A stretch of 64,000 nt of DNA from Fodinibius salipaludis (GTDB taxonomy: Bacteria > Bacteroidota > Rhodothermia > Balneolales > Balneolaceae), in contig NZ_NSKE01000003.1 in the NCBI RefSeq assembly GCF_002287075.1, forward strand, positions 124,001 to 188,000, in the 5' to 3' direction. The position numbers and the translations under genes were made by a program. Below are positions 1 through 64,000 of the stretch, one piece after another; position 1 is the stretch's first letter; the number at the start of each line of letters is the position of its first letter. The notes beneath the pieces were generated by a model. It was not told the origin of the DNA. It saw only the letters and a program-made list of their open reading frames with translations, and did not search any database.

Positions 1-3
1 CAA

Positions 4-354
4 ATGAAAGAACCATTAGATCTTGAAAAATCAAAATCGATGATCATTGTCGAAATTATCGAATATGTCCCAGATTCGGTGGTGATTAAAACGATTATTA
101 AGAAGGCGACCGGTAATATCAATGTGGTCTCTTTTGATACCGGTGAAAAACTGGATGAGAAAACGTCTCCTTTCGACAAGTTTATACAGATTATTGATGG
201 GAAAGCGGAGATTATAATCGATGGGAAATCGAAACTCCTTGATACAGGGCAGTCAATAATCATACCGGCTCACGCACGTAATTCATATAAGGCAAACGAC
301 CGGTTTAAAATGATATCCACGGTAATAAAGAGTGGATATGAAGAGGTGAGCTGA
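4..354 (+). CDS. Small cupin-fold protein
   Basis: A 116-residue protein whose residues about 45-110 form one cupin barrel. The first cupin motif is degenerate: where the family usually has a His-Ser/His-x-Pro metal site before the glycine turn, this protein reads EKTSPFDKF, so one metal ligand is missing. The second motif (GQSIIIPAHARNSY, about 83-96) keeps its histidine. Small cupins of this kind are usually cytosolic, and their ligand is mostly unknown. The ATG at position 4 gives a full-length protein, although an upstream start outside the window cannot be excluded. A strong terminator follows at 370-410. The fold is confident; the function is not known. Confidence 0.75.
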   Translation: MKEPLDLEKSKSMIIVEIIEYVPDSVVIKTIIKKATGNINVVSFDTGEKLDEKTSPFDKFIQIIDGKAEIIIDGKSKLLDTGQSIIIPAHARNSYKANDRFKMISTVIKSGYEEVS

Positions 355-369
355 TGGATTTGGGTACAC

Positions 370-419
370 ATGGGAAGACGGGTGGAAAGAGAGAGCGCCG
401 GTCTTCCCATTTTAATTTT
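370..419 (+). terminator. Rho-independent terminator after the cupin gene
   Basis: The ten bases at 370-379 (ATGGGAAGAC) pair perfectly with 401-410. An inner GGTG/CGCC stem extends the hairpin, and the T-rich tract TTTAATTTT follows. It ends the cupin transcript. It also overlaps the longest possible reading frame of the next gene, which argues that the AraC-type gene starts further downstream. Confidence 0.8.
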
Positions 420-462
420 GAGTGTAAATGAACTAAAAACTAATGATGATCAATTGTTAAGT

Positions 463-1032
463 ATGGGATCTACAAAGCGGTATGTGAAATACATGGTGAG
501 TCTTAGGTGTAAAATGACAGTAAAAGAGGAACTTGAAAAAGCGGGCCTAAAATATGCTGTTTCGCCACACGGTGCCATAGAGTTTCTTGGAGAAACTACA
601 CCGACTCAGTTTGAGGAGCTGGATGAAGTGTTGTTGGCGTTGGGCTTAGAACTGCTTGATGAAAATGACAGTATGCTTATCGACCGCATCATAAACACTG
701 TGATTGAAGTGGTGCATGATTCCGATGAATTGCCCAACCTGAGTTTTGATGATATTATTGACAGAAGCCTTGGATCGGGAAGTGAATCGATATTAAAGAT
801 CTTTTCAGACGTAAAGGGGATCTCAATTATGCAATTCATCATCCTCCAGAAAGTAGATCGTGTAAAGGAGCTTCTGTTGTATGATAATCTGTCCCTGTCG
901 GAAATCTCCAAAAAACTTCGTTATAAAAATGAACATTACTTAATTGCTCAGTTCAAAAAGCATACCGGATTATCGCCCACCTACTTCAAGAAGTTGAGAA
1001 ATGAGCGCATGAGTGTTTTGCAGGAAGTATAA
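463..1032 (+). CDS. AraC-family transcriptional regulator
   Basis: A transcriptional regulator with a C-terminal AraC-type double helix-turn-helix (roughly the last 90 residues, including LSLSEISKKLRYKNEHYL and the closing LSPTYFKKLR). The N-terminal part has the segment YVKYMVSLRCKM typical of a Bacteroidota subfamily of short AraC regulators of about 185-190 residues. The frame is open from 370, but that ATG lies inside the terminator stem of the preceding gene. The start at 463 gives 189 residues and matches the family's usual N-terminus; 493 is an alternative. The target genes are unknown. The neighbouring cupin is a possible partner only by position. Confidence 0.8.
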   Translation: MGSTKRYVKYMVSLRCKMTVKEELEKAGLKYAVSPHGAIEFLGETTPTQFEELDEVLLALGLELLDENDSMLIDRIINTVIEVVHDSDELPNLSFDDIIDRSLGSGSESILKIFSDVKGISIMQFIILQKVDRVKELLLYDNLSLSEISKKLRYKNEHYLIAQFKKHTGLSPTYFKKLRNERMSVLQEV

Positions 1033-1245
1033 CTGCATAACTTATTCCGCGTTGTGGAGTTGAAATAATGTACCCCCTGAAAGAAGGTGTAGTGTTTCTT
1101 ATCAGTGTGCAAGTACTGGCTTTATAGCATTTAAGCTTAGCTCTATACCCATTTTCAATTTTCTAACGGTAACTATTTGCAAGAAATGTTAATTATATAT
1201 TAATCGGATATATTCAGTATCAAGAGAGACACATTGTAAATGGAT

Positions 1246-1263
1246 TTGCAGTGAGCACTGCAA
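1246..1263. promoter_or_regulatory. 18-bp palindrome, possible operator
   Basis: TTGCAGTGAGCACTGCAA has eight-base arms around a two-base centre. It lies 50 bp upstream of the MscS-type pseudogene in an otherwise AT-rich stretch (1033-1313). The bases just after it (CAAGAGTAT and then ATATCAAT) loosely resemble the Fnr-type promoter modules at 2874 and 4631. It could be a regulator binding site; the protein is unknown. Confidence 0.35.
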
Positions 1264-1313
1264 GAGTATATTATATGCATGAATATCAATTTTTGTTAAA
1301 GAATTAAAGATTC

Positions 1314-1929
1314 ATGCTCGAAAATATCTCCAAGTGGCTGGAAGATTTTGCCGTATCAGGTTCGTTGCCGAATATGTTTATCAGTACGGCCATTCTTATT
1401 CTTGTAACTATAATTTTGCGGTGGCTCTTTTCGAGATATATCCGCCGGAGCGTATCTTCCACGGAGCTTTGGCGTCGGTGGCTGGTTCAGTCGCGTAATG
1501 GATTACTTCTGTTACTCTTGTTGGGACTGCTCTTTATCTGGGGTGAAGAGCTTCGAACTCTCGCATTGTCTATCGTTGCAATTGTGGTGGCTTTTGTTGT
1601 AGCTACCAAGGAGCTGATTCTTTGCGTCACCGGATCTATATTCAAAGCCGGCGCGGGCTCATTTAATATTGGCGACCGGATACAGATCAAGGATTTTCGG
1701 GGCGACGTAATCGATCAAAAACCTGCTTGCCACAACGATCCTGGAGGTAGAACCTCGGGTTACCATCCAGGTTCCGGCCGCCGGTGAGATCCATCTGATC
1801 ATACGAATTCCCGTGAAGTCGGGGCAACGCAGCTTTATTGAGCAATCTATTATCTCGGAAGTATTAAGTAATAATGATTTCGCCGCAAAGAAAGAGTCTG
1901 AAGAAACCACCGATCAGACTAACCGATAG
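1314..1929 (+). pseudogene. Mechanosensitive channel (MscS family), frameshifted with an internal deletion
   Basis: The first 130 codons read as an MscS-type channel: three membrane segments, a pore-like segment (VATKELILCVTGSIFKAG) and the start of the beta domain (FNIGDRIQIKDFRGDVID). The run of five A after GATC at about 1713 then shifts the frame; the sister copy at 11724 has four A. Shortly after, CTGGAG joins directly to GTAGAACCTCGG, so about 270 bp present in the sister copy are missing. The tail from about 1750 to the TAG at 1927 matches the sister's C-terminus. The protein cannot be made as a functional channel. Confidence 0.85.
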
Positions 1930-1966
1930 ATTGTAGATTAGACAATGTTGCAAAAAGAAGTGAATG

Positions 1967-2887
1967 TCATTCTATAGGGGTTTTACCTTTGTTTTGATAT
2001 TCCTGTACTGCAATTATAATGATGGTGATTACAGTGATGGGTATTATGAAATAGAGCATCACCGTACTAAATAATGGCAAGGTCTCATGTTCGGTTGCGG
2101 CTAAGACAAGATACAGCGTATAGGCTGCATAGTAACAGATCAACAGCCCCCCCTTCCCACCTGTTAATGGTGCCGCCGGTAAAAAATATGGGCAGACAGT
2201 CAAATGCTACGGCAATCATAATGGGAATGTCGAAATGATAAATAGCTTCAGAGACTTCGATACCCGCCGGGGCAATTACTCCGGCAATTCCAAGTACGCC
2301 CATAATATTGAAAATATTGCTCCCTACGACATTGCCTACGGCTATATCCTGCTCACCCCGAATGGCTGCAATGATAGTCAAGCCAATAATCAGCTCGCTG
2401 ACGCCCAGATATTGCACAAAAGAAACCGCTCCGTCGACGAGCCAGCGCGAGCTGATAACTAATAATACAAGTCCCCCGGCAATGAACCCTATATTTTAAA
2501 GCCGATTGTTCTTGCCGGTATCTTTTTTTGGTTGAGGCTACGTTTTTCATCGGATGGGCCGTTGTGAGTACCGGTGTTTTTGCGTCCTTCGTAAATCAAA
2601 AATCCGAGGTATGCGGCAAGGCCCGCAAGCAGGATATAACCATCATACCGGCTGATATTTTGGTCCATCGCAAACAACAGGACGCCAACAGAAAGACCTA
2701 TCATCAGAGGGACATCAAGCCGAATCAATTGTTTTGAGACGCGCAGTGGCACAATCAATGCCGAAATACCGAGGATAAACAATACATTAAAAATATTACT
2801 CCCCACTACATTACCCAGTGCAATATTAGCCTGATCCGAAAGCGCAGACTTTACACTCACCGCAAGTTCTGGATTGATATATGTCAA
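1967..2887 (-). pseudogene. Na+/Ca2+ antiporter (CaCA family), multiple lesions
   Basis: Read on the minus strand, this is the C-terminal two thirds of a CaCA exchanger. Both copies of the signature VGSNIFN are visible, as are PELAVSVKSALS, YLGVSELIIGLTIIAA and a tail ending in VITIIIIAVQEY. Four kinds of damage are seen. The N-terminus including the first GTSxPE helix is gone. A frameshift lies near 2490. About 13 residues with the second GTSLPE ion-binding motif are deleted, since TIIAA joins straight to IRGEQD. Another frameshift lies at a run of seven C at 2147-2153. The 5' break falls in the promoter module at 2874. Confidence 0.85.
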
Positions 2888-2955
2888 GAGTATTTCCTGT
2901 TATATATCAATGGTGTTACTGTGAGGGTTCGCTATGTTATGCATGAACAAAATAG
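2874..2955 (+). promoter_or_regulatory. Fnr-type promoter module, copy 1 (upstream of yceI-like gene)
   Basis: TTGATATATGTCAA at 2874-2887 is a TTGA-n6-TCAA palindrome like Crp/Fnr-family boxes. The 39 bp from 2874 match 4631-4669 at 33 positions. A shared CGCTATGTT follows 18 bp later in both copies, then AACAAAAT. The palindrome lies about 92 bp before the start codon in both cases. A Crp/Fnr regulator gene lies between the two copies, so it is the obvious candidate ligand (inference). Confidence 0.6.
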
Positions 2956-2979
2956 TTTAACATCAAAATAATTTTTGCT

Positions 2980-3519
2980 ATGACTACTACAGCGAAAACT
3001 TTATGGAAAATTGATCCGGCGCACTCGGAAGTACAGTTCAAGGTGAAGCACCTGGTAATTTCGACGGTAACCGGAAGTTTCAGTTCTTACGATGGACAAA
3101 TTGAAGCCGACGGTGATAATTTTGAAAATGCTAAAGCGACATTTACTGCCGATATTGACAGTATTTCAACGAATAATGAAGATCGCGATCAGCACTTGAA
3201 GTCCGAGGATTTCTTTAATACTGAAGAATATCCAAAACTTAAGTTTGAGTCTACAAACTTTGAAAAAGTCGGAGACGGGGAATACAAAGTTACCGGAGAT
3301 TTGACAATCCGTGACGTAACCAAGGAAATTAAATTAGATGTTGTGCATGGTGGAACGGTCGGTGATCAATATGGTCAGACCAAAGCAGGATTTGAAGTCG
3401 AGGGCACCATAAACCGGAAAGAGTTTGGCCTAACATGGAGTGCCGTAACAGAAGCTGGAAACGTGGTTGTGGGAGATGAAATTAAACTGCAGCTGAATGT
3501 TCAATTTATTCAGAGCTAA
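2980..3519 (+). CDS. YceI-family protein, cytosolic form
   Basis: A 179-residue YceI-family lipocalin-like barrel. It begins directly with the family opening (WKIDPAHSEVQFKVKHLVIS) and has no signal peptide, so it should stay in the cytoplasm, unlike the second YceI at 6408. Family hallmarks are DRDQHLKSEDFFNTEEYPKL (about 68-87), VTGDLTIRDVTKEI and the terminal strand VVVGDEIKLQLNVQF. YceI proteins bind polyisoprenoid or other amphiphilic molecules; the role here is unknown. It is alone between the promoter module at 2874 and a terminator at 3549. Confidence 0.9.
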   Translation: MTTTAKTLWKIDPAHSEVQFKVKHLVISTVTGSFSSYDGQIEADGDNFENAKATFTADIDSISTNNEDRDQHLKSEDFFNTEEYPKLKFESTNFEKVGDGEYKVTGDLTIRDVTKEIKLDVVHGGTVGDQYGQTKAGFEVEGTINRKEFGLTWSAVTEAGNVVVGDEIKLQLNVQFIQS

Positions 3520-3548
3520 AGCACCGACTAACGTCCCCTACACATACC

Positions 3549-3586
3549 AAGCGGGTATTCTCTTCTGGAGGATATCCGCTTTTTTA
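3549..3586 (+). terminator. Terminator after the first YceI gene
   Basis: AAGCGGGTAT (3549-3558) pairs with ATATCCGCTT (3572-3581), with one G-T pair, and runs into six T. It lies 30 bp after the YceI stop codon. Confidence 0.75.
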
Positions 3587-3672
3587 TTTCCTGATAATTC
3601 CCTGTACATTTTCAAATATTCTTGATGGTTCATTGTGCATAAACGACCTGACAATCCCAAAGTTGATAACGA

Positions 3673-4248
3673 ATGTATCAGCAACTAAAAGAAAGTCTTC
3701 AGGAGCATGTCTCACTAACTGATGAGCAGTGGGAACTCTGCAAGAATAATTTTCGTCCGAAGCGAATGCTTAAACGGCAATTCCTGCTTCAAGAGGGAGA
3801 CGTTTGCCGGCAATTGACCTTTGTGGAGAAAGGAGCCTTATATTCATACTCTGTGGATTCAAAGGGTAACCAGCATGTTTTGCGCTTTGCCTTTGACGGC
3901 TGGTGGATTGCAGATCTGCAAAGCTTTTTTACTGATAATCCATCTACGCTAAACATCGAGGTGCTGGAAGATAGCGAGCTGCTGGTTCTGGATAGAAAGA
4001 ATCATGAAAAACTACTCGAGGAAATTCCCGCCTACGAGCGCTACCATCGTATCATCGTCGAAAATGCGTATGTAGCTCTGCAGAAGCGCGTTGAAAATGC
4101 ATTGGGACTTACGGCCGAAGAAAAATATGCCCGCCTGATTAAAGACAATCCCGAATTTATGAATCGCGTGCCTCTGAACCTGGTGGCTTCCTACCTTGGG
4201 ATGAGTCCCGAAACACTGAGCCGCGTTCGCGGGAATTTCAGTGGTTAG
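3673..4248 (+). CDS. Crp/Fnr-family transcriptional regulator
   Basis: A 191-residue regulator with an N-terminal cyclic-nucleotide-binding-type barrel (about 20-125, with FLLQEGDVCRQLTFVEKGAL) and a C-terminal winged helix cut to its recognition part (LNLVASYLGMSPETLSRVRG). This is the compact layout of the Bacteroidota Crp family of about 190 residues. No cysteine cluster for an iron-sulfur centre is present, so it is not an oxygen-sensing Fnr in the strict sense. Palindromes of the Crp/Fnr type sit in the promoters at 2874 and 4631, so this gene may control the YceI gene and the oxidoreductase pair around it (inference from position). Confidence 0.88.
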   Translation: MYQQLKESLQEHVSLTDEQWELCKNNFRPKRMLKRQFLLQEGDVCRQLTFVEKGALYSYSVDSKGNQHVLRFAFDGWWIADLQSFFTDNPSTLNIEVLEDSELLVLDRKNHEKLLEEIPAYERYHRIIVENAYVALQKRVENALGLTAEEKYARLIKDNPEFMNRVPLNLVASYLGMSPETLSRVRGNFSG

Positions 4249-4259
4249 ACAAAAAACGA

Positions 4260-4541
4260 CTATTTTAATACATCTTGGAGCGACTCGTCTCTTTCTATAA
4301 TTGACTTGGCAAACGGGCAGAGTGGAATTACTCTCAATTCATTTTCGCGAGCATAGTTCACCGCATGTTTAACTAACGCCTTTCCAATACTTTTGCCCCG
4401 CAGCTCATCGGAAACCTCGGTGTGATCAATGATAATCTTTGATTGTCCGGCTTCCGAGTAGGTTATTTTGGCTTTTATTTTACCGTCCTCTTCGATAAAA
4501 AAGGATCCTTTGCTTTCTCCTGTCTTGTGTTGAATATCCAT
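4260..4541 (-). CDS. Small GNAT-fold N-acetyltransferase (YjdJ type)
   Basis: A 93-residue protein of the short GNAT family (PF14542 type). The acetyl-CoA loop is visible as VSDELRGKSIGKALVKHAVNYA (split here as VSDELRGKSIG and KALVKHAV, about 42-65), followed by the typical RVIPLCPFAKSII. Such proteins lack the N-terminal half of ordinary GNATs, and their substrates are unknown. It points toward the Crp/Fnr gene and shares the region 4542-4733 with the divergent operon at 4734, so the palindrome at 4631 could also act on it. Confidence 0.85.
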   Translation of the reverse strand: MDIQHKTGESKGSFFIEEDGKIKAKITYSEAGQSKIIIDHTEVSDELRGKSIGKALVKHAVNYARENELRVIPLCPFAKSIIERDESLQDVLK

Positions 4542-4630
4542 AATAGTAAACCTGTAGTGTTATTATCACGATCTTAATATGGTAGGCAAAACATGTGGCA
4601 ATTAACAGTCATAATCTAATGCCCATATTA

Positions 4631-4710
4631 TTGATATATATCAAGAGTGTTTCCTACCACATATCAATGACAAGGGAGCGCCAGAGCGCTATGTTTGCAG
4701 TAACAAAATG
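4631..4710 (+). promoter_or_regulatory. Fnr-type promoter module, copy 2 (upstream of oxidoreductase pair)
   Basis: TTGATATATATCAA at 4631-4644 is a perfect 14-bp palindrome of the Crp/Fnr TTGAT-n4-ATCAA kind. The 39 bp to 4669 match copy 1 (2874-2912) at 33 positions, and the shared CGCTATGTT follows at the same 18-bp distance. The start codon of the next gene is 90 bp after the palindrome, nearly the spacing of copy 1. Confidence 0.65.
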
Positions 4711-4733
4711 AAACTGTAAACAGAGCAATCACT

Positions 4734-5456
4734 ATGCCCATCACAAAACAAACAATCGCTATTATTGGAGCTGGTGGAAATATGGGCTCTGCCATTGCAA
4801 AAGGTATTGCGGGAGGAAACTATCGTCTTCTTCTTTTTGACAGAGATCCTGACCAATTGGAGTCATTAATAGAGAAGATTCAACAGGATCATCCAAACGC
4901 TGATGTAGTACCTATAGATTGTGCCCACGAGTGCAGTTGGGAGGCCGATATTATTATTCTGGCCGTTCCACACCAGGCCGAAAAAGAAATAGCTGACAAG
5001 ATACGGGATGTAGCTACCCAGAAGATTGTGATTAGTATAGCCAATCCCGTGGAAGAGGATTTTAGCAAATTGACAACAACCTCGGACACAAGTGCAGCAG
5101 AAGAGCTGCAAGAATGGTTGCCACACTCCAAAGTCATCAAAGCGTTCAACACCACGTTTGCAGCTGATTTTCAGCAGCCGATCATCGATGGTAAGCAGGC
5201 CGATGCCTTTATTGCGGGCAATGAGAAGGAAGCATTACAATCCGTCATTGAACTTGTAGAAACAGTGGGATTCAACCCGATTATTGCCGGAGATTTGTCA
5301 GTAAGCGGCACGCTGGAACGTATGCAGTTGTTACTTATACAGCTTATGATCAGAAACAATGACGACTGGCTGGCCCCGTGGAATGTCACAGAGTGGGCAC
5401 CCGAACTTTCGGGTGATTCCACAGGGCTGGCCGGATGGAAGATTCTACGAAACTAA
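4734..5456 (+). CDS. NADPH-dependent F420 reductase-like oxidoreductase
   Basis: A 240-residue cytosolic protein with an N-terminal Rossmann fold. The dinucleotide motif IGAGGNMGSAIAKGIAGG lies at about 10-27, and the later part (ADIIILAVPH, KVIKAFNT) matches the NADP oxidoreductase coenzyme-F420-dependent family (PF03807 type). Bacterial members often have no F420 and act on unknown substrates. It follows the Fnr-type module at 4631 and is 36 bp upstream of the NmrA-like gene, so the two probably form one transcript. Confidence 0.8.
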   Translation: MPITKQTIAIIGAGGNMGSAIAKGIAGGNYRLLLFDRDPDQLESLIEKIQQDHPNADVVPIDCAHECSWEADIIILAVPHQAEKEIADKIRDVATQKIVISIANPVEEDFSKLTTTSDTSAAEELQEWLPHSKVIKAFNTTFAADFQQPIIDGKQADAFIAGNEKEALQSVIELVETVGFNPIIAGDLSVSGTLERMQLLLIQLMIRNNDDWLAPWNVTEWAPELSGDSTGLAGWKILRN

Positions 5457-5492
5457 ATCACACTTTTAAATGAACAACAAACAATTGACACT

Positions 5493-6350
5493 ATGATACT
5501 TGTCACTGGAGCAAACGGAAATTTAGGATCACAAACGATCGATTTTTTACTGGATAAAAATATTAATGAGGATATCGCCGGACTCGTCCGAAATGAAGAA
5601 AAGGGAGCGGAGTTAAAAGAAAAAGGCGTGGAAATAAGAATTGGCGATTATACGGATTATCCCTCTATCGAAGAGGCCGTTCAGGGAGTTAATACTCTGC
5701 TTTTGATTTCCTCGAGCACGCTGGAGGGACGAGCCCAACAGCACAATAACGTTATTGAAGCTGCGAAGAAAGGGGGTGTGCAGCAGATTTTTTATACCAG
5801 TATAGTGAAAGCGGAGGAAGAGTTGAGTCCGCTTTCACCGGATCATGCCAAAACCGAAAAGCTTATAAAGGAGTCCGGCATTCCCTATACAATTTATCGC
5901 AATGCATTCTATATGGAGTTTCTGCCTCTATTCTTGGGAGAAGCTATGGATACGGGCCAGTGGGCTTTCCCATCGGATGGGAACCCCATCAATTTGGCGC
6001 TTCGCTCAGAGATGGCCGAAGCCCTCGCTAACGGATTGGCTGATACCGAAAAACATGCAAACAGCATCTATGAAATTACATCAAATCAGGCTTACACTCT
6101 TGATGAAATTGCCAGTATGCTGAGTAAAGCGTCCGGCAAGGAAATCAACCATACCGATATCTCTGCTTCAGAATTTGAGCAAGGGTTGAACGAAGCAGGA
6201 TTGCCTGAAGAGCAGGTTGCCATGAGCGTAATGACGGCGCAAACATTTGTTAACGGTGGCCTTGATTTTACTTTTGATGACATGGAAAAGCTGCTCGGGC
6301 GCAAACCGACCGGACTCAAGACCTTTATAAAGCAATTTGTCGAACAATAG
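5493..6350 (+). CDS. NmrA-like / SDR-family NAD(P)-binding oxidoreductase
   Basis: A 285-residue atypical short-chain dehydrogenase of the NmrA/YtfG type. The N-terminal MILVTGANGNLGSQTIDFLL holds the GxxGxxG nucleotide motif, and the rest (TSIVKAEEELSPLSPDHAKTE, YRNAFYMEF) is typical of quinone-reductase-like members such as QorB/YtfG. These use NADPH to reduce quinones or act as redox sensors. It lies just downstream of the F420-reductase-like gene and just upstream of the exported YceI, fitting a small redox-response group. Confidence 0.85.
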   Translation: MILVTGANGNLGSQTIDFLLDKNINEDIAGLVRNEEKGAELKEKGVEIRIGDYTDYPSIEEAVQGVNTLLLISSSTLEGRAQQHNNVIEAAKKGGVQQIFYTSIVKAEEELSPLSPDHAKTEKLIKESGIPYTIYRNAFYMEFLPLFLGEAMDTGQWAFPSDGNPINLALRSEMAEALANGLADTEKHANSIYEITSNQAYTLDEIASMLSKASGKEINHTDISASEFEQGLNEAGLPEEQVAMSVMTAQTFVNGGLDFTFDDMEKLLGRKPTGLKTFIKQFVEQ

Positions 6351-6407
6351 TTTATACAACAATTGTACCTAAATAATCATAAATCAATACACTAATACTT
6401 AACCATC

Positions 6408-6986
6408 ATGAAAAAGTTAACTTTCATTTTTTTCCTCTTAATTCTACCAATCAGCGTTTTTGCCCAGGATACTTGGGTAGAGGATCCTGCGCACTCAAAG
6501 CTCGGCTTTACGGTAACCCACTTGGGTATTGCTGATGTTCCCGGGTATTTTGGAGATTACGATGTTACCATTGAAGCCTCTGAAGAAGATTTCAGTGATG
6601 CCAAGGTAGAACTCACTGTGCAAACGGCTTCTATCGATACCCGCGTGAAAAAGCGCAATAATCACCTGAAAAGTCCTGACTTCTTTAACGTGGAAAAATA
6701 TCCGACGATGACATTTAAGAGTACGGGTATTAAGGAAATTGCTGATGACAAATACGAGCTAACCGGCGATCTGACTCTGCTTGGGATAACCAAGCCGGTA
6801 ACTGTAACCATGTTGTATCGCGGAAATATCCAAAATGATATGACGAATGGTGCTCTTAAATCAGGTATTCAAATCACCGGTACCATCGATCGGTCGGAGT
6901 TTGATCTCGGAGGAGATTTCCCGCCGCCCATGATCAGTAATCAGGTACGCATCAAAGCCGACGGTGAGTTTACGCTAAAAAAATAA
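6408..6986 (+). CDS. YceI-family protein, exported form
   Basis: A 192-residue YceI-family protein with a signal peptide (MKKLTFIFFLLILPISVFAQ, cleavage probably after residue 19), so it should work in the periplasm. The mature part starts with the family opening WVEDPAHSKLGFTVTHLGIA and has KRNNHLKSPDFFNVEKYPTM. It is clearly a paralogue of the cytosolic copy at 2980. YceI proteins carry isoprenoid-type ligands in a long barrel; the ligand here is unknown. A terminator follows at 7012. Confidence 0.92.
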   Translation: MKKLTFIFFLLILPISVFAQDTWVEDPAHSKLGFTVTHLGIADVPGYFGDYDVTIEASEEDFSDAKVELTVQTASIDTRVKKRNNHLKSPDFFNVEKYPTMTFKSTGIKEIADDKYELTGDLTLLGITKPVTVTMLYRGNIQNDMTNGALKSGIQITGTIDRSEFDLGGDFPPPMISNQVRIKADGEFTLKK

Positions 6987-7011
6987 GACCCCTTTTAAGG
7001 GCGATGTATAA

Positions 7012-7036
7012 GGCCCCGATTATTGTCGGGGTCTTG
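7012..7036 (+). terminator. Terminator after the exported YceI gene
   Basis: GGCCCCGA (7012-7019) and TCGGGGTC (7026-7033) form a stem with a six-base loop, followed by a short TTG tract. It separates the YceI gene from the VOC gene. Confidence 0.65.
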
Positions 7037-7059
7037 TAGATCTCCATCAAAGAAAACTG

Positions 7060-7557
7060 ATGATTATGAACAAGGATTACAAAACACCAGCCAATACACG
7101 TATTGGACATATTCATCTTCAGGTATCAAATTTGGACCGGGCCTTGGAGTTTTACCGCGATCTGCTTGGTTTTGAACTGACGACCATGTACGGCAAAAAT
7201 GCGGCTTTTCTGTCGGCCGGCGGATACCATCACCATATTGGTCTCAATACGTGGCATAGCAAAGGCGGACCGCCCGCGCCGCGCAATAGCGCCGGCTTGT
7301 ATCATACCGCTTTTTTGTATCCCACGCGGAAAGACTTGGCCGAAGTTCTTCAGCGCCTCATCGATGAAGGATATCCCATCAGCGGCGCCAGTGATCACGG
7401 CGTTTCTGAAGCCATCTACCTGGAAGACCCGGATGGCAATGGAGTAGAACTATATTGCGATCGTCCCCGTGAGGAATGGGAATACACCGAAGATGGCTCA
7501 GTCAAGATGGTCAGCAAGCCGCTTGAGGTGCAGGATCTGCTCAGTGAGTTTGATTAA
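7060..7557 (+). CDS. VOC-superfamily (glyoxalase/extradiol dioxygenase-like) protein
   Basis: A 165-residue protein of the vicinal oxygen chelate fold. Likely metal ligands are the His of IGHIHLQVSNLDRALEFY (near residue 19), the His of GLYHTAFLYPTRKDL and the Glu of GNGVELYCDRP, the pattern of catechol-2,3-dioxygenase (CatE)-like proteins. One half of the usual two-module extradiol dioxygenase is present. The start is ATG at 7060 or, two codons later, at 7066. The substrate is unknown; its place next to oxidoreductases suggests detoxification (weak inference). Confidence 0.85.
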   Translation: MIMNKDYKTPANTRIGHIHLQVSNLDRALEFYRDLLGFELTTMYGKNAAFLSAGGYHHHIGLNTWHSKGGPPAPRNSAGLYHTAFLYPTRKDLAEVLQRLIDEGYPISGASDHGVSEAIYLEDPDGNGVELYCDRPREEWEYTEDGSVKMVSKPLEVQDLLSEFD

Positions 7558-7560
7558 AAC

Positions 7561-7711
7561 CACTTTTTAATCATAAACCCCATCCTCCTAACCTCCCAGC
7601 CTTCGCCGAAGCTCTTGTATCTATGGTAGCCTTATTTTCTAAAGGCTCTGCGCAGGCAGGCTTCTCCAAGGAAGAATTCATTTAGGGGCTAAACTGATGA
7701 TAAGGCCGAAA
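7561..7711. other. Non-coding stretch with a small palindrome
   Basis: No reading frame is supported here. AGCCTTCGCCGAAGCT (about 7599-7614) is nearly self-complementary, and the bases after it (GCGCAGGCAGGC) look like intergenic repeat debris. No function can be assigned. Confidence 0.3.
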
Positions 7712-8011
7712 CTATTCCGAATTGTTTAATAACCGGTCAATGATAGTTGCCTTTCCCGGTTCCACATACATGCCGTAGGAAATGACCAAGAATCCCTTGT
7801 CCCCTGATTCAGTTGTGATGGCGTGTACGCTTGATTCACTCCCGGGGTCTGTTCCCTGATCAAAAGGGTGAGACTCGACGATGGTCAGTTCATCGGGGTT
7901 GAATTCTTTTTGTAATGACTTGCAAGTAATACAGTCATCTTCTAATTCAAAAATATTGGTATACCCTTGTTCCTTCAACGATTCAACGGCGTCGGCAAGA
8001 TCCTTGTACAT
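7712..8011 (-). CDS. Small conserved protein (family often labelled phosphoribosylpyrophosphate synthetase)
   Basis: A 99-residue soluble protein (MYKDLADAVESLKEQGYTNIFEL...). It matches a small Bacteroidota family by layout: helix, EDDCITCKSL with two cysteines, EFNPDELTIVESHPFDQGTDP, and a final VHAITTESGDKGFLVISYGMY. Databases often call this family phosphoribosylpyrophosphate synthetase, but at about 100 residues it cannot be that enzyme. A GTG three codons upstream (8020) is possible. The ATG at 8011 has GAGAGG eight bases before it and is preferred. The function is unknown. Confidence 0.65.
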   Translation of the reverse strand: MYKDLADAVESLKEQGYTNIFELEDDCITCKSLQKEFNPDELTIVESHPFDQGTDPGSESSVHAITTESGDKGFLVISYGMYVEPGKATIIDRLLNNSE

Positions 8012-8263
8012 AGTGACCACCTCTCAATATTTAATCACAATCTTATTTAAGGTGTAAGTATTTACATTTAAAACAAAATGTTAGAATTAGACGTATTTTT
8101 TTGAACGGGGTTAAAGATTACAGAGCTGCCTGTTGTACACTTTTGATATTACCCCCCCCCTTTCTTACCTATCATTTAGGATGTTTAAAAGCAACAAACA
8201 TACCGTCAAAATTACTACCGGACTGCTGATCTAACAGTCCCTTCTAAAACCGTAACCGGTTGG
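8012..8263. other. Intergenic stretch with a nine-C run
   Basis: No gene is supported. The segment holds a run of nine C at 8152-8160 and AT-rich DNA that leads into the NADH dehydrogenase remnant. It may be older decayed coding sequence. Confidence 0.4.
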
Positions 8264-8432
8264 TGAGCTTTGGCTATATGTGGCTTTTGTACACCTTTTC
8301 CAGCTGATCAACTATCGGAATCTTATTAAAACGATGTGGAACTGGACGACCGCTTATTTTACGGAGGATCAGTCACCGGGCATGATTGTACGTCCCACGG
8401 TAAGAGTTTATCCCAAAATAAAGCTACAGTAA
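8264..8432 (+). pseudogene. C-terminal remnant of type II NADH dehydrogenase
   Basis: From 8289 one frame reads VHLFQLINYRNLIKTMWNWT then AYFTEDQSPGMIV, ending at a TAA at 8430. This is the conserved membrane-binding tail of FAD-dependent NADH:quinone oxidoreductases (Ndh type), where FVHL-x-YRN and NW-x-YFT are standard. Just upstream, GCTTTGGCT and ATGTGGCTTTT fit the expected AWL-MWLF only if an extra T is removed and a missing T is added, so two small frameshifts are present. Nothing of the catalytic FAD and NAD domains remains. Confidence 0.6.
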
Positions 8433-8596
8433 AGAGCTCCTCGAGGAATTACGCCATTGAAAAGTCCTGCCCAAAGTAAGTTGCCAAGTCGTTTAAAAAA
8501 GTAGAAGACGGTTACCATGCTAACTCTTACTTCTTTACATTGGGACTACTAAATAAGCCCTATTATATCACTTGATTGGCCAAATTCATCTAAACC
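8433..8596. other. Short gap with possible decayed coding sequence
   Basis: Two short open pieces (reading KELLEELRHWKVLPK with one base change, and FKKVEDGYHANSYFFTLG) have protein-like composition, but stops or frame changes separate them. I cannot assign a family. The promoter of the transporter at 8597 must lie here or further upstream. Confidence 0.3.
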
Positions 8597-10054
8597 ATGC
8601 TGAAGCTACGTATTTTAAGTAGGTTAAAGCGGTTTTCGTTTGCGGATTCACGAACAGCTGCTAACAGATATATCAAAAAAATAAAGTGGCCGGTAACTCG
8701 TAATCTCACACTGCTTGTCTTAACAATATTAGGCAGTATTGGCATTGTTTATTTTTTAGCTCCTGCTGATCTTACTCCTTCTGCCAGACATGCTCTGTTC
8801 ATTTTATTAGTTGCCTCAGCTTTGTGGATATCAGAAGCCATTCCCCCCTTTGCGGTCAGTTTTTTAATTATCGGTCTGGCCGTATTTTTTCTTGAAAGCC
8901 CGGCCCCGCTTCATATAACTGAAGACTGGGAAAAGTATGTCAATACCTGGTCAAGTCCAGTTATTTGGATATTACTCGGTGGTTTTATTCTTGCCATGGG
9001 AGCACAAATCACGAAGTTTGATAGAAAGTTTTCGACTTTTATTCTTGAGAAATTTGGGGGACAACCCAACCGGCTTTTACTGGGAATTATGCTCACTACA
9101 GGTGTCTTGAGCATGTTTATTTCGAACACCGCCACTACGGCCATGATGCTTACCATTGTTATGCCGTTTTCGAAACGATATGGCAAACAGGAGCCTATTA
9201 TCAAAGCAATGATGTTGGGGATAGCTGCAGCAGCCACCACCGGTGGAATCGGTACGGTAATCGGAAGTTCGCCCAATGCCATAGCGCTTGGTATCCTTCA
9301 ATCAGCAGGCTATCAATTCACTTTTATTGATTGGATGATTCCGGGTATTCCTACGGCACTTATTCTTATTGTATTTTCTTGGTATGTTCTCACAAAAATT
9401 TATAGCACTGATCTAAAGCAGATCGATGTAATTATTGAAGAGGAATCCACACCCCGTGAACTGGCTGATCGCAATACCACTGAAAACCGGGTAATTGTAG
9501 TTTGTACATTTATTTTAACTGTTGGATTGTGGATGACATCCACTGTTCATATGATCCCGGTAGCAGTCGTTTCGCTTATTCCGATTGTAATTTTTACGGC
9601 AACTGGCATCATACAATCCGAAGAAATTAAGTGGATCCCCTGGGATACCCTGATACTGGTGGCAGGCGGACTTACGCTTGGCATTGCAATTAACGACTCC
9701 GGTCTGGCAAGCTGGCTTGTAGAAAAGATACCGGTATTTACCAATCCCATTATTTCTATTTTAATGATGGTTTTTATAACAAGCCTGGTATCCAACATAA
9801 TGAGCAATACAGCGGCGGCCAGCATTTTGATTCCCCTGGGTGCCATTCTGGTATCTCCGCCTTATGTGTTGGTGATGGTTGTGGCATTAGGTTTTGCGGC
9901 CTCAACTGCTTTGTTGCTGCCCATATCCACACCGCCCAATGCGCTAGTCTTTTCTACACAGTACCTTAAACAAGCCGATTTTCGATTTCTCGGTCTTTCA
10001 ATCACCGCCATTAGTCCGTTTTTGATCACACTGATACTATGGCTGACAATTTAG
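8597..10054 (+). CDS. DASS-family sodium:dicarboxylate/sulfate symporter
   Basis: A 485-residue inner-membrane transporter of the divalent anion:sodium symporter (SLC13) family. The two halves each carry the Ser-Asn-Thr sodium/substrate motif: SNTATTAMM at 176-184 and SNTAAASILIP near 403. The motif TPPNALVFST follows near the end. About eleven hydrophobic segments follow a basic cytosolic N-terminus of some 35 residues, which is longer than usual. Likely cargo is succinate-type dicarboxylates or sulfate, which the sequence alone does not settle. The Na/Pi cotransporter starts 32 bp after it, so both may be one sodium-driven anion-uptake operon. Confidence 0.9.
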   Translation: MLKLRILSRLKRFSFADSRTAANRYIKKIKWPVTRNLTLLVLTILGSIGIVYFLAPADLTPSARHALFILLVASALWISEAIPPFAVSFLIIGLAVFFLESPAPLHITEDWEKYVNTWSSPVIWILLGGFILAMGAQITKFDRKFSTFILEKFGGQPNRLLLGIMLTTGVLSMFISNTATTAMMLTIVMPFSKRYGKQEPIIKAMMLGIAAAATTGGIGTVIGSSPNAIALGILQSAGYQFTFIDWMIPGIPTALILIVFSWYVLTKIYSTDLKQIDVIIEEESTPRELADRNTTENRVIVVCTFILTVGLWMTSTVHMIPVAVVSLIPIVIFTATGIIQSEEIKWIPWDTLILVAGGLTLGIAINDSGLASWLVEKIPVFTNPIISILMMVFITSLVSNIMSNTAAASILIPLGAILVSPPYVLVMVVALGFAASTALLLPISTPPNALVFSTQYLKQADFRFLGLSITAISPFLITLILWLTI

Positions 10055-10086
10055 CAATAAAATTCTGAGTTAAGTCTTATACAACA

Positions 10087-11715
10087 ATGGAAACATTTAA
10101 CTTATGGAAATTGCTGGCGGGACTGGGGATCTTTTTGTTTGGCATTTTTCTGATGGAGGAATCCATCAAGGAACTTGCCGGCAAAGCGTTCAAAACCTTA
10201 ATACGCCGCTATACTGAGACCAAAATATCTTCAGTACTATCCGGTGCTCTGAGTACTTCGATATTACAGAGTAGCTCTGCTGTAAACCTCATGGTGTTAG
10301 CTTTTGTTGGGGCTGGAATTATGAGTTTAAATAATGCCATTGGTGTGATTCTTGGTGCAAATATTGGAACTACAATTACGGCATGGATTGTAGCATTTTT
10401 CGGATTTAAAATAAGCATCGAAAGCTTTGCACTTCCCTTAATAGCTATTGGTGGACTTGGATTTATAATCTTTTCCAGTGCTCCCCGCTATTTATATACC
10501 AGTAAGCTTTTAATTGGGTTTGGGTTACTGTTCCACGGGCTCGATTATATGAAAACAAGTGTAGATCAAATCACCCAAATTTTTGATATAACAATGTTGT
10601 CGGGATACAGTTTACTAATTTTCCTTTTAGTAGGAATTGTATTTACAGCTGTTATGCAGTCGAGTTCAGCAACCATTGCTCTTATCCTTTCCGGTATTTA
10701 CAGTGGGCTGATAGAATTTGAAGCTGGTGCCGCCATGGTTATAGGCGCTAATGTAGGTACAACGGTCACGGTTATGCTTGGGGCTTTGGGTGGTATCCCA
10801 ATAAAAAAGAGAGTTGCTATAGGTCATCTTGTTTTCAATATAGTTACTGGAATAGTGGTATTTTTATTGTTACCCGTATTGGTATGGGCTATACAAAATG
10901 GATTGGGGTGGAATCAAAATGCTATTATGGGAATCGCTATGTTCCATACTCTGTTTAATTTAATTGGGATTATTCTTTTCCTACCGTTCATTACAATATT
11001 TACGGATAAGCTGAATACACTCTTTCAGGAACCACGACAAATACTTACTCACTATATCCAAAATACATCACCAGAAGTATCAGATGCGGCCCTGGAAGCG
11101 TTTAAAAAAGAAATTCTACATCAATATGTTGAATCCCGATACTACTTAATCCGTTTATATAATTTGTCGCTGTCACTAAACCTAACCTATGTCGAGCAAC
11201 CTCCATTAAAATCCTTGATTCCTGGTTCAGTAGACAAAGTGTACGAACGTTTAAAAGAACTGCATGGAAATATTTTTGAATACTATTCCATGATTGATGG
11301 GAAACAGCTTGACGATACGGAGGCCGTAAGAATAGATCAGTATCTTAGAGCCAGCAGGAACATTATGAATGCGACTAAAAACTTAAAAGAAGTGCGTGAT
11401 GAGCTCGAACAGTTCGAGCTTTCGAGTAATACCTATTTGACTGAACAACTCTCCATTTTCCAACAAAGATTGGAGGAGTTATTTAATGATTTGGATCCCA
11501 TTGTTGAACAAAGAAGGGGTGATATTACGGATTTTAATCATGCTATTGATAGCGTAGATGATTATGATGTTAAATGTATTAATGAAAGTTCTCAGGCTAT
11601 AAAGAACCGAAAATTGAAGGATCTGGAAGCTACTTCTATGGTGATGACTAATAGACTTTTTACACAATCATGCCGCATGTTTGTGTTTGGTATCAAGGGA
11701 TTATTGAGTGAGTAA
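10087..11715 (+). CDS. Na/Pi cotransporter family protein with PhoU-like domain
   Basis: A 542-residue membrane protein. The transporter part (about 1-310) has the paired QSSSA motifs (61-65 and near 197) that mark the NptA/SLC34-like sodium-phosphate family. The C-terminal 200 residues are cytosolic and helical, like a PhoU domain, a common fusion in bacteria. It probably exports or balances phosphate with sodium. It follows the DASS gene closely. Its stop codon is only nine bases before the second MscS remnant begins, which suggests an old recombination joint right behind the gene. Confidence 0.92.
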   Translation: METFNLWKLLAGLGIFLFGIFLMEESIKELAGKAFKTLIRRYTETKISSVLSGALSTSILQSSSAVNLMVLAFVGAGIMSLNNAIGVILGANIGTTITAWIVAFFGFKISIESFALPLIAIGGLGFIIFSSAPRYLYTSKLLIGFGLLFHGLDYMKTSVDQITQIFDITMLSGYSLLIFLLVGIVFTAVMQSSSATIALILSGIYSGLIEFEAGAAMVIGANVGTTVTVMLGALGGIPIKKRVAIGHLVFNIVTGIVVFLLLPVLVWAIQNGLGWNQNAIMGIAMFHTLFNLIGIILFLPFITIFTDKLNTLFQEPRQILTHYIQNTSPEVSDAALEAFKKEILHQYVESRYYLIRLYNLSLSLNLTYVEQPPLKSLIPGSVDKVYERLKELHGNIFEYYSMIDGKQLDDTEAVRIDQYLRASRNIMNATKNLKEVRDELEQFELSSNTYLTEQLSIFQQRLEELFNDLDPIVEQRRGDITDFNHAIDSVDDYDVKCINESSQAIKNRKLKDLEATSMVMTNRLFTQSCRMFVFGIKGLLSE

Positions 11716-11723
11716 AAAGCAAT

Positions 11724-12286
11724 AAGGAGCTGATTCTTTGTGTTACCGGATCTATTCTGAAGACCGGTGCCGGCTCATTTAATATTGGAGACCGTATTCA
11801 GACTAAGGATTTCGGGGGTGATGTCATTGATCAAAACCTGCTTGCCACGACCATTCTGGAGATAGGACCGGGAAAGAAGATTACTCACCAGCGAATGGGG
11901 CGGATGATAGTTATTCCGAATTCATTATTTGTTTCAGAACCTGTTATCAATGAGAGTTGTACTAACGATTATATACTTCATGTGTTCACTATACCGCTAA
12001 AACGTGAAAATGATCGGCGTGGGGCGCAAGAGATATTTCTTGAATCCGCCAACCGTCATTGCAAGCCGTATCCTGAGGAGCGCGCAAGCATATGAAATGT
12101 CTTAGTGAGGAACGAGGGGTTGATATGCCAACGGTAGAGCCACGGGCAACGATTCAGGTTCTTGTGGCTGGTGAAGTTTATCTGATCATACGAATTCCGG
12201 GAAAGTCAGGCCAGCGTAGTTATATTGAGCAATGCATTTTATCCGATGTTTTGAGCGACAATGATTTTGCAGCCGAGAGTAACTAA
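11724..12286 (+). pseudogene. MscS-family channel, 5'-truncated and frameshifted (sister of 1314)
   Basis: The frame opens at 11724 with KELILCVTGSILKTGAG, then FNIGDRIQTKDFGGDVIDQ and MGRMIVIPNSLFVSEPVINE, the pore and beta domain of MscS. It continues to about 12060, where the frame breaks and the tail resumes in another frame (VEPRATIQVLVAGEVYLIIR to the TAA at 12284). No start codon or membrane segments before the pore are present. It keeps the middle section that the copy at 1314 has lost, while that copy keeps the N-terminus that this one lacks. Confidence 0.85.
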
Positions 12287-12599
12287 AAAGAATCAGAAAA
12301 TCAGAGTGGCCAATAGGAATCCGAAGTAAACTCAACGCAGGCAGGGTCCCCTATATTTTCTGATAGGCAATCGAATGTTGAGTAAGTGGCTGCCACGGCC
12401 TTTACCGGGAGAAATGCAGCGGTACTCGAACTTCTCCTGGCGACGTATGAATGTTATGGCCTATAGGCTTTCCAAAGCGTGCCTCTTTTAAAGTAGATTA
12501 ATGCTTGGATAGTAGTACCACATTTGTCGTTATCTCATGCATTTGTTAAGTATATATATCGAATATTATTTCAATTTTACTACCTTACATTTATTACAT
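12287..12599. other. Gap upstream of the M20 peptidase
   Basis: Mostly non-coding. A 38-codon frame at 12375-12491 has protein-like composition (MLSKWLPRPLPGEMQRYSNF and on) but no recognised family. It could be a decayed gene end. The promoter of the peptidase gene should lie in 12490-12599. Confidence 0.35.
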
Positions 12600-14057
12600 A
12601 TGAAATATTCCCATTGTGTTTGGTTTATAGTAGTCAGTATTCTGGTTAGTTCATGTGCTTCAACAAAAAAGCCCAGCCAAAAACATGCTGGATCAATTCA
12701 TTCGTATGATCTTAGTGAAGAGGGGGTAATTAAGCGATTAAGTAAAAGTATCCGACATGAAACGGTCTCGCTGGAAGATACTTCAGAGATTAATTATAAG
12801 GCTTACGAAGATTTTATTGATTTCTTGGAGGTAGAATATCCAAGTATTCACGATAATATCGAACGTGAACGTATTGGTCAGTATAGTTTACTTTACAAAT
12901 GGGAGGGAAGTAACAGCGGACTAAAGCCGGCGATGATGATAGGGCATTATGATGTAGTGCCGGTAAAATATGGTGATGATACATTATGGCAATACCCTCC
13001 ATTTTCCGGTGAAGTTGAAGACGGTTTTGTATGGGGGCGTGGTGCCCTCGATGATAAGAGTGGGGTAATGTCAACAATGGAGGCGCTGGAATATTTGACA
13101 GAGCAGGGGTTCCAGCCGGAGCGTACCTTTTACATTGCGCTACATCATGATGAAGAGGTAGGCGGAGTTCGTGGAGCGCAACAAATAGCAGAACATTTAA
13201 AAGAACAGGATATAGAATTGGCGTATTTGGTTGATGAGGGGTTGCCCATTGCTGAAGAAATTCTCGAGAATGTAGAGGTTCCCCTGGCAATGATCGGAGT
13301 GGCTTCCAAAGGATCCATCAACATTGAGCTTAGATATACGCAGGATGGGGGACATTCATCGATGCCGACGCGTTCTTCGGTAATTGGAACGCTTAGCAGG
13401 GCTGTCAATCGCATTGAACGTAAGCCGATGAAAGCAAGCTATCGCGGATTAATTGTTGATACCTTTGAACCGCTTATTCCCTATATGACATATACGCAGC
13501 GGTTGGCGTTTAACAATACCTGGTTATTCAGGGGAATTATCAAAAGTAAACTGAGTAAAAATCCCGCCACGAATGCAGCGTTGCGTACTACTGCAGCCAA
13601 AACGATCTTTGAGGCGGGCTTCAAGGAAAATGTATTGCCCGTAGAGGGAAGGGTAATTATCAACTTTAGGATACATCCGAATGATAATGTTGAAGATGTG
13701 GTAGCATACGTACGTGATAGAATTAATAATGATAATATAGAGGTCCGCGTATTAGATCGGGCACGTAACCCATCTCCGGTTTCCAGTACAGGGGCGGCCC
13801 CCTACCAAATGCTGAAAAAGACCATTGAAGAATCATTCAGCCAGGTACTGGTTTCCCCATCCCTTTTTATTGCCGCCAGCGATGCCCGCCATTTCCATGA
13901 TTTAACGTCTAATATTTATCGCTTTCGTCCCATTCGCGCCCGCCACGAAGACCGTTCCAGGGTCCATGGCATTGATGAACGAATAAGTGTAGATAATTAT
14001 ATGGAGATGATAGAGTTTCAAATACGTCTGATTAAAAATGGGGCATCAGAGCTGTAG
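12600..14057 (+). CDS. M20-family metallopeptidase lipoprotein
   Basis: A 485-residue zinc peptidase of the M20/CPS1-PM20D1 type. The N-terminus is a lipoprotein signal ending in LVSSCAS, with the lipidated Cys at about 19, so it should be membrane-anchored in the periplasm. Metal-site motifs are in the standard order: GHYDVVPV (His ligand and the flanking Asp), WGRGALDDKSG (bridging Asp), HHDEEVGG (general base Glu and ligand Glu), LVDEG and, near the end, AASDARHF. The dimerisation domain sits between. The frame is open from 12537, but the ATG at 12600 starts a proper lipoprotein signal. It probably acts as a carboxypeptidase or N-acyl amino acid hydrolase. Confidence 0.88.
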   Translation: MKYSHCVWFIVVSILVSSCASTKKPSQKHAGSIHSYDLSEEGVIKRLSKSIRHETVSLEDTSEINYKAYEDFIDFLEVEYPSIHDNIERERIGQYSLLYKWEGSNSGLKPAMMIGHYDVVPVKYGDDTLWQYPPFSGEVEDGFVWGRGALDDKSGVMSTMEALEYLTEQGFQPERTFYIALHHDEEVGGVRGAQQIAEHLKEQDIELAYLVDEGLPIAEEILENVEVPLAMIGVASKGSINIELRYTQDGGHSSMPTRSSVIGTLSRAVNRIERKPMKASYRGLIVDTFEPLIPYMTYTQRLAFNNTWLFRGIIKSKLSKNPATNAALRTTAAKTIFEAGFKENVLPVEGRVIINFRIHPNDNVEDVVAYVRDRINNDNIEVRVLDRARNPSPVSSTGAAPYQMLKKTIEESFSQVLVSPSLFIAASDARHFHDLTSNIYRFRPIRARHEDRSRVHGIDERISVDNYMEMIEFQIRLIKNGASEL

Positions 14058-14258
14058 ATAGGTTTTTTGGGGAAGGGTAAGATAAAGTCACCGCACCTTA
14101 CAGATAAACCCGTTGTGGGCTTTGATGTATCCGGTGCCACTATCTCAAATAAATAAGGTTTCGTTCTTTGATTTGTGAAACTGATATGAAAATGTGAGAT
14201 GACTTTAATATTCCATTACCATCATTTAAACATCAGCTAAGAAGAAAAGCTATCCCCG

Positions 14259-16226
14259 TTAATAAGTGGTCATAACAACCAGTTTGCCATTTTTGGGGCT
14301 GAGATCTATCTTTTGATTAAGAGAGGGATTCAATTGAAGTGACGTTTGGCCGGTATGTGAATCATTTTGGAAATATACTCCAAGAGCTGTTTCACCATAT
14401 TCGGCGGCAATTTTTCTAAGCTCAGAGAATTTTAGGCTTTCTTGATCTAACTCATAATCCTCGGGATCCCGGAAGATAATTTCAGCACCACCTACCGTGA
14501 ATAGTTCATTATAGATGGTGTGGAGTTCTCGACGAAGGGCAACCTGTGCAAGAAGGTGACTTAAGATCATAGGACTGATGATCACTTCATTGTCATAACC
14601 GGACATAAGAACTTCATTATCGGGATCAGAAAGCTCAAGTAAAATCTGGGGATTGCTTTCTTCCTGTTTCAGAATTTCTTCCAGAAGGATATACCCTACA
14701 ATCGATCGGGCATCAGCCTCTTCATTTTCCAGACGTTCACTGTTTGCTAAAATAATATTATCATATCCAGCAGGGTTAATCCACTGTAATTCTGTTTCTG
14801 TTACAAAATCGCTTTCAATTTGTGTATAAGTAACATTGGATGAAGAAAGACCAAACAATTCCATTGCTTTGTTACGTTTATCCGCAGGGGTGACCGAAAC
14901 AATATCAACTTCATATTTTTCTTTTTTGTAGGTGCTAAACTCGTTAATCAAAGCAGGAATTCGGTGGTTCCATCCCAAAATAAGTACGTTTTTGTCGACT
15001 GATACCTCCCGATGTTTGAGCGGTTCTTTTTTTGAGGTTCGATGCTCAATTTGCAAATGGGAAGCAGAAATTATTTCCTTGCAGTCAGTGTCCTCAAAGG
15101 AGCGAGCCATAAATACCAGTCGGTCGTTGTTTTTAACTTCAAAATCACCAGGCATGTTTAAATAAGGAACAAGATCATTATTTTCCCGTCTGACAACTCC
15201 GATTATGATGGTATTGGGAAACGAGGGAGCCAGTTCGGCCAGTGTTTTTCCTATCGTTTCTGGATGTTCTCTTACAAAAATATTATTGCTTTTGCTGCGT
15301 GAAAGAAGCTGGTTATATACATCAGATAATTGTGGATGACGTACATTCTGGGCAATCAGACGACTGATAATAGAGTCACTGGCAATTGCTTCGAGGGGTC
15401 CAGCATAGGCGCGGTGAGCAGCTCTTCGCTTTCGTTCGTCCTGTATTTCAGCAACAACAAATGGCAGTGACGATTTTTGTTTTGTCTTTGGATGTTCATT
15501 GAGCGACAACAATGTCTTAATTGTTTCCACATCGGAATTAATTAAGTCCTGCGGCCCGGTAGAATGACTCGGTATAATGATCGCAGATGCCCGTGAGCTA
15601 TCCACCCGTTCAAGATGTTCGTTGTCCAGTGGCGTGCCTGATCGAAGAATAATATCATGTGCGCGTTTGCCAATTAGCTCATCATCCTTAAGTTCTTGCA
15701 ATCGATCCGGAGTGACATCGTCAGCTAAAATGATCAGTTGCAAGTTTCTGGAACCCACCCTCTTTAAGAAACGTTTGAGCCGAACAACAGACTGGAACAA
15801 TTCACCGGCTATCGGAATGGTGCGATTTGTCCAGCCCAGAATCAGGATGTGATTTTCAGCTGCAATAGGTGTTAAACCTTGTTCCAGGTTTCGCATTTTA
15901 CTGTGGAGCCATGTTGTTATAATTGCAACTAAGGCACCGAGAAAAACGACATATCCGGCAACGGTAATTATGGTTGATATGATGCGCCTCCATGCGCCCT
16001 CATCATCTCCCAGGTACCCGGGATCCGAAAGTCGAAGAAATGCCCACCAAATAGACTCTCCGAGATCATCAAGTGGTTCTCCGGTTGGCAGTACCAGTAT
16101 GCCGCCGATTATAGATATAAGTCCTATAAGTGCAGCTACAAATAGTAGTTGGTAATGAGCTCCCTTTACAAACTGGCGCTCCAAAAAATATTTAAAGCGT
16201 TCAGTCAGGCGGAATCCTTTCTTCAT
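14259..16226 (-). CDS. CASTOR/POLLUX-type ion channel with RCK domains
   Basis: A 655-residue membrane protein. A short basic N-terminus leads to one membrane helix (about 27-46), a pore loop with the family filter-like stretch LRLSDPGYLGDD, and a second helix (about 85-107). Two large RCK-type Rossmann domains follow (NHILILGWTNR and KNVLILGWNHR mark their first strands). This is the layout of CASTOR/POLLUX (DMI1) cation channels, whose bacterial members are usually listed as potassium transporter TrkA. It likely conducts K+ or Ca2+ under control of cytosolic ligands. It is divergent from the DUF481 gene across a 346-bp gap. Confidence 0.85.
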   Translation of the reverse strand: MKKGFRLTERFKYFLERQFVKGAHYQLLFVAALIGLISIIGGILVLPTGEPLDDLGESIWWAFLRLSDPGYLGDDEGAWRRIISTIITVAGYVVFLGALVAIITTWLHSKMRNLEQGLTPIAAENHILILGWTNRTIPIAGELFQSVVRLKRFLKRVGSRNLQLIILADDVTPDRLQELKDDELIGKRAHDIILRSGTPLDNEHLERVDSSRASAIIIPSHSTGPQDLINSDVETIKTLLSLNEHPKTKQKSSLPFVVAEIQDERKRRAAHRAYAGPLEAIASDSIISRLIAQNVRHPQLSDVYNQLLSRSKSNNIFVREHPETIGKTLAELAPSFPNTIIIGVVRRENNDLVPYLNMPGDFEVKNNDRLVFMARSFEDTDCKEIISASHLQIEHRTSKKEPLKHREVSVDKNVLILGWNHRIPALINEFSTYKKEKYEVDIVSVTPADKRNKAMELFGLSSSNVTYTQIESDFVTETELQWINPAGYDNIILANSERLENEEADARSIVGYILLEEILKQEESNPQILLELSDPDNEVLMSGYDNEVIISPMILSHLLAQVALRRELHTIYNELFTVGGAEIIFRDPEDYELDQESLKFSELRKIAAEYGETALGVYFQNDSHTGQTSLQLNPSLNQKIDLSPKNGKLVVMTTY

Positions 16227-16572
16227 TAAAACAGGTCATTTTGTTAATTATTACCTTTTGAGAATAACGTTCAACGCCCGCAACTTACTAAATAAGAATC
16301 TAACATATTTATTTACCTTGCTTTTCGTGAGTTCTATGGTATCGAATTATAAACAAATCGTAAAACACCGCTGCGTAACATTAATCACTTGAACTGGCTT
16401 GCACTCTAAAAAGTATATGATAATTTATCTCAGGCAAGAGATTTTTAAAGAATGCTGACGAGCATCATACATAGCTCTGATGAAACTAGATGCTGAATCT
16501 AATTAAGAAGATATACGAACTCAAAATATACTACCAATAAATTTTTACACCGAAGACGAAAAGTACTCCATT
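16227..16572. other. Divergent intergenic region
   Basis: No gene is seen. The 346 bp between the channel (minus strand) and the DUF481 gene (plus strand) is AT-rich and must hold both promoters. No clear TAnnTTTG box or palindrome was found. Confidence 0.5.
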
Positions 16573-17355
16573 ATGGGAAAAATTATTAACGGTATCCTGC
16601 TCTTTACGGCAATTCTACTATTGCAAACCCCCAAAGCCCAATCCCAGACTATTGTAAACGTTGAAAAGTTACAGGCTCAGGCCAAACCCGGTTGGTTCGC
16701 CGGCTTGTCGGCTGATTTTGACCTTGAGAAAGGGAATTCGGAGGTATTGGAGATTGAAGGGCAATCTATTATCGGATACGAGCAGCGCAGGCATGCCATC
16801 AAGCTTTTTACAGGGCTTAGGTTTTTAAGTGAGGATCAAAACACCATTACCTCAAGAAGTTTTTTGCAGCTTCGATATAACTATATATTCAACAACAGAT
16901 ATAGAACGTTTTCTTTTTATCAATATCAGCAAAATAAAGATTTGATTTTGAAAAGTCGCCAGCTTATCGGAGCGGGTCTCCGAAGAAAATTCGGTACTGC
17001 TGAAACCCTTGATCTTCACCTCGGAGCGGGGTTAATGTATGAGGACGAAAAATTGGACGAAGAGCAATTATTTCCGGATGAAGCTTCGAATACAAATGTA
17101 CTCCGTTTAAATGCCATAGCATTTTTTTCTCATCAAATAGGAACGAACAGCACTCTTTTAAACTCAACCTATTATCAGCCGGCAGTCTCTGATTTCAGTG
17201 ATTTCCGATTGCTGAATGAAATGAGTCTGGAAGTAGCGATAAAGGAATATTTAGATCTGACTTTTTCCTTTGTTTGGCGTTATGATAATAATCCTCCCCA
17301 AATTTTAAAGAAGTCTGATATTAATATTACCTCCGGTTTAACCATACATTTGTAA
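16573..17355 (+). CDS. DUF481 outer-membrane protein
   Basis: A 260-residue protein with a signal peptide (cleavage near residue 24, after KAQSQ). Repeated beta strands with alternating hydrophobic residues and a closing aromatic-rich strand are typical of an outer-membrane barrel. GWFAGLSADFDLEKGNSEVL near the mature N-terminus fits DUF481 proteins (YdiY type), sometimes salt-induced. The function of the family is unknown. Confidence 0.75.
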   Translation: MGKIINGILLFTAILLLQTPKAQSQTIVNVEKLQAQAKPGWFAGLSADFDLEKGNSEVLEIEGQSIIGYEQRRHAIKLFTGLRFLSEDQNTITSRSFLQLRYNYIFNNRYRTFSFYQYQQNKDLILKSRQLIGAGLRRKFGTAETLDLHLGAGLMYEDEKLDEEQLFPDEASNTNVLRLNAIAFFSHQIGTNSTLLNSTYYQPAVSDFSDFRLLNEMSLEVAIKEYLDLTFSFVWRYDNNPPQILKKSDINITSGLTIHL

Positions 17356-17513
17356 AAGGATTACCTGTATTTCTCACAAAGAGAAATTTTTAAAAGATCT
17401 ACATGCTGATTTATCAATGCGTTAGTTTAATGGATAAGAAAATCTAATCTGGGTTATATCTTCTGAACTTTACCGGCAATTTCCTGTTCCAGCATAGTGT
17501 CAGATGGAATTCG
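17356..17513. other. Short non-coding stretch
   Basis: No gene or terminator with a clear hairpin was recognised between the DUF481 gene and the COG3014 fragment at 17521. Confidence 0.4.
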
Positions 17514-17592
17514 ATAATCATCAGTTCAAAATAACCGGAATGCTTTCCAAGCTATGAAAACTGTGAAAGATGGTTTCTCCTTTTTCGGACTG
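17514..17592 (-). pseudogene. 3' fragment of a second COG3014 lipoprotein gene
   Basis: On the minus strand this reads EKGETIFHSFHSLESIPVIL then Asn and stop. It is almost the same as the C-terminus of the intact COG3014 gene at 18673 (KGETIFHSFHSLESIPVSLN). The two DNA copies share a 32-bp identical run and line up for about 75 bp including the stop codon, with similarity lost upstream of about 17590. The MscS gene lies between the fragment and the intact gene, so the fragment looks like the leftover of a duplication or of a recombination around the channel gene. Confidence 0.8.
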
Positions 17593-17680
17593 CTAGAAAA
17601 TTATGTGGAATGATCATATGATAAGCCATTCCATATTAATATATAATCCAAGTCCAGATTGGCCCTGAATTATACCTTTC

Positions 17681-18550
17681 TTATAACCCTCCGTTTTTTT
17701 GTAGTTGTATATCCAACGGGCTCATTGTAAGTGCTGTCGATACCTCTGAACTTAATGTAAATCCTTCTTCAATAAGCTGTACCCGGCAATTGTTCATGGT
17801 TGATGTCCGTATTTTTGCCAGTCCCTTTTCTTGGTCTTTTGTATTGATCCAGAAAAATGCCTGAAGTTCTACATAGTTGTCCGTAAAGTTTTTTATGGAC
17901 GCACTTGTTCCCGGAGATTGGAGCACACCGGACGTTTTCTGTACAACCTCTCGTAAAATGTTTAACGCTTTATCCACATCATCAGCGTAATCTATTCCTA
18001 CCGTAAGACCGCCCCGCCGTAACCCGTCGAGAGTATAATTGGAGAGTGGTTTGGTAAAGAGTTGCGCACTTGGAACAAAAACGTCGCATCCTTCGGAGGT
18101 CCGGATATGCGTATGCCGCAGATGAATACTTTTGACCCTCCCTGTTATGCCTCCGGTTTCGATAAGATCATTCGTGTTGAAGGGCCGGCTGAATGCCATG
18201 AGGAATCCTGCCAAGAAATTCTCTCCAATATCCTTGAAGGCAAATCCCAGCATTACCGCAGTAAGACCGCCACCGGCAAGAAGGCTTGCCGAAAGCACGC
18301 TATAGCCAACCATATTTAAAAATACAATGATACAGATGAAAATGGTGATTCCTTTGATCAACGTTTTGAAATAGTGGTGGTACGCTTCCTGCATGGAACT
18401 GCGTTTTAGAATTTTGACAATTCCGGATGCAACGCCCAATCCGACAAGGTAGATAACTCCTACGACCACAAGTGCTATTGTTAGTCGTGGCAAAAATTCT
18501 ACAAATGCTACGTATTCTGACATAAATCCTTCGGCAAGAGTATCGATCAT
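17681..18550 (-). CDS. Mechanosensitive ion channel, MscS family
   Basis: A 289-residue small-conductance mechanosensitive channel. Three membrane helices (about 20-42, 62-85 and 87-115) include the glycine/alanine-rich pore helix (ASLLAGGGLTAVMLGFAFKD). The beta domain follows (FNTNDLIETGGITGRVKSIH), and a C-terminal alpha/beta domain ends the protein. It releases solutes on hypo-osmotic shock from the inner membrane. The gene is intact, unlike the two MscS remnants at 1314 and 11724, to which it is only distantly similar. It lies between two copies of the COG3014 gene end. Confidence 0.92.
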   Translation of the reverse strand: MIDTLAEGFMSEYVAFVEFLPRLTIALVVVGVIYLVGLGVASGIVKILKRSSMQEAYHHYFKTLIKGITIFICIIVFLNMVGYSVLSASLLAGGGLTAVMLGFAFKDIGENFLAGFLMAFSRPFNTNDLIETGGITGRVKSIHLRHTHIRTSEGCDVFVPSAQLFTKPLSNYTLDGLRRGGLTVGIDYADDVDKALNILREVVQKTSGVLQSPGTSASIKNFTDNYVELQAFFWINTKDQEKGLAKIRTSTMNNCRVQLIEEGFTLSSEVSTALTMSPLDIQLQKNGGL

Positions 18551-18672
18551 ATGAGGAGGGTATGGCTTAAAATTAATAATAGGCTACAATGTTGCAGTTA
18601 ATAAAAATAAACTAATCCGTGTTAATGGTGGGCATTTCTTGGATCGTTAATGTAAACGTATTCCACTAATCA

Positions 18673-20088
18673 TCAGTTTAGGCTGACAGGAATGCTTTCC
18701 AAGCTATGAAAACTGTGAAAAATTGTCTCTCCTTTTTCAGCCTGAAACTCAAAAACTTTTTCAGTATTCACATTCTTTCTGGGCGTGCGAGTATTTAATT
18801 TTATGCTATTTATTCCTTCATCCAAAGGCACACGTGCATAAGAAATAGTATGCGGTATAGTCTGCCAGTTTCTGGTGTCCGCTTTTTCAGATACGGCATT
18901 TACAACAGAGAGTAGAGCTCCAAGATTCTGGTTCAGTTTGCGAGTTTGTCTTTCTGCGGTTTGTTTTAAGGCAAGTCGCAGCAGTGAATTGGAAAACTCT
19001 CGTATCATGCGGTCTTCGAGTGTGCTAAGGGCTATTTGATTGATATTTTGGGCCATTTCCAACTTGTAGGTATTATTTCCAGAAACTAATTCTGCGCTTT
19101 GGTTATATGGTTTCCGTTCTACATACTTTGGAAATGCTACCCTTATAAATTTTAGGTCGCCGAGTCCCCCGGATCCTTCCCCCATGGCAGGCAACGGGAA
19201 AGGGAAACTTAGTCCTAATTCTTCGTTAACAAATAGGACAAAGCCCCCTTGTCCTTTAACAATGAAAAAATTAAGACTCCATTCATCTTTAATTGGCCCG
19301 AGGCCATTATGCCAGAAAAATACTAATTCTCCCCCTTTCTTTTCCTGATACTCATATTCCCTTGAGAATTTTTTCTCATATCGCTCCAGCTCTTCGGTAA
19401 AACCATTTAAATAGGCTGTTCGCAGAAGATCTTCTTTCAGTTGTGATGGAACGTCGGTATTAAAATGTTTCTTGTAGTTCTCCGTATAGGCTTCGTAGGC
19501 ATTTCTGTAGGCAATAAAAGCGTTATTCACATCTCCTGATGCCTCATAAACGATGCCCATTAGGTTCATGGCAAAGGCGTCCCGCTTATACCGATTTTTT
19601 CGATTTTCGTACCGGTCGTTCAGCTGGTTGAGCCTGTTGTTAATTCTCCGACACTCTACCAAGGCTTCCTCATATTGGTTCATCCGAAGATAGTTTAAGG
19701 CCTTATAATAGTGAATCAAGACTAATTCATGGTCTTCTCCGGTATATGGTTTTGTCGTTGGGTTGGTAATGAGGCTGGCAGCTTTGTTTAGATTGCTTTG
19801 CCGATAGTCTTGCGTAAAGATATAGGCTTCTTCAAGAAACTTGTTGCTTTCCTCATGCCGACCAAGCATCTGCAGGACGACGCCTTTTTTCAGATTGTAC
19901 AGCAGCTTATTCTTATCCTTGGTCGCTGCTTTTTTATTTTTATCCAGGACCTTATTGGCTTCTTCAATTTCTCCTTTGACGAAGTTTTCCTGAAAGTCCA
20001 GTGTTGTTTGATAGTATGTGGCACATCCAGCAATTGATACTATAGCGAGCAGTACAAAGCCGTAAAATAGTCTGTTATACTTCTTCAT
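18673..20088 (-). CDS. COG3014-family lipoprotein with helical repeats
   Basis: A 471-residue lipoprotein. The signal ends in VSIAGCATYY, with the lipidated Cys at about 22, and an N-terminal half of TPR-like helix pairs follows (about 30-240, including YLRMNQYEEALVECRRINNR). The C-terminal half is beta-rich and unique to COG3014. No enzyme motif is visible. It follows the LpoB gene by 15 bp, so the two form an operon. In this family the partner with LpoB suggests a role at the cell wall or outer membrane (inference). Confidence 0.82.
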   Translation of the reverse strand: MKKYNRLFYGFVLLAIVSIAGCATYYQTTLDFQENFVKGEIEEANKVLDKNKKAATKDKNKLLYNLKKGVVLQMLGRHEESNKFLEEAYIFTQDYRQSNLNKAASLITNPTTKPYTGEDHELVLIHYYKALNYLRMNQYEEALVECRRINNRLNQLNDRYENRKNRYKRDAFAMNLMGIVYEASGDVNNAFIAYRNAYEAYTENYKKHFNTDVPSQLKEDLLRTAYLNGFTEELERYEKKFSREYEYQEKKGGELVFFWHNGLGPIKDEWSLNFFIVKGQGGFVLFVNEELGLSFPFPLPAMGEGSGGLGDLKFIRVAFPKYVERKPYNQSAELVSGNNTYKLEMAQNINQIALSTLEDRMIREFSNSLLRLALKQTAERQTRKLNQNLGALLSVVNAVSEKADTRNWQTIPHTISYARVPLDEGINSIKLNTRTPRKNVNTEKVFEFQAEKGETIFHSFHSLESIPVSLN

Positions 20089-20103
20089 TTTAAGAGTTTC
20101 TGA

Positions 20104-20685
20104 CTATTTCACGACTTTTCTAATCTTCTTGGTTCCTATCCAGACTTTTTCATTGTTTTCAAGATCAGTAAGCTCTAAGTCGACCTGATAAGAAATCAGT
20201 TTTTGTTTTTTGTTGGAATCCGTAATAGAATTGATGGTTCCCTGCAGGATGAAGTCAGCGCCCCTTTCCAGCCCCCATTTTTTCATTGTTGAAAGGGAAG
20301 CATAATCCTGTTGATCATCCCGTTCTTTTCTTAATTCTTCTCTGGCTTGTCCAGCCTGCACAATTCTGGCTTTATTTGAGTTCAGCATCTCACGTTCCAT
20401 GTCCTTAATGAAAGTCTCGGCACTAATGTGCTCACTGGTCTTGTTTTTGACCGTTCCCACAATAATCGTGGGTTTGCGACCGTGTTCTTCGGTGTAATTT
20501 GTGAGCCAGTTGCGTGAAAGGGCATCACTTATCATCTCATCGGATACCAGCTGTGAATCAGAGTCATTCCATCGGCCACTTAAATTAATATCTTGATCGG
20601 AATCTACCCGAGAAACATTCTTTGTGTTACTACAACCCCAAATACCTATAAGGCAAAGAAGGAATACGATAGCAAATTTCTTCAT
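20104..20685 (-). CDS. lpoB: LpoB-family penicillin-binding protein activator lipoprotein
   Basis: A lipoprotein of about 193 residues. The ATG at 20685 begins a clean lipoprotein signal (MKKFAIVFLLCLIGIWGCSN, Cys at 18); the upstream ATG at 20706 would add seven residues before it. The rest matches the LpoB fold, including RKPTIIVGTVKNKTSEHIS, EREMLNSNKARIVQAG, GADFILQGTINSI and VDLELTDLENNEKVWIGTKK. In enterobacteria LpoB reaches through the wall to activate PBP1B. Here it is paired with COG3014 and not with a PBP gene, so the exact target is inferred only. Confidence 0.82.
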   Translation of the reverse strand: MKKFAIVFLLCLIGIWGCSNTKNVSRVDSDQDINLSGRWNDSDSQLVSDEMISDALSRNWLTNYTEEHGRKPTIIVGTVKNKTSEHISAETFIKDMEREMLNSNKARIVQAGQAREELRKERDDQQDYASLSTMKKWGLERGADFILQGTINSITDSNKKQKLISYQVDLELTDLENNEKVWIGTKKIRKVVK

Positions 20686-20706
20686 AGTTTTTATCTGATT
20701 TAACAT

Positions 20707-21009
20707 GTTCTGGATTGGCTGTTGAGAAAATGGAATTTTCTTGTTGAAAGTTAATAATAGTAAAAGGTAACGACTTTACTACTTAAATCATATAAACATT
20801 GTAATGCAGGCATAATAAGAAATTTGAATATCTGCCAAAAAGGATACGACATTGCATATGATGCTCCCCCCAACTTTAAGCCCATAAATTATTATTAACT
20901 AACATTATCACAATGAGCAGGTTATTTAGTTTCCGATGCTTAAATGCGTATAAAGCTTATTAATAATCTATTGCACATTAATTATTTAACCTAATAAACA
21001 ACCAATACT
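20707..21009. other. Divergent intergenic region
   Basis: No gene is recognised between the lpoB start and the small membrane gene at 21010. It is AT-rich and should contain both promoters; no clear regulatory repeat was seen. Confidence 0.45.
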
Positions 21010-21307
21010 ATGAAAAAGCTTGGATCCTTCTTTGGAAGTTTACTTGTGAGTGTTGTTTCGTTTATTGTTATGAGATTTCTGGCGATTATTTCATTCTACA
21101 TTATCATGCTTGTGGTATCTGCCCGGATCCGCTTTTGCAGGCATTCAACCCAGTGCCGACTTTTTGGTTCTCTCCGGCTCACTGATTTTGGTTGCTGCTA
21201 TTATTGCCGGCGGTAATTTTTCTATTGCTTTTTTGAGTAATGTTCATGTCGATCAACGGACCAAAGACGTAAAACAGGAAGATCAACTTCCATCCGATAA
21301 ATCTTAA
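21010..21307 (+). pseudogene. Small two-helix membrane protein, apparently frameshifted
   Basis: Frame 1 starts with a good membrane segment (MKKLGSFFGSLLVSVVSFIV and following, to about residue 36), then turns into Cys/Arg-rich nonsense. Frame 2 from about 21125 reads SAFAGIQPSADFLVLSGSLI and a second membrane segment, then a charged tail to the TAA at 21305. Together they give a sensible protein of about 95 residues with two helices, broken near 21118-21130. It is either a pseudogene or a sequencing error. No family is recognised. Confidence 0.5.
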
Positions 21308-21545
21308 CCATTCCTTATTAAACCAATATTACGATTATTGGGATAGAACCACCACATACAGAAGATGCTTAAGGTGGGACATATGATCGTATCAAACTTT
21401 TTAAATTTGCCAAATCCTTAGGATACCGGTCATTATCAGTCTATAAGACAAACATCACGTATAGCTGACATTCCATGTATCATCATTTCTTACATCAGGA
21501 TGGAAAAAATGAGTTTTCCCAGTTAGGATAAAATGAAACTAAAAT

Positions 21546-21577
21546 AAAAAGTGCCCGTCATTTTTTGGCGGGCACTT
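21546..21577 (-). terminator. Terminator of the tRNA-Arg transcript
   Basis: On the minus strand AGTGCCCG pairs with CGGGCACT around an 11-base loop and is followed by TTTTTATTTT. It lies nine bases after the tRNA 3' end. Confidence 0.85.
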
Positions 21578-21585
21578 TACTTGAG

Positions 21586-21659
21586 TACGCCCGGAAGGAT
21601 TCGAACCCTCAGCCTTCTGATCCGAAGTCAGACGCTCTATCCAGTTGAGCTACGGGCGC
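21586..21659 (-). tRNA. tRNA-Arg (anticodon TCG)
   Basis: A 74-base cloverleaf on the minus strand. The acceptor GCGCCCG pairs with CGGGCGT, the D stem is GCTC/GAGC, the anticodon stem is TCTGA/TCAGA with loop CTTCGGA, and the T arm is GAGGG-TTCGAAT-CCTTC. Anticodon TCG reads CGA and other CGN arginine codons. CCA is not encoded. Its own terminator follows. Confidence 0.96.
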
Positions 21660-21915
21660 ATTTCGAAAGGAATCTAAATATCCCGCTTTGGCAGACAAAT
21701 TACAACCCGGAATTATGACCTCTTAGGGAGTAATGGTGCCGTAATAAAAAGGGGGATTCTCAGAAAAAAGGATTTATTTGCCAGCTCAGCATAAATCTAA
21801 TATTCATAACTTTTTACGTGCATTAATTGGTAATTATCGAACGAATGGTGTTAATTATTTATTCATAATTATATCACCGAGAATGGGAATAATAGTCATT
21901 ATTATGAGGATCAAA

Positions 21916-23067
21916 ATGTATAAATATCTGTCAATATTTATAGCTGTAATATTTTTAACGGCTTGTAATGCTACCTCCGAAAATGAACCGGAGGCTGGTG
22001 CTGATCAAAATCAGGAAGTTGAAAATCCGGAGCTTGCCATGGAAACTATTACCAATGAGATAGATGTGCCCTGGGGGATGGACTGGCTGCCCGATGGGGA
22101 TATGCTTATTACTGCTCGCAGCGGAGACTTGTGGTTATACAGTGATGGAAGCTTGGCTGATGAACCCGTAGTCGGTGTCCCGGACGTGTGGGCACGCAGC
22201 CAGGGTGGGTTACTTGATGTGAATCTACACCCTGATTATGAAGATAATGGCTGGATTTACATGACCTACTCCAGTCCTGAAGGCGGAGGGGGAGCAAACA
22301 CAGCATTAATGAGAGCTAAACTTAATGATGATCGTACCGAACTTGTAGATCGTGAGATCCTCTATAAGGCCGAACCCAATACCGAGCGTGGCCAGCATTT
22401 TGGCAGCCGTATTGTGTTTGATAATGAAGGCTATGTTTATTTCGGGATTGGGGATCGCGGCAACCGCGATGAAAATCCACAAGACATTACCCGAGATGCC
22501 GGTAAAATCTATCGTCTTCATGATGATGGACGTATTCCCGATGATAATCCTTTTGTGGGTGAGTCCGGTGCTAAAGAAGCTATTTTTGCCTATGGTATTC
22601 GCAACCCGCAGGGTATGGACCTGCATCCCGAAACCGGACAGCTCTGGGAGCATGAACACGGTCCGCGCGGCGGCGACGAAATAAATATTATTGAAGCCGG
22701 GAATAATTATGGGTGGCCTGAAATCAGCTTCGGTATAAATTATGATGGTACAGAGTTTACGGATGATACTGCTAAGGCTGGAATGGAGCAGCCCGAGTGG
22801 TATTGGGATCCGTCTATTGCTCCATCTGGAATGACGTTTGTAACCAGTGACAAATTCCCCGAATGGAAGGGCGACATCCTTGTAGGTTCGCTTAAGTTTG
22901 GATACGTGATGCATGTTGATATAGAGAACGGGGAAGTTGTTGGTGAGGAAAAGATATTCGAAGACATTGGTCGTGTAAGAGATGTTAAGCAAGGTCCGGA
23001 CGGTAATATTTATGTAGCAACCGAAACGGACAAAGGTATTATACGGATATCTCCAGAGGATGAATAA
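21916..23067 (+). CDS. PQQ-dependent sugar dehydrogenase-type lipoprotein
   Basis: A protein of about 383 residues. The signal MYKYLSIFIAVIFLTAC ends in a lipobox, so the enzyme should sit in the periplasm on a lipid anchor. The frame is open from 21778, but the ATG at 21916 has GAGGA five bases before it. The mature part is a six-bladed soluble glucose dehydrogenase/aldose sugar dehydrogenase propeller: WGMDWLPDGDMLIT, GGLLDVNLHPDY, HFGSRIVFD, YGIRNPQGMDLHP and EHEHGPRGGDEINI, the last being the PQQ/calcium motif. It oxidises sugars and passes electrons to the respiratory chain. Confidence 0.9.
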   Translation: MYKYLSIFIAVIFLTACNATSENEPEAGADQNQEVENPELAMETITNEIDVPWGMDWLPDGDMLITARSGDLWLYSDGSLADEPVVGVPDVWARSQGGLLDVNLHPDYEDNGWIYMTYSSPEGGGGANTALMRAKLNDDRTELVDREILYKAEPNTERGQHFGSRIVFDNEGYVYFGIGDRGNRDENPQDITRDAGKIYRLHDDGRIPDDNPFVGESGAKEAIFAYGIRNPQGMDLHPETGQLWEHEHGPRGGDEINIIEAGNNYGWPEISFGINYDGTEFTDDTAKAGMEQPEWYWDPSIAPSGMTFVTSDKFPEWKGDILVGSLKFGYVMHVDIENGEVVGEEKIFEDIGRVRDVKQGPDGNIYVATETDKGIIRISPEDE

Positions 23068-23100
23068 CAATTCATCGTCATGGACAACTTTATAAATATA

Positions 23101-23136
23101 CTGGCGCAAGTGTTGAGGTTGCGCCAGACTTATTTT
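23101..23136. terminator. Terminator between convergent genes
   Basis: CTGGCGCAA (23101-23109) pairs perfectly with TTGCGCCAG (23119-23127) around a nine-base loop, followed by a T-rich stretch. It closes the sugar dehydrogenase gene and may also serve the opposite gene ending at 23155. Confidence 0.75.
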
Positions 23137-23154
23137 AAAAGCTTATTAATTTCT

Positions 23155-24147
23155 CTAATCCTCTACATTCTGCTCGTCAAGGTTATCCACTTCATCTACT
23201 TGTTTTAGTTTTAGGTAGTCAACCAACTCTTCCTGCATGTCTTCTCTGATACGTTCGGGATGAGTGATCTTTGTATAAAAAATAGTGAAATATATTACTT
23301 TGACGGAAGTAACGGTGCGCTCGAATAGATTGCTGAATAGTTTTCCTATCCATAGCGCTACAATTACAGGTACCCAGCTAAAGGCGACAGGATCTTCCCC
23401 TATGGTTATTGTAGAGGGCGGAAAAGCTGAACTGGCGAAATAACCGATTGCGGCGGAAATGACAAATAATATTACATAAGCCGGGATGGTAACATGGCGG
23501 ACGACCCTACCCAGAAAGTCGATCCCGAAAATCCCGACTAAGGATTCGGGTACGCGGTCTTTAAGTTTCTTCATCTCTTTAACGGCCGGAGTAATATCCA
23601 TCTTGTCGACCGCCACTGATGGCAACAGGTAATGATTTGCCAGGTCCCAGACTTCTTCAAGCCCGGCAATAAAAAGTCGAATTAGCATTTTAATAATTCC
23701 GCCACCAACAAATTTACTTTTTTTGACGAAGATCATCAGGATATCAATGCATGCAATTTTTCTTATATGCCACTTTAGTTCTTTGCTGGCCATGGTGGCT
23801 CCTCTATAGGATGGGTCATTGCCGATGACTGTTTCATAAACGATCCAGCTCAGGCGCATTTCTTGTTTGTTGTTATAAAAGTGCTTGTATAAAAAGAGCA
23901 GAAAGCCTAAAAAGAACGATAGCAATCCATATCCTATATGCTCGTATTGCCACAAAAAGAATACCCCAAAACCGAAGGTAACCATTAAGGAATGGTAAAT
24001 AGCCATCCGTATCCACGGTTTTATGATATCGTCATCTTTGCCAATGATAGTGAACGTACCTTTTACCAAGTGCAAAACCGATTTAATACGCTCCTTGTAG
24101 GGAAGCGAATCGAATGATTGGCTTGCTTTACTAAAATCAAAACTCAT
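23155..24147 (-). CDS. Multi-pass membrane protein of unknown function
   Basis: A 330-residue inner-membrane protein with five or six hydrophobic segments. Two pairs lie near 48-90, one near 165-185, and the last group at about 225-270 (IPAYVILFVISAAIGYFASS then VPVIVALWIGKLF). The C-terminus is strongly acidic. The central region has VKKSKFVGGGIIKMLIR and GLEEVWDLANHYLLPSVAV. I do not recognise the family or any catalytic motif. It is transcribed alone, convergent with the sugar dehydrogenase. Confidence 0.7.
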   Translation of the reverse strand: MSFDFSKASQSFDSLPYKERIKSVLHLVKGTFTIIGKDDDIIKPWIRMAIYHSLMVTFGFGVFFLWQYEHIGYGLLSFFLGFLLFLYKHFYNNKQEMRLSWIVYETVIGNDPSYRGATMASKELKWHIRKIACIDILMIFVKKSKFVGGGIIKMLIRLFIAGLEEVWDLANHYLLPSVAVDKMDITPAVKEMKKLKDRVPESLVGIFGIDFLGRVVRHVTIPAYVILFVISAAIGYFASSAFPPSTITIGEDPVAFSWVPVIVALWIGKLFSNLFERTVTSVKVIYFTIFYTKITHPERIREDMQEELVDYLKLKQVDEVDNLDEQNVED

Positions 24148-24399
24148 ATATACCCCCTATAATTTTATTATTTTTTTCAGATCTATTGATAAATCGACAG
24201 GAAGGAAATAGTTGAACTATTTAGGTCCCACCATTTTTTTACTCGTTTAACAGATCGTGAAACAAATCCTCAAATTCAGCCTTTTTAATGATCTACCGGA
24301 TGATCCGGTTATTATTAATAGGTAGTACATACGAAACCATGCAACTTTTTGGCTCATATTTTGATTTAAATAAATGAACCTTAATTAAATGGCTAAACT

Positions 24400-25248
24400 A
24401 TGATGCGAATTGGGAGTGTTATAACGATTGGATTGATGTTACTTTTGGTCGGATGTGGCGAAAGCCGGGAGAATGAATTTATTGATCGGATGGATAAGGA
24501 GCATGAGGGAGATAGTCCGGTTGAAAATGCTGCACAAAATTTGCAGCAGTCCGGTAATACATCAGGCGAAGAAGTAACATATGCTACCGTAAACGGTAAT
24601 GAAATTACCGGGTATTTAGCTCAACCTTCTGACGGTAATTCGGAGGCACCGGGTATTATCGTAATTCATGAATGGTGGGGATTAAATGATAATATTCGAA
24701 TGATGACGGATAAGCTGGCCGGTGAAGGATATACGGCCTTGGCTGTAGATTTGTATAATGGAAAAGTAGCCGAATCATCAGATAGTGCAGGAACGTATGC
24801 TCGTTCTGTTAATGATGAGGAGGCTTTGGATAACTTGACTCAGGCATACGGCTACCTCAATGAAAAACAGGGAGCAGATAATATCGGTGTAATAGGTTGG
24901 TGCTTTGGTGGAGCGTGGTCGCTGCAAACGGCTCTGGCACATCCAGAGAAAATTGATGCCACGGTTATCTACTATGGTCGACTTGTTACGGATACCGATA
25001 AATTGGAATCCTTACAGATGCCGGTATTGGGGATTTTTGGTGAAGAAGATGATGGTATTCCACCCCAAAAAGTGAAGGCGTTTGAATCAGCGCTAAATAA
25101 AGCAGATGTCGAGAATTCCATTCATATTTATGAAGGGGCGGGCCATGCGTTCGCCAATCCATCGGGTACGCGATATGTTGAAACGGCCGCTGAAGACGCC
25201 TGGCAAAAAACGGTCCGCTTTTTAGAGCAGAACTTGAAAGAAGAGTAA
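24400..25248 (+). CDS. Dienelactone hydrolase-family lipoprotein
   Basis: A 282-residue alpha/beta hydrolase. The signal ends in LLLVGCGES, a lipobox, and an acidic linker precedes the hydrolase domain (about 65-282). The nucleophile elbow is GWCFGGAW with a cysteine, as in dienelactone hydrolases. The acid is in GEEDDGIPP and the histidine in GAGHAFANP, completing a Cys-Asp-His triad. Membership of the family is clear; the substrate in the periplasm is unknown. Start ATG at 24400 or 24403. Confidence 0.88.
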   Translation: MMRIGSVITIGLMLLLVGCGESRENEFIDRMDKEHEGDSPVENAAQNLQQSGNTSGEEVTYATVNGNEITGYLAQPSDGNSEAPGIIVIHEWWGLNDNIRMMTDKLAGEGYTALAVDLYNGKVAESSDSAGTYARSVNDEEALDNLTQAYGYLNEKQGADNIGVIGWCFGGAWSLQTALAHPEKIDATVIYYGRLVTDTDKLESLQMPVLGIFGEEDDGIPPQKVKAFESALNKADVENSIHIYEGAGHAFANPSGTRYVETAAEDAWQKTVRFLEQNLKEE

Positions 25249-25257
25249 AAAAAGAAA

Positions 25258-25290
25258 AGCTGCTGACCAATGGTTGGTCAGCAGCTATCT
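25258..25290. terminator. Bidirectional terminator
   Basis: A 13-bp perfect stem (25258-25270 with 25274-25286) around a three-base loop lies between two convergent genes. An A-rich tract lies on the left, which reads as T-rich for minus-strand transcription, so it can stop both directions. Confidence 0.85.
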
Positions 25291-25305
25291 ATAAAATAGT
25301 TATTC

Positions 25306-25911
25306 TTACTCTTCCCATTCGCCGTCAAAGAGAATCTCGTCCAGATCTTTACGAATACGCGGCGAGGTTTCCTGCTTTTTCATTTTCTCATTTAATGATT
25401 CCGGATGTCCTTTATAGCCGATAGTAAACATGGTCATCGGTTTGTAATCCTCGGATATATTGTAGATTTCACGTGCCTTCTGGGGTAAAATTCCGGCCAT
25501 CTGATGCACGTATAAATCGTGTTGGGTGGCTTCAAAAGTAAGATGGGCAATCGCCTGTCCTAAATCATGTCCGGCATGGGGATTATCTCTTCCGTCTAAA
25601 TCAAAGGTGGTTTTGGTAAGGGCAAGCACCAATACGGGTGCATTTTTGGCCCAGCTTTGGTTGAAATCATTCATTACAGTAGCCAGTTGTTTATAGGCTT
25701 CCTGATCTTGCTTCCGAGCCACAATAAATCGCCATGGCTGTTCATTGTAGGAGGAGGGGGCCCAGCGCGCAGCTTCAAAAAGTTGATTTAAGAGTTCCCT
25801 GTCAACGGCCTTTTCATTAAAAGCCCGGGGACTCCATCTTTTCTGCAAAAGTTCGTGAATAGGATATTCGGTGTCTGCCAATTTTATGGGTTGTTCGTCT
25901 GTAGCTTGCAT
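25306..25911 (-). CDS. Nitroreductase-family FMN oxidoreductase
   Basis: A 201-residue flavoprotein of the nitroreductase superfamily. The N-terminal RWSPRAFNEKAVD and AARWAPSSYNEQPWRF bind FMN, and the later GHDLGQAIAHLTFEA and FTIGYKGHPESL complete the fold. Such enzymes reduce nitro compounds, quinones or flavins with NAD(P)H in the cytoplasm. The flavin reductase gene at 26050 starts on the other strand about 140 bp away, a possible functional pair. Confidence 0.9.
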   Translation of the reverse strand: MQATDEQPIKLADTEYPIHELLQKRWSPRAFNEKAVDRELLNQLFEAARWAPSSYNEQPWRFIVARKQDQEAYKQLATVMNDFNQSWAKNAPVLVLALTKTTFDLDGRDNPHAGHDLGQAIAHLTFEATQHDLYVHQMAGILPQKAREIYNISEDYKPMTMFTIGYKGHPESLNEKMKKQETSPRIRKDLDEILFDGEWEE

Positions 25912-26049
25912 ATTGTTGATTTATCGTTTCAATTAGTTTAATGTTGAATTAAATAACAAAGAAGATCTTGGGATAATTCCAAAGACTTTTGAATGGTTAA
26001 TGCTCAAAAAGCATTTTTTTAGTGAATATGAATTAAGAAAATAAGAACG

Positions 26050-26721
26050 ATGAATCACAAGGTTGAGATTTTAAATACTGAAGACATCACCCATGATGTA
26101 AGAGCGTATACTTTTGAAAAGCCCGATGGCTATTCCTTTACTCCGGGACAAGCTACAGAGGTGGCTATCGACAAAGAGGGCTGGCGTGATGAAAAGCGAC
26201 CATTCACATTTACAAACCTGCAAGATGATGATCAGCTGGAGTTTGTGATCAAGAGCTATCCGGATCATAATGGCGTAACCGAACAAATCGGTCAGCTCCA
26301 AGAAGGCGATCACTTTATCATTGATGGTGCCTGGGGAACAATTGAGTATACGGGCGAAGGTGTTTTTCTGGCAGGTGGTGCAGGCGTAACGCCTTTTATT
26401 GCTATCTTACGCGATCTGTTTGAAAGGGATGAAATTGGATCCAATACGCTCATTTTTTCGAATAAGACGGAAGATGATATCATCCTGAAGGATGAGTTTG
26501 AAGAGATCTTGGGCGAACAGTTTATCAATGTGATTACGGATGAACCCACCGATGAGCATATTTATCTGGATGGATTTATTGATAAGGAATTTCTGGCCGA
26601 TCAGATTAATGATTTTGATCAGCCTTTTTATGTGTGTGGTCCGCCGGCCTTTAAAGATGCGATGATTAAGTACCTTAAAGAGCTGGGTGCTAATCCCGAT
26701 GCATTGGTCTTTGAGGAATAA
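26050..26721 (+). CDS. FAD/NAD(P)-dependent flavodoxin reductase-like oxidoreductase
   Basis: A 223-residue ferredoxin-NADP reductase-fold protein. The FAD domain shows the RPFTFTNL motif (about 56-63). The nucleotide domain has GGAGVTPFIAILRDL (about 108-122) and ends with YVCGPPAFKDAMIKYL. No iron-sulfur or globin domain is fused. It likely passes electrons from NAD(P)H to a small acceptor such as flavodoxin or a flavin; the acceptor is unknown. Confidence 0.87.
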   Translation: MNHKVEILNTEDITHDVRAYTFEKPDGYSFTPGQATEVAIDKEGWRDEKRPFTFTNLQDDDQLEFVIKSYPDHNGVTEQIGQLQEGDHFIIDGAWGTIEYTGEGVFLAGGAGVTPFIAILRDLFERDEIGSNTLIFSNKTEDDIILKDEFEEILGEQFINVITDEPTDEHIYLDGFIDKEFLADQINDFDQPFYVCGPPAFKDAMIKYLKELGANPDALVFEE

Positions 26722-26820
26722 ATGGTCTGTCATACTTTTTTGAGTTCTGGAAGATAAACGATATCCTGTAAGACTGTGTTTTAAAAATGAAGTAATTCTA
26801 AACCAAAGTATTTGTAAATT

Positions 26821-27219
26821 ATGAAGTTAGTCGATGCTGACGGTAATGAAATAACAAGTAAAGAAAATGTAGATGCTAAAGAGCTGGAAAAGCAGATGTC
26901 TCAAAAGATTGAGACCCTGCTTGAACCGGTGATGAACAAGATTAAGCTTTCCGGCGCGCAAGTGCCGCAGGAGCAATTAATGCAATTAAGTTCTGCAGCC
27001 CAGCAGATGTTGCATAACCGTATGATCTATAACCTGTTGCAAAAGGTTGGTGTTGAAGATCTGGACCAAGTACTTTCGGAAGATGATGTGGAGGAGCTTT
27101 CTACATCGCTTAAAAACCAGGTTAAAATGGTTGACGGCGACGAAGGGCAAAATGCCCAGCAACAGATGAAGCAGAAAATGAAGGAGATGCAGCAACAGCA
27201 GGATAATCCTGAAGCATAA
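26821..27219 (+). CDS. Small helical, Gln-rich protein of unknown function
   Basis: A 132-residue soluble protein, nearly all helix, that begins MKLVDADGNEITSKEN. Its tail is rich in Gln, Met and Lys (QQQMKQKMKEMQQQQ), which suggests a coiled coil. No signal peptide and no known motif are present. It sits alone between the flavin reductase and queA. The codon pattern and length support a real gene; I cannot name a family. Confidence 0.65.
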   Translation: MKLVDADGNEITSKENVDAKELEKQMSQKIETLLEPVMNKIKLSGAQVPQEQLMQLSSAAQQMLHNRMIYNLLQKVGVEDLDQVLSEDDVEELSTSLKNQVKMVDGDEGQNAQQQMKQKMKEMQQQQDNPEA

Positions 27220-27277
27220 TAGTATTATGCTATCTGTTATTGGCATTTAGCTTCTATCAACAATAGCCAATTAATAT

Positions 27278-28279
27278 TTAAAGTATCAGCATGGCGTCGC
27301 CAAAGGAGTAGAACCGATACTCCTCATCGATGGCATGCTGATATATTTTTTTCATCTCTTCGTAACCGGTAAAAGCAGCCACCAGCATCAGTAAGGTACT
27401 TTTCGGCAGATGGAAATTCGTAATCAGCGCATCGGTTCCCTTGAATTCAAAGCCTGGGCGGATAAAGATATCCGTATCCATTTTGGTGGATGTAAATTGC
27501 TGATGCTTCCTGAGCGCCGATTCTAACACCCGAACGCTGGTCGTTCCGACCGCTGTAAGATGCTCGGCGTTATTTAATTGATCAGCTGTTTTTTCGGTGA
27601 TTTTAAACCACTCCGAATGCATGGTGTGCTCTTCAATACTGTCGGCTTTAACCGGGGCAAAAGTTCCCAGTCCTACATGCAAGGTGACTTCTGCTTGGTT
27701 GACTCCCTCCTCTTTAATTTTGGCAAGAAGTTCATCCGTAAAATGTAGTCCGGCTGTAGGTGCGGCCTTGCTACCTAAATGATCAGCATAAACGGTTTGG
27801 TACTTTTCCGAGAGTGATTCGTTTTGTTCGATATATGGTGGAAAAGGGGTGTGTTTGTATTGTTCATATACCTGGTTATCGAGTGAAGGACTCATTTTTA
27901 AAGTCCGCAATCCTTCCTCATCAATATCCAATATTTCGGCAGAAATCGTATCCGTCAGATCTACCGTTTTACCCTTTTTGAACTTTTTACCGGGCCGAAC
28001 CATTGCTTGTACGGTGGTATTGTTGGCCGTATCGAGAATAAAAATCTCTTTTTTACCATCGTCAAAAAGCAGCCGACATTTTTCCACTTTGCTGTTATTG
28101 ACGACCAGCGTCGTATTTTTTGGCAGATACTTATAGATGTTATAAAAATGATCGTCAGTTATAGTCTCAGACTCACGATCATACACAAGCAGACGGGAAT
28201 GGTCGCGCGGATCGGCCGGTTTTTGGGCGATAAACTCATCAGGAAGATCATAATCAAAGTCGGAAAGCGTGTAACTCAT
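27278..28279 (-). CDS. queA: S-adenosylmethionine:tRNA ribosyltransferase-isomerase
   Basis: A 333-residue QueA enzyme, which moves the ribosyl part of SAM onto 7-aminomethyl-7-deazaguanine in tRNA to make epoxyqueuosine. Family motifs are DYDLPDEFIAQKPADPRDHSR at the start, TPFPPYIEQ, YADHLGSKAAPTAGLHFT near the middle, and TDALITNFHLPKSTLLMLV near the end. Length is slightly below the usual 345, without missing blocks. It acts in the cytoplasm in queuosine synthesis. Confidence 0.96.
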   Translation of the reverse strand: MSYTLSDFDYDLPDEFIAQKPADPRDHSRLLVYDRESETITDDHFYNIYKYLPKNTTLVVNNSKVEKCRLLFDDGKKEIFILDTANNTTVQAMVRPGKKFKKGKTVDLTDTISAEILDIDEEGLRTLKMSPSLDNQVYEQYKHTPFPPYIEQNESLSEKYQTVYADHLGSKAAPTAGLHFTDELLAKIKEEGVNQAEVTLHVGLGTFAPVKADSIEEHTMHSEWFKITEKTADQLNNAEHLTAVGTTSVRVLESALRKHQQFTSTKMDTDIFIRPGFEFKGTDALITNFHLPKSTLLMLVAAFTGYEEMKKIYQHAIDEEYRFYSFGDAMLIL

Positions 28280-28418
28280 TTGAAGGTGATTTAGGCCACA
28301 GATTTATGCAGGTTGAAATGGATTATTTTCAGCTGCTAAAGATAAGGAAAATTAATGGGTATCAAGAGTTGTGAGATGGTTAAATATCAGCAGGAATTGT
28401 AGTGACTGAGAAGAGGAA

Positions 28419-29504
28419 CTATTCAAAAGGGATTTCCAACTGTTTGAAATGGCCTTTTTCATTGAGGTTTAAATTAGAAAGCGTGATACCGAGCAGGCGT
28501 ACCTTTCGCTCTCCTACTTTGGTTTCTTCAAGCAACGAAATGGCAGTGTGGGCGATATCTTCGGCATCATCAATATAATGACTGAAAGAAGTACTTCGGG
28601 TGATAGTCTCAAAGTCGTCGTATCGTACCTTAAGTGTTACGGTTTTTCCTGCTGCATTCTTGTCTTGCATGATTTCAGAAATTTTCTCGGACAATTCGCG
28701 CAAAAAATTATTAATCCATCCCAGATCATCCACATCCTCAGAAAACGTCCGTTCTTTCCCTATTGACTTGCGAATACGATGGGTCTTTACTTGCCTATTG
28801 TCGATACCTCTAACAATGCGATAGTAATACCGTCCGGTTTTACCAAACTCATTTACCAGATCAATTTCCGACCATTCTTTTAGATCTTGGCCGGTATAAA
28901 TTCCCAGCGATTTCATTTTAGATTCGGTAGCGTCTCCTATCCCATGGAATTCGCCAATTTCGAGCTTCTCTAAAAAGTCATGGGCATCTTCGGGAAGAAT
29001 TACCGCGAGTCCGTCCGGTTTATCTAAGTCGGAAGCTACTTTGGCCAAGAACTTATTATGTGCAACGCCTGCTGATGCTGTCAGCCGGGTCTTTTCTTTG
29101 ATGCGTTTGCGAATCTCCTTTGCGATTAGTGTAGCAGAGGGCAGATTAATATGATTTTCGGTGACATCAAGATAGGCCTCATCCAGCGAAAGCGGCTCAA
29201 CGAGATCCGTAAATTCGAAAAATATCTCTCTGATTTGGTCTGATACTTTGTGGTAAACTTCAAAGCGGGGTTTTACAAAAATAGCATGCGGACATAAGCG
29301 CACCGCTTTGGCTGCGGGCATAGCTGAGTGAACACCATATTTTCTAACTTCATAGCTGGCAGCTGCAACAACCCCGCGGCCTTCGGGTGATCCTCCTACA
29401 ATTACGGGTTTCCCGCGATATTCGGGAAAGTCGCGCTGCTCAACGGATGCATAAAAGGCATCCATATCAATATGAATAATTTTACGGATGTCTGGTTTAG
29501 CCAT
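28419..29504 (-). CDS. dinB: DNA polymerase IV (Y family)
   Basis: A 361-residue translesion polymerase. The first catalytic block is HIDMDAFYASVEQRD (Asp of metal site), the second SLDEAYLDVT (Asp-Glu pair), with the steric-gate region in between. The helix-hairpin-helix and little-finger domains follow. The C-terminus ends in QLEIPFE, a good match to the clamp-binding motif QLxLPF, so it should bind the sliding clamp encoded at 48973. It copies past damaged bases without proofreading. Confidence 0.95.
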   Translation of the reverse strand: MAKPDIRKIIHIDMDAFYASVEQRDFPEYRGKPVIVGGSPEGRGVVAAASYEVRKYGVHSAMPAAKAVRLCPHAIFVKPRFEVYHKVSDQIREIFFEFTDLVEPLSLDEAYLDVTENHINLPSATLIAKEIRKRIKEKTRLTASAGVAHNKFLAKVASDLDKPDGLAVILPEDAHDFLEKLEIGEFHGIGDATESKMKSLGIYTGQDLKEWSEIDLVNEFGKTGRYYYRIVRGIDNRQVKTHRIRKSIGKERTFSEDVDDLGWINNFLRELSEKISEIMQDKNAAGKTVTLKVRYDDFETITRSTSFSHYIDDAEDIAHTAISLLEETKVGERKVRLLGITLSNLNLNEKGHFKQLEIPFE

Positions 29505-29637
29505 AGGAACAACAATTGAGAGAAAGCTATGGAATATATGGGATCAGAATGGATCTATTGTAAAAAAATAGGTTCCAAAATCGGTTAAAAAAGTATATTT
29601 TTTGTGCAAATCATTTTAAAATAAAATATATGACGGA

Positions 29638-29901
29638 ATGGAAGAATTAAATGGGACCATGATATTCTGGCTAATTTCTGTTGGGTTGATAGCTGGAGCC
29701 CTTACCAAGGTAAGTATTTGGAAAAAAGGTGTTGAGCTTGTTCCCAACCTTATTGCCGGTGTTGCCGGAGCTGTAGTAATTGGGAGCTCTGCTGTTATGA
29801 TTAATATGCCGGGAAGTTTGATGTTTGGTTTTTTAGGGAGCTTAGCGGTGCTTTTTATAATGAATGTCTTTTACTTACAATCTGACAAAGATCATGCTTA
29901 A
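29638..29901 (+). CDS. Small GlsB/YeaQ-like membrane protein
   Basis: An 87-residue protein with three hydrophobic segments (about 9-27, 38-55 and 60-78) and glycine-rich turns (LIAGVAGAVVIG), resembling the GlsB/YeaQ/YmgE stress membrane family. The central part is less glycine-rich than typical, so the assignment is tentative. A TATATTTTTTG element 40 bp upstream could serve as promoter. Confidence 0.6.
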   Translation: MEELNGTMIFWLISVGLIAGALTKVSIWKKGVELVPNLIAGVAGAVVIGSSAVMINMPGSLMFGFLGSLAVLFIMNVFYLQSDKDHA

Positions 29902-30121
29902 ATTTTCTGCTGTACTTTTTAAAGAGGTTCTACTTCAGAATATTATTTATTGAGATGGATTGGATTCTTATCCAAAATTTATTTAATTAGCAGCAGGGAT
30001 TGTGATGAGTTGTACTGGGGTTCTGGTTTCGGCCAGGACCCTTTTTATTTTTATGATGTGATGTAACTTTTCTTTTGGCCGGTCGTGCAAAAAGATGATC
30101 CACAGTTATATCATAGAAAAT

Positions 30122-30856
30122 ATGGAAACAGAACAGAGCCCCTCTTTTAATCATCTCAAAGAGTTTAATGATCAGTTCGATCAACAGTTACAAGAGCTTG
30201 ATAGAGAGCCGTCAGGTGATACCTCATCTTCTTGGAAGAAAGCACTGCTAAAAATTTTACTGGGTATCATCGCTTTAGTCCTGCCTTTTTTCCTGCTTGT
30301 CAGAACTTCGGTATTTATGTATAGCAACTATCAAACAAATGGATGGCTGGCACTCTCGATCGGATGTATAGCTACTGTAATATTATTGTTGCTTTATGGA
30401 GGTGTTTTTGTCTATAGGTTTGGCATGGCAAATAAAGCTCTTACGTACATCTTCCGAGGGGTTTTAGTATTGGTGGTGGCGTATACTTTTTATGGGATGT
30501 TATTTTATTCGAGCCTGAATACCAAGACAGAAGAAATACGTTCCTATTATCGCTCGTTACATCCCATAATGCGAGTAGCCTTGACGACTGTAACACTTGC
30601 GGACAGTGAGATAGTAGTAATAGATATACAGCGTCGTCCCGAGGACTATCACCGAATGGGACTTTCTGAGAATGAACAATCACTGCATTATATTCAGCCC
30701 AGCGGATATGTGCATGCGGTGGATTTACGCACTAAAGATAAACCAAATTGGAAGAATTCGATGTTTGAATATTCTTTTAAGATTCTTGGATTATCAACTA
30801 TTCGCCATGTTGGTACCGCTGATCATTTGCATGTTTATTTGCCGTTGAATAAATAA
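30122..30856 (+). CDS. Membrane-anchored protein with an M15-like (LD/DD-peptidase fold) domain
   Basis: A protein of about 244 residues starting METEQSPSFNHLKEFNDQF. A charged, coiled-coil-like N-terminus (1-40) precedes three membrane segments (about 42-62, 78-100 and 111-130). The C-terminal 100 residues lie outside the membrane or in the cytosol. They contain SLHYIQPSGYVHAVDL and later DHLHVYLP, which fit the S-x-H...A-x-D...H-x-H zinc pattern of M15/hedgehog-type peptidases (His 189, Asp 201 and His 237 as likely ligands). The frame is open from 30095; the ATG at 30122 is a more natural start. The peptidase assignment comes from the motif only. Confidence 0.6.
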   Translation: METEQSPSFNHLKEFNDQFDQQLQELDREPSGDTSSSWKKALLKILLGIIALVLPFFLLVRTSVFMYSNYQTNGWLALSIGCIATVILLLLYGGVFVYRFGMANKALTYIFRGVLVLVVAYTFYGMLFYSSLNTKTEEIRSYYRSLHPIMRVALTTVTLADSEIVVIDIQRRPEDYHRMGLSENEQSLHYIQPSGYVHAVDLRTKDKPNWKNSMFEYSFKILGLSTIRHVGTADHLHVYLPLNK

Positions 30857-30957
30857 AAAAGGACTTAAGTAACCTGCACTGTTTTAAAATAGTTGGTTTA
30901 CTGTATATTTAAGAAGACATGAACCGGAATCTTTAAGAGAGATAAAGAGTCATAGTT

Positions 30958-31485
30958 ATGGAAAAGCCAGTAACATATTCGCTTTGGTTAGAACCCACGG
31001 GTGATGTGGCCTATAAGTTACAACAGCGTATAAAAGATCTGAGTAAAAAGCACGATACACCGGTATTTTCTCCCCACGTAACATTGCTTGGGGGATTGAC
31101 GGCATCGAAAACCGAGCTTGTTGCATTAACAAATACGCTGGTCTCATCGGCGCCCCCCTTTGATTTAACACTTACAAAAGCAGGATATCGAAACACCTAT
31201 TATCAATCATTATTTATTCATGTAGCGCAGAATGAAGGGCTTACAAATTTGCATAGTAATGCTTGCCGCTTATTTGATTGCCCCGATGAATATAAAAATG
31301 AATACATGCCGCATCTTAGTTTGCTGTATGGGGATTTGAGTCAACAGCAAAAAGAGAGAATTCTCAACAAAATTGGCCGAGAATTCTATATTCAGTTTGT
31401 TGCAAAGAAAGTAGTGTTACTGCAAACCGATGGGAAACCTAAGGAGTGGAAGAAGATACATACAGCAATGTTTAAAGAGAAGTAA
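30958..31485 (+). CDS. 2H phosphoesterase (cyclic phosphodiesterase/2'-5' RNA ligase-like)
   Basis: A 175-residue cytosolic protein with the two His-x-Thr/Ser motifs of 2H phosphoesterases: SPHVTLLGG (about 38-46) and MPHLSLLYG (about 117-125). The opening YSLWLEPTGDVAYKLQQ is typical of the plant/yeast cyclic phosphodiesterase-like branch, which opens 1'',2''-cyclic phosphates or 2',3'-cyclic ends from RNA repair. The exact substrate is unknown. Confidence 0.85.
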   Translation: MEKPVTYSLWLEPTGDVAYKLQQRIKDLSKKHDTPVFSPHVTLLGGLTASKTELVALTNTLVSSAPPFDLTLTKAGYRNTYYQSLFIHVAQNEGLTNLHSNACRLFDCPDEYKNEYMPHLSLLYGDLSQQQKERILNKIGREFYIQFVAKKVVLLQTDGKPKEWKKIHTAMFKEK

Positions 31486-31539
31486 TAAATGTTGACACTC
31501 TGTAATAATATTGCGATTGTCGATCTAATAAGTTGCTAC

Positions 31540-31547
31540 TAAGTTTG
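31540..31547 (+). promoter_or_regulatory. TAnnTTTG-type promoter box before the amino-acid dehydrogenase
   Basis: TAAGTTTG matches the Bacteroidota -7 consensus TAnnTTTG. An upstream ATTGT about 20 bp earlier can serve as the TTG -33 element. It is 35 bp before the start codon at 31582. Confidence 0.5.
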
Positions 31548-31581
31548 CTCACAATATTACATCAGCTAAAAAATCTATTTT

Positions 31582-32985
31582 ATGTCCGACTATAAATTTT
31601 TCGCCCAGGTAAATGAGGCGTTCGATAAGGCAGCCAAATACTCTAAATATGACAAGGGGCTGCTTGATCAAATTAAAATCTGTAATAACGTTTATCATGT
31701 TACCTTTCCGCTTGAGCGTGATGACGGTTCTATCGAAGTAATTCACGGGTGGCGGGTAGAACACAGTCATCATAAATTGCCCACCAAGGGAGGTATTCGT
31801 TTTAGCACTACCGTCAATGAAGATGAAACGATGGCTCTGGCGGCACTTATGACCTATAAGTGTGCTGTTGTTGATGTACCTTTTGGAGGGGCGAAAGGAG
31901 GTATCAAGATTGACAAATCCAGATTTTCGGATAGTGAGATAGAACGCATTACTCGGCGCTATGCCTATGAGTTAATTAAAAAGGACTTTTTAGGACCGGG
32001 ATCTGATGTTCCGGCCCCTGATTACGGTACCGGTGCTCGCGAAATGGGATGGATTTTAGATACTTACCGGCAGTTAAAGTCTGATATTAATGCCGAAGCA
32101 TGTGTTACGGGCAAGCCCATTCCTCAGGGCGGGGTACGGGGCCGTACCGAAGCAACCGGTCGCGGAGTATATTTTGGGATCCGCGAGGCTTGTAAAAACA
32201 AAGAGGACATGGAAGACCTCGGTTTGGAACCCGGATTGGAAGGAAAGACCTTTGTTGTTCAGGGACTTGGTAATGTAGGTTATCATGCGGCACAAAATAT
32301 GATTCAGGGTGGTGCCATCATGGTTGGCGTGGCAGAAATTGAAGGCTCTATATATGATGCTGAAGGAATAGATCTTGAACGATTGATGGAGTATCGAGAA
32401 GATACCGGTTCCATATTGGGCTTTGATGACACCACAGAGCTTGAAAGTAACACTAAAGTGTTGGAAGCCGAATGCGATATTCTGATACCTGCTGCGCTTG
32501 AAAATCAGATTAATGAAGGAAATGCAGCTAATATTAAAGCAAAAATTATTGGTGAAGCGGCTAACGGCCCAACAACTGCTAAGGCCCACGATATTCTAAG
32601 AGAAAAGGGAGCGCTTATAATACCTGATAGCTATCTGAATGCCGGCGGAGTAACAGTATCATATTTTGAGTGGTTGAAGAATTTATCTCATGTTCGCTTT
32701 GGACGTATGGAAAAGCGATTTGAGGAGGGCAGTTATCGTAAAATTCTAAATGTTATTGAAAATATTTCTGACCGTAAATTTTCGGAAGCCGAAATGGGTA
32801 TACTGGCCCAAGGGGCAGATGAGAGAGATTTGGTAGATTCGGGGCTTGAAGAAACGATGGTCAACTCCTATAACGAGCTGAATGAATTGCGGAAAACTCA
32901 TGATATTGATCTTCGAACCGCGGCTTTTCTAAATGCGATTAATAAGGTTGGGATCATCTATAACCAGATGGGTATTTTCCCATGA
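31582..32985 (+). CDS. Glu/Leu/Phe/Val-family NAD(P)-dependent dehydrogenase (glutamate dehydrogenase-like)
   Basis: A 467-residue cytosolic dehydrogenase. The catalytic region is MTYKCAVVDVPFGGAKGGIK with its lysines, followed by PAPDYGTGAREMGWILDTY. The NAD(P) domain has VQGLGNVGYHAAQNM (GxGxxG). Most likely it is a glutamate dehydrogenase linking glutamate and 2-oxoglutarate. The C-terminus is longer than in the common 420-residue enzymes. A tiny membrane ORF and an SSS symporter follow. Confidence 0.9.
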   Translation: MSDYKFFAQVNEAFDKAAKYSKYDKGLLDQIKICNNVYHVTFPLERDDGSIEVIHGWRVEHSHHKLPTKGGIRFSTTVNEDETMALAALMTYKCAVVDVPFGGAKGGIKIDKSRFSDSEIERITRRYAYELIKKDFLGPGSDVPAPDYGTGAREMGWILDTYRQLKSDINAEACVTGKPIPQGGVRGRTEATGRGVYFGIREACKNKEDMEDLGLEPGLEGKTFVVQGLGNVGYHAAQNMIQGGAIMVGVAEIEGSIYDAEGIDLERLMEYREDTGSILGFDDTTELESNTKVLEAECDILIPAALENQINEGNAANIKAKIIGEAANGPTTAKAHDILREKGALIIPDSYLNAGGVTVSYFEWLKNLSHVRFGRMEKRFEEGSYRKILNVIENISDRKFSEAEMGILAQGADERDLVDSGLEETMVNSYNELNELRKTHDIDLRTAAFLNAINKVGIIYNQMGIFP

Positions 32986-33022
32986 TTGATAATTGATTCA
33001 GGGAGTGTAACCGCCATTTATT

Positions 33023-33121
33023 ATGACCTCATTTTATCTGATAATGTTTGCTGTGCCACTGCTAATTATTGGGTTGGCAGTGGCTCTTTCTTATCGCATA
33101 AAATACCGTGATAATGGATGA
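33023..33121 (+). CDS. 32-residue single-helix membrane protein upstream of the symporter
   Basis: The ORF encodes MTSFYLIMFAVPLLIIGLAV then ALSYRIKYRDNG and a TGA at 33119. It is one hydrophobic helix with a positive C-terminal end. Its last eight bases overlap the symporter start at 33114, so the two should be translated together. Small single-helix partners encoded just upstream of sodium:solute symporters are known in other bacteria (symporter small accessory proteins). Family membership here is inferred from position and topology, since no alignment could be run. Confidence 0.6.
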   Translation: MTSFYLIMFAVPLLIIGLAVALSYRIKYRDNG

Positions 33122-34604
33122 AACGCAGGTTATCTCGATTGCGGTAGATGAATATGCAGTTGGAGCATTTATTGGATACCTCTTGATACTTGTTGGTATA
33201 GGAATATATTCTTCCCGCTTTTCCTCGGAGGGTATCAGCGAGTTTTTTATTGGAGGACGTCAGATAAATCGCTTTGTGGTAGCTCTGTCGGCAGTGGTAT
33301 CGGGACGCAGTGCTTGGCTTCTTGTGGGCGTAACCGGTATGGCCTATGCCCAAGGCGCTTCGGCGGTATGGGCTGTGATGGGATATGTTATCGTTGAGCT
33401 TTTTCTTTTTCTGTATTATGCCCGGAGGCTCCGTAATTTTTCGGAAACTTACAATTGTATAACCGTTCCCGACTTTTTCGCCGAGCGATTTAATGATAAA
33501 AATGGCTATCTGCGCATTGCACTGGTTGTCGTATTCTTGATTTTTATGGTCAGTTATGTATCGGCACAGTTTGTGGCGGGTGGTAAAGCTTTTGCCTCCA
33601 GTTTTGGCCTTACACAAACCAACGGCATTATTCTCACTGCTGTTGTCATCATGGGATATACCGTTCTTGGCGGGTTTTTGGCCGTGAGTCTGACCGATAT
33701 GTTTCAAGCTATCTTTATGGTTTTTGCATTAGTGGTGCTTCCTTTTATTGCTATCTGGGATGCGGGTGGTCTGCCGCAGGTTTTATCGCAATTAAATAAT
33801 ATGGAAGCAGGTTTTGCAGATCCCTTGGCCATTGGTTTCGGCGGACTCCTTGGCTTCTTGGGTATTGGGCTTGGATCACCCGGGAATCCGCATATTCTTT
33901 CTCGTTATATGTCGATCGATGATCCTAAGCAGCTGCGGTGGTCGGCTGTTATAGGCACAATTTGGAATGTCTTAATGGGATGGGGTGCCATTTTTATTGG
34001 TCTGGCAGGCAGGGTTTATTTCCCCGAGGCAGAACTGCTGCCGGCCGGTGATACGGAAAACCTTTATCCCGCCTTGGCACAAGAGCACTTGCATCCTATA
34101 ATGTTCGGGGTTGTGGTTGCATCAATATTTGCCGCTATTATGTCTACGGCAGACTCACAGCTTTTGGTAGCGGCCTCATCAGTAGTTCGCGACTTGTATG
34201 ACAAAATTATCAAAAAAGGTCAGAAGATTACCCAGCGGAAGCTGGTACTTTACAGCCGAATTATCGTAGTAGTTCTTGTAGCTATAGCACTGGTCTTAAG
34301 TTTGATTGCTCAAGAGCTGGTGTTTTGGTTGGTACTCTTTGCCTGGGCCGGATTGGGAGCAGCCATTGGCCCAACTTCTATACTTGCTCTTTATTGGAAA
34401 GGGACGACCCGCATGGGAATTTTTGCGGGATTAATTACCGGAACAGTAGTAACGATTGGTTGGTACTACAGTCCGGTATTGAAAGATAATCTCTATGAGT
34501 TGATTCCGGCCTTTTTACTTAGTTTCTTAGCGACATGGATAGTAAGTGTATTCACTCAAAAGCCGGATAATATTGAAGAGGCTTTTGTAGAATTTAAAAA
34601 ATAA
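33114..34604 (+). CDS. Sodium:solute symporter (SSS family, proline permease-like)
   Basis: A 496-residue inner-membrane transporter with about 13 helices of the SSS/LeuT fold. SEFFIGGRQINRFVVALSAV, SGRSAWLLVGVTGMAYAQG, TVPDFFAERFNDKNGYLR and IFAAIMSTADSQLLVAASSV match PutP-type sodium/proline symporters. The ATG at 33114 is preferred over the GTG at 33108. Its gene overlaps the 32-residue membrane ORF by eight bases. Next to an amino-acid dehydrogenase, it may import proline or another amino acid. Confidence 0.9.
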   Translation: MDETQVISIAVDEYAVGAFIGYLLILVGIGIYSSRFSSEGISEFFIGGRQINRFVVALSAVVSGRSAWLLVGVTGMAYAQGASAVWAVMGYVIVELFLFLYYARRLRNFSETYNCITVPDFFAERFNDKNGYLRIALVVVFLIFMVSYVSAQFVAGGKAFASSFGLTQTNGIILTAVVIMGYTVLGGFLAVSLTDMFQAIFMVFALVVLPFIAIWDAGGLPQVLSQLNNMEAGFADPLAIGFGGLLGFLGIGLGSPGNPHILSRYMSIDDPKQLRWSAVIGTIWNVLMGWGAIFIGLAGRVYFPEAELLPAGDTENLYPALAQEHLHPIMFGVVVASIFAAIMSTADSQLLVAASSVVRDLYDKIIKKGQKITQRKLVLYSRIIVVVLVAIALVLSLIAQELVFWLVLFAWAGLGAAIGPTSILALYWKGTTRMGIFAGLITGTVVTIGWYYSPVLKDNLYELIPAFLLSFLATWIVSVFTQKPDNIEEAFVEFKK

Positions 34605-34694
34605 GTGGGGTCTGATACGCAGTAAGGTTTCCCATCGTACATGATAGGGTTATTAATACGTTCCCACTTGGTTCTTCATCAGAGAAGTGAGTAA
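34605..34694. other. 3' region of the symporter gene
   Basis: No feature beyond the approach to the inverted repeat at 34695. Confidence 0.4.
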
Positions 34695-34721
34695 ATAATA
34701 AGGGCTAAATGCCCTTATTAT
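34695..34721. terminator. 11-bp perfect inverted repeat, probable terminator
   Basis: ATAATAAGGGC (34695-34705) pairs fully with 34711-34721 around the loop TAAAT, 90 bp after the symporter stop. No T run follows directly, so it may be a Rho-independent terminator of weak type or an RNA-stabilising hairpin. Confidence 0.6.
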
Positions 34722-35108
34722 CGCACTACGATATAATCGAGATCGGTAAGTTGATCAAGTAAGTATCCAAGCATAATTGTTCGGTTATCACAATCCGATA
34801 CCGGATAGTATTTCGTCTCAATGGTTCAGTGCATATATGGCTGAGGGACATAAAGGAAGAATGAATGGAAAAGTATGCGCGTCAAAGAGCAGTTCAGGTT
34901 GTACAAGAGAAGTTATCTTCAGAGTTTTGGGGGTTTATAGAAATAAAGAGTTACTATCTGTCGAATAAACGTAATTAGTTAAGCTATTTGTCAAAGAAAT
35001 GTGATTTGCTGATAATTTTTATAAACTGTTATTCCATTTTATGGGATACACTTAAAAAAGTTCATCAATACAGACTACTTTAATTATCAAATACAAACAG
35101 GGATCATT
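34722..35108. other. Intergenic stretch without a supported gene
   Basis: A 63-codon frame at 34777-34968 has an unlikely composition and no family, so it is not called as a gene. The 3' part is AT-rich and should hold the promoter of the LPP20 gene. Confidence 0.45.
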
Positions 35109-35699
35109 ATGAAAATACGTGTACTACTTACTGTTTTAGTAGCCGGGGTTTTAGTTATAGGATGTAGCAGTTCGGAATCGACAACCGATAATTCGGGAAG
35201 TGACTTACCAAGTTGGTACACCAATCCGCCCGGCAGTGATAATGAATATATCTATGCTGTTGGAGAGGGTACTGCTACTCGCAGAAGTATGGCCAGAAAG
35301 CAGGCGTTGCAGAAGGGAAGGGCAGCACTTACGCTTAAGCTTGAGTCAGAAGTTAGTGCCATACAAAAAAAACTTGCTGAAGAAACAACATCAGGAACAA
35401 ATAGCAATTACAGTGAAGTATTTTCAGATGTATCTAAATCAGTTGATCAACAAACGTTACGCGGTGTAGATATTGATAGAAGCGAGTTTTATATACGCGA
35501 TAATAACACTAAGCATGAGGTGCTTTTGCTGGTGCGGTTACCCGTTGGTGAAGCGGCGAATGCTTTGAACAAAGCCCTTGAAAATACATTGTCGAAAGAA
35601 GAAGAGATGTATACGAAGTTTAAGGCATCAAAAGGCTTTGAAGAAATAAAAGAGTCTATTGAAGAGATGAAAAATGGCAGTATGCCATCTGAGCAATAA
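35109..35699 (+). CDS. LPP20-family lipoprotein
   Basis: A 196-residue lipoprotein. The signal ends in LVIGCSSSES, with the lipidated Cys at about 19. The mature part has DLPSWYTNPPGSDNEYIYAV followed by GEGTATRRSMARKQALQKGR, the pattern of LPP20 proteins, in which the wall or outer-membrane domain follows a PxWYxNPP motif. The C-terminus is a charged helix. LPP20 proteins often occur with LpoB and COG3014 genes, which in this genome lie 15 kb away at 18.7-20.7 kb. Confidence 0.82.
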   Translation: MKIRVLLTVLVAGVLVIGCSSSESTTDNSGSDLPSWYTNPPGSDNEYIYAVGEGTATRRSMARKQALQKGRAALTLKLESEVSAIQKKLAEETTSGTNSNYSEVFSDVSKSVDQQTLRGVDIDRSEFYIRDNNTKHEVLLLVRLPVGEAANALNKALENTLSKEEEMYTKFKASKGFEEIKESIEEMKNGSMPSEQ

Positions 35700-36037
35700 T
35701 TTAAAAAAGACATGACTGTTTAGGTTTAGAATATTTCGATCCGGATTAACCGGGTTGGGATATTTAATTTTATAAAGGGGAGGGAGATTTGAATTTATTA
35801 TTCAGATAGATTTTAATCCGATATTGCGAATTGCAATATCTTCTGTTAAATGTCAAACTCTTTCCTTTTCGCTTTACCGGTACTCATATTTCACCGGCCT
35901 TTGTTTTTTATACCGCTCCGGTAATGTAAAAAGTATTGATCTGTTATGAATATCGTTGCCGGTGTTGTTATTTGGTCTATTATGCATTAACTATATTATC
36001 TAAATTGGATTTTGATAATGTCTTAACTTCCAAGCTA
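35700..36037. other. Intergenic region before glgB
   Basis: No gene is supported. The reading frame of glgB is open upstream to a TTG at 35936, but the encoded residues (CYEYRCRCCYLVYY) are cysteine/tyrosine-rich and unlike any branching enzyme. This part is more likely the leader and promoter. Confidence 0.45.
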
Positions 36038-37903
36038 TTGAAAACGATTTTAACGGATAAAGAAAAACAGCATTGGCAAGAGGGACACCAATATGAAGCT
36101 TATGATTTTATGGGTTCCCGCCTTACGGATGATGGGGTGTATTTTGCTGTTTGGGCACCGCATGCTTACAGTGTGAGTGTAGTTGGTGAGTTTAATAATT
36201 GGGACGGCCGAGAACATCCTATGGAGAAGGATGAGGATACGGGTATTTGGACAACCTTTATACCTGATATTGAACACTGGGCTTTGTATAAATATGAGTT
36301 GAAAACGGCTGAGAATGCTCCTCCCTTTTTAAAATCAGATCCTTATGCTTATGCCATGGAAGTACGCCCCAAAACAGCTTCGCTGGTGTACGATTTGTCG
36401 GATTATGCGTGGGATGATGAAGAGTGGATGGAAAACCGGGAGCAGCGTCAGTCATTTCAGCAACCCATATCTATATACGAAGTGCATCTGGCATCATGGA
36501 AGAGAAAGGGAGAAGATAATAATGAATATTTAAGCTATCGGGAGTTAGCACATGATTTAGTTCCCTATGTAAAGGATTGTGGGTTTACACATATCGAACT
36601 AATGCCTATTGCTGAACATCCCTATGATCCCTCTTGGGGATATCAAGTTACGGGTTATTTTGCTCCTACCAGTCGCCTGGGAGATCCCAAGGATTTTATG
36701 TACTTCGTAGATGAATGCCACAAAAATGGGATTGGGGTGATAATGGATTGGGTGCCCGGCCATTTCCCAAAGGATGAGCAAGGGTTACAAATGTTTGACA
36801 GTACTCCTTTGTATGAGTATGAGGACCCTAAAAAAAGAGAGCAGAAAGATTGGGGTACCTATATTTTTGATTATGGGAAAGACGGAGTGCGAAACTTTTT
36901 GCTGTCAAACGCACACTACTGGTGCAATAAATATCATATTGATGGGCTGCGCGTTGATGCAGTAGCTTCTATGTTATACCTGGACTATTCTAAGGAGCCG
37001 GGCGAATGGTCACCGAACAAGTACGGGGGCAATGAGCATTTAGAAGCTATTCAGTTTTTGAAGGATTTTAATAAGATGATCCATGGTGAGTTTCCGGGAA
37101 TACTAACCTTTGCCGAGGAATCTACCTCTTGGCCCGGAGTGACAACGCCTGTACATGAGGATGGACTTGGTTTTGATTACAAGTGGAATATGGGATGGAT
37201 GAATGATACGCTGGCGTATATTCAAAAAAGTCCCAAAGAACGTGAGGATGATCCCAACAAGATTACCTTTCCAATGATGTATAACTATTCGGAAAATTTC
37301 ATTCTCCCCTTCTCGCATGATGAAGTGGTACACCTTAAAAAACCCCTCGTTTGGAAAAGTACAGGCAATGAGGATGAACAGTTTTCTAACCTGCGCCTGC
37401 TATTTACATATCTTTTTGGTCATCCCGGCAAGAAATTGTTGTTCATGGGTGATGAGTTTGCTGAGACAAGTGAATGGGCCGAGGATCGATCACTTCATTG
37501 GCATCTGCTGGATCATAAACGGCATCAGGGGATTAAAAAACTGGTAGATGATTTAAATCGTTTGTACAAGCAGGAAGAATCGTTACACCAGCTGGATAAA
37601 GATCCTAATGGTTTTGAGTGGATAGCCTTGGGAAAAGAGCAAGTATCGGTGTTTTCATTTTTAAGAAAGGCAAAGGAGCCTTCCAACCATCTTTTATTTA
37701 TATTGAATTTTTCTGATCGACAGATATCTGATTATTCGGTGGGGCCTTTTAAAGGGGAACAGTATCGTATAATTTTTAATAGTGAGTCGGAATATTACGG
37801 GGGGATAGATAAAGGTGGACACTATGGATTAGGAGAAGAACAGCACGTTTGGATGGAGCCGTATTCAGCATTGGTATTAAAGCCTGAGCGAGAACTTGAA
37901 TAA
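36038..37903 (+). CDS. glgB: 1,4-alpha-glucan branching enzyme
   Basis: A protein of about 621 residues with an N-terminal CBM48 domain (VYFAVWAPHAYSVSVVGEFN near 30-50) and a GH13 barrel. The nucleophile lies in IDGLRVDAVASMLY, the acid/base in TFAEESTSWPGV, and the transition-state residue in FSHDEVVH. FMGDEFAETSEW and a C-terminal beta domain end the protein. It forms the alpha-1,6 branches of glycogen. No ATG fits: the first in-frame ATG (36110) would cut the N-terminus close to CBM48. The TTG at 36038 is the preferred, uncertain start. No other glycogen gene besides the degenerate synthase at 38890 is nearby. Confidence 0.9.
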   Translation: MKTILTDKEKQHWQEGHQYEAYDFMGSRLTDDGVYFAVWAPHAYSVSVVGEFNNWDGREHPMEKDEDTGIWTTFIPDIEHWALYKYELKTAENAPPFLKSDPYAYAMEVRPKTASLVYDLSDYAWDDEEWMENREQRQSFQQPISIYEVHLASWKRKGEDNNEYLSYRELAHDLVPYVKDCGFTHIELMPIAEHPYDPSWGYQVTGYFAPTSRLGDPKDFMYFVDECHKNGIGVIMDWVPGHFPKDEQGLQMFDSTPLYEYEDPKKREQKDWGTYIFDYGKDGVRNFLLSNAHYWCNKYHIDGLRVDAVASMLYLDYSKEPGEWSPNKYGGNEHLEAIQFLKDFNKMIHGEFPGILTFAEESTSWPGVTTPVHEDGLGFDYKWNMGWMNDTLAYIQKSPKEREDDPNKITFPMMYNYSENFILPFSHDEVVHLKKPLVWKSTGNEDEQFSNLRLLFTYLFGHPGKKLLFMGDEFAETSEWAEDRSLHWHLLDHKRHQGIKKLVDDLNRLYKQEESLHQLDKDPNGFEWIALGKEQVSVFSFLRKAKEPSNHLLFILNFSDRQISDYSVGPFKGEQYRIIFNSESEYYGGIDKGGHYGLGEEQHVWMEPYSALVLKPERELE

Positions 37904-37995
37904 TTTGTTCGGTTTCGTTCATTTGGTGGAGTTGTTGGGTACAGGTTTATAGGAATAAAGGTCGTAAAATATTTTATTAACAGGCTCTATTTTAG

Positions 37996-38003
37996 TATAT
38001 TTG
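37996..38003 (+). promoter_or_regulatory. TAnnTTTG-type promoter box before the ComA-like gene
   Basis: TATATTTG is an exact match to the Bacteroidota -7 element and lies 32 bp before the start codon at 38035. No strong -33 TTTG is seen. It suggests that the cluster 38035-43671 begins with its own promoter. Confidence 0.5.
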
Positions 38004-38034
38004 TCCGTTTAATTTGTCAAATTTATAATTTCCA

Positions 38035-38853
38035 ATGTCTTTTAAGCTCAATCACCTCCCAAACCGTACTGAGAAACCTCGAGAAAAAGGAATGACGCTT
38101 GTTTTAGACAAGGGTCTAAGTGTTCGACAAGTTGAAGATTTTTGCAAATCTTGTTCCAAATATATTGACATTGTAAAGCTTGGCTGGGGAACCAGTTATG
38201 TAACACAGAACCTGGAAGAGAAACTGGCTGTATATTCTAATGCGGATATACCGGTTTATTTTGGGGGAACACTTTTTGAAGCGTACGTACTCCGTGACCA
38301 GCTTGATGCGTATATGGAGCTGTTAGATCGGTTTAATATCGAACATGCCGAGGTGTCAAATGGTACAATATGGCTTTCCGATCAACGAAAGGTGGAGATT
38401 ATTCAGAAGATGAGTAAGCACTTCACCATTTTGTCGGAAATAGGGAGTAAAAACCCGAATGATATCATACCGCCATATAAATGGGTAAAAATGATTGAGC
38501 GTGAGCTCGAGGCCGGTGCGTGGAAAGTTATCTGTGAAGCTCGAGAAAGTGGAACAGTGGGCGTATTTCGTCCCAATGGTGAGGTACGCTCTGGACTTAT
38601 TGATGAGATCGCAGACTCAGTACCTGTTGAGAATTTGATTTTTGAGGCACCTCAAAAAGAACAGCAAGTTTGGTTTATTCGTAAGTTTGGAAGTAATGTA
38701 AATCTTGGCAATATACAGCCTTCAGAAGTAATTCCTGTCGAAACCCTGCGTCTGGGGCTACGAGGCGATACGCTTTTTGATTTCTATTCACTTGATGACG
38801 AAGAGATGAGTCAGCTTTATGCGGATCAGGAGAAAAAAGAGTCCGACGAATAA
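38035..38853 (+). CDS. Phosphosulfolactate synthase-like protein (ComA family)
   Basis: A 272-residue cytosolic TIM-barrel protein. GMTLVLDKGLSVRQVEDFC, YIDIVKLGWGTSYVTQN, DIPVYFGGTLFEAYVLR and FTILSEIGSKN match ComA. In methanogens ComA joins phosphoenolpyruvate and sulfite to phosphosulfolactate, the first step of coenzyme M synthesis. Here no other coenzyme M gene is near. In Bacteroidota relatives that make sulfonolipids, a sulfolactate or cysteate product would make sense, but this is inference. The GlgA-like gene starts 36 bp downstream. Confidence 0.85.
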   Translation: MSFKLNHLPNRTEKPREKGMTLVLDKGLSVRQVEDFCKSCSKYIDIVKLGWGTSYVTQNLEEKLAVYSNADIPVYFGGTLFEAYVLRDQLDAYMELLDRFNIEHAEVSNGTIWLSDQRKVEIIQKMSKHFTILSEIGSKNPNDIIPPYKWVKMIERELEAGAWKVICEARESGTVGVFRPNGEVRSGLIDEIADSVPVENLIFEAPQKEQQVWFIRKFGSNVNLGNIQPSEVIPVETLRLGLRGDTLFDFYSLDDEEMSQLYADQEKKESDE

Positions 38854-38889
38854 ACAATAAATAAACAACGAATTTATTAGTATTTATCT

Positions 38890-39708
38890 ATGAAAGTATT
38901 ATATGCTGCCGCTGAAATATCTCCTTTTGCCAGAATGACACATACGGCTGATTTACTCCGGTTTTTGCCGGCATCCTTACAGGATAAAGGATATGAGATT
39001 CGTATTTTGTTACCTAAGTATGGAACCATTAATGATCGCAGAAATCGATTGCATGAGGTAATTCGTTTGTCTGGTATTGAGATCGAAGTAGGCGAAAAAA
39101 TAGAAAATATGCGTATTAAGGTGGCAAGCATACCTAATGCGAAGCTACAGGTATACTTCTTGGATAATGACACCTACTTTAAGCGTAAAGCTATGTTCAT
39201 GAATCCGGAAACGGATGAACACTATGATGATAATGACGAGCGAATCGTCTTTTATAGCAAAGGTGTTTTGGAAACGGTAGCAAAATTGGGTTGGGAGCCT
39301 GATATCATACATTGTCACGATTGGGCGGCAGGGCTAATCCCATTGCTTGCCAAAGAGAAATATAACGATTTGGATCTGTTTAAGGATACGGAAGTCATTT
39401 ACAATATCCACCACCCCGAAAACAACGGCATATTCAATAAAAAGCTGTTAGATTTGGTTGGTTTGCCTGATTCTGTAGATAAGGACAATCTTATAGAGGG
39501 AGAGAACGTTGACTTACGCACCCTCGGTTTAAAATACAGCGATCATGTTGTAACCGGCAATCATATAACAGATGAATTAGACGATCTTTTTGAGCAGTTG
39601 GGTGTTTCGGCAAGAAAAATTCAGGGATCGCCTGAAGATGTTTCTGATAAATTTGCCGACTACTATGATGAGATTGCCGGAACCGAAGAAGAAACGGAAG
39701 AATCATAA
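38890..39708 (+). CDS. Half-length glycogen/starch synthase-like protein (GT5 N-terminal domain only)
   Basis: A 272-residue protein matching only the first Rossmann domain of glycogen synthase (GT5): MKVLYAAAEISPFAR, LPKYGTINDRRNRLHEVIRL, QVYFLDNDTYFKRKAMF and PDIIHCHDWAAGLIPLL. The ADP-glucose loop KxGGLADV is replaced (RMTHTADLL), and the whole donor-binding C-terminal domain is absent. Short versions of about 270 residues are a regular family in Bacteroidota, usually next to a DUF4270 gene as here, so this is not a recent truncation. It is unlikely to make glycogen; a structural or binding role is more plausible (inference). The tail after residue 235 is acidic. Confidence 0.85.
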   Translation: MKVLYAAAEISPFARMTHTADLLRFLPASLQDKGYEIRILLPKYGTINDRRNRLHEVIRLSGIEIEVGEKIENMRIKVASIPNAKLQVYFLDNDTYFKRKAMFMNPETDEHYDDNDERIVFYSKGVLETVAKLGWEPDIIHCHDWAAGLIPLLAKEKYNDLDLFKDTEVIYNIHHPENNGIFNKKLLDLVGLPDSVDKDNLIEGENVDLRTLGLKYSDHVVTGNHITDELDDLFEQLGVSARKIQGSPEDVSDKFADYYDEIAGTEEETEES

Positions 39709-39726
39709 ATTTAGAGCAGTATCTCG

Positions 39727-40989
39727 TTGCAAAATTTTATACAAATCTCTTTTCAACAAGCAAGGTCATTTTATTTAGTATTAATTTTAAGTGTTTTGGT
39801 GGGGCTTAGCGCCTGCGAAAACCCGGGTTCGGTAGGAGGTGACCTCACAGACCCAACTTCAGAAGTAGTACAAGACACGTTGATTATTAATGGTCTAACC
39901 TCTGTAGATGCCACATCTTATTCTGGTGAGCAGAATTTCTTTTCGGCCGGCAGTTTTGAGGATCCGCTATTTGGCAATATGGGCGCTACGGGCTATTTAA
40001 AGCCCAACTTGCCAGCCTCGTCGGATACGATGAAAGCAGATGGGGAGATGCTGTTACAGATTATGTATAACCTTGGACAGGTTTCTGGAGATACCGTTGG
40101 TACCCAGCGATTTGACCTATATCAAATCAATCAGTATTGGCGCGATCGTGTACTCAAAGTTGATGATGAGCTTACGTTAGGACAAAAGCTCGGTGAATTT
40201 TCGGTTGGATCAGAGGATTCACTGATGATTAATCTATCTGACATCGCTCCACAGTGGGTGGATGAATATCGTACCTATGCCGAAGATTCCAAAGATGATA
40301 CGACGGGCTCGGTTGATTCGACCTATAAATACGAAGCTCACGGCTTGGCGTTAGTTGCCCAAAACAGTACGAAGATTCTGCCATTGTATCGAGATTCAAC
40401 TCGTTTTGTTATACAGCATCCCGAGGCGGATACCTTTGATGTATCGCTAAATAGATGGGGGTATAGCTTAAGCAGAGGAAGTGGCAGCACTTTCCCGCAG
40501 GGTTCAATTCCTTTGCATAGCACCTACGAGAGCGTACTAAACTTTAAAGAGTTGGGAATTGATCGACTGGATGTACAAGTTTCCGGATTGTCGCGGGCTA
40601 TATTGGTACTAAGTGAAAATGCTGAGGCCTTGGAACAAAGTTTGAGCGGAGAACCTTCAACTACTAAAAGGGCAAAAGAACAGGTAGCATATTTGCATTT
40701 AGCTAACCCGGGAGGGCTGCCCGAGAATATAGACCCTGGTGCACCGTTGAATAGTCCAACCAGATTGCAGGGAGTTTACTCTGCTGAAAGCGAAACTTTC
40801 CGGTTTGATGTGACAAGCTTGGTCGAAAATATTATAAGAAATGGATTTCCGGAAGATCGGGAGTTTTTTGTAACGCTCCCAAATAATGGTGTGATAAAAT
40901 CTACCCTTATAATGACGGATGATGGCCAGGTTCCCGACGGATTGAAGCCAAAAATTATAATTACCTCTTTAAAAAATATTAAGAATTAG
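39727..40989 (+). CDS. DUF4270-family lipoprotein
   Basis: A 420-residue lipoprotein. Translation appears to start at TTG 39727, giving a signal that ends in VGLSACENPG (Cys near 31). The mature domain has the long beta-rich DUF4270 layout, with VDATSYSGEQNFFSAGSFED near the start and NIIRNGFPEDREFFVTLPNN near the end. It follows the short GlgA-like gene by 18 bp, the usual Bacteroidota order. Its role is unknown; outer-membrane location is expected from the signal. Confidence 0.85.
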   Translation: MQNFIQISFQQARSFYLVLILSVLVGLSACENPGSVGGDLTDPTSEVVQDTLIINGLTSVDATSYSGEQNFFSAGSFEDPLFGNMGATGYLKPNLPASSDTMKADGEMLLQIMYNLGQVSGDTVGTQRFDLYQINQYWRDRVLKVDDELTLGQKLGEFSVGSEDSLMINLSDIAPQWVDEYRTYAEDSKDDTTGSVDSTYKYEAHGLALVAQNSTKILPLYRDSTRFVIQHPEADTFDVSLNRWGYSLSRGSGSTFPQGSIPLHSTYESVLNFKELGIDRLDVQVSGLSRAILVLSENAEALEQSLSGEPSTTKRAKEQVAYLHLANPGGLPENIDPGAPLNSPTRLQGVYSAESETFRFDVTSLVENIIRNGFPEDREFFVTLPNNGVIKSTLIMTDDGQVPDGLKPKIIITSLKNIKN

Positions 40990-40991
40990 CG

Positions 40992-42275
40992 TTGAAAAAG
41001 TTAGCTCTTATAGTAACACTACTGGTTTTTGGAACGTCTGCAGCATTTGCCCAATCAGGTGATGCTAAGGCTGCAAGTGGATCTGTTTATTCCAAGATAG
41101 GTATTGGATATCCATTAGCCACAAGTAATTCGGCAGCCCAATCTATGGGATTGCTGGGTGTTTCTTTTAATGATACGTTCGTAGGATCGATTTCAAACCC
41201 CGCTCATTGGGGGAATACTGTTTATGGTATTGGGGTAGGTGAGGTTGGCGTTGATTCTTATACTGCCAGTGATGCTACGGGAAGTGTAACAAATTCAAAT
41301 TTTTCGGTTGGCCAATTTCAGCTTCAGCTTCCCATTATTCGAGGAGAGTTGGGAGTTTCGGGTTCCTTTATTCCTGTAACAGAGGCAAAATTTCGGACTT
41401 TTGAGCAAAAGACACTGGGAGTTGGAGGAGAACCTCTTGATTATAGTGTTGAAAATCGTGGTAGTGGTGGATTAAATAGAGCTGAGTTAGGACTTGGTTG
41501 GAGGATTAATTCAAACATATCGGTTGGATATGCTACCTCATTATATTTTCTCTCGATGGATGATTCATATGTAGCACAATTTCCGCAATCTCCTTTTCGT
41601 GATGCGAACTTTGCTATTGAAACCAGCGGACACAGTTTTGGACATCGGGTGGGAACATCAATTCGGCTGCCCAACATTTTGCGAGAAGATGATCAGCTGG
41701 GAATTGGAGCAACGGTTGACCTACCCGTTGAGCTAAATGCAGAGCGGAAACAAACAGGTGTTATAGATAACGGAGCAGTAAACTTGACTAAGGACTTGCA
41801 AAATGCGGAAGGTCCCATTAAACTACCGATGAAAATTAGTGGTGGAGTAAGCTACAGACCCAGCAATTTATTAATGGTAGGTCTTGAAGGACTTTATGAG
41901 GGTTGGTCAGGATATGAAAATGATTTCAAACCCTCAGAAGATGAGCTTTTTGTAGATCGTTATAAAATGGGTTTGGGAATACAGTATTTTCCTTATGTCA
42001 CAGGTTCAAATAAATTTTTATCCAGTTTTAAGTATCGGGCGGGAGCTTCTTATGATACCGGGCACTTGGATATTGATGGACAACGAATAAATACACTTAA
42101 ATTTGCGTTCGGGATTGGAATTCGATCACCGCGATCAAACTCTTCCATTGATTTAAGTTTTGAGTATGGAATAAGAGGTGCACAAACATCAAATTTGGTT
42201 AAGGAAAATATTTGGGGAGTACGATTGACGCTTAATTTAGCTGAAGTAATGTTTTTCCGTCCAAAACTTCAATAA
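40992..42275 (+). CDS. Outer-membrane beta-barrel protein
   Basis: A 427-residue protein that starts at TTG 40992, two bases after the DUF4270 stop. A signal peptide (MKKLALIVTLLVFGTSAAFA) is followed by many amphipathic strands with glycine and aromatic residues and a final strand ending in Phe-Phe-Arg-Pro. The layout resembles the FadL/PorV type of barrel (SKIGIGYPLATSNSAAQSMG, then ISNPAHW), but the family is not certain. It is probably translated with DUF4270 as a pair. Confidence 0.75.
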   Translation: MKKLALIVTLLVFGTSAAFAQSGDAKAASGSVYSKIGIGYPLATSNSAAQSMGLLGVSFNDTFVGSISNPAHWGNTVYGIGVGEVGVDSYTASDATGSVTNSNFSVGQFQLQLPIIRGELGVSGSFIPVTEAKFRTFEQKTLGVGGEPLDYSVENRGSGGLNRAELGLGWRINSNISVGYATSLYFLSMDDSYVAQFPQSPFRDANFAIETSGHSFGHRVGTSIRLPNILREDDQLGIGATVDLPVELNAERKQTGVIDNGAVNLTKDLQNAEGPIKLPMKISGGVSYRPSNLLMVGLEGLYEGWSGYENDFKPSEDELFVDRYKMGLGIQYFPYVTGSNKFLSSFKYRAGASYDTGHLDIDGQRINTLKFAFGIGIRSPRSNSSIDLSFEYGIRGAQTSNLVKENIWGVRLTLNLAEVMFFRPKLQ

Positions 42276-42333
42276 CAATAAATTGCTTTAGAAACAGTTT
42301 TAAATCTGAACCATACAGTTAAATGTCAGCATT

Positions 42334-43671
42334 ATGAAAAAATTAATACTAATAACGGCTTTTATCTTCTTAGGCAGTAGTTGGTCCTTGGCACAGTCCG
42401 AACAGTCTTCTGTGCAGCCACCAAGTGGAATGAGTGAAATACAGGCGTATTCCATTTTTTATGAAAACTATAAAAATGATTCTTTTGAAGAGGCTATAAA
42501 ATTTGGCCGATGGATGTGGCAGGGAATGCCTGAAACAATTGAAGGCTATTCGCGCTTCGATCTAAAAAGAAATATTGGGCGGCTCGTTACGTCTTATAAT
42601 GAAATGGCACAGAAGCAAGAAGATCCCTCACTTAAAGAAGCCTATGTTGATACTGCTCTTTTGATCTTTGACAGAGCATTTGAGAAATTCTCAGATGATA
42701 AGGATGCAAAATATGATTGGTATATAAAGAGAGGCCGTTTGCTACAGACCCATTCCGATAATGTTGATAATGCATCAATGCGTGCGGCAGAAAATTATTA
42801 TAAAGCTTTTCAGCTGAAGCCGGAGGAGCTTACCAAAAGATCTAAAGGATATTATATACAAAGGATACTCAATGAGTTTTCTTCTGGTGGCAAAAAGGAT
42901 GAGGCCTTGGCTGTGATGAAAAAAGCAGAGCCGCATGCCTCCCAAGAATTATTAAATTCGTTTAGTAATGTAAGAGAAGAACTTTTTGATTCTCCGGAAG
43001 AACAGATTGAATTTTTGGAAAGCGAGCTTGAAAGCAGCCCAGAAGATGAAGAGGCTTTAACGAAGTTGCGTGATGTTTATCAGGAACAGGAGATGGCTGC
43101 GGAGGCACGAGAAGTAAGCCAGAAATTGTATGAATTGAATCCGAACTTTGAAAATATAATGGCTGTGGCTGAGGCTGCTAAGAATAACGCCAATTATGAT
43201 TCGGCCATACAGTATTTCAAGGAAGCAATGGATAAGGCCTCAACGGATAAAGAAAAAGCTGATATAGCTTTAAATATTTCTGAAGCCTATTTAAACCAAG
43301 ATCAATTGCAGAGTGCTCGTAAGTTTGCTCGTCAGGCTATTAATAATAATAATAGTTGGGGCGATCCCTATATTCAGATTGCTGATATTTACGCTCGAGC
43401 AGTAAATCAGTGTACTGGTGACCGAAAGCTTACACCCGAGGATAAAGCTGTTTACTGGTTAGTATTGGACTATCTGGATAAAGCGAAGCAGGTGGATCCA
43501 AATACGTCAAATGAAGTAGATCGAAAATATCAGTCGTATAAGCCGGTTACACCTTCAAAGTCTGAGAAGTTTTTCTGGAAACCACCATTAGAAGAAGGGG
43601 AAAGTTTTGAAATTAACTCCTCCTTGATGGAATGCTACGTCTGGATCAACGAAACAACAACTGTTCGATAA
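42334..43671 (+). CDS. Exported tetratricopeptide-repeat protein
   Basis: A 445-residue protein with a signal peptide (MKKLILITAFIFLGSSWSLA) and TPR-like helix pairs over most of its length. Examples are AKNNANYDSAIQYFKEAMDK and KADIALNISEAYLNQDQLQS. It ends in a Trp/Pro-rich tail. TPR proteins serve as scaffolds; no enzyme motif is present. It is the last gene of the 38-43.7 kb cluster and is followed by a strong hairpin at 43717. Confidence 0.8.
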   Translation: MKKLILITAFIFLGSSWSLAQSEQSSVQPPSGMSEIQAYSIFYENYKNDSFEEAIKFGRWMWQGMPETIEGYSRFDLKRNIGRLVTSYNEMAQKQEDPSLKEAYVDTALLIFDRAFEKFSDDKDAKYDWYIKRGRLLQTHSDNVDNASMRAAENYYKAFQLKPEELTKRSKGYYIQRILNEFSSGGKKDEALAVMKKAEPHASQELLNSFSNVREELFDSPEEQIEFLESELESSPEDEEALTKLRDVYQEQEMAAEAREVSQKLYELNPNFENIMAVAEAAKNNANYDSAIQYFKEAMDKASTDKEKADIALNISEAYLNQDQLQSARKFARQAINNNNSWGDPYIQIADIYARAVNQCTGDRKLTPEDKAVYWLVLDYLDKAKQVDPNTSNEVDRKYQSYKPVTPSKSEKFFWKPPLEEGESFEINSSLMECYVWINETTTVR

Positions 43672-43716
43672 ATTTTAAATAACGATAAAGATTATTATCT
43701 TTATCTACTCGATTTG

Positions 43717-43748
43717 GCAGTACAGCTTTAAAGCTGTACTGCTTCTTC
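43717..43748 (+). terminator. Terminator after the TPR gene
   Basis: A 12-bp perfect stem (43717-43728 with 43731-43742) around a two-base centre, followed by TTCTTC. It ends the envelope-protein cluster and separates it from rho. Confidence 0.75.
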
Positions 43749-43846
43749 ACCTCTCAATTCTTAAATCACAATTGCACTCCTACCTTTCTGTGTGTTAGTA
43801 GTTCTATTTTTTATAACAGCAGATATGTAGGTATTAAGCTAAATCA

Positions 43847-45052
43847 TTGGATGTAATGGGACGTTCACGGAATAATAAGAATCGCGGTGGTAATAAAAAT
43901 AAGAATGTTTTTGTGCCTCGATTTAACGATAATAAAAATGTGGAAGTAGCCGGTCGATATAAAGGCGTAGTCGAAATTAATGAAAAGAACTACGGCTTTG
44001 CTCGGGAGAAAGATCATGAATTTAGCTATGAACCCAGCGATCCTTTTCTAAGACCCGACGAAGTTAAAAAACATAACCTCCGGCCTGGTCTGGAAATTGA
44101 AGGTGAATATGAAGAAGATGGAAGAGGACATCGTCATATTTATTCTATTGAGAAAATAAATGGACGTGATCCGATGGAGTGGCAACGAGCTACCCGTTTT
44201 GAACTTCAGACTCCTATTATGCCTAATGAGCATATTGAGCTGGGTGTTGATCCCGAAGATATTGAGATGAGAGTGATGGATTTGATTGCTCCTGTTGGAA
44301 AAGGACAGCGGGGGTTATTGGTTGCACCGCCTCGGACCGGGAAAACGGTGTTGTTGAAAAAAATAGCTGAATCATTAACTAAAAATCATCCGGATATCAG
44401 TACCGGAATATTGTTAGTGGATGAACGTCCCGAAGAAGTTACTGATTTTCTCAGATCAACAGATGCAGAGGTATTTGCCTCTTCAAATGATAAAGAAACC
44501 AGCAGTCATATAAGAATAACGGAGCTCGCTCTGGGATATGTTAAACGAAAAGCTGAAATGGGTGATGATGCGGTGTTACTTATTGATTCTATTACCCGAC
44601 TGGGACGAGCTTATAATAATATTCAGGAAAGCAGTGGGCGTACCCTTTCAGGTGGGCTGGACATACGCGCATTGGAAATCCCCAAAAAAATATTTGGCTC
44701 GGCACGAAAAATTGAGGGAGGCGGATCGTTAACAATTATAGCAACCTGTCTTATTGAAACCAATTCCCGAATGGATGATCTTATTTTTGAGGAGTTTAAG
44801 GGGACCGGTAATATGGAGGTTGTACTTGATCGTGAGTTAGCAAACGATCGCATCTATCCTGCTATAAACATAAGTGCCTCGGGAACTCGGAATGAAGATA
44901 AGTTTATTGGCGACTCAATGGAAGAACGGAATATGGTACGTCGCTATTTGCTCAAAAAATCGCCGAAAGAATCCATGCAGAGCTTACTTAAAGTATTAGG
45001 AAATACCGACAGTAACGAAGAGCTACTTAATCAAATAGCTGCGATGGTGTAG
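43847..45052 (+). CDS. rho: Transcription termination factor Rho
   Basis: A 401-residue Rho. The N-terminal helical Rho-N part is replaced by a short basic Asn-rich stretch (RSRNNKNRGGNKNKNVFVPR), then a cold-shock-type RNA-binding domain (about 35-115). The ATPase core has VGKGQRGLLVAPPRTGKTVL (Walker A near 161-167), LLVDERPEEVTDF, LLIDSITRLGRAYN and ELANDRIYPAINI. It is an RNA-dependent ATPase that stops transcription. The start is GATG at 43847 or the ATG at 43856. A 57-residue membrane ORF follows. Confidence 0.95.
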   Translation: MDVMGRSRNNKNRGGNKNKNVFVPRFNDNKNVEVAGRYKGVVEINEKNYGFAREKDHEFSYEPSDPFLRPDEVKKHNLRPGLEIEGEYEEDGRGHRHIYSIEKINGRDPMEWQRATRFELQTPIMPNEHIELGVDPEDIEMRVMDLIAPVGKGQRGLLVAPPRTGKTVLLKKIAESLTKNHPDISTGILLVDERPEEVTDFLRSTDAEVFASSNDKETSSHIRITELALGYVKRKAEMGDDAVLLIDSITRLGRAYNNIQESSGRTLSGGLDIRALEIPKKIFGSARKIEGGGSLTIIATCLIETNSRMDDLIFEEFKGTGNMEVVLDRELANDRIYPAINISASGTRNEDKFIGDSMEERNMVRRYLLKKSPKESMQSLLKVLGNTDSNEELLNQIAAMV

Positions 45053-45130
45053 TCGGTAGAAATATTGATTCAAATTTTGTAACTATGGGACTGTAGGAAC
45101 AAGCCCCCTTTTATATCTACCAAAGTTAAT

Positions 45131-45304
45131 ATGGCTACAAAATTTGAGAGAGGATTATTTAAAACCGTGACCTTTTTAGGTGCAGTAATAGGCAGTTATA
45201 TAGTAGGTACTGCAATTTATACCATAATTTATGGGAACGGTTTTTGGTATAATTTTGGCTATTCAGTGGGATATTTAACCCAAAAAATGGGTCAGTTGTT
45301 TTAG
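45131..45304 (+). CDS. 57-residue small membrane protein
   Basis: The ORF MATKFERGLFKTVTFLGAVI continues as GSYIVGTAIYTIIYGNGFWY and a soluble Tyr/Gly tail. It has one membrane helix of about 22 residues and ends at 45304, overlapping by four bases the stop of the convergent rhodanese gene. It starts 78 bp after rho. Composition and the charged start support a real gene, but no family is recognised. Confidence 0.5.
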   Translation: MATKFERGLFKTVTFLGAVIGSYIVGTAIYTIIYGNGFWYNFGYSVGYLTQKMGQLF

Positions 45305-45630
45305 TAAACAGGCAAACTATCATCAATTTCGCGGGCCCATTTATTAATTCCACCTTTGAGATTCTTCACGTTTTCGAATCCTTCTTCCTGTAGTAATTCA
45401 CATGCCTGGGCACTGCGACCTCCGCTCCGGCAAAGGCAGATGATTTCATTATCTTTGTGATCTTCAAGCTCATCAATTCTGTCTGCCAGTTCGCCAACAG
45501 GAATTAATACTGAATTTTCAACATCAATCTTAGACTGATATTGTTCGAAGGGTTCACGTACATCTAAAAGAAGGAAGCCCTTTTGGTTATCAATTTTTTC
45601 TTTTAACGACTGTACAGTAATTTCATCCAT
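45301..45630 (-). CDS. Single-domain rhodanese-like protein
   Basis: A 109-residue protein with one rhodanese domain: GFLLLDVREPFEQYQ, then the active-site loop CLCRSGGRSAQA with the catalytic cysteine near 71. The frame is open further upstream to 45762, inside lptB. The ATG at 45630 gives the right length for the GlpE type. It moves sulfane sulfur between small carriers. It is the last gene of the minus-strand run purS-clpS-purQ-lptB. Confidence 0.85.
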   Translation of the reverse strand: MDEITVQSLKEKIDNQKGFLLLDVREPFEQYQSKIDVENSVLIPVGELADRIDELEDHKDNEIICLCRSGGRSAQACELLQEEGFENVKNLKGGINKWAREIDDSLPVY

Positions 45631-45673
45631 TATCCTAAATATCGTGCTATTTTGGGTTAAAAATTCATTTGTA

Positions 45674-46441
45674 TTACTCTTCTTGCTGTCGACCATAGCG
45701 GTCCAGTCTAAATTGATCACCGAGGTATAGACGTTTAGCTTCTTCATCTTCAGCCAATTCATCAGCGGACCCTTCTTTTAAAATATTGCCCTGAAACAAT
45801 AAATAAGCGCGGTCAGTGATTGCAAGGGTTTCGTGCACGTTATGATCCGTAATAAAAATACCAATATTCCTGAATTTCAGATCAGCTACAATTTCTTGAA
45901 TATCTTCTACCGCAATGGGATCCACTCCGGCAAAAGGCTCGTCTAAGAGGATGAATTTGGGATCCGTAACAAGGGCCCGGGCAATCTCTGTTCGGCGGCG
46001 TTCGCCCCCCGAAAGGCTGTAGCCTTTGCTGTCTACTACACGTTCCAGGCCAAACTCTTCAATGAGCTGATCAACACGTTGATTAATTTCTTTGTCGGTG
46101 AAATCAAAAAACTGGAGAATTGATTCGAGATTTTCTCGTACGGTTAAATTACGGAATATGCTTGCTTCCTGGGATAGGTAGCCCACTCCAAGACGAGCTC
46201 GTTTATACATCGGCATACCGGTAAGATTTTTGTCATCCAGATAAATCTCACCACTGTCGGGTGTTACCAATCCCACAAACATATAAAAGGTGGTGGTTTT
46301 TCCTGCACCATTTGGCCCCAGCAGTCCTACAATTTCTCCCTGGGTTACATCAATAGATACATCCGAAACAACGGTACGCTTTTTATAGCTTTTGGTAAGA
46401 CCGCGACTGTAAAGCGTTTTGTTGGATGATTGTTTTGACAT
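45674..46441 (-). CDS. lptB: LPS export ABC transporter ATP-binding protein
   Basis: A 255-residue ATPase of the LptBFGC lipopolysaccharide exporter. Walker A is [20 protein letters not shown], the signature is [17 protein letters not shown], and Walker B is [13 protein letters not shown], with the LptB-type ending [20 protein letters not shown]. It sits at the cytosolic face of the inner membrane. LptF/G genes are not in the window. It starts 17 bp after purQ. Confidence 0.94.
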
Positions 46442-46458
46442 AAATAGTTGTTGCTGGT

Positions 46459-47160
46459 TTATGCAACAGCGAGTTCATCAAGAACTGATTCAAAAATTAG
46501 CTTGCCGTCATCAGAGCCGATAAGTTCTTCAACAGCACGTTCGGGATGAGGCATCATGCCAAGAATGTTACGTTGGGGATTACAGATTCCGGCGATATTA
46601 TCGACAGATCCGTTAAAGTTAGCTTCTTCAGTGACCTTACCTTGTGAGTCACAATAGCGAAAGACAATTTGATCGTTATCCTGGAGTTTTTTCAATTGAT
46701 CTTCGTCTGTAAAATAATTCCCTTCACCGTGTGCTACGGGAATCTGCAGCACTCTTCCTTCTTCAATATTTCGGGTGAAGAGCGTATCGGATGTTTCGCA
46801 GCGCAGATGAGTTTGCTTACAGACGAAGCGCAATTGCTGGTTATGCATCATGGCTCCGGGAAGAAGACCAGCTTCGAGCAGGATCTGAAATCCGTTACAG
46901 ATACCTAATACGGGGCCGCCCTTTTCAGCAAATTCGATAACTGATTGCATGATGGGAGAAAAGCGGGCAATAGCACCGGAACGGAGATAATCACCGTATG
47001 AAAATCCACCGGGAATCAACAGAAAGTCGATATCCGATAGGTCGGTATCTTTATGCCATAGAAATTTCGTTTTAGCGTTCATGACATGAGCCATGGCATG
47101 GTACGCATCATGATCACAGTTAGAGCCGGGAAATACAATTACGCCAAATGTAGCAGACAC
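46459..47160 (-). CDS. purQ: Phosphoribosylformylglycinamidine synthase, glutaminase subunit
   Basis: A 233-residue class I glutamine amidotransferase. The nucleophile is in [15 protein letters not shown] (Cys near 88) and the His-Glu pair is in [12 protein letters not shown]. The opening [17 protein letters not shown] is typical of PurQ. With PurS and PurL it makes FGAM in purine synthesis. purL is not in the window. It starts three bases after the clpS gene. Confidence 0.96.
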
Positions 47161-47163
47161 AGT

Positions 47164-47502
47164 TTATCCTTTTATTTCGGTGACAAGTTGAATTTCTTTG
47201 AGCACGCCGTTGACTTCGAAGCAATCTTCAAAGCTGCCTTTATAAACTTCGGCTTTACCCTCATTATGTACTTTGTAAGTTAGCTCTTCGGCGTGGTCTT
47301 GAGTACATCCGAGGGCTTTAATAAGTTGTCCGATAACTTCGTCGAAAGTATGTATATCATCGTCGAAGAGAATGACTCTCCACGGAGATTTTTCTTCATC
47401 GTCTTCCTGTTCCTTCTCGAGAACGTCAACATCAATGTCGGGAGCTTCTTGTTCTTGGCCGCCCGATTCAGATCCTAATAAGCTAAAAGGCAGATAGTTC
47501 AT
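47164..47502 (-). CDS. clpS: ClpS-type ATP-dependent protease adaptor
   Basis: A 112-residue adaptor that hands N-degron proteins to ClpAP/ClpCP. An acidic, flexible N-terminus (1-38) precedes the core: WRVILFDDDIHTFDEVIGQL, then LTYKVHNEGKAEVYKG with the conserved substrate-pocket histidine. Usual ClpS has NDD where this one has DDD, so the first Asn that contacts the substrate amino group is Asp. It lies between purS and purQ with gaps of 12 and 3 bp. Confidence 0.88.
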   Translation of the reverse strand: MNYLPFSLLGSESGGQEQEAPDIDVDVLEKEQEDDEEKSPWRVILFDDDIHTFDEVIGQLIKALGCTQDHAEELTYKVHNEGKAEVYKGSFEDCFEVNGVLKEIQLVTEIKG

Positions 47503-47514
47503 AGCTATAGCTAA

Positions 47515-47763
47515 TTAGTTTTCATGAATCTCAATTTCAAAATCTTCCATAACTTCGTTGGCAAGTAATTTCGAACACGCTGTTTCGGCGACTTTGTGCG
47601 CCTCTTCTTTGTTATCAGCGTCAATATCGAGTTCAATTAGTTTACCAATGCGAACTTGATCGACCTCCTTTAAGCCAAGATTTTTTAACGCATTATGGGC
47701 TGCTTTGCCTTGCGGGTCAAGAATTGATTTACGAAGTGTTATGTTTACGGTAGCCTTATACAT
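47515..47763 (-). CDS. purS: Phosphoribosylformylglycinamidine synthase subunit PurS
   Basis: An 82-residue PurS: YKATVNITLRKSILDPQGKA, then HNALKNLGLKEVDQVRIGKL. It bridges PurQ and PurL in the small-subunit FGAM synthase. It is the first gene of the minus-strand run, 36 bp after miaA's start of the next gene group. Confidence 0.93.
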   Translation of the reverse strand: MYKATVNITLRKSILDPQGKAAHNALKNLGLKEVDQVRIGKLIELDIDADNKEEAHKVAETACSKLLANEVMEDFEIEIHEN

Positions 47764-47799
47764 GCTGTGTAAAATTATGCGGTTTTAATGAGGGTAAAG

Positions 47800-48729
47800 T
47801 TAATCTTTATTTGCCTTAGCTGCTAACTGTGACTGGATAAAATTACGAGCCTCAGATTGTTTTGTTTGATCCAGATCAATCCAGTTAATAAAATCCCAAC
47901 GTCGGAACCATGAAAGTTGTCGCTTGGCATAGCGACGTGTTTGGGTTTTCATGTCCTTAATCATCTGCTCACGGGAAATTTCGTCATTCAAATAAGCAAT
48001 TGCTTCTTTATATCCAACCGTATTCAAGCCGGGACTTTCCAACGTGTATCCCATATCAAGAATTGTACGTACTTCATCGAGGAAACCTTCTTCAAACATT
48101 TGATCTACCCTGCGGTTGATGCGGTCGTAAAGCTTCTGTCGGTCGCGATGTAATCCGAAAACCACCATATTCTCGGGGACGGAAATTGTATTGTTATCGG
48201 AATGAAAAGAGCTAAACGGGCGTCCGGTTTGCATCCACACATCGAGGGCACGAACAATGCGCTGGGTATTCATTCCGTCCATTTTTTGTGCGTAATCGGG
48301 GTCTACCTCTTGTAATTTTTGGTACAGCTTTTCGATGCCTTTGCTCTCAATTTGCTTTTCGAGTTTGGCAATGTTGTCTTCGTTGGCTTCAGGAACGTCA
48401 TCCAAAGGTTGAATTACACATTGCACGTGCAGGGTGCTTCCCCCAACATATAATACGTTCTTGTCACTCGACCGAATCTCTTTTTTCCACTCCATCGCCC
48501 GCTCATAGAAATTGACGACACTGTCTTTTGTGGCGGGATCAATGATAGATAAATTGTAGTGGGATATTCCGGATTGCTCTTTTTCGGTAGGGGTAGCGGT
48601 GCCAATATTCATATATTCATAACATTGGCGGGAATCAGTAGAGATAATTTCGCCATCGAGAGCTTGGGCCAACTCTATTGAGAGATCGGTTTTACCTACG
48701 GCAGTAGGTCCCAATAAAAGTATCTGCAC
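47800..48729 (-). CDS. miaA: tRNA dimethylallyltransferase
   Basis: A 309-residue MiaA, which adds a dimethylallyl group to A37 of UNN-reading tRNAs. The P-loop is LLGPTAVGKTDLSIELAQAL, followed by EIISTDSRQCYEYMNIGTA and the RNA-binding GLNTVGYKEAIAYL and RYAKRQLSWFRRW. Length and motif order are normal. It is divergent from dnaN. Confidence 0.96.
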   Translation of the reverse strand: MQILLLGPTAVGKTDLSIELAQALDGEIISTDSRQCYEYMNIGTATPTEKEQSGISHYNLSIIDPATKDSVVNFYERAMEWKKEIRSSDKNVLYVGGSTLHVQCVIQPLDDVPEANEDNIAKLEKQIESKGIEKLYQKLQEVDPDYAQKMDGMNTQRIVRALDVWMQTGRPFSSFHSDNNTISVPENMVVFGLHRDRQKLYDRINRRVDQMFEEGFLDEVRTILDMGYTLESPGLNTVGYKEAIAYLNDEISREQMIKDMKTQTRRYAKRQLSWFRRWDFINWIDLDQTKQSEARNFIQSQLAAKANKD

Positions 48730-48972
48730 GTTAATAGAGAATCACTTATCTGAAATTTTTACGAGACTGAATATAAGGAAATTTCTATCCATTTTTGGAG
48801 TATGTGTAGATCCAAAAATGTAGAATTCAGAGGGGGTAAGTATCCTAAAATTAGTTGTAGAAAGCATGGGTTATATGGTTGCTAAGAGAGCAAGTATTTA
48901 TTAGTATAAGGTACTTATTATTCAGACTAATAATTGAGGTCTGTTGAACGCTTAGCCTAAAAATATTTATCT

Positions 48973-50088
48973 ATGAAATTCAACGTATCAAGCAGTGAAC
49001 TGGTAAAAGCACTATCCGCTGTATCAGGGGCGGTACCGAATAAGGCGACTCTTCCGATTCTTGAAACTATTTTATTTGAAAGCGACGGAGATAAGCTGCG
49101 CCTTACCGCTACGGATCTTGAAATTTCTATCCTTGAGTCGATGGATGCTGATATCGACGAAGGAGGAGCGGTGGCAATTCCTGCTCATCGTTTAATAGAA
49201 ACCCTGAGACAGTTGCCGGATATTCCCGTTTCTTTTCAGGTGGATGAAAAATTCAATATTAAATTTCGAACGGACAAGGGAACGTACAAGCTTGTAGGCG
49301 AAGATCCCGATGAGTTTCCTGAGGTTCCCAACCTTGAGGAAGGGCATACAATTGAAACCGACAAGGGAGTTATCACTACAGCGATTGATAAAACGCTCTT
49401 TGCTGTTTCCAATGATGATCTGCGTCCTGCCATGATGGGCGTTTATTTTGATATCGGTACTGAGGAGAGCAAGTTTGTGGCTACCGACGGTCACCGTTTG
49501 GTAAAATATATCAAAGAAGATCTCACCAGCGATAAAGAGGTGGACTTTATTGTGCCCGAAAAGGCGTTGAATTTGGTAAAAAAAGCGCTGCACGATGAGG
49601 AGTGTGCTCTCACTATTACCGAAGATCATGCACGATTTAAAAGCGGCAATACGATTGTAATTACCCGACTTATTAACGAGCAGTACCCCAATTATGAGTC
49701 GGTCATTCCCAAAGACAATGAAAAGACGCTGATCATTAATAAAGAACAGATGTTGGCTACGGTTAAGCGTGTAGCAATTTTCTCGAGTTCTACAACCCGT
49801 CAAATCCGTCTGCAGCTCAATTCCGATCAACTGACTATTCGGGCAGAGGATATTGATATGAGCAGCGAGGCTAAAGAAACTATTGCCTGCGAATACAGTG
49901 ATGATGATATGGAGATTGGTTTTAATGCCAAATATCTTGCTGATGTATTAGGCAATGTTGATGATGAAGAAGTCTATTTTGAATTTTCTACTCCCAACAG
50001 GGCCGGAATTGTGAAACCATCAGACGAAGAAGAAAACGAGCGTATTCTGATGCTTGTTATGCCGGTGATGCTCAATACTTATGCGTAA
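48973..50088 (+). CDS. dnaN: DNA polymerase III sliding clamp (beta subunit)
   Basis: A 371-residue clamp with three matching subdomains: MKFNVSSSELVKALSAVSGA, LPILETILFE, RLTATDLEISI and FSSSTTRQIRLQL, ending in VMLNTYA as usual (pocket residues near the C-terminus). It ring-closes on DNA and serves DNA polymerases including the DinB at 28419. dnaA and gyrase genes are not next to it. It overlaps the next gene by eight bases. Confidence 0.97.
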   Translation: MKFNVSSSELVKALSAVSGAVPNKATLPILETILFESDGDKLRLTATDLEISILESMDADIDEGGAVAIPAHRLIETLRQLPDIPVSFQVDEKFNIKFRTDKGTYKLVGEDPDEFPEVPNLEEGHTIETDKGVITTAIDKTLFAVSNDDLRPAMMGVYFDIGTEESKFVATDGHRLVKYIKEDLTSDKEVDFIVPEKALNLVKKALHDEECALTITEDHARFKSGNTIVITRLINEQYPNYESVIPKDNEKTLIINKEQMLATVKRVAIFSSSTTRQIRLQLNSDQLTIRAEDIDMSSEAKETIACEYSDDDMEIGFNAKYLADVLGNVDDEEVYFEFSTPNRAGIVKPSDEEENERILMLVMPVMLNTYA

Positions 50089-50875
50089 TGTGATTACCCT
50101 TACCACAGATTTCGGTCTGCAGGATTACTATGTGGGTGCCATGAAGGCTGCTATGCTGAATATTGCACCCGACGTTCGGCTGGTTGACATCTCCCATGAG
50201 ATTCCCTCTCAGGATATAATGGCCGGATCTTGGATCCTGAAAAATTCTGCTATGCTTTTTCCGGAGGGTACAGTGCATACTGTTGTGGTTGATCCGGGCG
50301 TAGGGACTGATCGCGACCCGATTGCCTTAAAAATGGGGGATCAATATTTTGTTGGTCCCGACAACGGAATTTTTTCGCTGCTTGCCACCGATGTTGAATA
50401 CCAAGCTGTTCGGTTAATAAACGAGAAGTATTGGAGAGACAATCCATCTAATACCTTTCACGGACGCGATATATTTGCTCCGGTCGCGGCTCACTTAAGC
50501 CAAGGGGTAGCATTAGAAGAGTTTGGAGATCCCGCAGACGATCTTGTTAGCTATCGATGGACGGTACCCATTGCCGACAAAGATGGACTTGAGGGGATGG
50601 TCATACATATAGATAAGTTCGGTAATCTCATTACCAATATTACAGAAGAACTTTTGGAAGATGTTATCGGAGATAAAAATGTGCGTATCTATGTGGGAAA
50701 TACCATTCTTGACGAAATTGCAACTACCTTTGGCAAGGTAGCAGAGGGTGAGCCGGTAGCATATATTGGCAGTTCGGGGATGCTTGAGGTTGGAATTAAT
50801 AAGGGCAATGCGGAGAAAATGCTGAGCGTTCAAAAAGGAGCTCAAATTTCGTTGATTCTTCAGAAAGAAAGTTAG
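50081..50875 (+). CDS. SAM hydrolase/SAM-dependent halogenase-family protein (DUF62)
   Basis: A 264-residue protein of the SAM hydroxide adenosyltransferase family: ITLTTDFGLQDYYVGAMKAA, VVDPGVGTDRDP, FVGPDNGIFSLL and FHGRDIFAPVAAHL. These enzymes split S-adenosylmethionine into adenosine and methionine; halogenases are rare relatives. The overlap with the end of dnaN suggests coupled translation. No halogenase-specific insertion was noticed. Confidence 0.88.
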   Translation: MRNVITLTTDFGLQDYYVGAMKAAMLNIAPDVRLVDISHEIPSQDIMAGSWILKNSAMLFPEGTVHTVVVDPGVGTDRDPIALKMGDQYFVGPDNGIFSLLATDVEYQAVRLINEKYWRDNPSNTFHGRDIFAPVAAHLSQGVALEEFGDPADDLVSYRWTVPIADKDGLEGMVIHIDKFGNLITNITEELLEDVIGDKNVRIYVGNTILDEIATTFGKVAEGEPVAYIGSSGMLEVGINKGNAEKMLSVQKGAQISLILQKES

Positions 50876-50973
50876 TCCGAATCGTAACACCCGTCTAATA
50901 ATTTGCGTATCACTTTGGGTTAGATCGAGTACGCAGGTATCGTCTTTTTTAATATCAACGGTTATAAACCACT

Positions 50974-51780
50974 ATGTCTCTCGAAATCCGTTCTCCCAAA
51001 TATGAGCGCGCTTCCATAACAATTCCCTCCGAAGTGGCAGATCTGCAGAAAAGCTTTAATGGAACTGTTTGTTCCAATAAAGGGGACGAATATGAAATTA
51101 CCGGTAACGTAATTGATTTGTTGGGGGATGAAACTTCAGAGATGACCTGGGCGCAGAGTTCTAATCACTGGAAAGTGACAGCAGCGGTTTACGAGGATAT
51201 CTGGCGAAAGCGATCCTTGTCTATTCTAACGGGAGAAGAGTTTCCCATCCAAAAAGAGCAAGAACTTTTGATCAATTGGCTCAATCCCCAAGCCAATAAG
51301 CTGTATATGGATATGGGTTGTTCAACGGCGCTTTATGGACGATTGGTTAAAAAAGAGCAGTCCAAATGCGATGTGGTATCCCTTGACTTTTCAAAGCAGA
51401 TGCTCACTAAGGCACGCCTGAAGGCGGAGGCCGAGCAAGCAGATTTGTATTTGCTTAGAGCTGATGCTCGCTACCTCCCCTTCTTTGGAGCAACGTTTGA
51501 TGGCCTGATGATGGGGGGTACACTTAACGAGCTTACCGATCCCTTAAAAGTTTTGTATGAAGCTCGTCGCGTCATAAAGAAAGACGGGACATTTTTTATG
51601 ATGCACCTTGTTGAATCGCCTACTTGGTATATTCGGTTGATGCAAGATTCAGCCGGACTTGGTGGACTTACATTCTGGACCGTAGAGGAAAGCAATCAAA
51701 TGTTTGATCGTGCAGGATTTTCTGTTTCTGATCAGTTTACCAAAGGCATTGTCTGCTTTACGAAGCTGCTTCCCGCTTAA
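50974..51780 (+). CDS. Class I SAM-dependent methyltransferase
   Basis: A 268-residue protein. The first 60 residues resemble the Trm112-like N-terminal part of such methyltransferases without its zinc cysteines. The Rossmann part starts at LYMDMGCSTALYGRLVKKE (motif I), with VVSLDFSKQMLTKARLKAE and later LPFFGATFDGLMMGGTLNEL. The target is unknown. It lies 98 bp after the SAM hydrolase gene. Confidence 0.85.
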   Translation: MSLEIRSPKYERASITIPSEVADLQKSFNGTVCSNKGDEYEITGNVIDLLGDETSEMTWAQSSNHWKVTAAVYEDIWRKRSLSILTGEEFPIQKEQELLINWLNPQANKLYMDMGCSTALYGRLVKKEQSKCDVVSLDFSKQMLTKARLKAEAEQADLYLLRADARYLPFFGATFDGLMMGGTLNELTDPLKVLYEARRVIKKDGTFFMMHLVESPTWYIRLMQDSAGLGGLTFWTVEESNQMFDRAGFSVSDQFTKGIVCFTKLLPA

Positions 51781-51805
51781 GTTTTACTTGGCAATTATTA
51801 TATCT

Positions 51806-51836
51806 GGCACCGTAGCTCTGCTGCGGTGCCTTTTAT
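51806..51836 (+). terminator. Terminator after the methyltransferase gene
   Basis: GGCACCG (51806-51812) pairs with CGGTGCC (51824-51830), followed by TTTTAT. It lies 25 bp after the stop codon. Confidence 0.85.
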
Positions 51837-51930
51837 AAATTGTGTTAGGCGTTCTGCAGCAAAGCTACGGAACGAGATGTGAATTATTATGAGTAAGGAG
51901 AATGAAACTGATTCCGGCTTTAGGAAATGG

Positions 51931-51986
51931 GGCATCCTGAACTTGTTTCAGGATCTATTCAGATGCTAAAATAAATTCAGGATGAC
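51931..51986. repeat. REP-like nested palindrome
   Basis: ATCCTGAA-CTTGT-TTCAGGAT is a hairpin within an outer imperfect repeat: GGCATCCTGAA at 51931-51941 against TTCAGGATGAC at 51976-51986. It lies in the gap between a plus-strand terminator and argS. Elements of this shape occur many times in related genomes as intergenic repeats (recalled, not checked). Confidence 0.5.
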
Positions 51987-52056
51987 ATGGTCTCTGATAT
52001 ATAAAATAACTGGCTACAGTCGATAGTTGGTTATCAGACTGATCACGTTATTTTTC

Positions 52057-53697
52057 CTACATCTTTTCCGGAGCAGAAATGCCCAGAATTTCCAACCCAT
52101 TGGCAAGGACCTGTGCTGTTGCTTTAGCCAATGCCGAACGCGCTTGAACAAGCTCCTCTTCCTCCCCCAGGATGCGGCAGTCGTGATAAAAGGAAGTAAA
52201 AATCGAAGCTAAGTCTTCAAGGTAATTAATCAGTCGGTGCGGTTCTCGGTTATCGGCTGCACTTTGAATTATCTCGGGGAAACGAAGCAGGCTTTTGATA
52301 AGTGCCGTTTCTGATTTATGGGTGAGGAGTTTTAATTTGGGTTGATCCTTCACATCAAAAGTATATTCCTGATCTATTTTTCGCAGGATACTATGAATAC
52401 GTGCATGGGCATATTGGAGATAGAAAACAGGATTCTTTTCGCCGGCCTCCTTGGCTTGTCCGACGTCAAACTCAAGATGGGTATTGGGATCGCGCATCTC
52501 AAAAAAGAACCGGGTAACATCTGAACCCACTTCGTCCATCAAATCATCGAGCGTTACAAAGTTTGCCTTGCGCGTGCTCATTTTAAAAGGGTTTCCGTCT
52601 TTAACCAACGTAACAAATTGATACACAATGACATCTACCTTAGATCGATCATAGCCAAGCGCTTCAATACCTGAGAGGACGTCGGGATAGGTATCTATGT
52701 GATCGGCGCCAAAAACATCAATGCACTGATCATAACCGCGATCGAGCTTGTTTGCATGGTAGGCTATGTCGGGCAGACGATAGGTGGGTTCACCACTGCT
52801 TTTGATTAATACCGTATCTTGATCTTTGCCAAACTTAGTTGTTCTAAACCAAGTAGCACCATCTTTGTCGTAAGCCAAATCTTTTTCACGGAGTGTTTCT
52901 ACCGTTTCATTAATAGAACCATCCTGATAGACTTCCTTTTCATTAAAAAACGAATCCATTTCAATATTCATCCGTTTGAGGGTCGCTTGAATATCATCAA
53001 AAATAACCTGCTCGGCTTTGTCTTTAAAAGGATCTACTTCCTCGGTATCGACAAGGCCGTCGCTATGCTCATCAATAAGTTCCTGTGCAATATCTTTGAT
53101 GTATTCACCTTCGTAGCCGTCCTCTGGCAGTTCTACGTCGTAGTCCAGTAATTGCAGATAACGCGTTCGGACACTTTCTCCAAGCTTCCGCATCTGTCGG
53201 CCGGCGTTGTTAAAGTAATATTCACGATCCACTTCAGCGCCGGTCCATTCAAGCAAGTTGGCAACCGTATCACCCAAAACAGCGTTGCGGCCATGTCCCA
53301 CGGTAAGCGGTCCGGTGGGGTTGGCGCTCACAAATTCTACAAGGATACGTTTTCCTCCAAGGGAATTTGATTTGCCAAAGCTGGTACCCTCATTTAAAAT
53401 ATTAGAAAGTGCATCAAAGAGATAGTTTTCAGCATAACGGAAGTTGATGAATCCCGGTCCGGCAATTTCTACGGCTTGTATTTTGCGCTCGTCATAATCC
53501 AGTCCATCAACAATTTGTTCAGCAATCTTACGCGGATTCATCTTGAGTACGCTGGCCAGATTCATCGCAATATTGGAAGCGGCATCACCGTGCTCGGGCT
53601 GGTTCGGTTTTTCTATCTGAATTTCGGGAATGTCATCGTTGCTGAGATCAAACTGTTGCAACGATGTTCTGATGATTGAGCGCAGGTAATCCTTCAT
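52057..53697 (-). CDS. argS: Arginyl-tRNA synthetase
   Basis: A 546-residue class I synthetase. The HIGH-like motif is SANPTGPLTVGHGRNAVLGD, the KMSKS-like motif is FKMSTRKANFVTLDDLM, and the N-terminal Add1-like domain and C-terminal anticodon domain (ending LANGLEILGISAPEKM) are present. It charges tRNA-Arg, such as the one at 21586. It lies 120 bp behind the small four-helix gene. Confidence 0.96.
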   Translation of the reverse strand: MKDYLRSIIRTSLQQFDLSNDDIPEIQIEKPNQPEHGDAASNIAMNLASVLKMNPRKIAEQIVDGLDYDERKIQAVEIAGPGFINFRYAENYLFDALSNILNEGTSFGKSNSLGGKRILVEFVSANPTGPLTVGHGRNAVLGDTVANLLEWTGAEVDREYYFNNAGRQMRKLGESVRTRYLQLLDYDVELPEDGYEGEYIKDIAQELIDEHSDGLVDTEEVDPFKDKAEQVIFDDIQATLKRMNIEMDSFFNEKEVYQDGSINETVETLREKDLAYDKDGATWFRTTKFGKDQDTVLIKSSGEPTYRLPDIAYHANKLDRGYDQCIDVFGADHIDTYPDVLSGIEALGYDRSKVDVIVYQFVTLVKDGNPFKMSTRKANFVTLDDLMDEVGSDVTRFFFEMRDPNTHLEFDVGQAKEAGEKNPVFYLQYAHARIHSILRKIDQEYTFDVKDQPKLKLLTHKSETALIKSLLRFPEIIQSAADNREPHRLINYLEDLASIFTSFYHDCRILGEEEELVQARSALAKATAQVLANGLEILGISAPEKM

Positions 53698-53783
53698 GAA
53701 ATGATGTCTTGCTGAAATTTTAATGAGCGCTAAATATAAGAGTTTTTTGCCTCTAAAATCGAATAGAACACAGATGAGGTAGC

Positions 53784-54212
53784 TTAAAAATTAAAAATGA
53801 GTAAATTAAAAAATAGATTAGTTGCCAATTGATTTATTGAGTGATACTAATATAGCGCCGAGGATACTTTTTAATTCATGACATTCCCCTATTAACTTAT
53901 TTCCATGTTTGGCTGGAATTAGGTCACTGTCCTTCAATAATCGTAACCAATAGTGTGTTTCTCTTGCCTCTTTATAGGCAATAGACATTTTTGCACGGAA
54001 ATCTTTTTTACTCTGTCCACCGATTCCTTCTTCAACGTTAGCACCAATTGAGGTTCCACTTTTAAGAATCTGTCTTGAAAGCACAAATTGATGGGATTTA
54101 TTTAATACTTTTGAAAGTTGTACGATTTCTAATGCGAACTCATAACTCTTTTCCTTAATTATGTTTTTCCTCATAATTTAAAATTTTTCATTTACTCATT
54201 TTTAATTTTTAA
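53784..54212 (-). mobile_element. Candidate mini-element: four-helix-bundle gene between 22-bp inverted repeats
   Basis: The 22 bases at 53784-53805 are repeated exactly, inverted, at 54191-54212. Both are AT-rich and contain the core TGAGTAAA/TTTACTCA. Between them lies one gene only. The right repeat contains the stop codon of radC (TAA at 54211-54209 on the minus strand). The whole unit is 429 bp. It could be a mobile element of the kind that carries four-helix-bundle genes, or a transcription-related hairpin. Mobility is inferred from the flanking repeats. Confidence 0.5.
53818..54174 (-). CDS. Four-helix bundle protein (23S rRNA intervening-sequence protein type)
   Basis: A 118-residue helical protein of the S23/four-helix bundle family: YEFALEIVQLSKVLNKSHQF, then LSRQILKSGTSIGANVEEGI and AYKEARETHYWLRLLKDSDL. 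Members were first found in the intervening sequences of 23S rRNA genes and later as scattered chromosomal genes in Bacteroidota. The biochemical role is unknown. The gene lies between 22-bp inverted repeats, directly behind radC. Confidence 0.88.
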   Translation of the reverse strand: MRKNIIKEKSYEFALEIVQLSKVLNKSHQFVLSRQILKSGTSIGANVEEGIGGQSKKDFRAKMSIAYKEARETHYWLRLLKDSDLIPAKHGNKLIGECHELKSILGAILVSLNKSIGN

Positions 54213-54928
54213 TCAAGAAGTCCTTTTGCACGAAAACTGGTGTAGCCATCGCCGGCGATAATGATATGGTCATCAACCGGAATACCCAGGAGTTTTCCCG
54301 ATTTGGTGATACGCTTGGTTAGTTGGATATCTGCTTTTGATTCTTTGTTGTTGCCACTGGGATGATTGTGAAGCAATAAAATACTGTTGGCCTCATTCAT
54401 CACGGCCTGACGCATAACTTCGGCCGGGTCAACGATAGTAGCCGTAGAACCACCGGAGCTGATCTTTTTGTATCCCATTACGATTTTGGCATTGTTCAAA
54501 AAGGCCACCATAAATACTTCTTTGGTAAGGTCGCGCAGTTTCGGTCCAAAATAGGCAACGGCATCCTCGGGCGAAGTAATTTGCACCTGCTCACCAAGGC
54601 TGGCCATCTGAATACGTCGCGATAGTTCAAAAACCGCCTCCAGGGTCAGAGATTTCACCTTTCCCATGCCGGGAATCACCTTTAAATCTTGCCATCCCTT
54701 CCGCGCCAAGTAGCGAAGTCCGTCAAAATGATCGAGCAGGGCTTGCGACATCTGGATCACATTCATCTTTTGGCTACCTGTACGGAGTAAAATGGCAAGA
54801 AGCTCAGCATCCGAAAGGCTTTCGCTGCCATAGTTGGTGAGCTTTTCGCGCGGCTGCTCATCAGGATTCATTTCTTTAACGGTGCGCTTTAAAAAGTCAT
54901 TAGCTTCGAATTGCTCTTGATCAGACAT
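54209..54928 (-). CDS. radC: JAMM-domain protein RadC
   Basis: A 239-residue protein with a helix-hairpin-helix part (about 35-110) and a C-terminal JAMM metalloprotease-like domain. The zinc motif is LLHNHPSGNNKESKADIQLT (His-x-His...Asp). Once linked to DNA repair, its role is unsettled. The last codons read RAKGLLD and end in a stop supplied by the right inverted repeat of the following element, so the 3' end may have been shifted slightly by an insertion. Confidence 0.92.
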   Translation of the reverse strand: MSDQEQFEANDFLKRTVKEMNPDEQPREKLTNYGSESLSDAELLAILLRTGSQKMNVIQMSQALLDHFDGLRYLARKGWQDLKVIPGMGKVKSLTLEAVFELSRRIQMASLGEQVQITSPEDAVAYFGPKLRDLTKEVFMVAFLNNAKIVMGYKKISSGGSTATIVDPAEVMRQAVMNEANSILLLHNHPSGNNKESKADIQLTKRITKSGKLLGIPVDDHIIIAGDGYTSFRAKGLLD

Positions 54929-55159
54929 ATTTCTGTACTCTTTATTTGGGTTTATTAGTAAGAGCAGTGGCGCAGCAAATCCTTACAAAAAAGCTGATGA
55001 GAACGAGAGATCCGTTGTTTATTTTTAACAACCTTTTAATGGTCAAAACTGTTCTTTCTGATATTTTTAAAAGACTTTTAGCGTAACATTTTGCGAACTA
55101 TTCGTAAGAGAAAACCTCAATTTGAAGTAAAGACATAAACTTTAAAATACACGATATAC

Positions 55160-57424
55160 ATGTATCAGGGCTATTTCCGGCGAATTTTACTCCTGTTCAT
55201 AATTCTTTTTTCTACTTCTTTCCTGTCTTTAAAAGCTCAGGAACAAGTCGACACTCTCGAACAGGTATCGCCCTATGCAATAGAAGAAGATTTTGAAATT
55301 TCGGCGGATCTGTCACATCCGGCATGGCAACAGGCACAATCAGTGTTTATTAAGCATCAGATTCAGCCTAACGACAATGTGGCGGCTTGGGTACAAACGG
55401 AAGTAAAAATGCTGTACAGCGATCAAAATCTGTATGTCGCATTTATTAGTGAAGATCCCGAACCCAGTAATATAAGGGCCAATATCTCAGATCGTGATAA
55501 TAGCTTTCAGGATGATTATGTGGGTATCATCTTAGATCCGTTTAACAACAACCAGCAAGCGTACCAACTATTTATAAATCCGCTTGGTATACAGATGGAT
55601 GGCATGCGCACCGGCAACAGCGAGGATATGAATTTTGATATGCTGTGGTATTCGGATGGAAAGATCACGGATAGCGGGTATCGAGGTGTGATGAAGATTC
55701 CTTTTAAAAGCCTCAGTTTCCCGGATCGGGATATCCACAGCTGGTCTATTCAATTTATCCGTAATTATCCGCGGAATAACAGGTATCAATTTGCGTGGAG
55801 TGAAGTAGATTTGGATAATTCTTGCTTAATCTGTCAAAATGGTCGACTGGTTGGGATGCGAGATTTAGAAAATTCCAAAACCGTAGAGTTTTTACCCTAC
55901 GGTATGAGCTATCAGAACAGTACAATAAACAATGCTGACGATCCTAATTCAGGGTTAAATCATGGTCGTATTGATGGACGTTTGGGTGGTGGCATAATGT
56001 ATGAACCCACGTCAACAACCTCGCTAAATGCAGTTTTTAATCCGGATTTTAGCCAGGTAGAGACCGATGCCGATCAAATAGCAGCAAATGAAACGTTTGC
56101 TCTGCGATACTCTGAAAAACGACCCTTTTTCATGAAGGGAAGTGATCTGTTTACAACGGATGAAAATCTTTTCTATTCACGGATGATCAATCGTCCTTTG
56201 GCTGCAGGTAAAGCTACGCATCAGTCCCAAAATTACAGCATCGCCTTTTTGACGGCCTACGACCGCGATGCGGCTTTTATTGTTCCGGGTCTATATAGCA
56301 GTTCGCAGGTGCAGTCAAATATCGAAGCCTACAATAATGTACTACGCGGGAAGTATAATTTGGGATCCGAATCACATATTGGTGGGTTGCTTACCACACG
56401 AAACCAGGAGGACGGGCACAACTATGTGGGCAGTGTTGACTGGAATTTTTTGTTGACTGATAACTACTATTTTAGCGGCCAGGCAGCCTATACAAATACC
56501 AAAGAGATTACCGACTTGGCCTTGCATGATGATCCCCGAACTTTTGGTCACGGTTCATATGATGCTGCTTTTAATGGCGAACAGTTTGGCGGTACGTTGC
56601 TAAGTACTGAGTTCTCAAGACAAGCCAAGTTTTATGATTTTTCAATAGGATATAGTTCCTATTCGCCTACCTTCCAAACGCAGAGCGGGTTTATCAACCA
56701 GGTAGATCAACGAGAAATTGATGCCTCCCAAAGTTTTACTTACTACCCCGATTGGGATTGGCTGTCAAATGGTACGGTAAGTGCGAGCGGAACCTGGCGA
56801 TATGATTTCTCGGGGCAGTTTCAAGAGCGGTATATCTTTACAAGATGGAGTAATAACTTTGGCGGACAAACAAATTTGTCTCTTAGCTTTTTACCCTTAA
56901 ATGACGAGCGATTTCGAGGTCGACTTTTTACCCAAATGAACCGGCTCATGATTGATGTGAGTACTAATCCGTTGAACGAGTTGTCATTGAGTGGGCATGT
57001 GGATTTTGGAAAGTATGTGAATCGTCAGGAGAATCCCACGTTGGGGGAAGGATATAATATTTCGGCGGATGCAACGCTAAAGCCGACTTCTCGTCTTGAG
57101 ATGGAGGTCAGCTACAACTATTCTACGCTTTCGGCTGCGAATGGGGATGAACACTATTTTAGTGGAGATATCTACCGTTTGAAGAGCAACTATAATTTTT
57201 CAAAGAAACTTTTTGCTCGTCTTATTACCCAATACAATTCATTCAATGACCAATTGCAGATCTATCCGCTTGTCTATTACAAAGCCAACCCATTCACTAA
57301 GTTCTATATCGGCATGACTGATTATCTAAACTATTTTGACCAGCCTGGTCCAAATGGATATAGAGGATTCAAAGAAACCGATCGGCAGTTTTTTGTAAAG
57401 TTTCAGTATCTGATAAGAAGTTAG
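55160..57424 (+). CDS. DUF5916-domain outer-membrane protein with CBM9-like domain
   Basis: A 754-residue exported protein. The signal is MYQGYFRRILLLFIILFSTS and following. A CBM9-like domain (about 35-220: FEISADLSHPAWQQA, VQTEVKMLYSDQNLYVAFIS, DDYVGIILDPFNNNQQAYQ) is followed by a long barrel-like region typical of DUF5916 (NPDFSQVETDADQIAANETF near 300, EKRPFFMKGSDLF). Members are common in Bacteroidota. They are thought to bind sugars or act in the outer membrane, but the role is unknown. Confidence 0.85.
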   Translation: MYQGYFRRILLLFIILFSTSFLSLKAQEQVDTLEQVSPYAIEEDFEISADLSHPAWQQAQSVFIKHQIQPNDNVAAWVQTEVKMLYSDQNLYVAFISEDPEPSNIRANISDRDNSFQDDYVGIILDPFNNNQQAYQLFINPLGIQMDGMRTGNSEDMNFDMLWYSDGKITDSGYRGVMKIPFKSLSFPDRDIHSWSIQFIRNYPRNNRYQFAWSEVDLDNSCLICQNGRLVGMRDLENSKTVEFLPYGMSYQNSTINNADDPNSGLNHGRIDGRLGGGIMYEPTSTTSLNAVFNPDFSQVETDADQIAANETFALRYSEKRPFFMKGSDLFTTDENLFYSRMINRPLAAGKATHQSQNYSIAFLTAYDRDAAFIVPGLYSSSQVQSNIEAYNNVLRGKYNLGSESHIGGLLTTRNQEDGHNYVGSVDWNFLLTDNYYFSGQAAYTNTKEITDLALHDDPRTFGHGSYDAAFNGEQFGGTLLSTEFSRQAKFYDFSIGYSSYSPTFQTQSGFINQVDQREIDASQSFTYYPDWDWLSNGTVSASGTWRYDFSGQFQERYIFTRWSNNFGGQTNLSLSFLPLNDERFRGRLFTQMNRLMIDVSTNPLNELSLSGHVDFGKYVNRQENPTLGEGYNISADATLKPTSRLEMEVSYNYSTLSAANGDEHYFSGDIYRLKSNYNFSKKLFARLITQYNSFNDQLQIYPLVYYKANPFTKFYIGMTDYLNYFDQPGPNGYRGFKETDRQFFVKFQYLIRS

Positions 57425-57544
57425 ATCGCAAAAGTTGTTTCAATAAGTGTTAGGTCTCTCCGCAAAGATTTTACTTTTAGAAAAAGTTTAACATCTGAAA
57501 AATATATCCGATAAGGTAATAAAAGGGAAGTTGAACCTTTTCGG

Positions 57545-58102
57545 ATGAAAAACACTCTTTCAATAATATTATTAGTTGTATTACTTCTGCTCCCGGCGGG
57601 ATTAGTGATCGGATATTCCTATTTTGGCGTTTCCTATCCAATCGAAAATAAGCAAATAGAAACCCCTTCATTTCTAACTACAACAAAGCATAATCTGGCC
57701 ATAGTTTTTTTTGGTTTTGTAGGCTGTGCTTCTGTATGCCCGAATTCACTGACAAAATTAAGCAAGGTGTTTGATTCCCTGGAAAAAGAATATCCCCAAA
57801 AATCAGTTGGAGCGGTATTTGTAGATGTCCGTAAGCAGACAGATTCGTTATCAGCAGAGAAATATGGATACGAGTTCTCGGATAATATTGATGGAGCGTA
57901 CTTACCCCAAGAAGAGCGAACACAGGTAATCAGCGATTTTGCATTGGAGGTAAAGCCTGCCGATGATCACACCCCATTACTACATACCGACCACTTTTTT
58001 GTATTAGAAAAGGAAGATGAGAGCTGGAGAATTTTGCGTGTACTTGCCAATTCAACGAAGGCATCAGAAATCACAAAAATATTGAAAGATAATTTACCTT
58101 AA
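57545..58102 (+). CDS. SCO1/SenC-family copper chaperone-like protein
   Basis: A 185-residue protein with one N-terminal membrane anchor (about 4-26) and a thioredoxin-like domain outside. The copper motif CxxxCP is present (CASVCPNS, Cys 61 and 65). A conserved histidine lies in LLHTDHFFVL (His 147). SCO proteins help assemble the CuA site of cytochrome oxidase or handle thiol redox. No oxidase gene is near; instead a chemoreceptor follows after 44 bp. Confidence 0.88.
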   Translation: MKNTLSIILLVVLLLLPAGLVIGYSYFGVSYPIENKQIETPSFLTTTKHNLAIVFFGFVGCASVCPNSLTKLSKVFDSLEKEYPQKSVGAVFVDVRKQTDSLSAEKYGYEFSDNIDGAYLPQEERTQVISDFALEVKPADDHTPLLHTDHFFVLEKEDESWRILRVLANSTKASEITKILKDNLP

Positions 58103-58146
58103 GCGAGAGGTTGAATAGCCTGTCGTACGGTTAAAACTTTATACCT

Positions 58147-59502
58147 ATGAATAATCAGAAGGATTTTTTGACATATCTATTCCCGATGTATACCAATGAT
58201 ATTTCTAATAAAGTTCGCCAAGCTCTTTACCAGTCGTACAAGCAGACAGATAGATTTATGCTAAAGCTTTTGGTGGTTCATTGGGCGATTGCATCCACGC
58301 TTACTGCGTATACGTATGATACATATCTGCTTGGATTTGTTGGAGGAGCATTTATAACAGGTATAGCCTTTTTAGTATACAGGATGAACCCCGGAAGTTT
58401 ACTTAGTAGAATTACGATTGGTGCTTCCTTCATGGCATTTTCAATGATTTTTATCCAACAACATCTGGGTAGGATTGAAATGCACTTCCACATTTTTGTA
58501 GCCATTGCCTTTTTGATCCGATATAAAGATATCGCTCCGGTATTTTCGGCTGCCTTAACCGTTGCTGTACATCATGCGCTCTTTAATCTCGCTCAGCAAT
58601 TTGAGATGGCCGTAGCAGGGACTCCCATTAAAGTGTTTAGTTACGGTTGTGGATGGGATTTAGTAGCCTTGCACGCCATCTTTGTTGTCGTTGAGACGAT
58701 TGTAATCAGCAGTTCTATTTTGAATCTAACACGTGAATACCTGAATAATGCAGAGGTTTTTACCATTATGGATGATATTAGTGAGTCAGCCAAGCATACT
58801 AATGAGGCCTCGAATTTTATATCCAGTGCTGGACAGGAGCTGGCGCAGAATGCGGCCGATAACACACAGGCTGTTACAGATTCAACAACTTCAATAGCAA
58901 AAATGAACGAAAGTATTGAGAGTTTGGATAATAAAACATCGCTGGTTAAACAGAAGGTGCAAGGTATTGTAACTGATATGGGAGAGATGAAACAATCGAT
59001 GGCAAACCTCAAAAATTCGAGCAATAGTATTTTTACAATCAATGAAACGATCGACAGTATCGCAGCACAAACGAATATGTTGGCTCTTAATGCGGCTGTA
59101 GAAGCAGCAAGGGCTGGTGAGGCCGGTGCAGGATTTGCTGTTGTCACTGAAGAGATTCGAATGTTAGCCCAGAAGACAGCTGAGGCGGCCACTGATATCC
59201 GTGAAATGATTGCAGAAAATATTGAAAAGGCTGAAGCGGGAGCAGAAGTCTCAAAAGAGATTGCTACTCAAATTACGGAATTAGAATCCTGGATCAGTGA
59301 TGTTAATGTGGTGGGACAGGAACAGATGAGACAGCTTGAGGAGTTGAAAGATAATATCAGCAAAATTTCTGATACTTCAGATCACACAGCTAATATGGCC
59401 GAGAAAAATGCCGCCACATCAGAAGAGCTGCAAGGGCAAATGGCAGTACTGAAAACTGCCATTGATGACATCAATCAAAAAGCGACTTTAGAAGAAGCCT
59501 AG
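58147..59502 (+). CDS. Methyl-accepting chemotaxis protein with a His-rich membrane sensor
   Basis: A 451-residue receptor. The N-terminal half (about 40-195) has five or six membrane helices and no large periplasmic domain. Inside them are clustered histidines: [20 protein letters not shown], then VAVHHALFN and LHAIFVVV. The C-terminal half is a coiled-coil signalling domain with the hairpin tip [20 protein letters not shown] and [16 protein letters not shown]. No HAMP domain is apparent. Sensing probably takes place in the membrane, possibly of a metal or respiratory state. No other chemotaxis genes are in the window. Confidence 0.88.
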
Positions 59503-59577
59503 GTATTTTTTGAGATAGACTAATCATTAGCATTTTGCCTATTCTATAATGTTATAGTGCTGGATATATTATTGTAA

Positions 59578-60363
59578 TTAAAACTGTTTTTTTCGGAACA
59601 GGTAATAAGCCAGCAAGCCAAAAGGTACGCAGCTGACAAAGGCAAAGCCCAGCAGACTACCATCAATTCCCGATAAGCCATTGGCAAAAATTTGACTCAT
59701 AATTTGTTGAAAAGCTTCTGCGCTGGGTATAAGATAGGATAGTATTTGAAAGAGCGTTTCAAACCAGGTATCCGTTAAACCAAACATCTGTAGATACGAA
59801 TCAACATTTAAGAATAGAGAGGAAAATCCAGTTAAGAAATATCCCAGCAGAACCCCACCAACATAGGAGTTGGTAAGTATCAGGAATAGAACGATTGTTA
59901 TGTAGTAGCTTAATAATATGAGGGGCAGAAATACGATTATAGCAATGGCATGATGCAATGGAAATAGTACTCCGTGCAGTGAGGTTAGCAAGGTTAAAAG
60001 TAGCACACTTATGAGCGTGTATGAAAAACAAAAAGCGAATACACCGGCAAAATCTGAAAGGAATAGCTCATCTCTTGATATGGGTTTAGATAATAGTAGA
60101 GATGCTCGATCCGGGTTGATATTTTCTGAAAAATGAGTGGGAATACCAATGATTGAGATGAGGATCGTTATGGAAATCAATTGATTTATTACTATTCCGT
60201 TTGGCAGGGGGAATCCACCCAACTTTATTACATATGAGGAACTCGAGGGATCTGCTGAGACCCCGCCCCATAAAGCAATGGCTACAACAAACAGGATAAA
60301 GATTCCGGGCCATGCCCACAGCATTTTATTTTTGAGAAGTGTACGAATGGTGAATCGAATCAT
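59578..60363 (-). CDS. ABC transporter permease (ABC-2 type)
   Basis: A 261-residue inner-membrane protein with six helices. It starts MIRFTIRTLLKNKMLWAWPG, as in NosY/ABC-2 permeases, and has HFSENINPDRASLLLSKPIS with the coupling region RDELFLSDF. It overlaps the ATPase gene (60360) by four bases, so the two are one transporter. The substrate is unknown. Confidence 0.85.
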   Translation of the reverse strand: MIRFTIRTLLKNKMLWAWPGIFILFVVAIALWGGVSADPSSSSYVIKLGGFPLPNGIVINQLISITILISIIGIPTHFSENINPDRASLLLSKPISRDELFLSDFAGVFAFCFSYTLISVLLLTLLTSLHGVLFPLHHAIAIIVFLPLILLSYYITIVLFLILTNSYVGGVLLGYFLTGFSSLFLNVDSYLQMFGLTDTWFETLFQILSYLIPSAEAFQQIMSQIFANGLSGIDGSLLGFAFVSCVPFGLLAYYLFRKKQF

Positions 60364-61097
60364 GATCTAACGGGGTCTTTGGTTTCAAAATAATTAAGAT
60401 AGTAGTCCTCAACAGAGCCAAATTGGTTCTGAATTTCACCTTTGGTAGCCGAATTGATAATACGTCCATCTTTAATAAGATAGAGCGAATCGCAGGTCTT
60501 GTCGATGTCAGAGAGAATATGAGTAGTAATCAGGATAGAGATGTTCCGCTCTTTTTGCAGAGTAAAAATGTAATCCATGATAGCCTTTTTCTGCACGGCG
60601 TCGAGTCCGTTGAATGGCTCATCCAGGATGTAAAACTGATCATCCGCCAGAAAGGTGTGCATCAGCGCGGCGGTTTGGGTCATACCCTTGGACAGATTTT
60701 TTATCTTTTTGTCCAGAAATTCCACATTAAAAGCGTTTGCCAGTTTGCTTATTTTATGGTCTATCTGTCTTGGTGTTGATTCTTTGAGATCACTAAAGGC
60801 ATGCAGCATTTCATTGACCGTAAAGTTATCGGGAAATGAATAGTTCTCGGGGAGATAGCTCACTTTAGCCCGCGCTTGCTTTTGTTTATGATTGTGGCCC
60901 ATTAGCCAAATATTTCCGGCATCAGCAAAAAGAAGGTCGAGGATGATTTTCAAAAAGGTTGATTTGCCCGATCCATTGGGACCGAGGATGGCGGTAAAGC
61001 TACCTTCCGAGATTTCGATCTCATCAACCTGTAGTCGAAAGGTGTTGCCTCCCGATTTATTGAATGTTTTGTTCACATTTTGGGCTTTTAGTATCAT
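60360..61097 (-). CDS. ABC transporter ATP-binding protein
   Basis: A 245-residue ATPase. Walker A is AILGPNGSGKSTFLKIILDL, the signature is IKNLSKGMTQTAALMHTFLA (a LSKG variant of LSGG), and Walker B is FYILDEPFNGLDAVQKK. The D-loop and His switch follow (ISILITTHILSDI). It works with the permease overlapping its end. It begins 116 bp after the XRE gene and probably belongs to the same cluster. Confidence 0.9.
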   Translation of the reverse strand: MILKAQNVNKTFNKSGGNTFRLQVDEIEISEGSFTAILGPNGSGKSTFLKIILDLLFADAGNIWLMGHNHKQKQARAKVSYLPENYSFPDNFTVNEMLHAFSDLKESTPRQIDHKISKLANAFNVEFLDKKIKNLSKGMTQTAALMHTFLADDQFYILDEPFNGLDAVQKKAIMDYIFTLQKERNISILITTHILSDIDKTCDSLYLIKDGRIINSATKGEIQNQFGSVEDYYLNYFETKDPVRS

Positions 61098-61213
61098 AAT
61101 AGCTTCACTTACGATTAATAGTTAGTGGTTTCATACGAGGTATCATTACTGACGTTTCGGTACTGTGAAACGGCAGATGTGAAATGCGGTATTTTTCCAA
61201 TGCGTTTTTCGTC
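61098..61213 (-). promoter_or_regulatory. Gap between XRE and ABC genes with direct repeats
   Basis: TGTGAAA occurs at 61164-61170 and 61178-61184 (plus-strand reading), 14 bp apart, and GTTTC copies lie nearby. This could be the operator of the XRE regulator and a second promoter for the ABC genes. The assignment is tentative. Confidence 0.35.
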
Positions 61214-61435
61214 TCACGTTTCATTATTGCCGTTTGCCTCGTATTCCAAGATATCCCCCGGTTGGCAGTCTAATGCTTCACAGATGGCGTTGAGCGTGGA
61301 AAAACGTACGGCCTTGGCTTTGCCGGTTTTAAGGATGGAAAGGTTGGAGATTGTGATACCCACCTCCTCAGAAAGTTCGGTAAGCGTCATATCACGCTTC
61401 ACCAGTATTAGATCCAAATTTACTTTGATGGCCAT
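61214..61435 (-). CDS. XRE-family regulator (YozG type)
   Basis: A 73-residue, single-domain Cro/cI helix-turn-helix protein: NLDLILVKRDMTLTELSEEV, GITISNLSILKTGKAKAVRF, ALDCQPGDILEYE. This is the YozG type that usually sits beside DUF2975 membrane proteins, as it does here with three of them. It probably controls this cluster. It starts four bases after the membrane protein at 61440. Confidence 0.92.
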   Translation of the reverse strand: MAIKVNLDLILVKRDMTLTELSEEVGITISNLSILKTGKAKAVRFSTLNAICEALDCQPGDILEYEANGNNET

Positions 61436-61439
61436 TGTA

Positions 61440-62171
61440 CTAAATCGTGAGGTCTTGTTCTTTCTGAAGTGCTACGGCGCGCTGCAGTATGATACCTGTA
61501 AATAACAGTGCGACGCCGAGCAGTATGAGCTCGTTGTCGATAGGCGGTGACGGTTCTCCAAGGTAAAATTGATTGTTCAGGAAGCTAATCAGACGAAAGT
61601 CCAATCCCCATTTAAGAATTGCTCCACCGCTGAATAATAACGAAAGGCTTAAAATCACGTTTTTGATAGCGGGCACAAACAGTTTGTTATCTCTTCGATA
61701 GTTGATCTCGTAATACAGCATGTATAGAATCCCGATAATAAACAGTCCGCCGTAATAAAAGAAGATCTGCAGGCAAAACTGTGACCGCCAGAACGTAAGG
61801 TCATCCTCCAATACCAAAAATGAGGGCGACCCTTGAAGGCCGTAAATGGTGCGTTGCTGTTGTCTGTCCGTAAGGTTGAGCAGGGTATTATCCAGCTGCG
61901 GCAGAGGCGTTTGTTTATTTAGGTTTGTTACTGAAATATACGTTTTGCCGTATGTTGGGCGCTCGGGTCGCTCAACATCCTGGATAGTTGTTTTAGTAAT
62001 TCTAAGATTACCAATTTTTAACGAGCGTTCGCCTGTGTTCGAAGCTGTTATGGTTTGGGCATCCAGCATGTTGCTTACAGCTCGATAGTGATTGAATCCC
62101 AGGTAGCCCATCCAAAGCGTAAACACAGACAGCAGGCTAAGGACAACAATCCGGTAGTTTTTTGTGTACAT
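61440..62171 (-). CDS. DUF2975-like four-helix membrane protein, third copy
   Basis: A 243-residue membrane protein. One N-terminal helix (about 8-28) is followed by an extracytoplasmic loop of about 100 residues (with TYGKTYISVTNLNKQTPLPQ) and then three helices. The tail ALQKEQDLTI matches the C-termini of the two upstream proteins. The core is less typical of DUF2975 than theirs, so the family call rests on topology, tail and position. Its gene starts three bases after the next copy's stop. Confidence 0.65.
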   Translation of the reverse strand: MYTKNYRIVVLSLLSVFTLWMGYLGFNHYRAVSNMLDAQTITASNTGERSLKIGNLRITKTTIQDVERPERPTYGKTYISVTNLNKQTPLPQLDNTLLNLTDRQQQRTIYGLQGSPSFLVLEDDLTFWRSQFCLQIFFYYGGLFIIGILYMLYYEINYRRDNKLFVPAIKNVILSLSLLFSGGAILKWGLDFRLISFLNNQFYLGEPSPPIDNELILLGVALLFTGIILQRAVALQKEQDLTI

Positions 62172-62174
62172 CTG

Positions 62175-62822
62175 TTACACCGTGAGTTTTAATTCTTGAT
62201 ACATTTCGTTGCCTTTCTCGAACACAGCGGCCAGGGTAAATACAATCAATCCTATAATAATGAACATCCAATCTTCGCCCACCATGGGAATTTTAATGTT
62301 GATATTGGCCTGTTGCGATGCAAGCAAGTGTGCTTTGTCAGCCAGGGAATAGCGAATGAGATATCGGGTGAGCCACTGCAGGGGCTCAACAATAATCAGC
62401 AGGATAGCTATGGTTTTGATCCGTTGGATATTTGCAGCTGTAAATATGGATCCGTTAATAGTTCGCTTGAGAAGGCTACGAAGCTGATATAATCCGTAAA
62501 GAAAAAGGCCGAGCGCAATGCAGATAAAACCGCTCCAAATGATGTAAATAATGGGGTTACTTTGCATGATAAAATCAAAATCTATGGTTCCGGTAACCGA
62601 ATCAATGTCAAGAAACTCATAGTTGGCTTCCTCGTTCAGCGTTACCAGCGAGGGTTCCAGGGGCAGGGTGATCCCAAAAATAGAATCGGGATGGCTGCTA
62701 TAGAAGTACTCATAAATTAGTGTGGCGGGGAAGATAACTCCTATAACACACGATAAATACCACCACACGTTAACGATCAGGTAACAGATATAGGCGGTCG
62801 ATTTTTTGCTGAATCCACTCAT
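62175..62822 (-). CDS. DUF2975 membrane protein, second copy
   Basis: A 215-residue protein with four helices. A loop of about 50 residues follows helix 1 (SIFGITLPLEPSLVTLNEEA). The DUF2975 core is LYQLRSLLKRTINGSIFTAA then NIQRIKTIAILLIIVEPLQW, and the last helix leads to VFEKGNEMYQELKLTV. The family has no proven role; members pair with YozG regulators. Confidence 0.82.
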   Translation of the reverse strand: MSGFSKKSTAYICYLIVNVWWYLSCVIGVIFPATLIYEYFYSSHPDSIFGITLPLEPSLVTLNEEANYEFLDIDSVTGTIDFDFIMQSNPIIYIIWSGFICIALGLFLYGLYQLRSLLKRTINGSIFTAANIQRIKTIAILLIIVEPLQWLTRYLIRYSLADKAHLLASQQANINIKIPMVGEDWMFIIIGLIVFTLAAVFEKGNEMYQELKLTV

Positions 62823-62826
62823 AGTT

Positions 62827-63465
62827 CTATACCGTTAGTTTTTGTTCTTCGTATAGGCGGGTGCCCTCTTCAAGAATATAGGCGACTAAAAGTACCGCCA
62901 GTCCTGCAAGTCCCAGTTCCCACGCAACAGGTGGCCAAATAAGAGAGGTGTTTGCTGGCAGCTCAATATGGTGAATAGTGAGATACGAAAGCCATCCTAT
63001 CGCATACTTATATGGGACGGCTAGCACCATCAGGTGTCCAATAGTTTTAAGATTTTTGGAGTTTTGAGCAGACCATGGTTGTTGACGTCGAAGATTTCGC
63101 AGTATGTGTTTGAGGAGGGTAAGCCCGTACATTGCAAGACCATAGAGCCCCAAAGTCATTATGGAAGCCAAATAGTAGCTCCATGTTTGCTTGAGATCGG
63201 CCTTAATGGGGTCGATACTCGTTTCGAAAATAGATTTTTGGAAAATACCATCCACTCTACTGTTGGCAATAAGATCGGAAAATTGATGAACGCGGATACG
63301 GACGGTCAATTCCTGTATACCCAGTGGGCTACCCACAAAAATTTCTAACAGAAAAAAGATGGCCCCGAATAGAATTGAAATGAAGTATACTGCCCAGGCA
63401 AGCTGAGCAAAAAAGAGTAGAATGCCAGCAATGTTCCAGTCGTTCTTAAACCATTTCCAAGCCAT
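62827..63465 (-). CDS. DUF2975 membrane protein, first copy
   Basis: A 212-residue protein with four helices. Its core LTLLKHILRNLRRQQPWSAQ then NSKNLKTIGHLMVLAVPYKY is DUF2975, and the end LEEGTRLYEEQKLTV matches the other copies. It is the first gene of the cluster, 4 bp ahead of the second copy. The promoter should lie in the AT-rich 63466-63560. Confidence 0.82.
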   Translation of the reverse strand: MAWKWFKNDWNIAGILLFFAQLAWAVYFISILFGAIFFLLEIFVGSPLGIQELTVRIRVHQFSDLIANSRVDGIFQKSIFETSIDPIKADLKQTWSYYLASIMTLGLYGLAMYGLTLLKHILRNLRRQQPWSAQNSKNLKTIGHLMVLAVPYKYAIGWLSYLTIHHIELPANTSLIWPPVAWELGLAGLAVLLVAYILEEGTRLYEEQKLTV

Positions 63466-63772
63466 ATCTCTAAATCATTTCTTGATGTTCATCCGTAACT
63501 AAAAAGAAATATTATTGAATTACAATAAATTTTTATTGATAAACAACAAATTATTGGTGTTTTATGGTAAAATCAACGAAAATATAGTTGGCCAGGGATT
63601 TCTCATTGAAATTTCAGAAGTCAAAAGTGAGAAGCAAAAAGTGGCAACTAATGAGTAAAAGGTGGGAAATTTGTCACTAGTAACTCATAAAGCAATACGC
63701 ATTACTATGGGCCCGTCTTACTTTTTACTTTTCCTCCTTCCCGTCTGCCTTCTCATATTTGCCGTTTTGTAA
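63466..63772. other. Intergenic region
   Basis: No gene is seen. The left part is very AT-rich and suits a promoter for the DUF2975 cluster. The right part (63600-63770) has simple AG/CT-rich stretches without a clear hairpin. Confidence 0.45.
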
Positions 63773-64000
63773 TTAATCGTCATCTGGGCCGCCCATCAAC
63801 GGTTCATTCATGGCTCGTATGCTGGCGTTGGGTAATCCTTCGGGATAGGCTTCTTTACACATATTGAGTACCTCTACAGCCATCTCAACATGTAGCTGTT
63901 TAGAGTTTTCGTAAAACTCTTGGGCATCATTGCTGAGCTTCGGCTTGCCATGCAGGGGCTTATCACTAACACAGAGCATGGTAGCGTTGGGAATACGATA
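63773..64000 (-). CDS. amn: AMP nucleosidase, C-terminal part (cut by window edge)
   Basis: The frame runs from the window end to the TAA at 63775-63773. It reads YRIPNATMLCVSDKPLHGKP, then KLSNDAQEFYENSKQLHVEM and AVEVLNMC. LCVSDKPLHGxxKL is the typical C-terminal block of AMP nucleosidase, which splits AMP into adenine and ribose-5-phosphate. The ATG at 63979 is internal; the true start is outside the window. Confidence 0.82.
   Translation of the reverse strand, partial: YRIPNATMLCVSDKPLHGKPKLSNDAQEFYENSKQLHVEMAVEVLNMCKEAYPEGLPNASIRAMNEPLMGGPDDD

Follow-up and report, generated by a model that had tools for sequence, protein, structure and literature searches.

DUF2975 membrane proteins and YozG-type regulators form a conserved genetic unit, and comparison of gene clusters identifies this unit, [DUF2975]n–YozG, rather than the six-gene arrangement in which it occurs in Fodinibius salipaludis, as the core of the locus. 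The main traits observed are a fixed gene order, an operator-like palindrome, a C-terminal tail, the association of both tail and palindrome with the regulator (here X), and unequal conservation of the membrane-protein segments. With a probability of roughly 0.5, the unit is an autoregulated membrane-sensor/regulator module in which X represses its own operon and is captured by the tails of the DUF2975 proteins. At the sequence level, the combination of several small membrane proteins, one regulator, a conserved tail, and a DNA switch suggests a many-sensors, one-regulator module.

Composition of the locus and family membership

The window (the whole stretch of DNA analysed, 64,000 nucleotides) carries all six open reading frames of the cluster on its minus strand at 59578-63465 (Table 1). 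Gaps of 4, 3, and 4 bp separate D1, D2, D3, and X, 116 bp lie between X and A, and A and P overlap by 4 bp; the open reading frame coordinates thus agree throughout with the initial annotation of six genes on one strand. This arrangement recurs in related genomes and, on that comparative ground, is not due to chance. As in YoaS/YozG-type pairs, a DUF2975 gene is found directly 5′ of X on the same strand, at a distance of 4 bp.

Table 1. Coordinates and assignments of the genes and operator-like sites
Feature	Coordinates	Strand	Description	Evidence
D1	62827..63465	-	DUF2975 membrane protein, 212 aa, tail EEQKLTV	Pfam 44.4 bits
D2	62175..62822	-	DUF2975 membrane protein, 215 aa, tail QELKLTV	Pfam 44.1 bits
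D3	61440..62171	-	divergent DUF2975 protein (by profile), 243 aa, tail KEQDLTI	Pfam 14.1 bits; custom profile
X	61214..61435	-	YozG-type HTH_26 regulator, 73 aa	Pfam 80.6 bits
A	60360..61097	-	ABC transporter ATPase, 245 aa; facultative neighbour	ABC_tran, Pfam 89.5 bits
P	59578..60363	-	ABC-2-like permease, 261 aa; facultative neighbour	below Pfam cut-off
Operator-like copy 1, distal	63533..63549	-	TTGTTG-TTTAT-CAATAA (gene strand)	1 mismatch to TTATTG-N5-CAATAA
Operator-like copy 2	63512..63528	-	TTATTG-TAATT-CAATAA	exact; its centre lies 21 bp from that of copy 1

D1 and D2 pass the Pfam gathering score for DUF2975 (PF11188; 27 bits), while D3 fails it and matches over its last 28 residues only. 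Because D3 is recovered at E=2.4e-8 by a profile of other DUF2975 proteins from which the D3 class was left out, and its relative in genome G007 lies over the Pfam cut-off (30.1 bits), it is by profile evidence a divergent DUF2975 member. The label “DUF2975-type” therefore holds, and the original description of three non-identical proteins of this type stands. The AlphaFold2 model of D1 has four long helices (mean pLDDT 67.8), and its best Foldseek match is no better than E=1.2; that of D3 is too weak for use (mean pLDDT 47.3). A DUF2975 profile compared with solved structures returns nothing meaningful (E 0.72).

X passes the HTH_26 cut-off (22 bits), and LytTR is absent among its 8 Pfam matches at E≤1. 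Its sole match among solved structures at E≤0.01 is 3tyr (3.9e-7). A profile of X finds 109 sequences in the fetched loci, in line with its close kinship to regulators encoded after DUF2975 genes elsewhere, and residues N31, S33, K36, L48, C52, L55, C57, and P59 are identical in 109/109 aligned sequences (X included). P fails the Pfam ABC2_membrane cut-off (best 20.3 versus 27 bits, ABC2_membrane_4) and is called ABC-2-like because of this score and the overlap of its gene with that of an ABC ATPase.

The survey base comprises 116 gene clusters, built per strand, in 120 chosen loci. One to five DUF2975 genes are followed by X in 106 of the clusters, with the membrane genes first in 106/106 and a gap of at most 20 nt in 103/106. 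The one-to-one pairing noted at the outset is the commonest form (75/106), and 31/106 clusters carry two to five DUF2975 genes; the sample was weighted towards multi-copy loci. Such loci were chosen deliberately at first, and the later additions were most of the other phylum-survey matches listed, mainly leaving out weak ones; array frequencies are consequently those of the sample. In the tree, the array paralogues form old classes whose order is partly kept, and the gene adjoining the regulator belongs to the D3 class in 9/9 arrays that hold this class. Of five fetched stretches of Bacillota plasmids, four have an annotated DUF2975 gene immediately followed by an HTH gene, and the annotation of the fifth (L182) shows neither.

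The C-terminal tail and the upstream palindrome

Most DUF2975 proteins encoded upstream of X end in a tail that approximates E-[QN]-x-L-T-[VI]-COOH. The canonical tail is present in 158/168 proteins with X downstream versus 1/10 without X. Two caveats apply to this contrast: the DUF2975 profile was built largely from proteins with the tail and may miss those lacking it, and the X-less loci are not independent in descent, some being truncated or decayed and one holding a regulator-like fragment. Among other open reading frames, drawn as background from a mechanical list, the tail occurs in 1/1238. The tabulation of tail and palindrome took in L182 and leaves out three weak DUF2975 loci that lack both X and the tail (G252, G125:C6, and G421, the last not recovered by the DUF2975 profile). 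In the sole X-less locus with both tail and palindrome, X stops after a few codons and a transposase-looking frame follows. Mean pairwise identity among the DUF2975 proteins is 0.10-0.11 in the outer loops, 0.21 in the inner loop, and 0.47 at the C-terminus; the N-terminus (0.27) and the last helix (0.24) are likewise above the outer loops.

The palindrome TTATTG-N5-CAATAA matches at 11/12 positions or better in 86/104 upstream regions, with about 0.3 expected, at a half-site spacing of 5 (spacings of 3, 4, 6, and 7 give at most one region each). Of the 18 regions without such a match, 9 reach 10/12, a level expected by chance in about 7/104. Its distribution follows that of the regulator, with 93/114 loci with X versus 1/10 without X. 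In G009, where X has a stop and no DUF2975 gene was found, no site above 10/12 remains, while A and P are intact. The comparison thus bears out a conserved unit of several different DUF2975 proteins and one YozG-type regulator, whose first membrane gene is preceded by an operator-like palindrome. Copy 2 is the sole exact match in the 3.58-Mb assembly, and a second match 21 bp away, usually weaker, is present in many loci of the window's family. Across 92 family genomes, exact TTATTGTTTWTCAATAA gives 21 matches in 20 genomes, 18 of them directly before a DUF2975 gene, and its reversed control none; for the remaining three (G044:C152, G065, and G069), the 3-kb stretch holds no DUF2975 or X gene. 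Because the window's genome has 31 sites with at most one mismatch versus 23 in the reversed control, no targets are claimed beyond the pair before D1, and a wider regulon was set aside. Two regions had been named for footprinting of the regulator: 63466-63560 contains both palindromes (63512-63549), and 61098-61213 contains none at ≤2 mismatches.

Outside the window's family, the motif TAnnTTTG occurs 29 times in all at 54 palindrome sites versus 2.7 expected from mononucleotide shuffles, and 26 of these start 17-20 nt past the TTG of the site, which points to overlap of the palindrome with a promoter. Within the family it lies downstream of 0/33 sites (2.2 expected), so the argument for repression rests on the other lineages. 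Four of four Bacillota plasmid loci inspected have a -35-like hexamer within the left half-site and, 17 nt past it, a 4-5/6 match to TATAAT, counted without a shuffle control.

Candidate mechanisms and facultative neighbours

Under the preferred reading, X would bind the palindrome before the operon and keep expression low. Each DUF2975 protein is predicted to be a four-helix membrane protein with cytoplasmic N- and C-termini; its outer loops vary, and its C-terminal tail is nearly invariant. The outer loops may sense an event outside the cell or in the membrane, after which X would be captured by the tail together with the conserved inner loop. Capture would free the promoter and therefore yield more membrane proteins and any co-transcribed cargo, which in the window may be the ABC pair. 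With two to five divergent paralogues in an array, several inputs could act via one regulator, with immunity or stress defence as the putative outcome. A more specific version is tentative: ordered DUF2975 classes with differing outer loops may share one C-terminal password (E-x-x-L-T-[VI]-COOH), presented to a single regulator that hardly varies, such that external insults of several kinds, membrane-active peptides perhaps among them, would each turn on the whole receptor/immunity set together with facultative cargo (the ABC pair, Rce1-like proteases).

An unlikely alternative is positive feedback, with X as an activator held inactive by the membrane proteins until a signal releases it to turn on its own operon. 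LytTR systems (HdrRM, BrsRM), as outlined in PMC6193735, provide the precedent, since they combine a regulator with a membrane inhibitor, autoregulation just upstream of the -35 element, and, in some cases, linked ABC genes. However, they use a LytTR regulator, direct repeats upstream of -35, and a regulator gene that comes first, whereas the window has an HTH_26 regulator and a palindrome, and DUF2975-X operons begin with the membrane gene. Moreover, outside the window's family the conserved half-site itself contains the -35/-33-like TTG, which is not downstream of the site, an objection that applies to those lineages and not to the family itself.

The initial annotation envisaged D1-D3 as one hetero-oligomeric sensor with the ABC pair as its dedicated output, which is now quite improbable. 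The partly kept order of the paralogue classes, with the D3 class always beside X, fits such a complex, and a search of the gene strand found no terminator-like site in the X-A interval. The A-P pair also adjoins an intact DUF2975-X module in 7 of the 10 family genomes that carry it. However, 15/37 family modules have a single DUF2975 gene, 30/37 lack A-P in the fetched stretch (some stretches ending at contig edges), and A-P occurs without an intact adjacent module in G009, G071, and G074. P is present in 10/92 family genomes, downstream of an amn-like gene in 10/10, and A is found 10 times among the fetched loci at E<1e-50 (the window's own included in both counts). By gene content, the ABC pair is separable from the DUF2975-X module; it was dropped as a core part, and its role as fixed output is not upheld.

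A toxin-antitoxin-like pair, in which free DUF2975 proteins harm the membrane and X is mainly their repressor, is very unlikely. Makarova et al. 2009, in the relevant part of PMC2701414, list Xre with YoaS-like membrane proteins among conserved pairs (32 cases) but put such pairs aside as not toxin-antitoxin. X-less DUF2975 genes also persist in 10 loci, though several look decayed.

Among 120 loci, 4 have Rce1-like (CPBP) membrane protease genes within the operon or next to it. A motif scan gave 13 matches, of which those in these 4 loci are Pfam-confirmed and taken as real; the L064 match was judged false by eye, and the others lie >2 kb off or in a locus without DUF2975 or X. Of the four genomes concerned, two fall in one genus and a third belongs to another family. 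The tail as a protease or chaperone handle, with DUF2975 proteolysis rather than docking of X setting the switch, would suit a motif that ends at the free C-terminus and these neighbouring genes, but is highly improbable given their rarity and shared genus, and a general protease would leave the absence of the tail from nearly all X-less DUF2975 proteins unexplained.

Relation to known systems and significance

YoaS, a DUF2975 protein, forms with YozG a pair from the same two families as the DUF2975 proteins and XRE regulator of the window. Unlike this pair, the window has an ABC pair and three divergent DUF2975 genes, whose products have longer outer loops. In enterococci, BcrR is an HTH regulator tied to the membrane and encoded beside the ABC exporter BcrAB; its membrane part lies within one protein, whereas the membrane proteins of the window are separate and multiple. 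The SdpI-SdpR immunity operon, whose regulator is ArsR-type, shares with the window the presence of a membrane protein and an autorepressor in one operon and serves as a working analogy, although the protein families differ and the window encodes several membrane paralogues. In Bacillus subtilis, SdpI sequesters SdpR at the membrane, and both are encoded in one operon, according to a review (PMC1626106). The best reading, by analogy, is that the DUF2975-X module works like SdpI–SdpR or LytTR systems and is not homologous to them.

The relevant part of PMC2701414 describes neither palindrome nor tail for the YoaS/YozG pair, and in the literature searched neither these nor ordered paralogue classes were found. 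No function for DUF2975 was found there either; judging by titles, the name occurs incidentally.

With the palindrome, the tail, and the association of both with X, DUF2975 changes from an uncharacterised family into a candidate circuit that allows exact and inexpensive tests. A DUF2975 match is present in 105/394 sampled genomes of the window's phylum, a wide occurrence that bears on the importance of this circuit. If docking of the tail proves true, the module would represent a compact signalling design in which receptors multiply without any change to the regulator.

Composition and order of the DUF2975-regulator loci

The six minus-strand genes listed in the initial annotation are found as described, and are transcribed in the order D1, D2, D3 (DUF2975-type membrane proteins; D hereafter denotes any DUF2975 protein), X (a YozG-type HTH_26 regulator), A (an ABC ATPase), and P (an ABC-2-like permease). 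D1 and D2 score above the Pfam cut-off for DUF2975, and D3 scores below it (14.1 bits). A D profile built without the D3 class, but from a seed gathered earlier by a class-including profile, finds eight of ten D3-class members with E values of 2.8e-9 to 0.0034 (2.4e-8 for the D3 of the window) and misses the other two. A relative of D3 in genome G007 exceeds the Pfam cut-off. An uncultured Aliifodinibius MAG (Fodinibius, Balneolaceae in NCBI), from the genus group of the window's genome, has D3 and a fourth D in the array.

The neighborhood survey called for in the initial annotation covers 120 selected loci from family (Balneolaceae) and phylum genomes, with clusters defined as same-strand genes whose neighbors lie less than 600 nt apart. 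Profiles of D and X delimit 116 clusters, namely DX (75), DDX (19), DDDX (6), DDDDX (4), DDDDDX (2), D alone (6), X alone (3), and DD alone (1); in the last, from genome G398, two protease genes part the D genes from X. X follows the last D in all 106 mixed clusters (gap of at most 20 nt in 103; median 3, largest 223). Within the fetched stretches, the ABC pair accompanies 7 of 37 family D-X loci. Of the 37 family clusters, 15 have one D gene, 13 have two, 6 have three, 1 has four, and 2 have five; of the 69 others, 60 have one, 6 have two, and 3 have four. The fetched stretch contains both radC and a PNP_UDP_1 gene, which we take to be AMP nucleosidase-like (amn-like), in 22 of the 37 family clusters, the amn-like gene only in 3, and radC only in 4.

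In a tree built from the 71 D proteins of the family, unevenly supported (35 of 68 inner branches starred), the paralogues fall into old classes. The label "last in array" requires 7 changes on this tree vs 17.9 in shuffles (0/500 as low); the label "single" is not clustered (12 vs 13.4; 99/500 as low). The ten D3-class proteins are spread over nine arrays, and the D adjoining X is of the D3 class in 9/9.

Ten of the 92 family genomes, among them that of the window, have a relative of P, and in all ten the A-P pair lies downstream of an amn-like gene. D-X is interposed in seven, namely G000 (the window's genome), G010, G013, G017, G018, G019, and G091. G009 retains a decayed module with a stop within X and an intact ABC pair and neighbors; no D gene and no palindrome match above 10/12 were found in its fetched stretch. 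In G071, D-X sits on a different contig from A-P, and in G074 a 3-kb contig holds amn, A, and P only. A-P is also absent from the fetched stretch of the other 30 family D-X loci, some of which end at contig edges. A-P is therefore a facultative neighbor of D-X. No terminator-like site was found on the gene strand between X and A, so the pair is possibly co-transcribed with D-X where present. In locus L101 (G028) the regulator gene is broken and the D genes are missing too.

An operator-like palindrome and its promoter context

The motif ATTG-N5-CAAT has 69 matches upstream of 106 arrays vs 0.85 in mononucleotide shuffles. Of the 104 loci with 150 nt or more of upstream sequence, 86 match the longer TTATTG-N5-CAATAA at 11/12 or better, comprising 32/36 from the family and 54/68 from elsewhere (0.05 and 0.25 expected, respectively, from dinucleotide-preserving shuffles); spacings of 3, 4, 6, and 7 yield at most one match. 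The stricter TTATTGTTTWTCAATAA has 21 matches in 20 of 92 family genomes, 18 of them directly before a D gene, and its reversed control has none in these 92; TTATTGTTTWTCAATAA is not found in the window's own genome. The palindrome is present at 93/114 loci with X and 1/10 without. In G294, G301, and G398 the D genes come after other genes, and a 10-11/12 site stands before the latter; such scores are reached by chance about once per 100 kb (31 in the 3.58-Mb assembly). The G398 site, 11/12 and before an S49 peptidase gene, is a single case that could be chance.

The sequence TAnnTTTG is the Bacteroidota -7 element. Outside the family, 26 matches to it begin 17-20 nt past the TTG of 54 palindrome sites; within the family, the count at this distance is 0/33. 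At Bacillota plasmid loci, a TATAAT-like hexamer (4-5/6) lies 17 nt on in 4/4 examined, a count with no shuffle control. The placing of these promoter-like elements suggests that X covers the promoter and represses, at least outside the family.

Features of the table below are given in coordinates of the window or of the named fetched locus.

Coordinates of the DUF2975-regulator module and associated features
Feature	Sequence	Position	Remark
D1	window	62827-63465	minus strand
D2	window	62175-62822	minus strand
D3	window	61440-62171	minus strand
X	window	61214-61435	minus strand
A	window	60360-61097	minus strand
P	window	59578-60363	minus strand
Palindrome, exact	window	63512-63528	no other exact copy in the assembly (3.58 Mb)
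Palindrome, one mismatch	window	63533-63549	
Decayed module	L086 (G009)	~6811-6978	
11/12 site	L077 (G398)	3464-3480	
S49 peptidase gene	L077 (G398)	3576-5351	ahead of D genes
Rce1-like (CPBP) protease gene(s)	L077 (G398)	6737-8370	
Rce1-like (CPBP) protease gene(s)	L076 (G301)	4582-5391	
Rce1-like (CPBP) protease gene(s)	L082 (G294)	3952-4755	
Rce1-like (CPBP) protease gene(s)	L072 (G298)	5621-6244	

The D tail, topology, and regulator conservation

In the D proteins that end in a stop codon (n = 165), the C-terminus approximates E-[QN]-x-L-T-[VI]-COOH; E occupies position -6 in 156 of them, and positions -3, -2, and -1 are L, T, and V/I in 153, 142, and 158, respectively. This tail closes the protein, and the codons behind it differ at synonymous sites, so the constraint is on the protein. 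By a stricter table of 178 D proteins, a canonical tail is carried by 158/168 with X downstream vs 1/10 without (Fisher p 2e-9, shared descent ignored) and by 1/1238 other ORFs. The sole exception to both the tail and the palindrome associations is L083 (G145), which keeps the tail and an 11/12 site without an intact X; its X breaks off within a few codons, ahead of a frame that looks by eye like a transposase. The other X-less D proteins (n = 9) include one of just 97 aa (L136), one beside a regulator-like fragment (L020), and one with a degenerate tail (L050). DUF2975 proteins of L153, L161, L163, L025, and L031, with neither a downstream YozG-type gene nor the C-terminal motif, may be free-standing or decaying.

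Mean pairwise identity in D is 0.10-0.11 in the outer loops, 0.21 in the inner loop (F at one site in 92%), 0.24 in the last helix, 0.27 at the N-terminus, and 0.47 at the C-terminus, a distribution that also points inward. Lys and Arg exceed Asp and Glu at the N-terminus and inner loop, and the reverse applies in the outer loops; these charges and a four-helix model of D1 fit a predicted N-in, C-in topology, an argument to which the acidic tail adds nothing. The first loop has a median of 50 residues in array members vs 23 in single D proteins. X is far more conserved than D, with eight residues identical in 109/109 aligned sequences, including two cysteines (C52 and C57).

Proposed mechanism and associated cargo

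The D-X type pair is a known, uncharacterised association in Makarova et al. 2009 (PMC2701414), and a gene table for a Streptomyces cacaoi non-ribosomal peptide cluster places cppC (DUF2975) next to cppD (HTH) (PMC7827011). The palindrome, tail, and arrays were not found described in the literature searched, most subscription journals and preprints lying outside that search. In the mechanism proposed as the most likely, (i) X would bind the palindrome and repress its own operon, (ii) the outer loops of D would sense a signal, (iii) the D tails would dock X and draw it off the DNA, and (iv) this release would yield more D and any cargo. The nearest working analogies are SdpI-SdpR (review, PMC1626106) and LytTR systems (PMC6193735), with no family membership implied.

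At four loci, the DUF2975-regulator operon contains or adjoins genes for Rce1-like (CPBP) membrane proteases. A small hydrophobic ORF follows the operator-like site and precedes the protease gene in L076 (45 codons) and L082 (29 codons). Cargo near some modules, namely the ABC pair and the Rce1-like proteases, faintly hints that they might serve in membrane stress or immunity.
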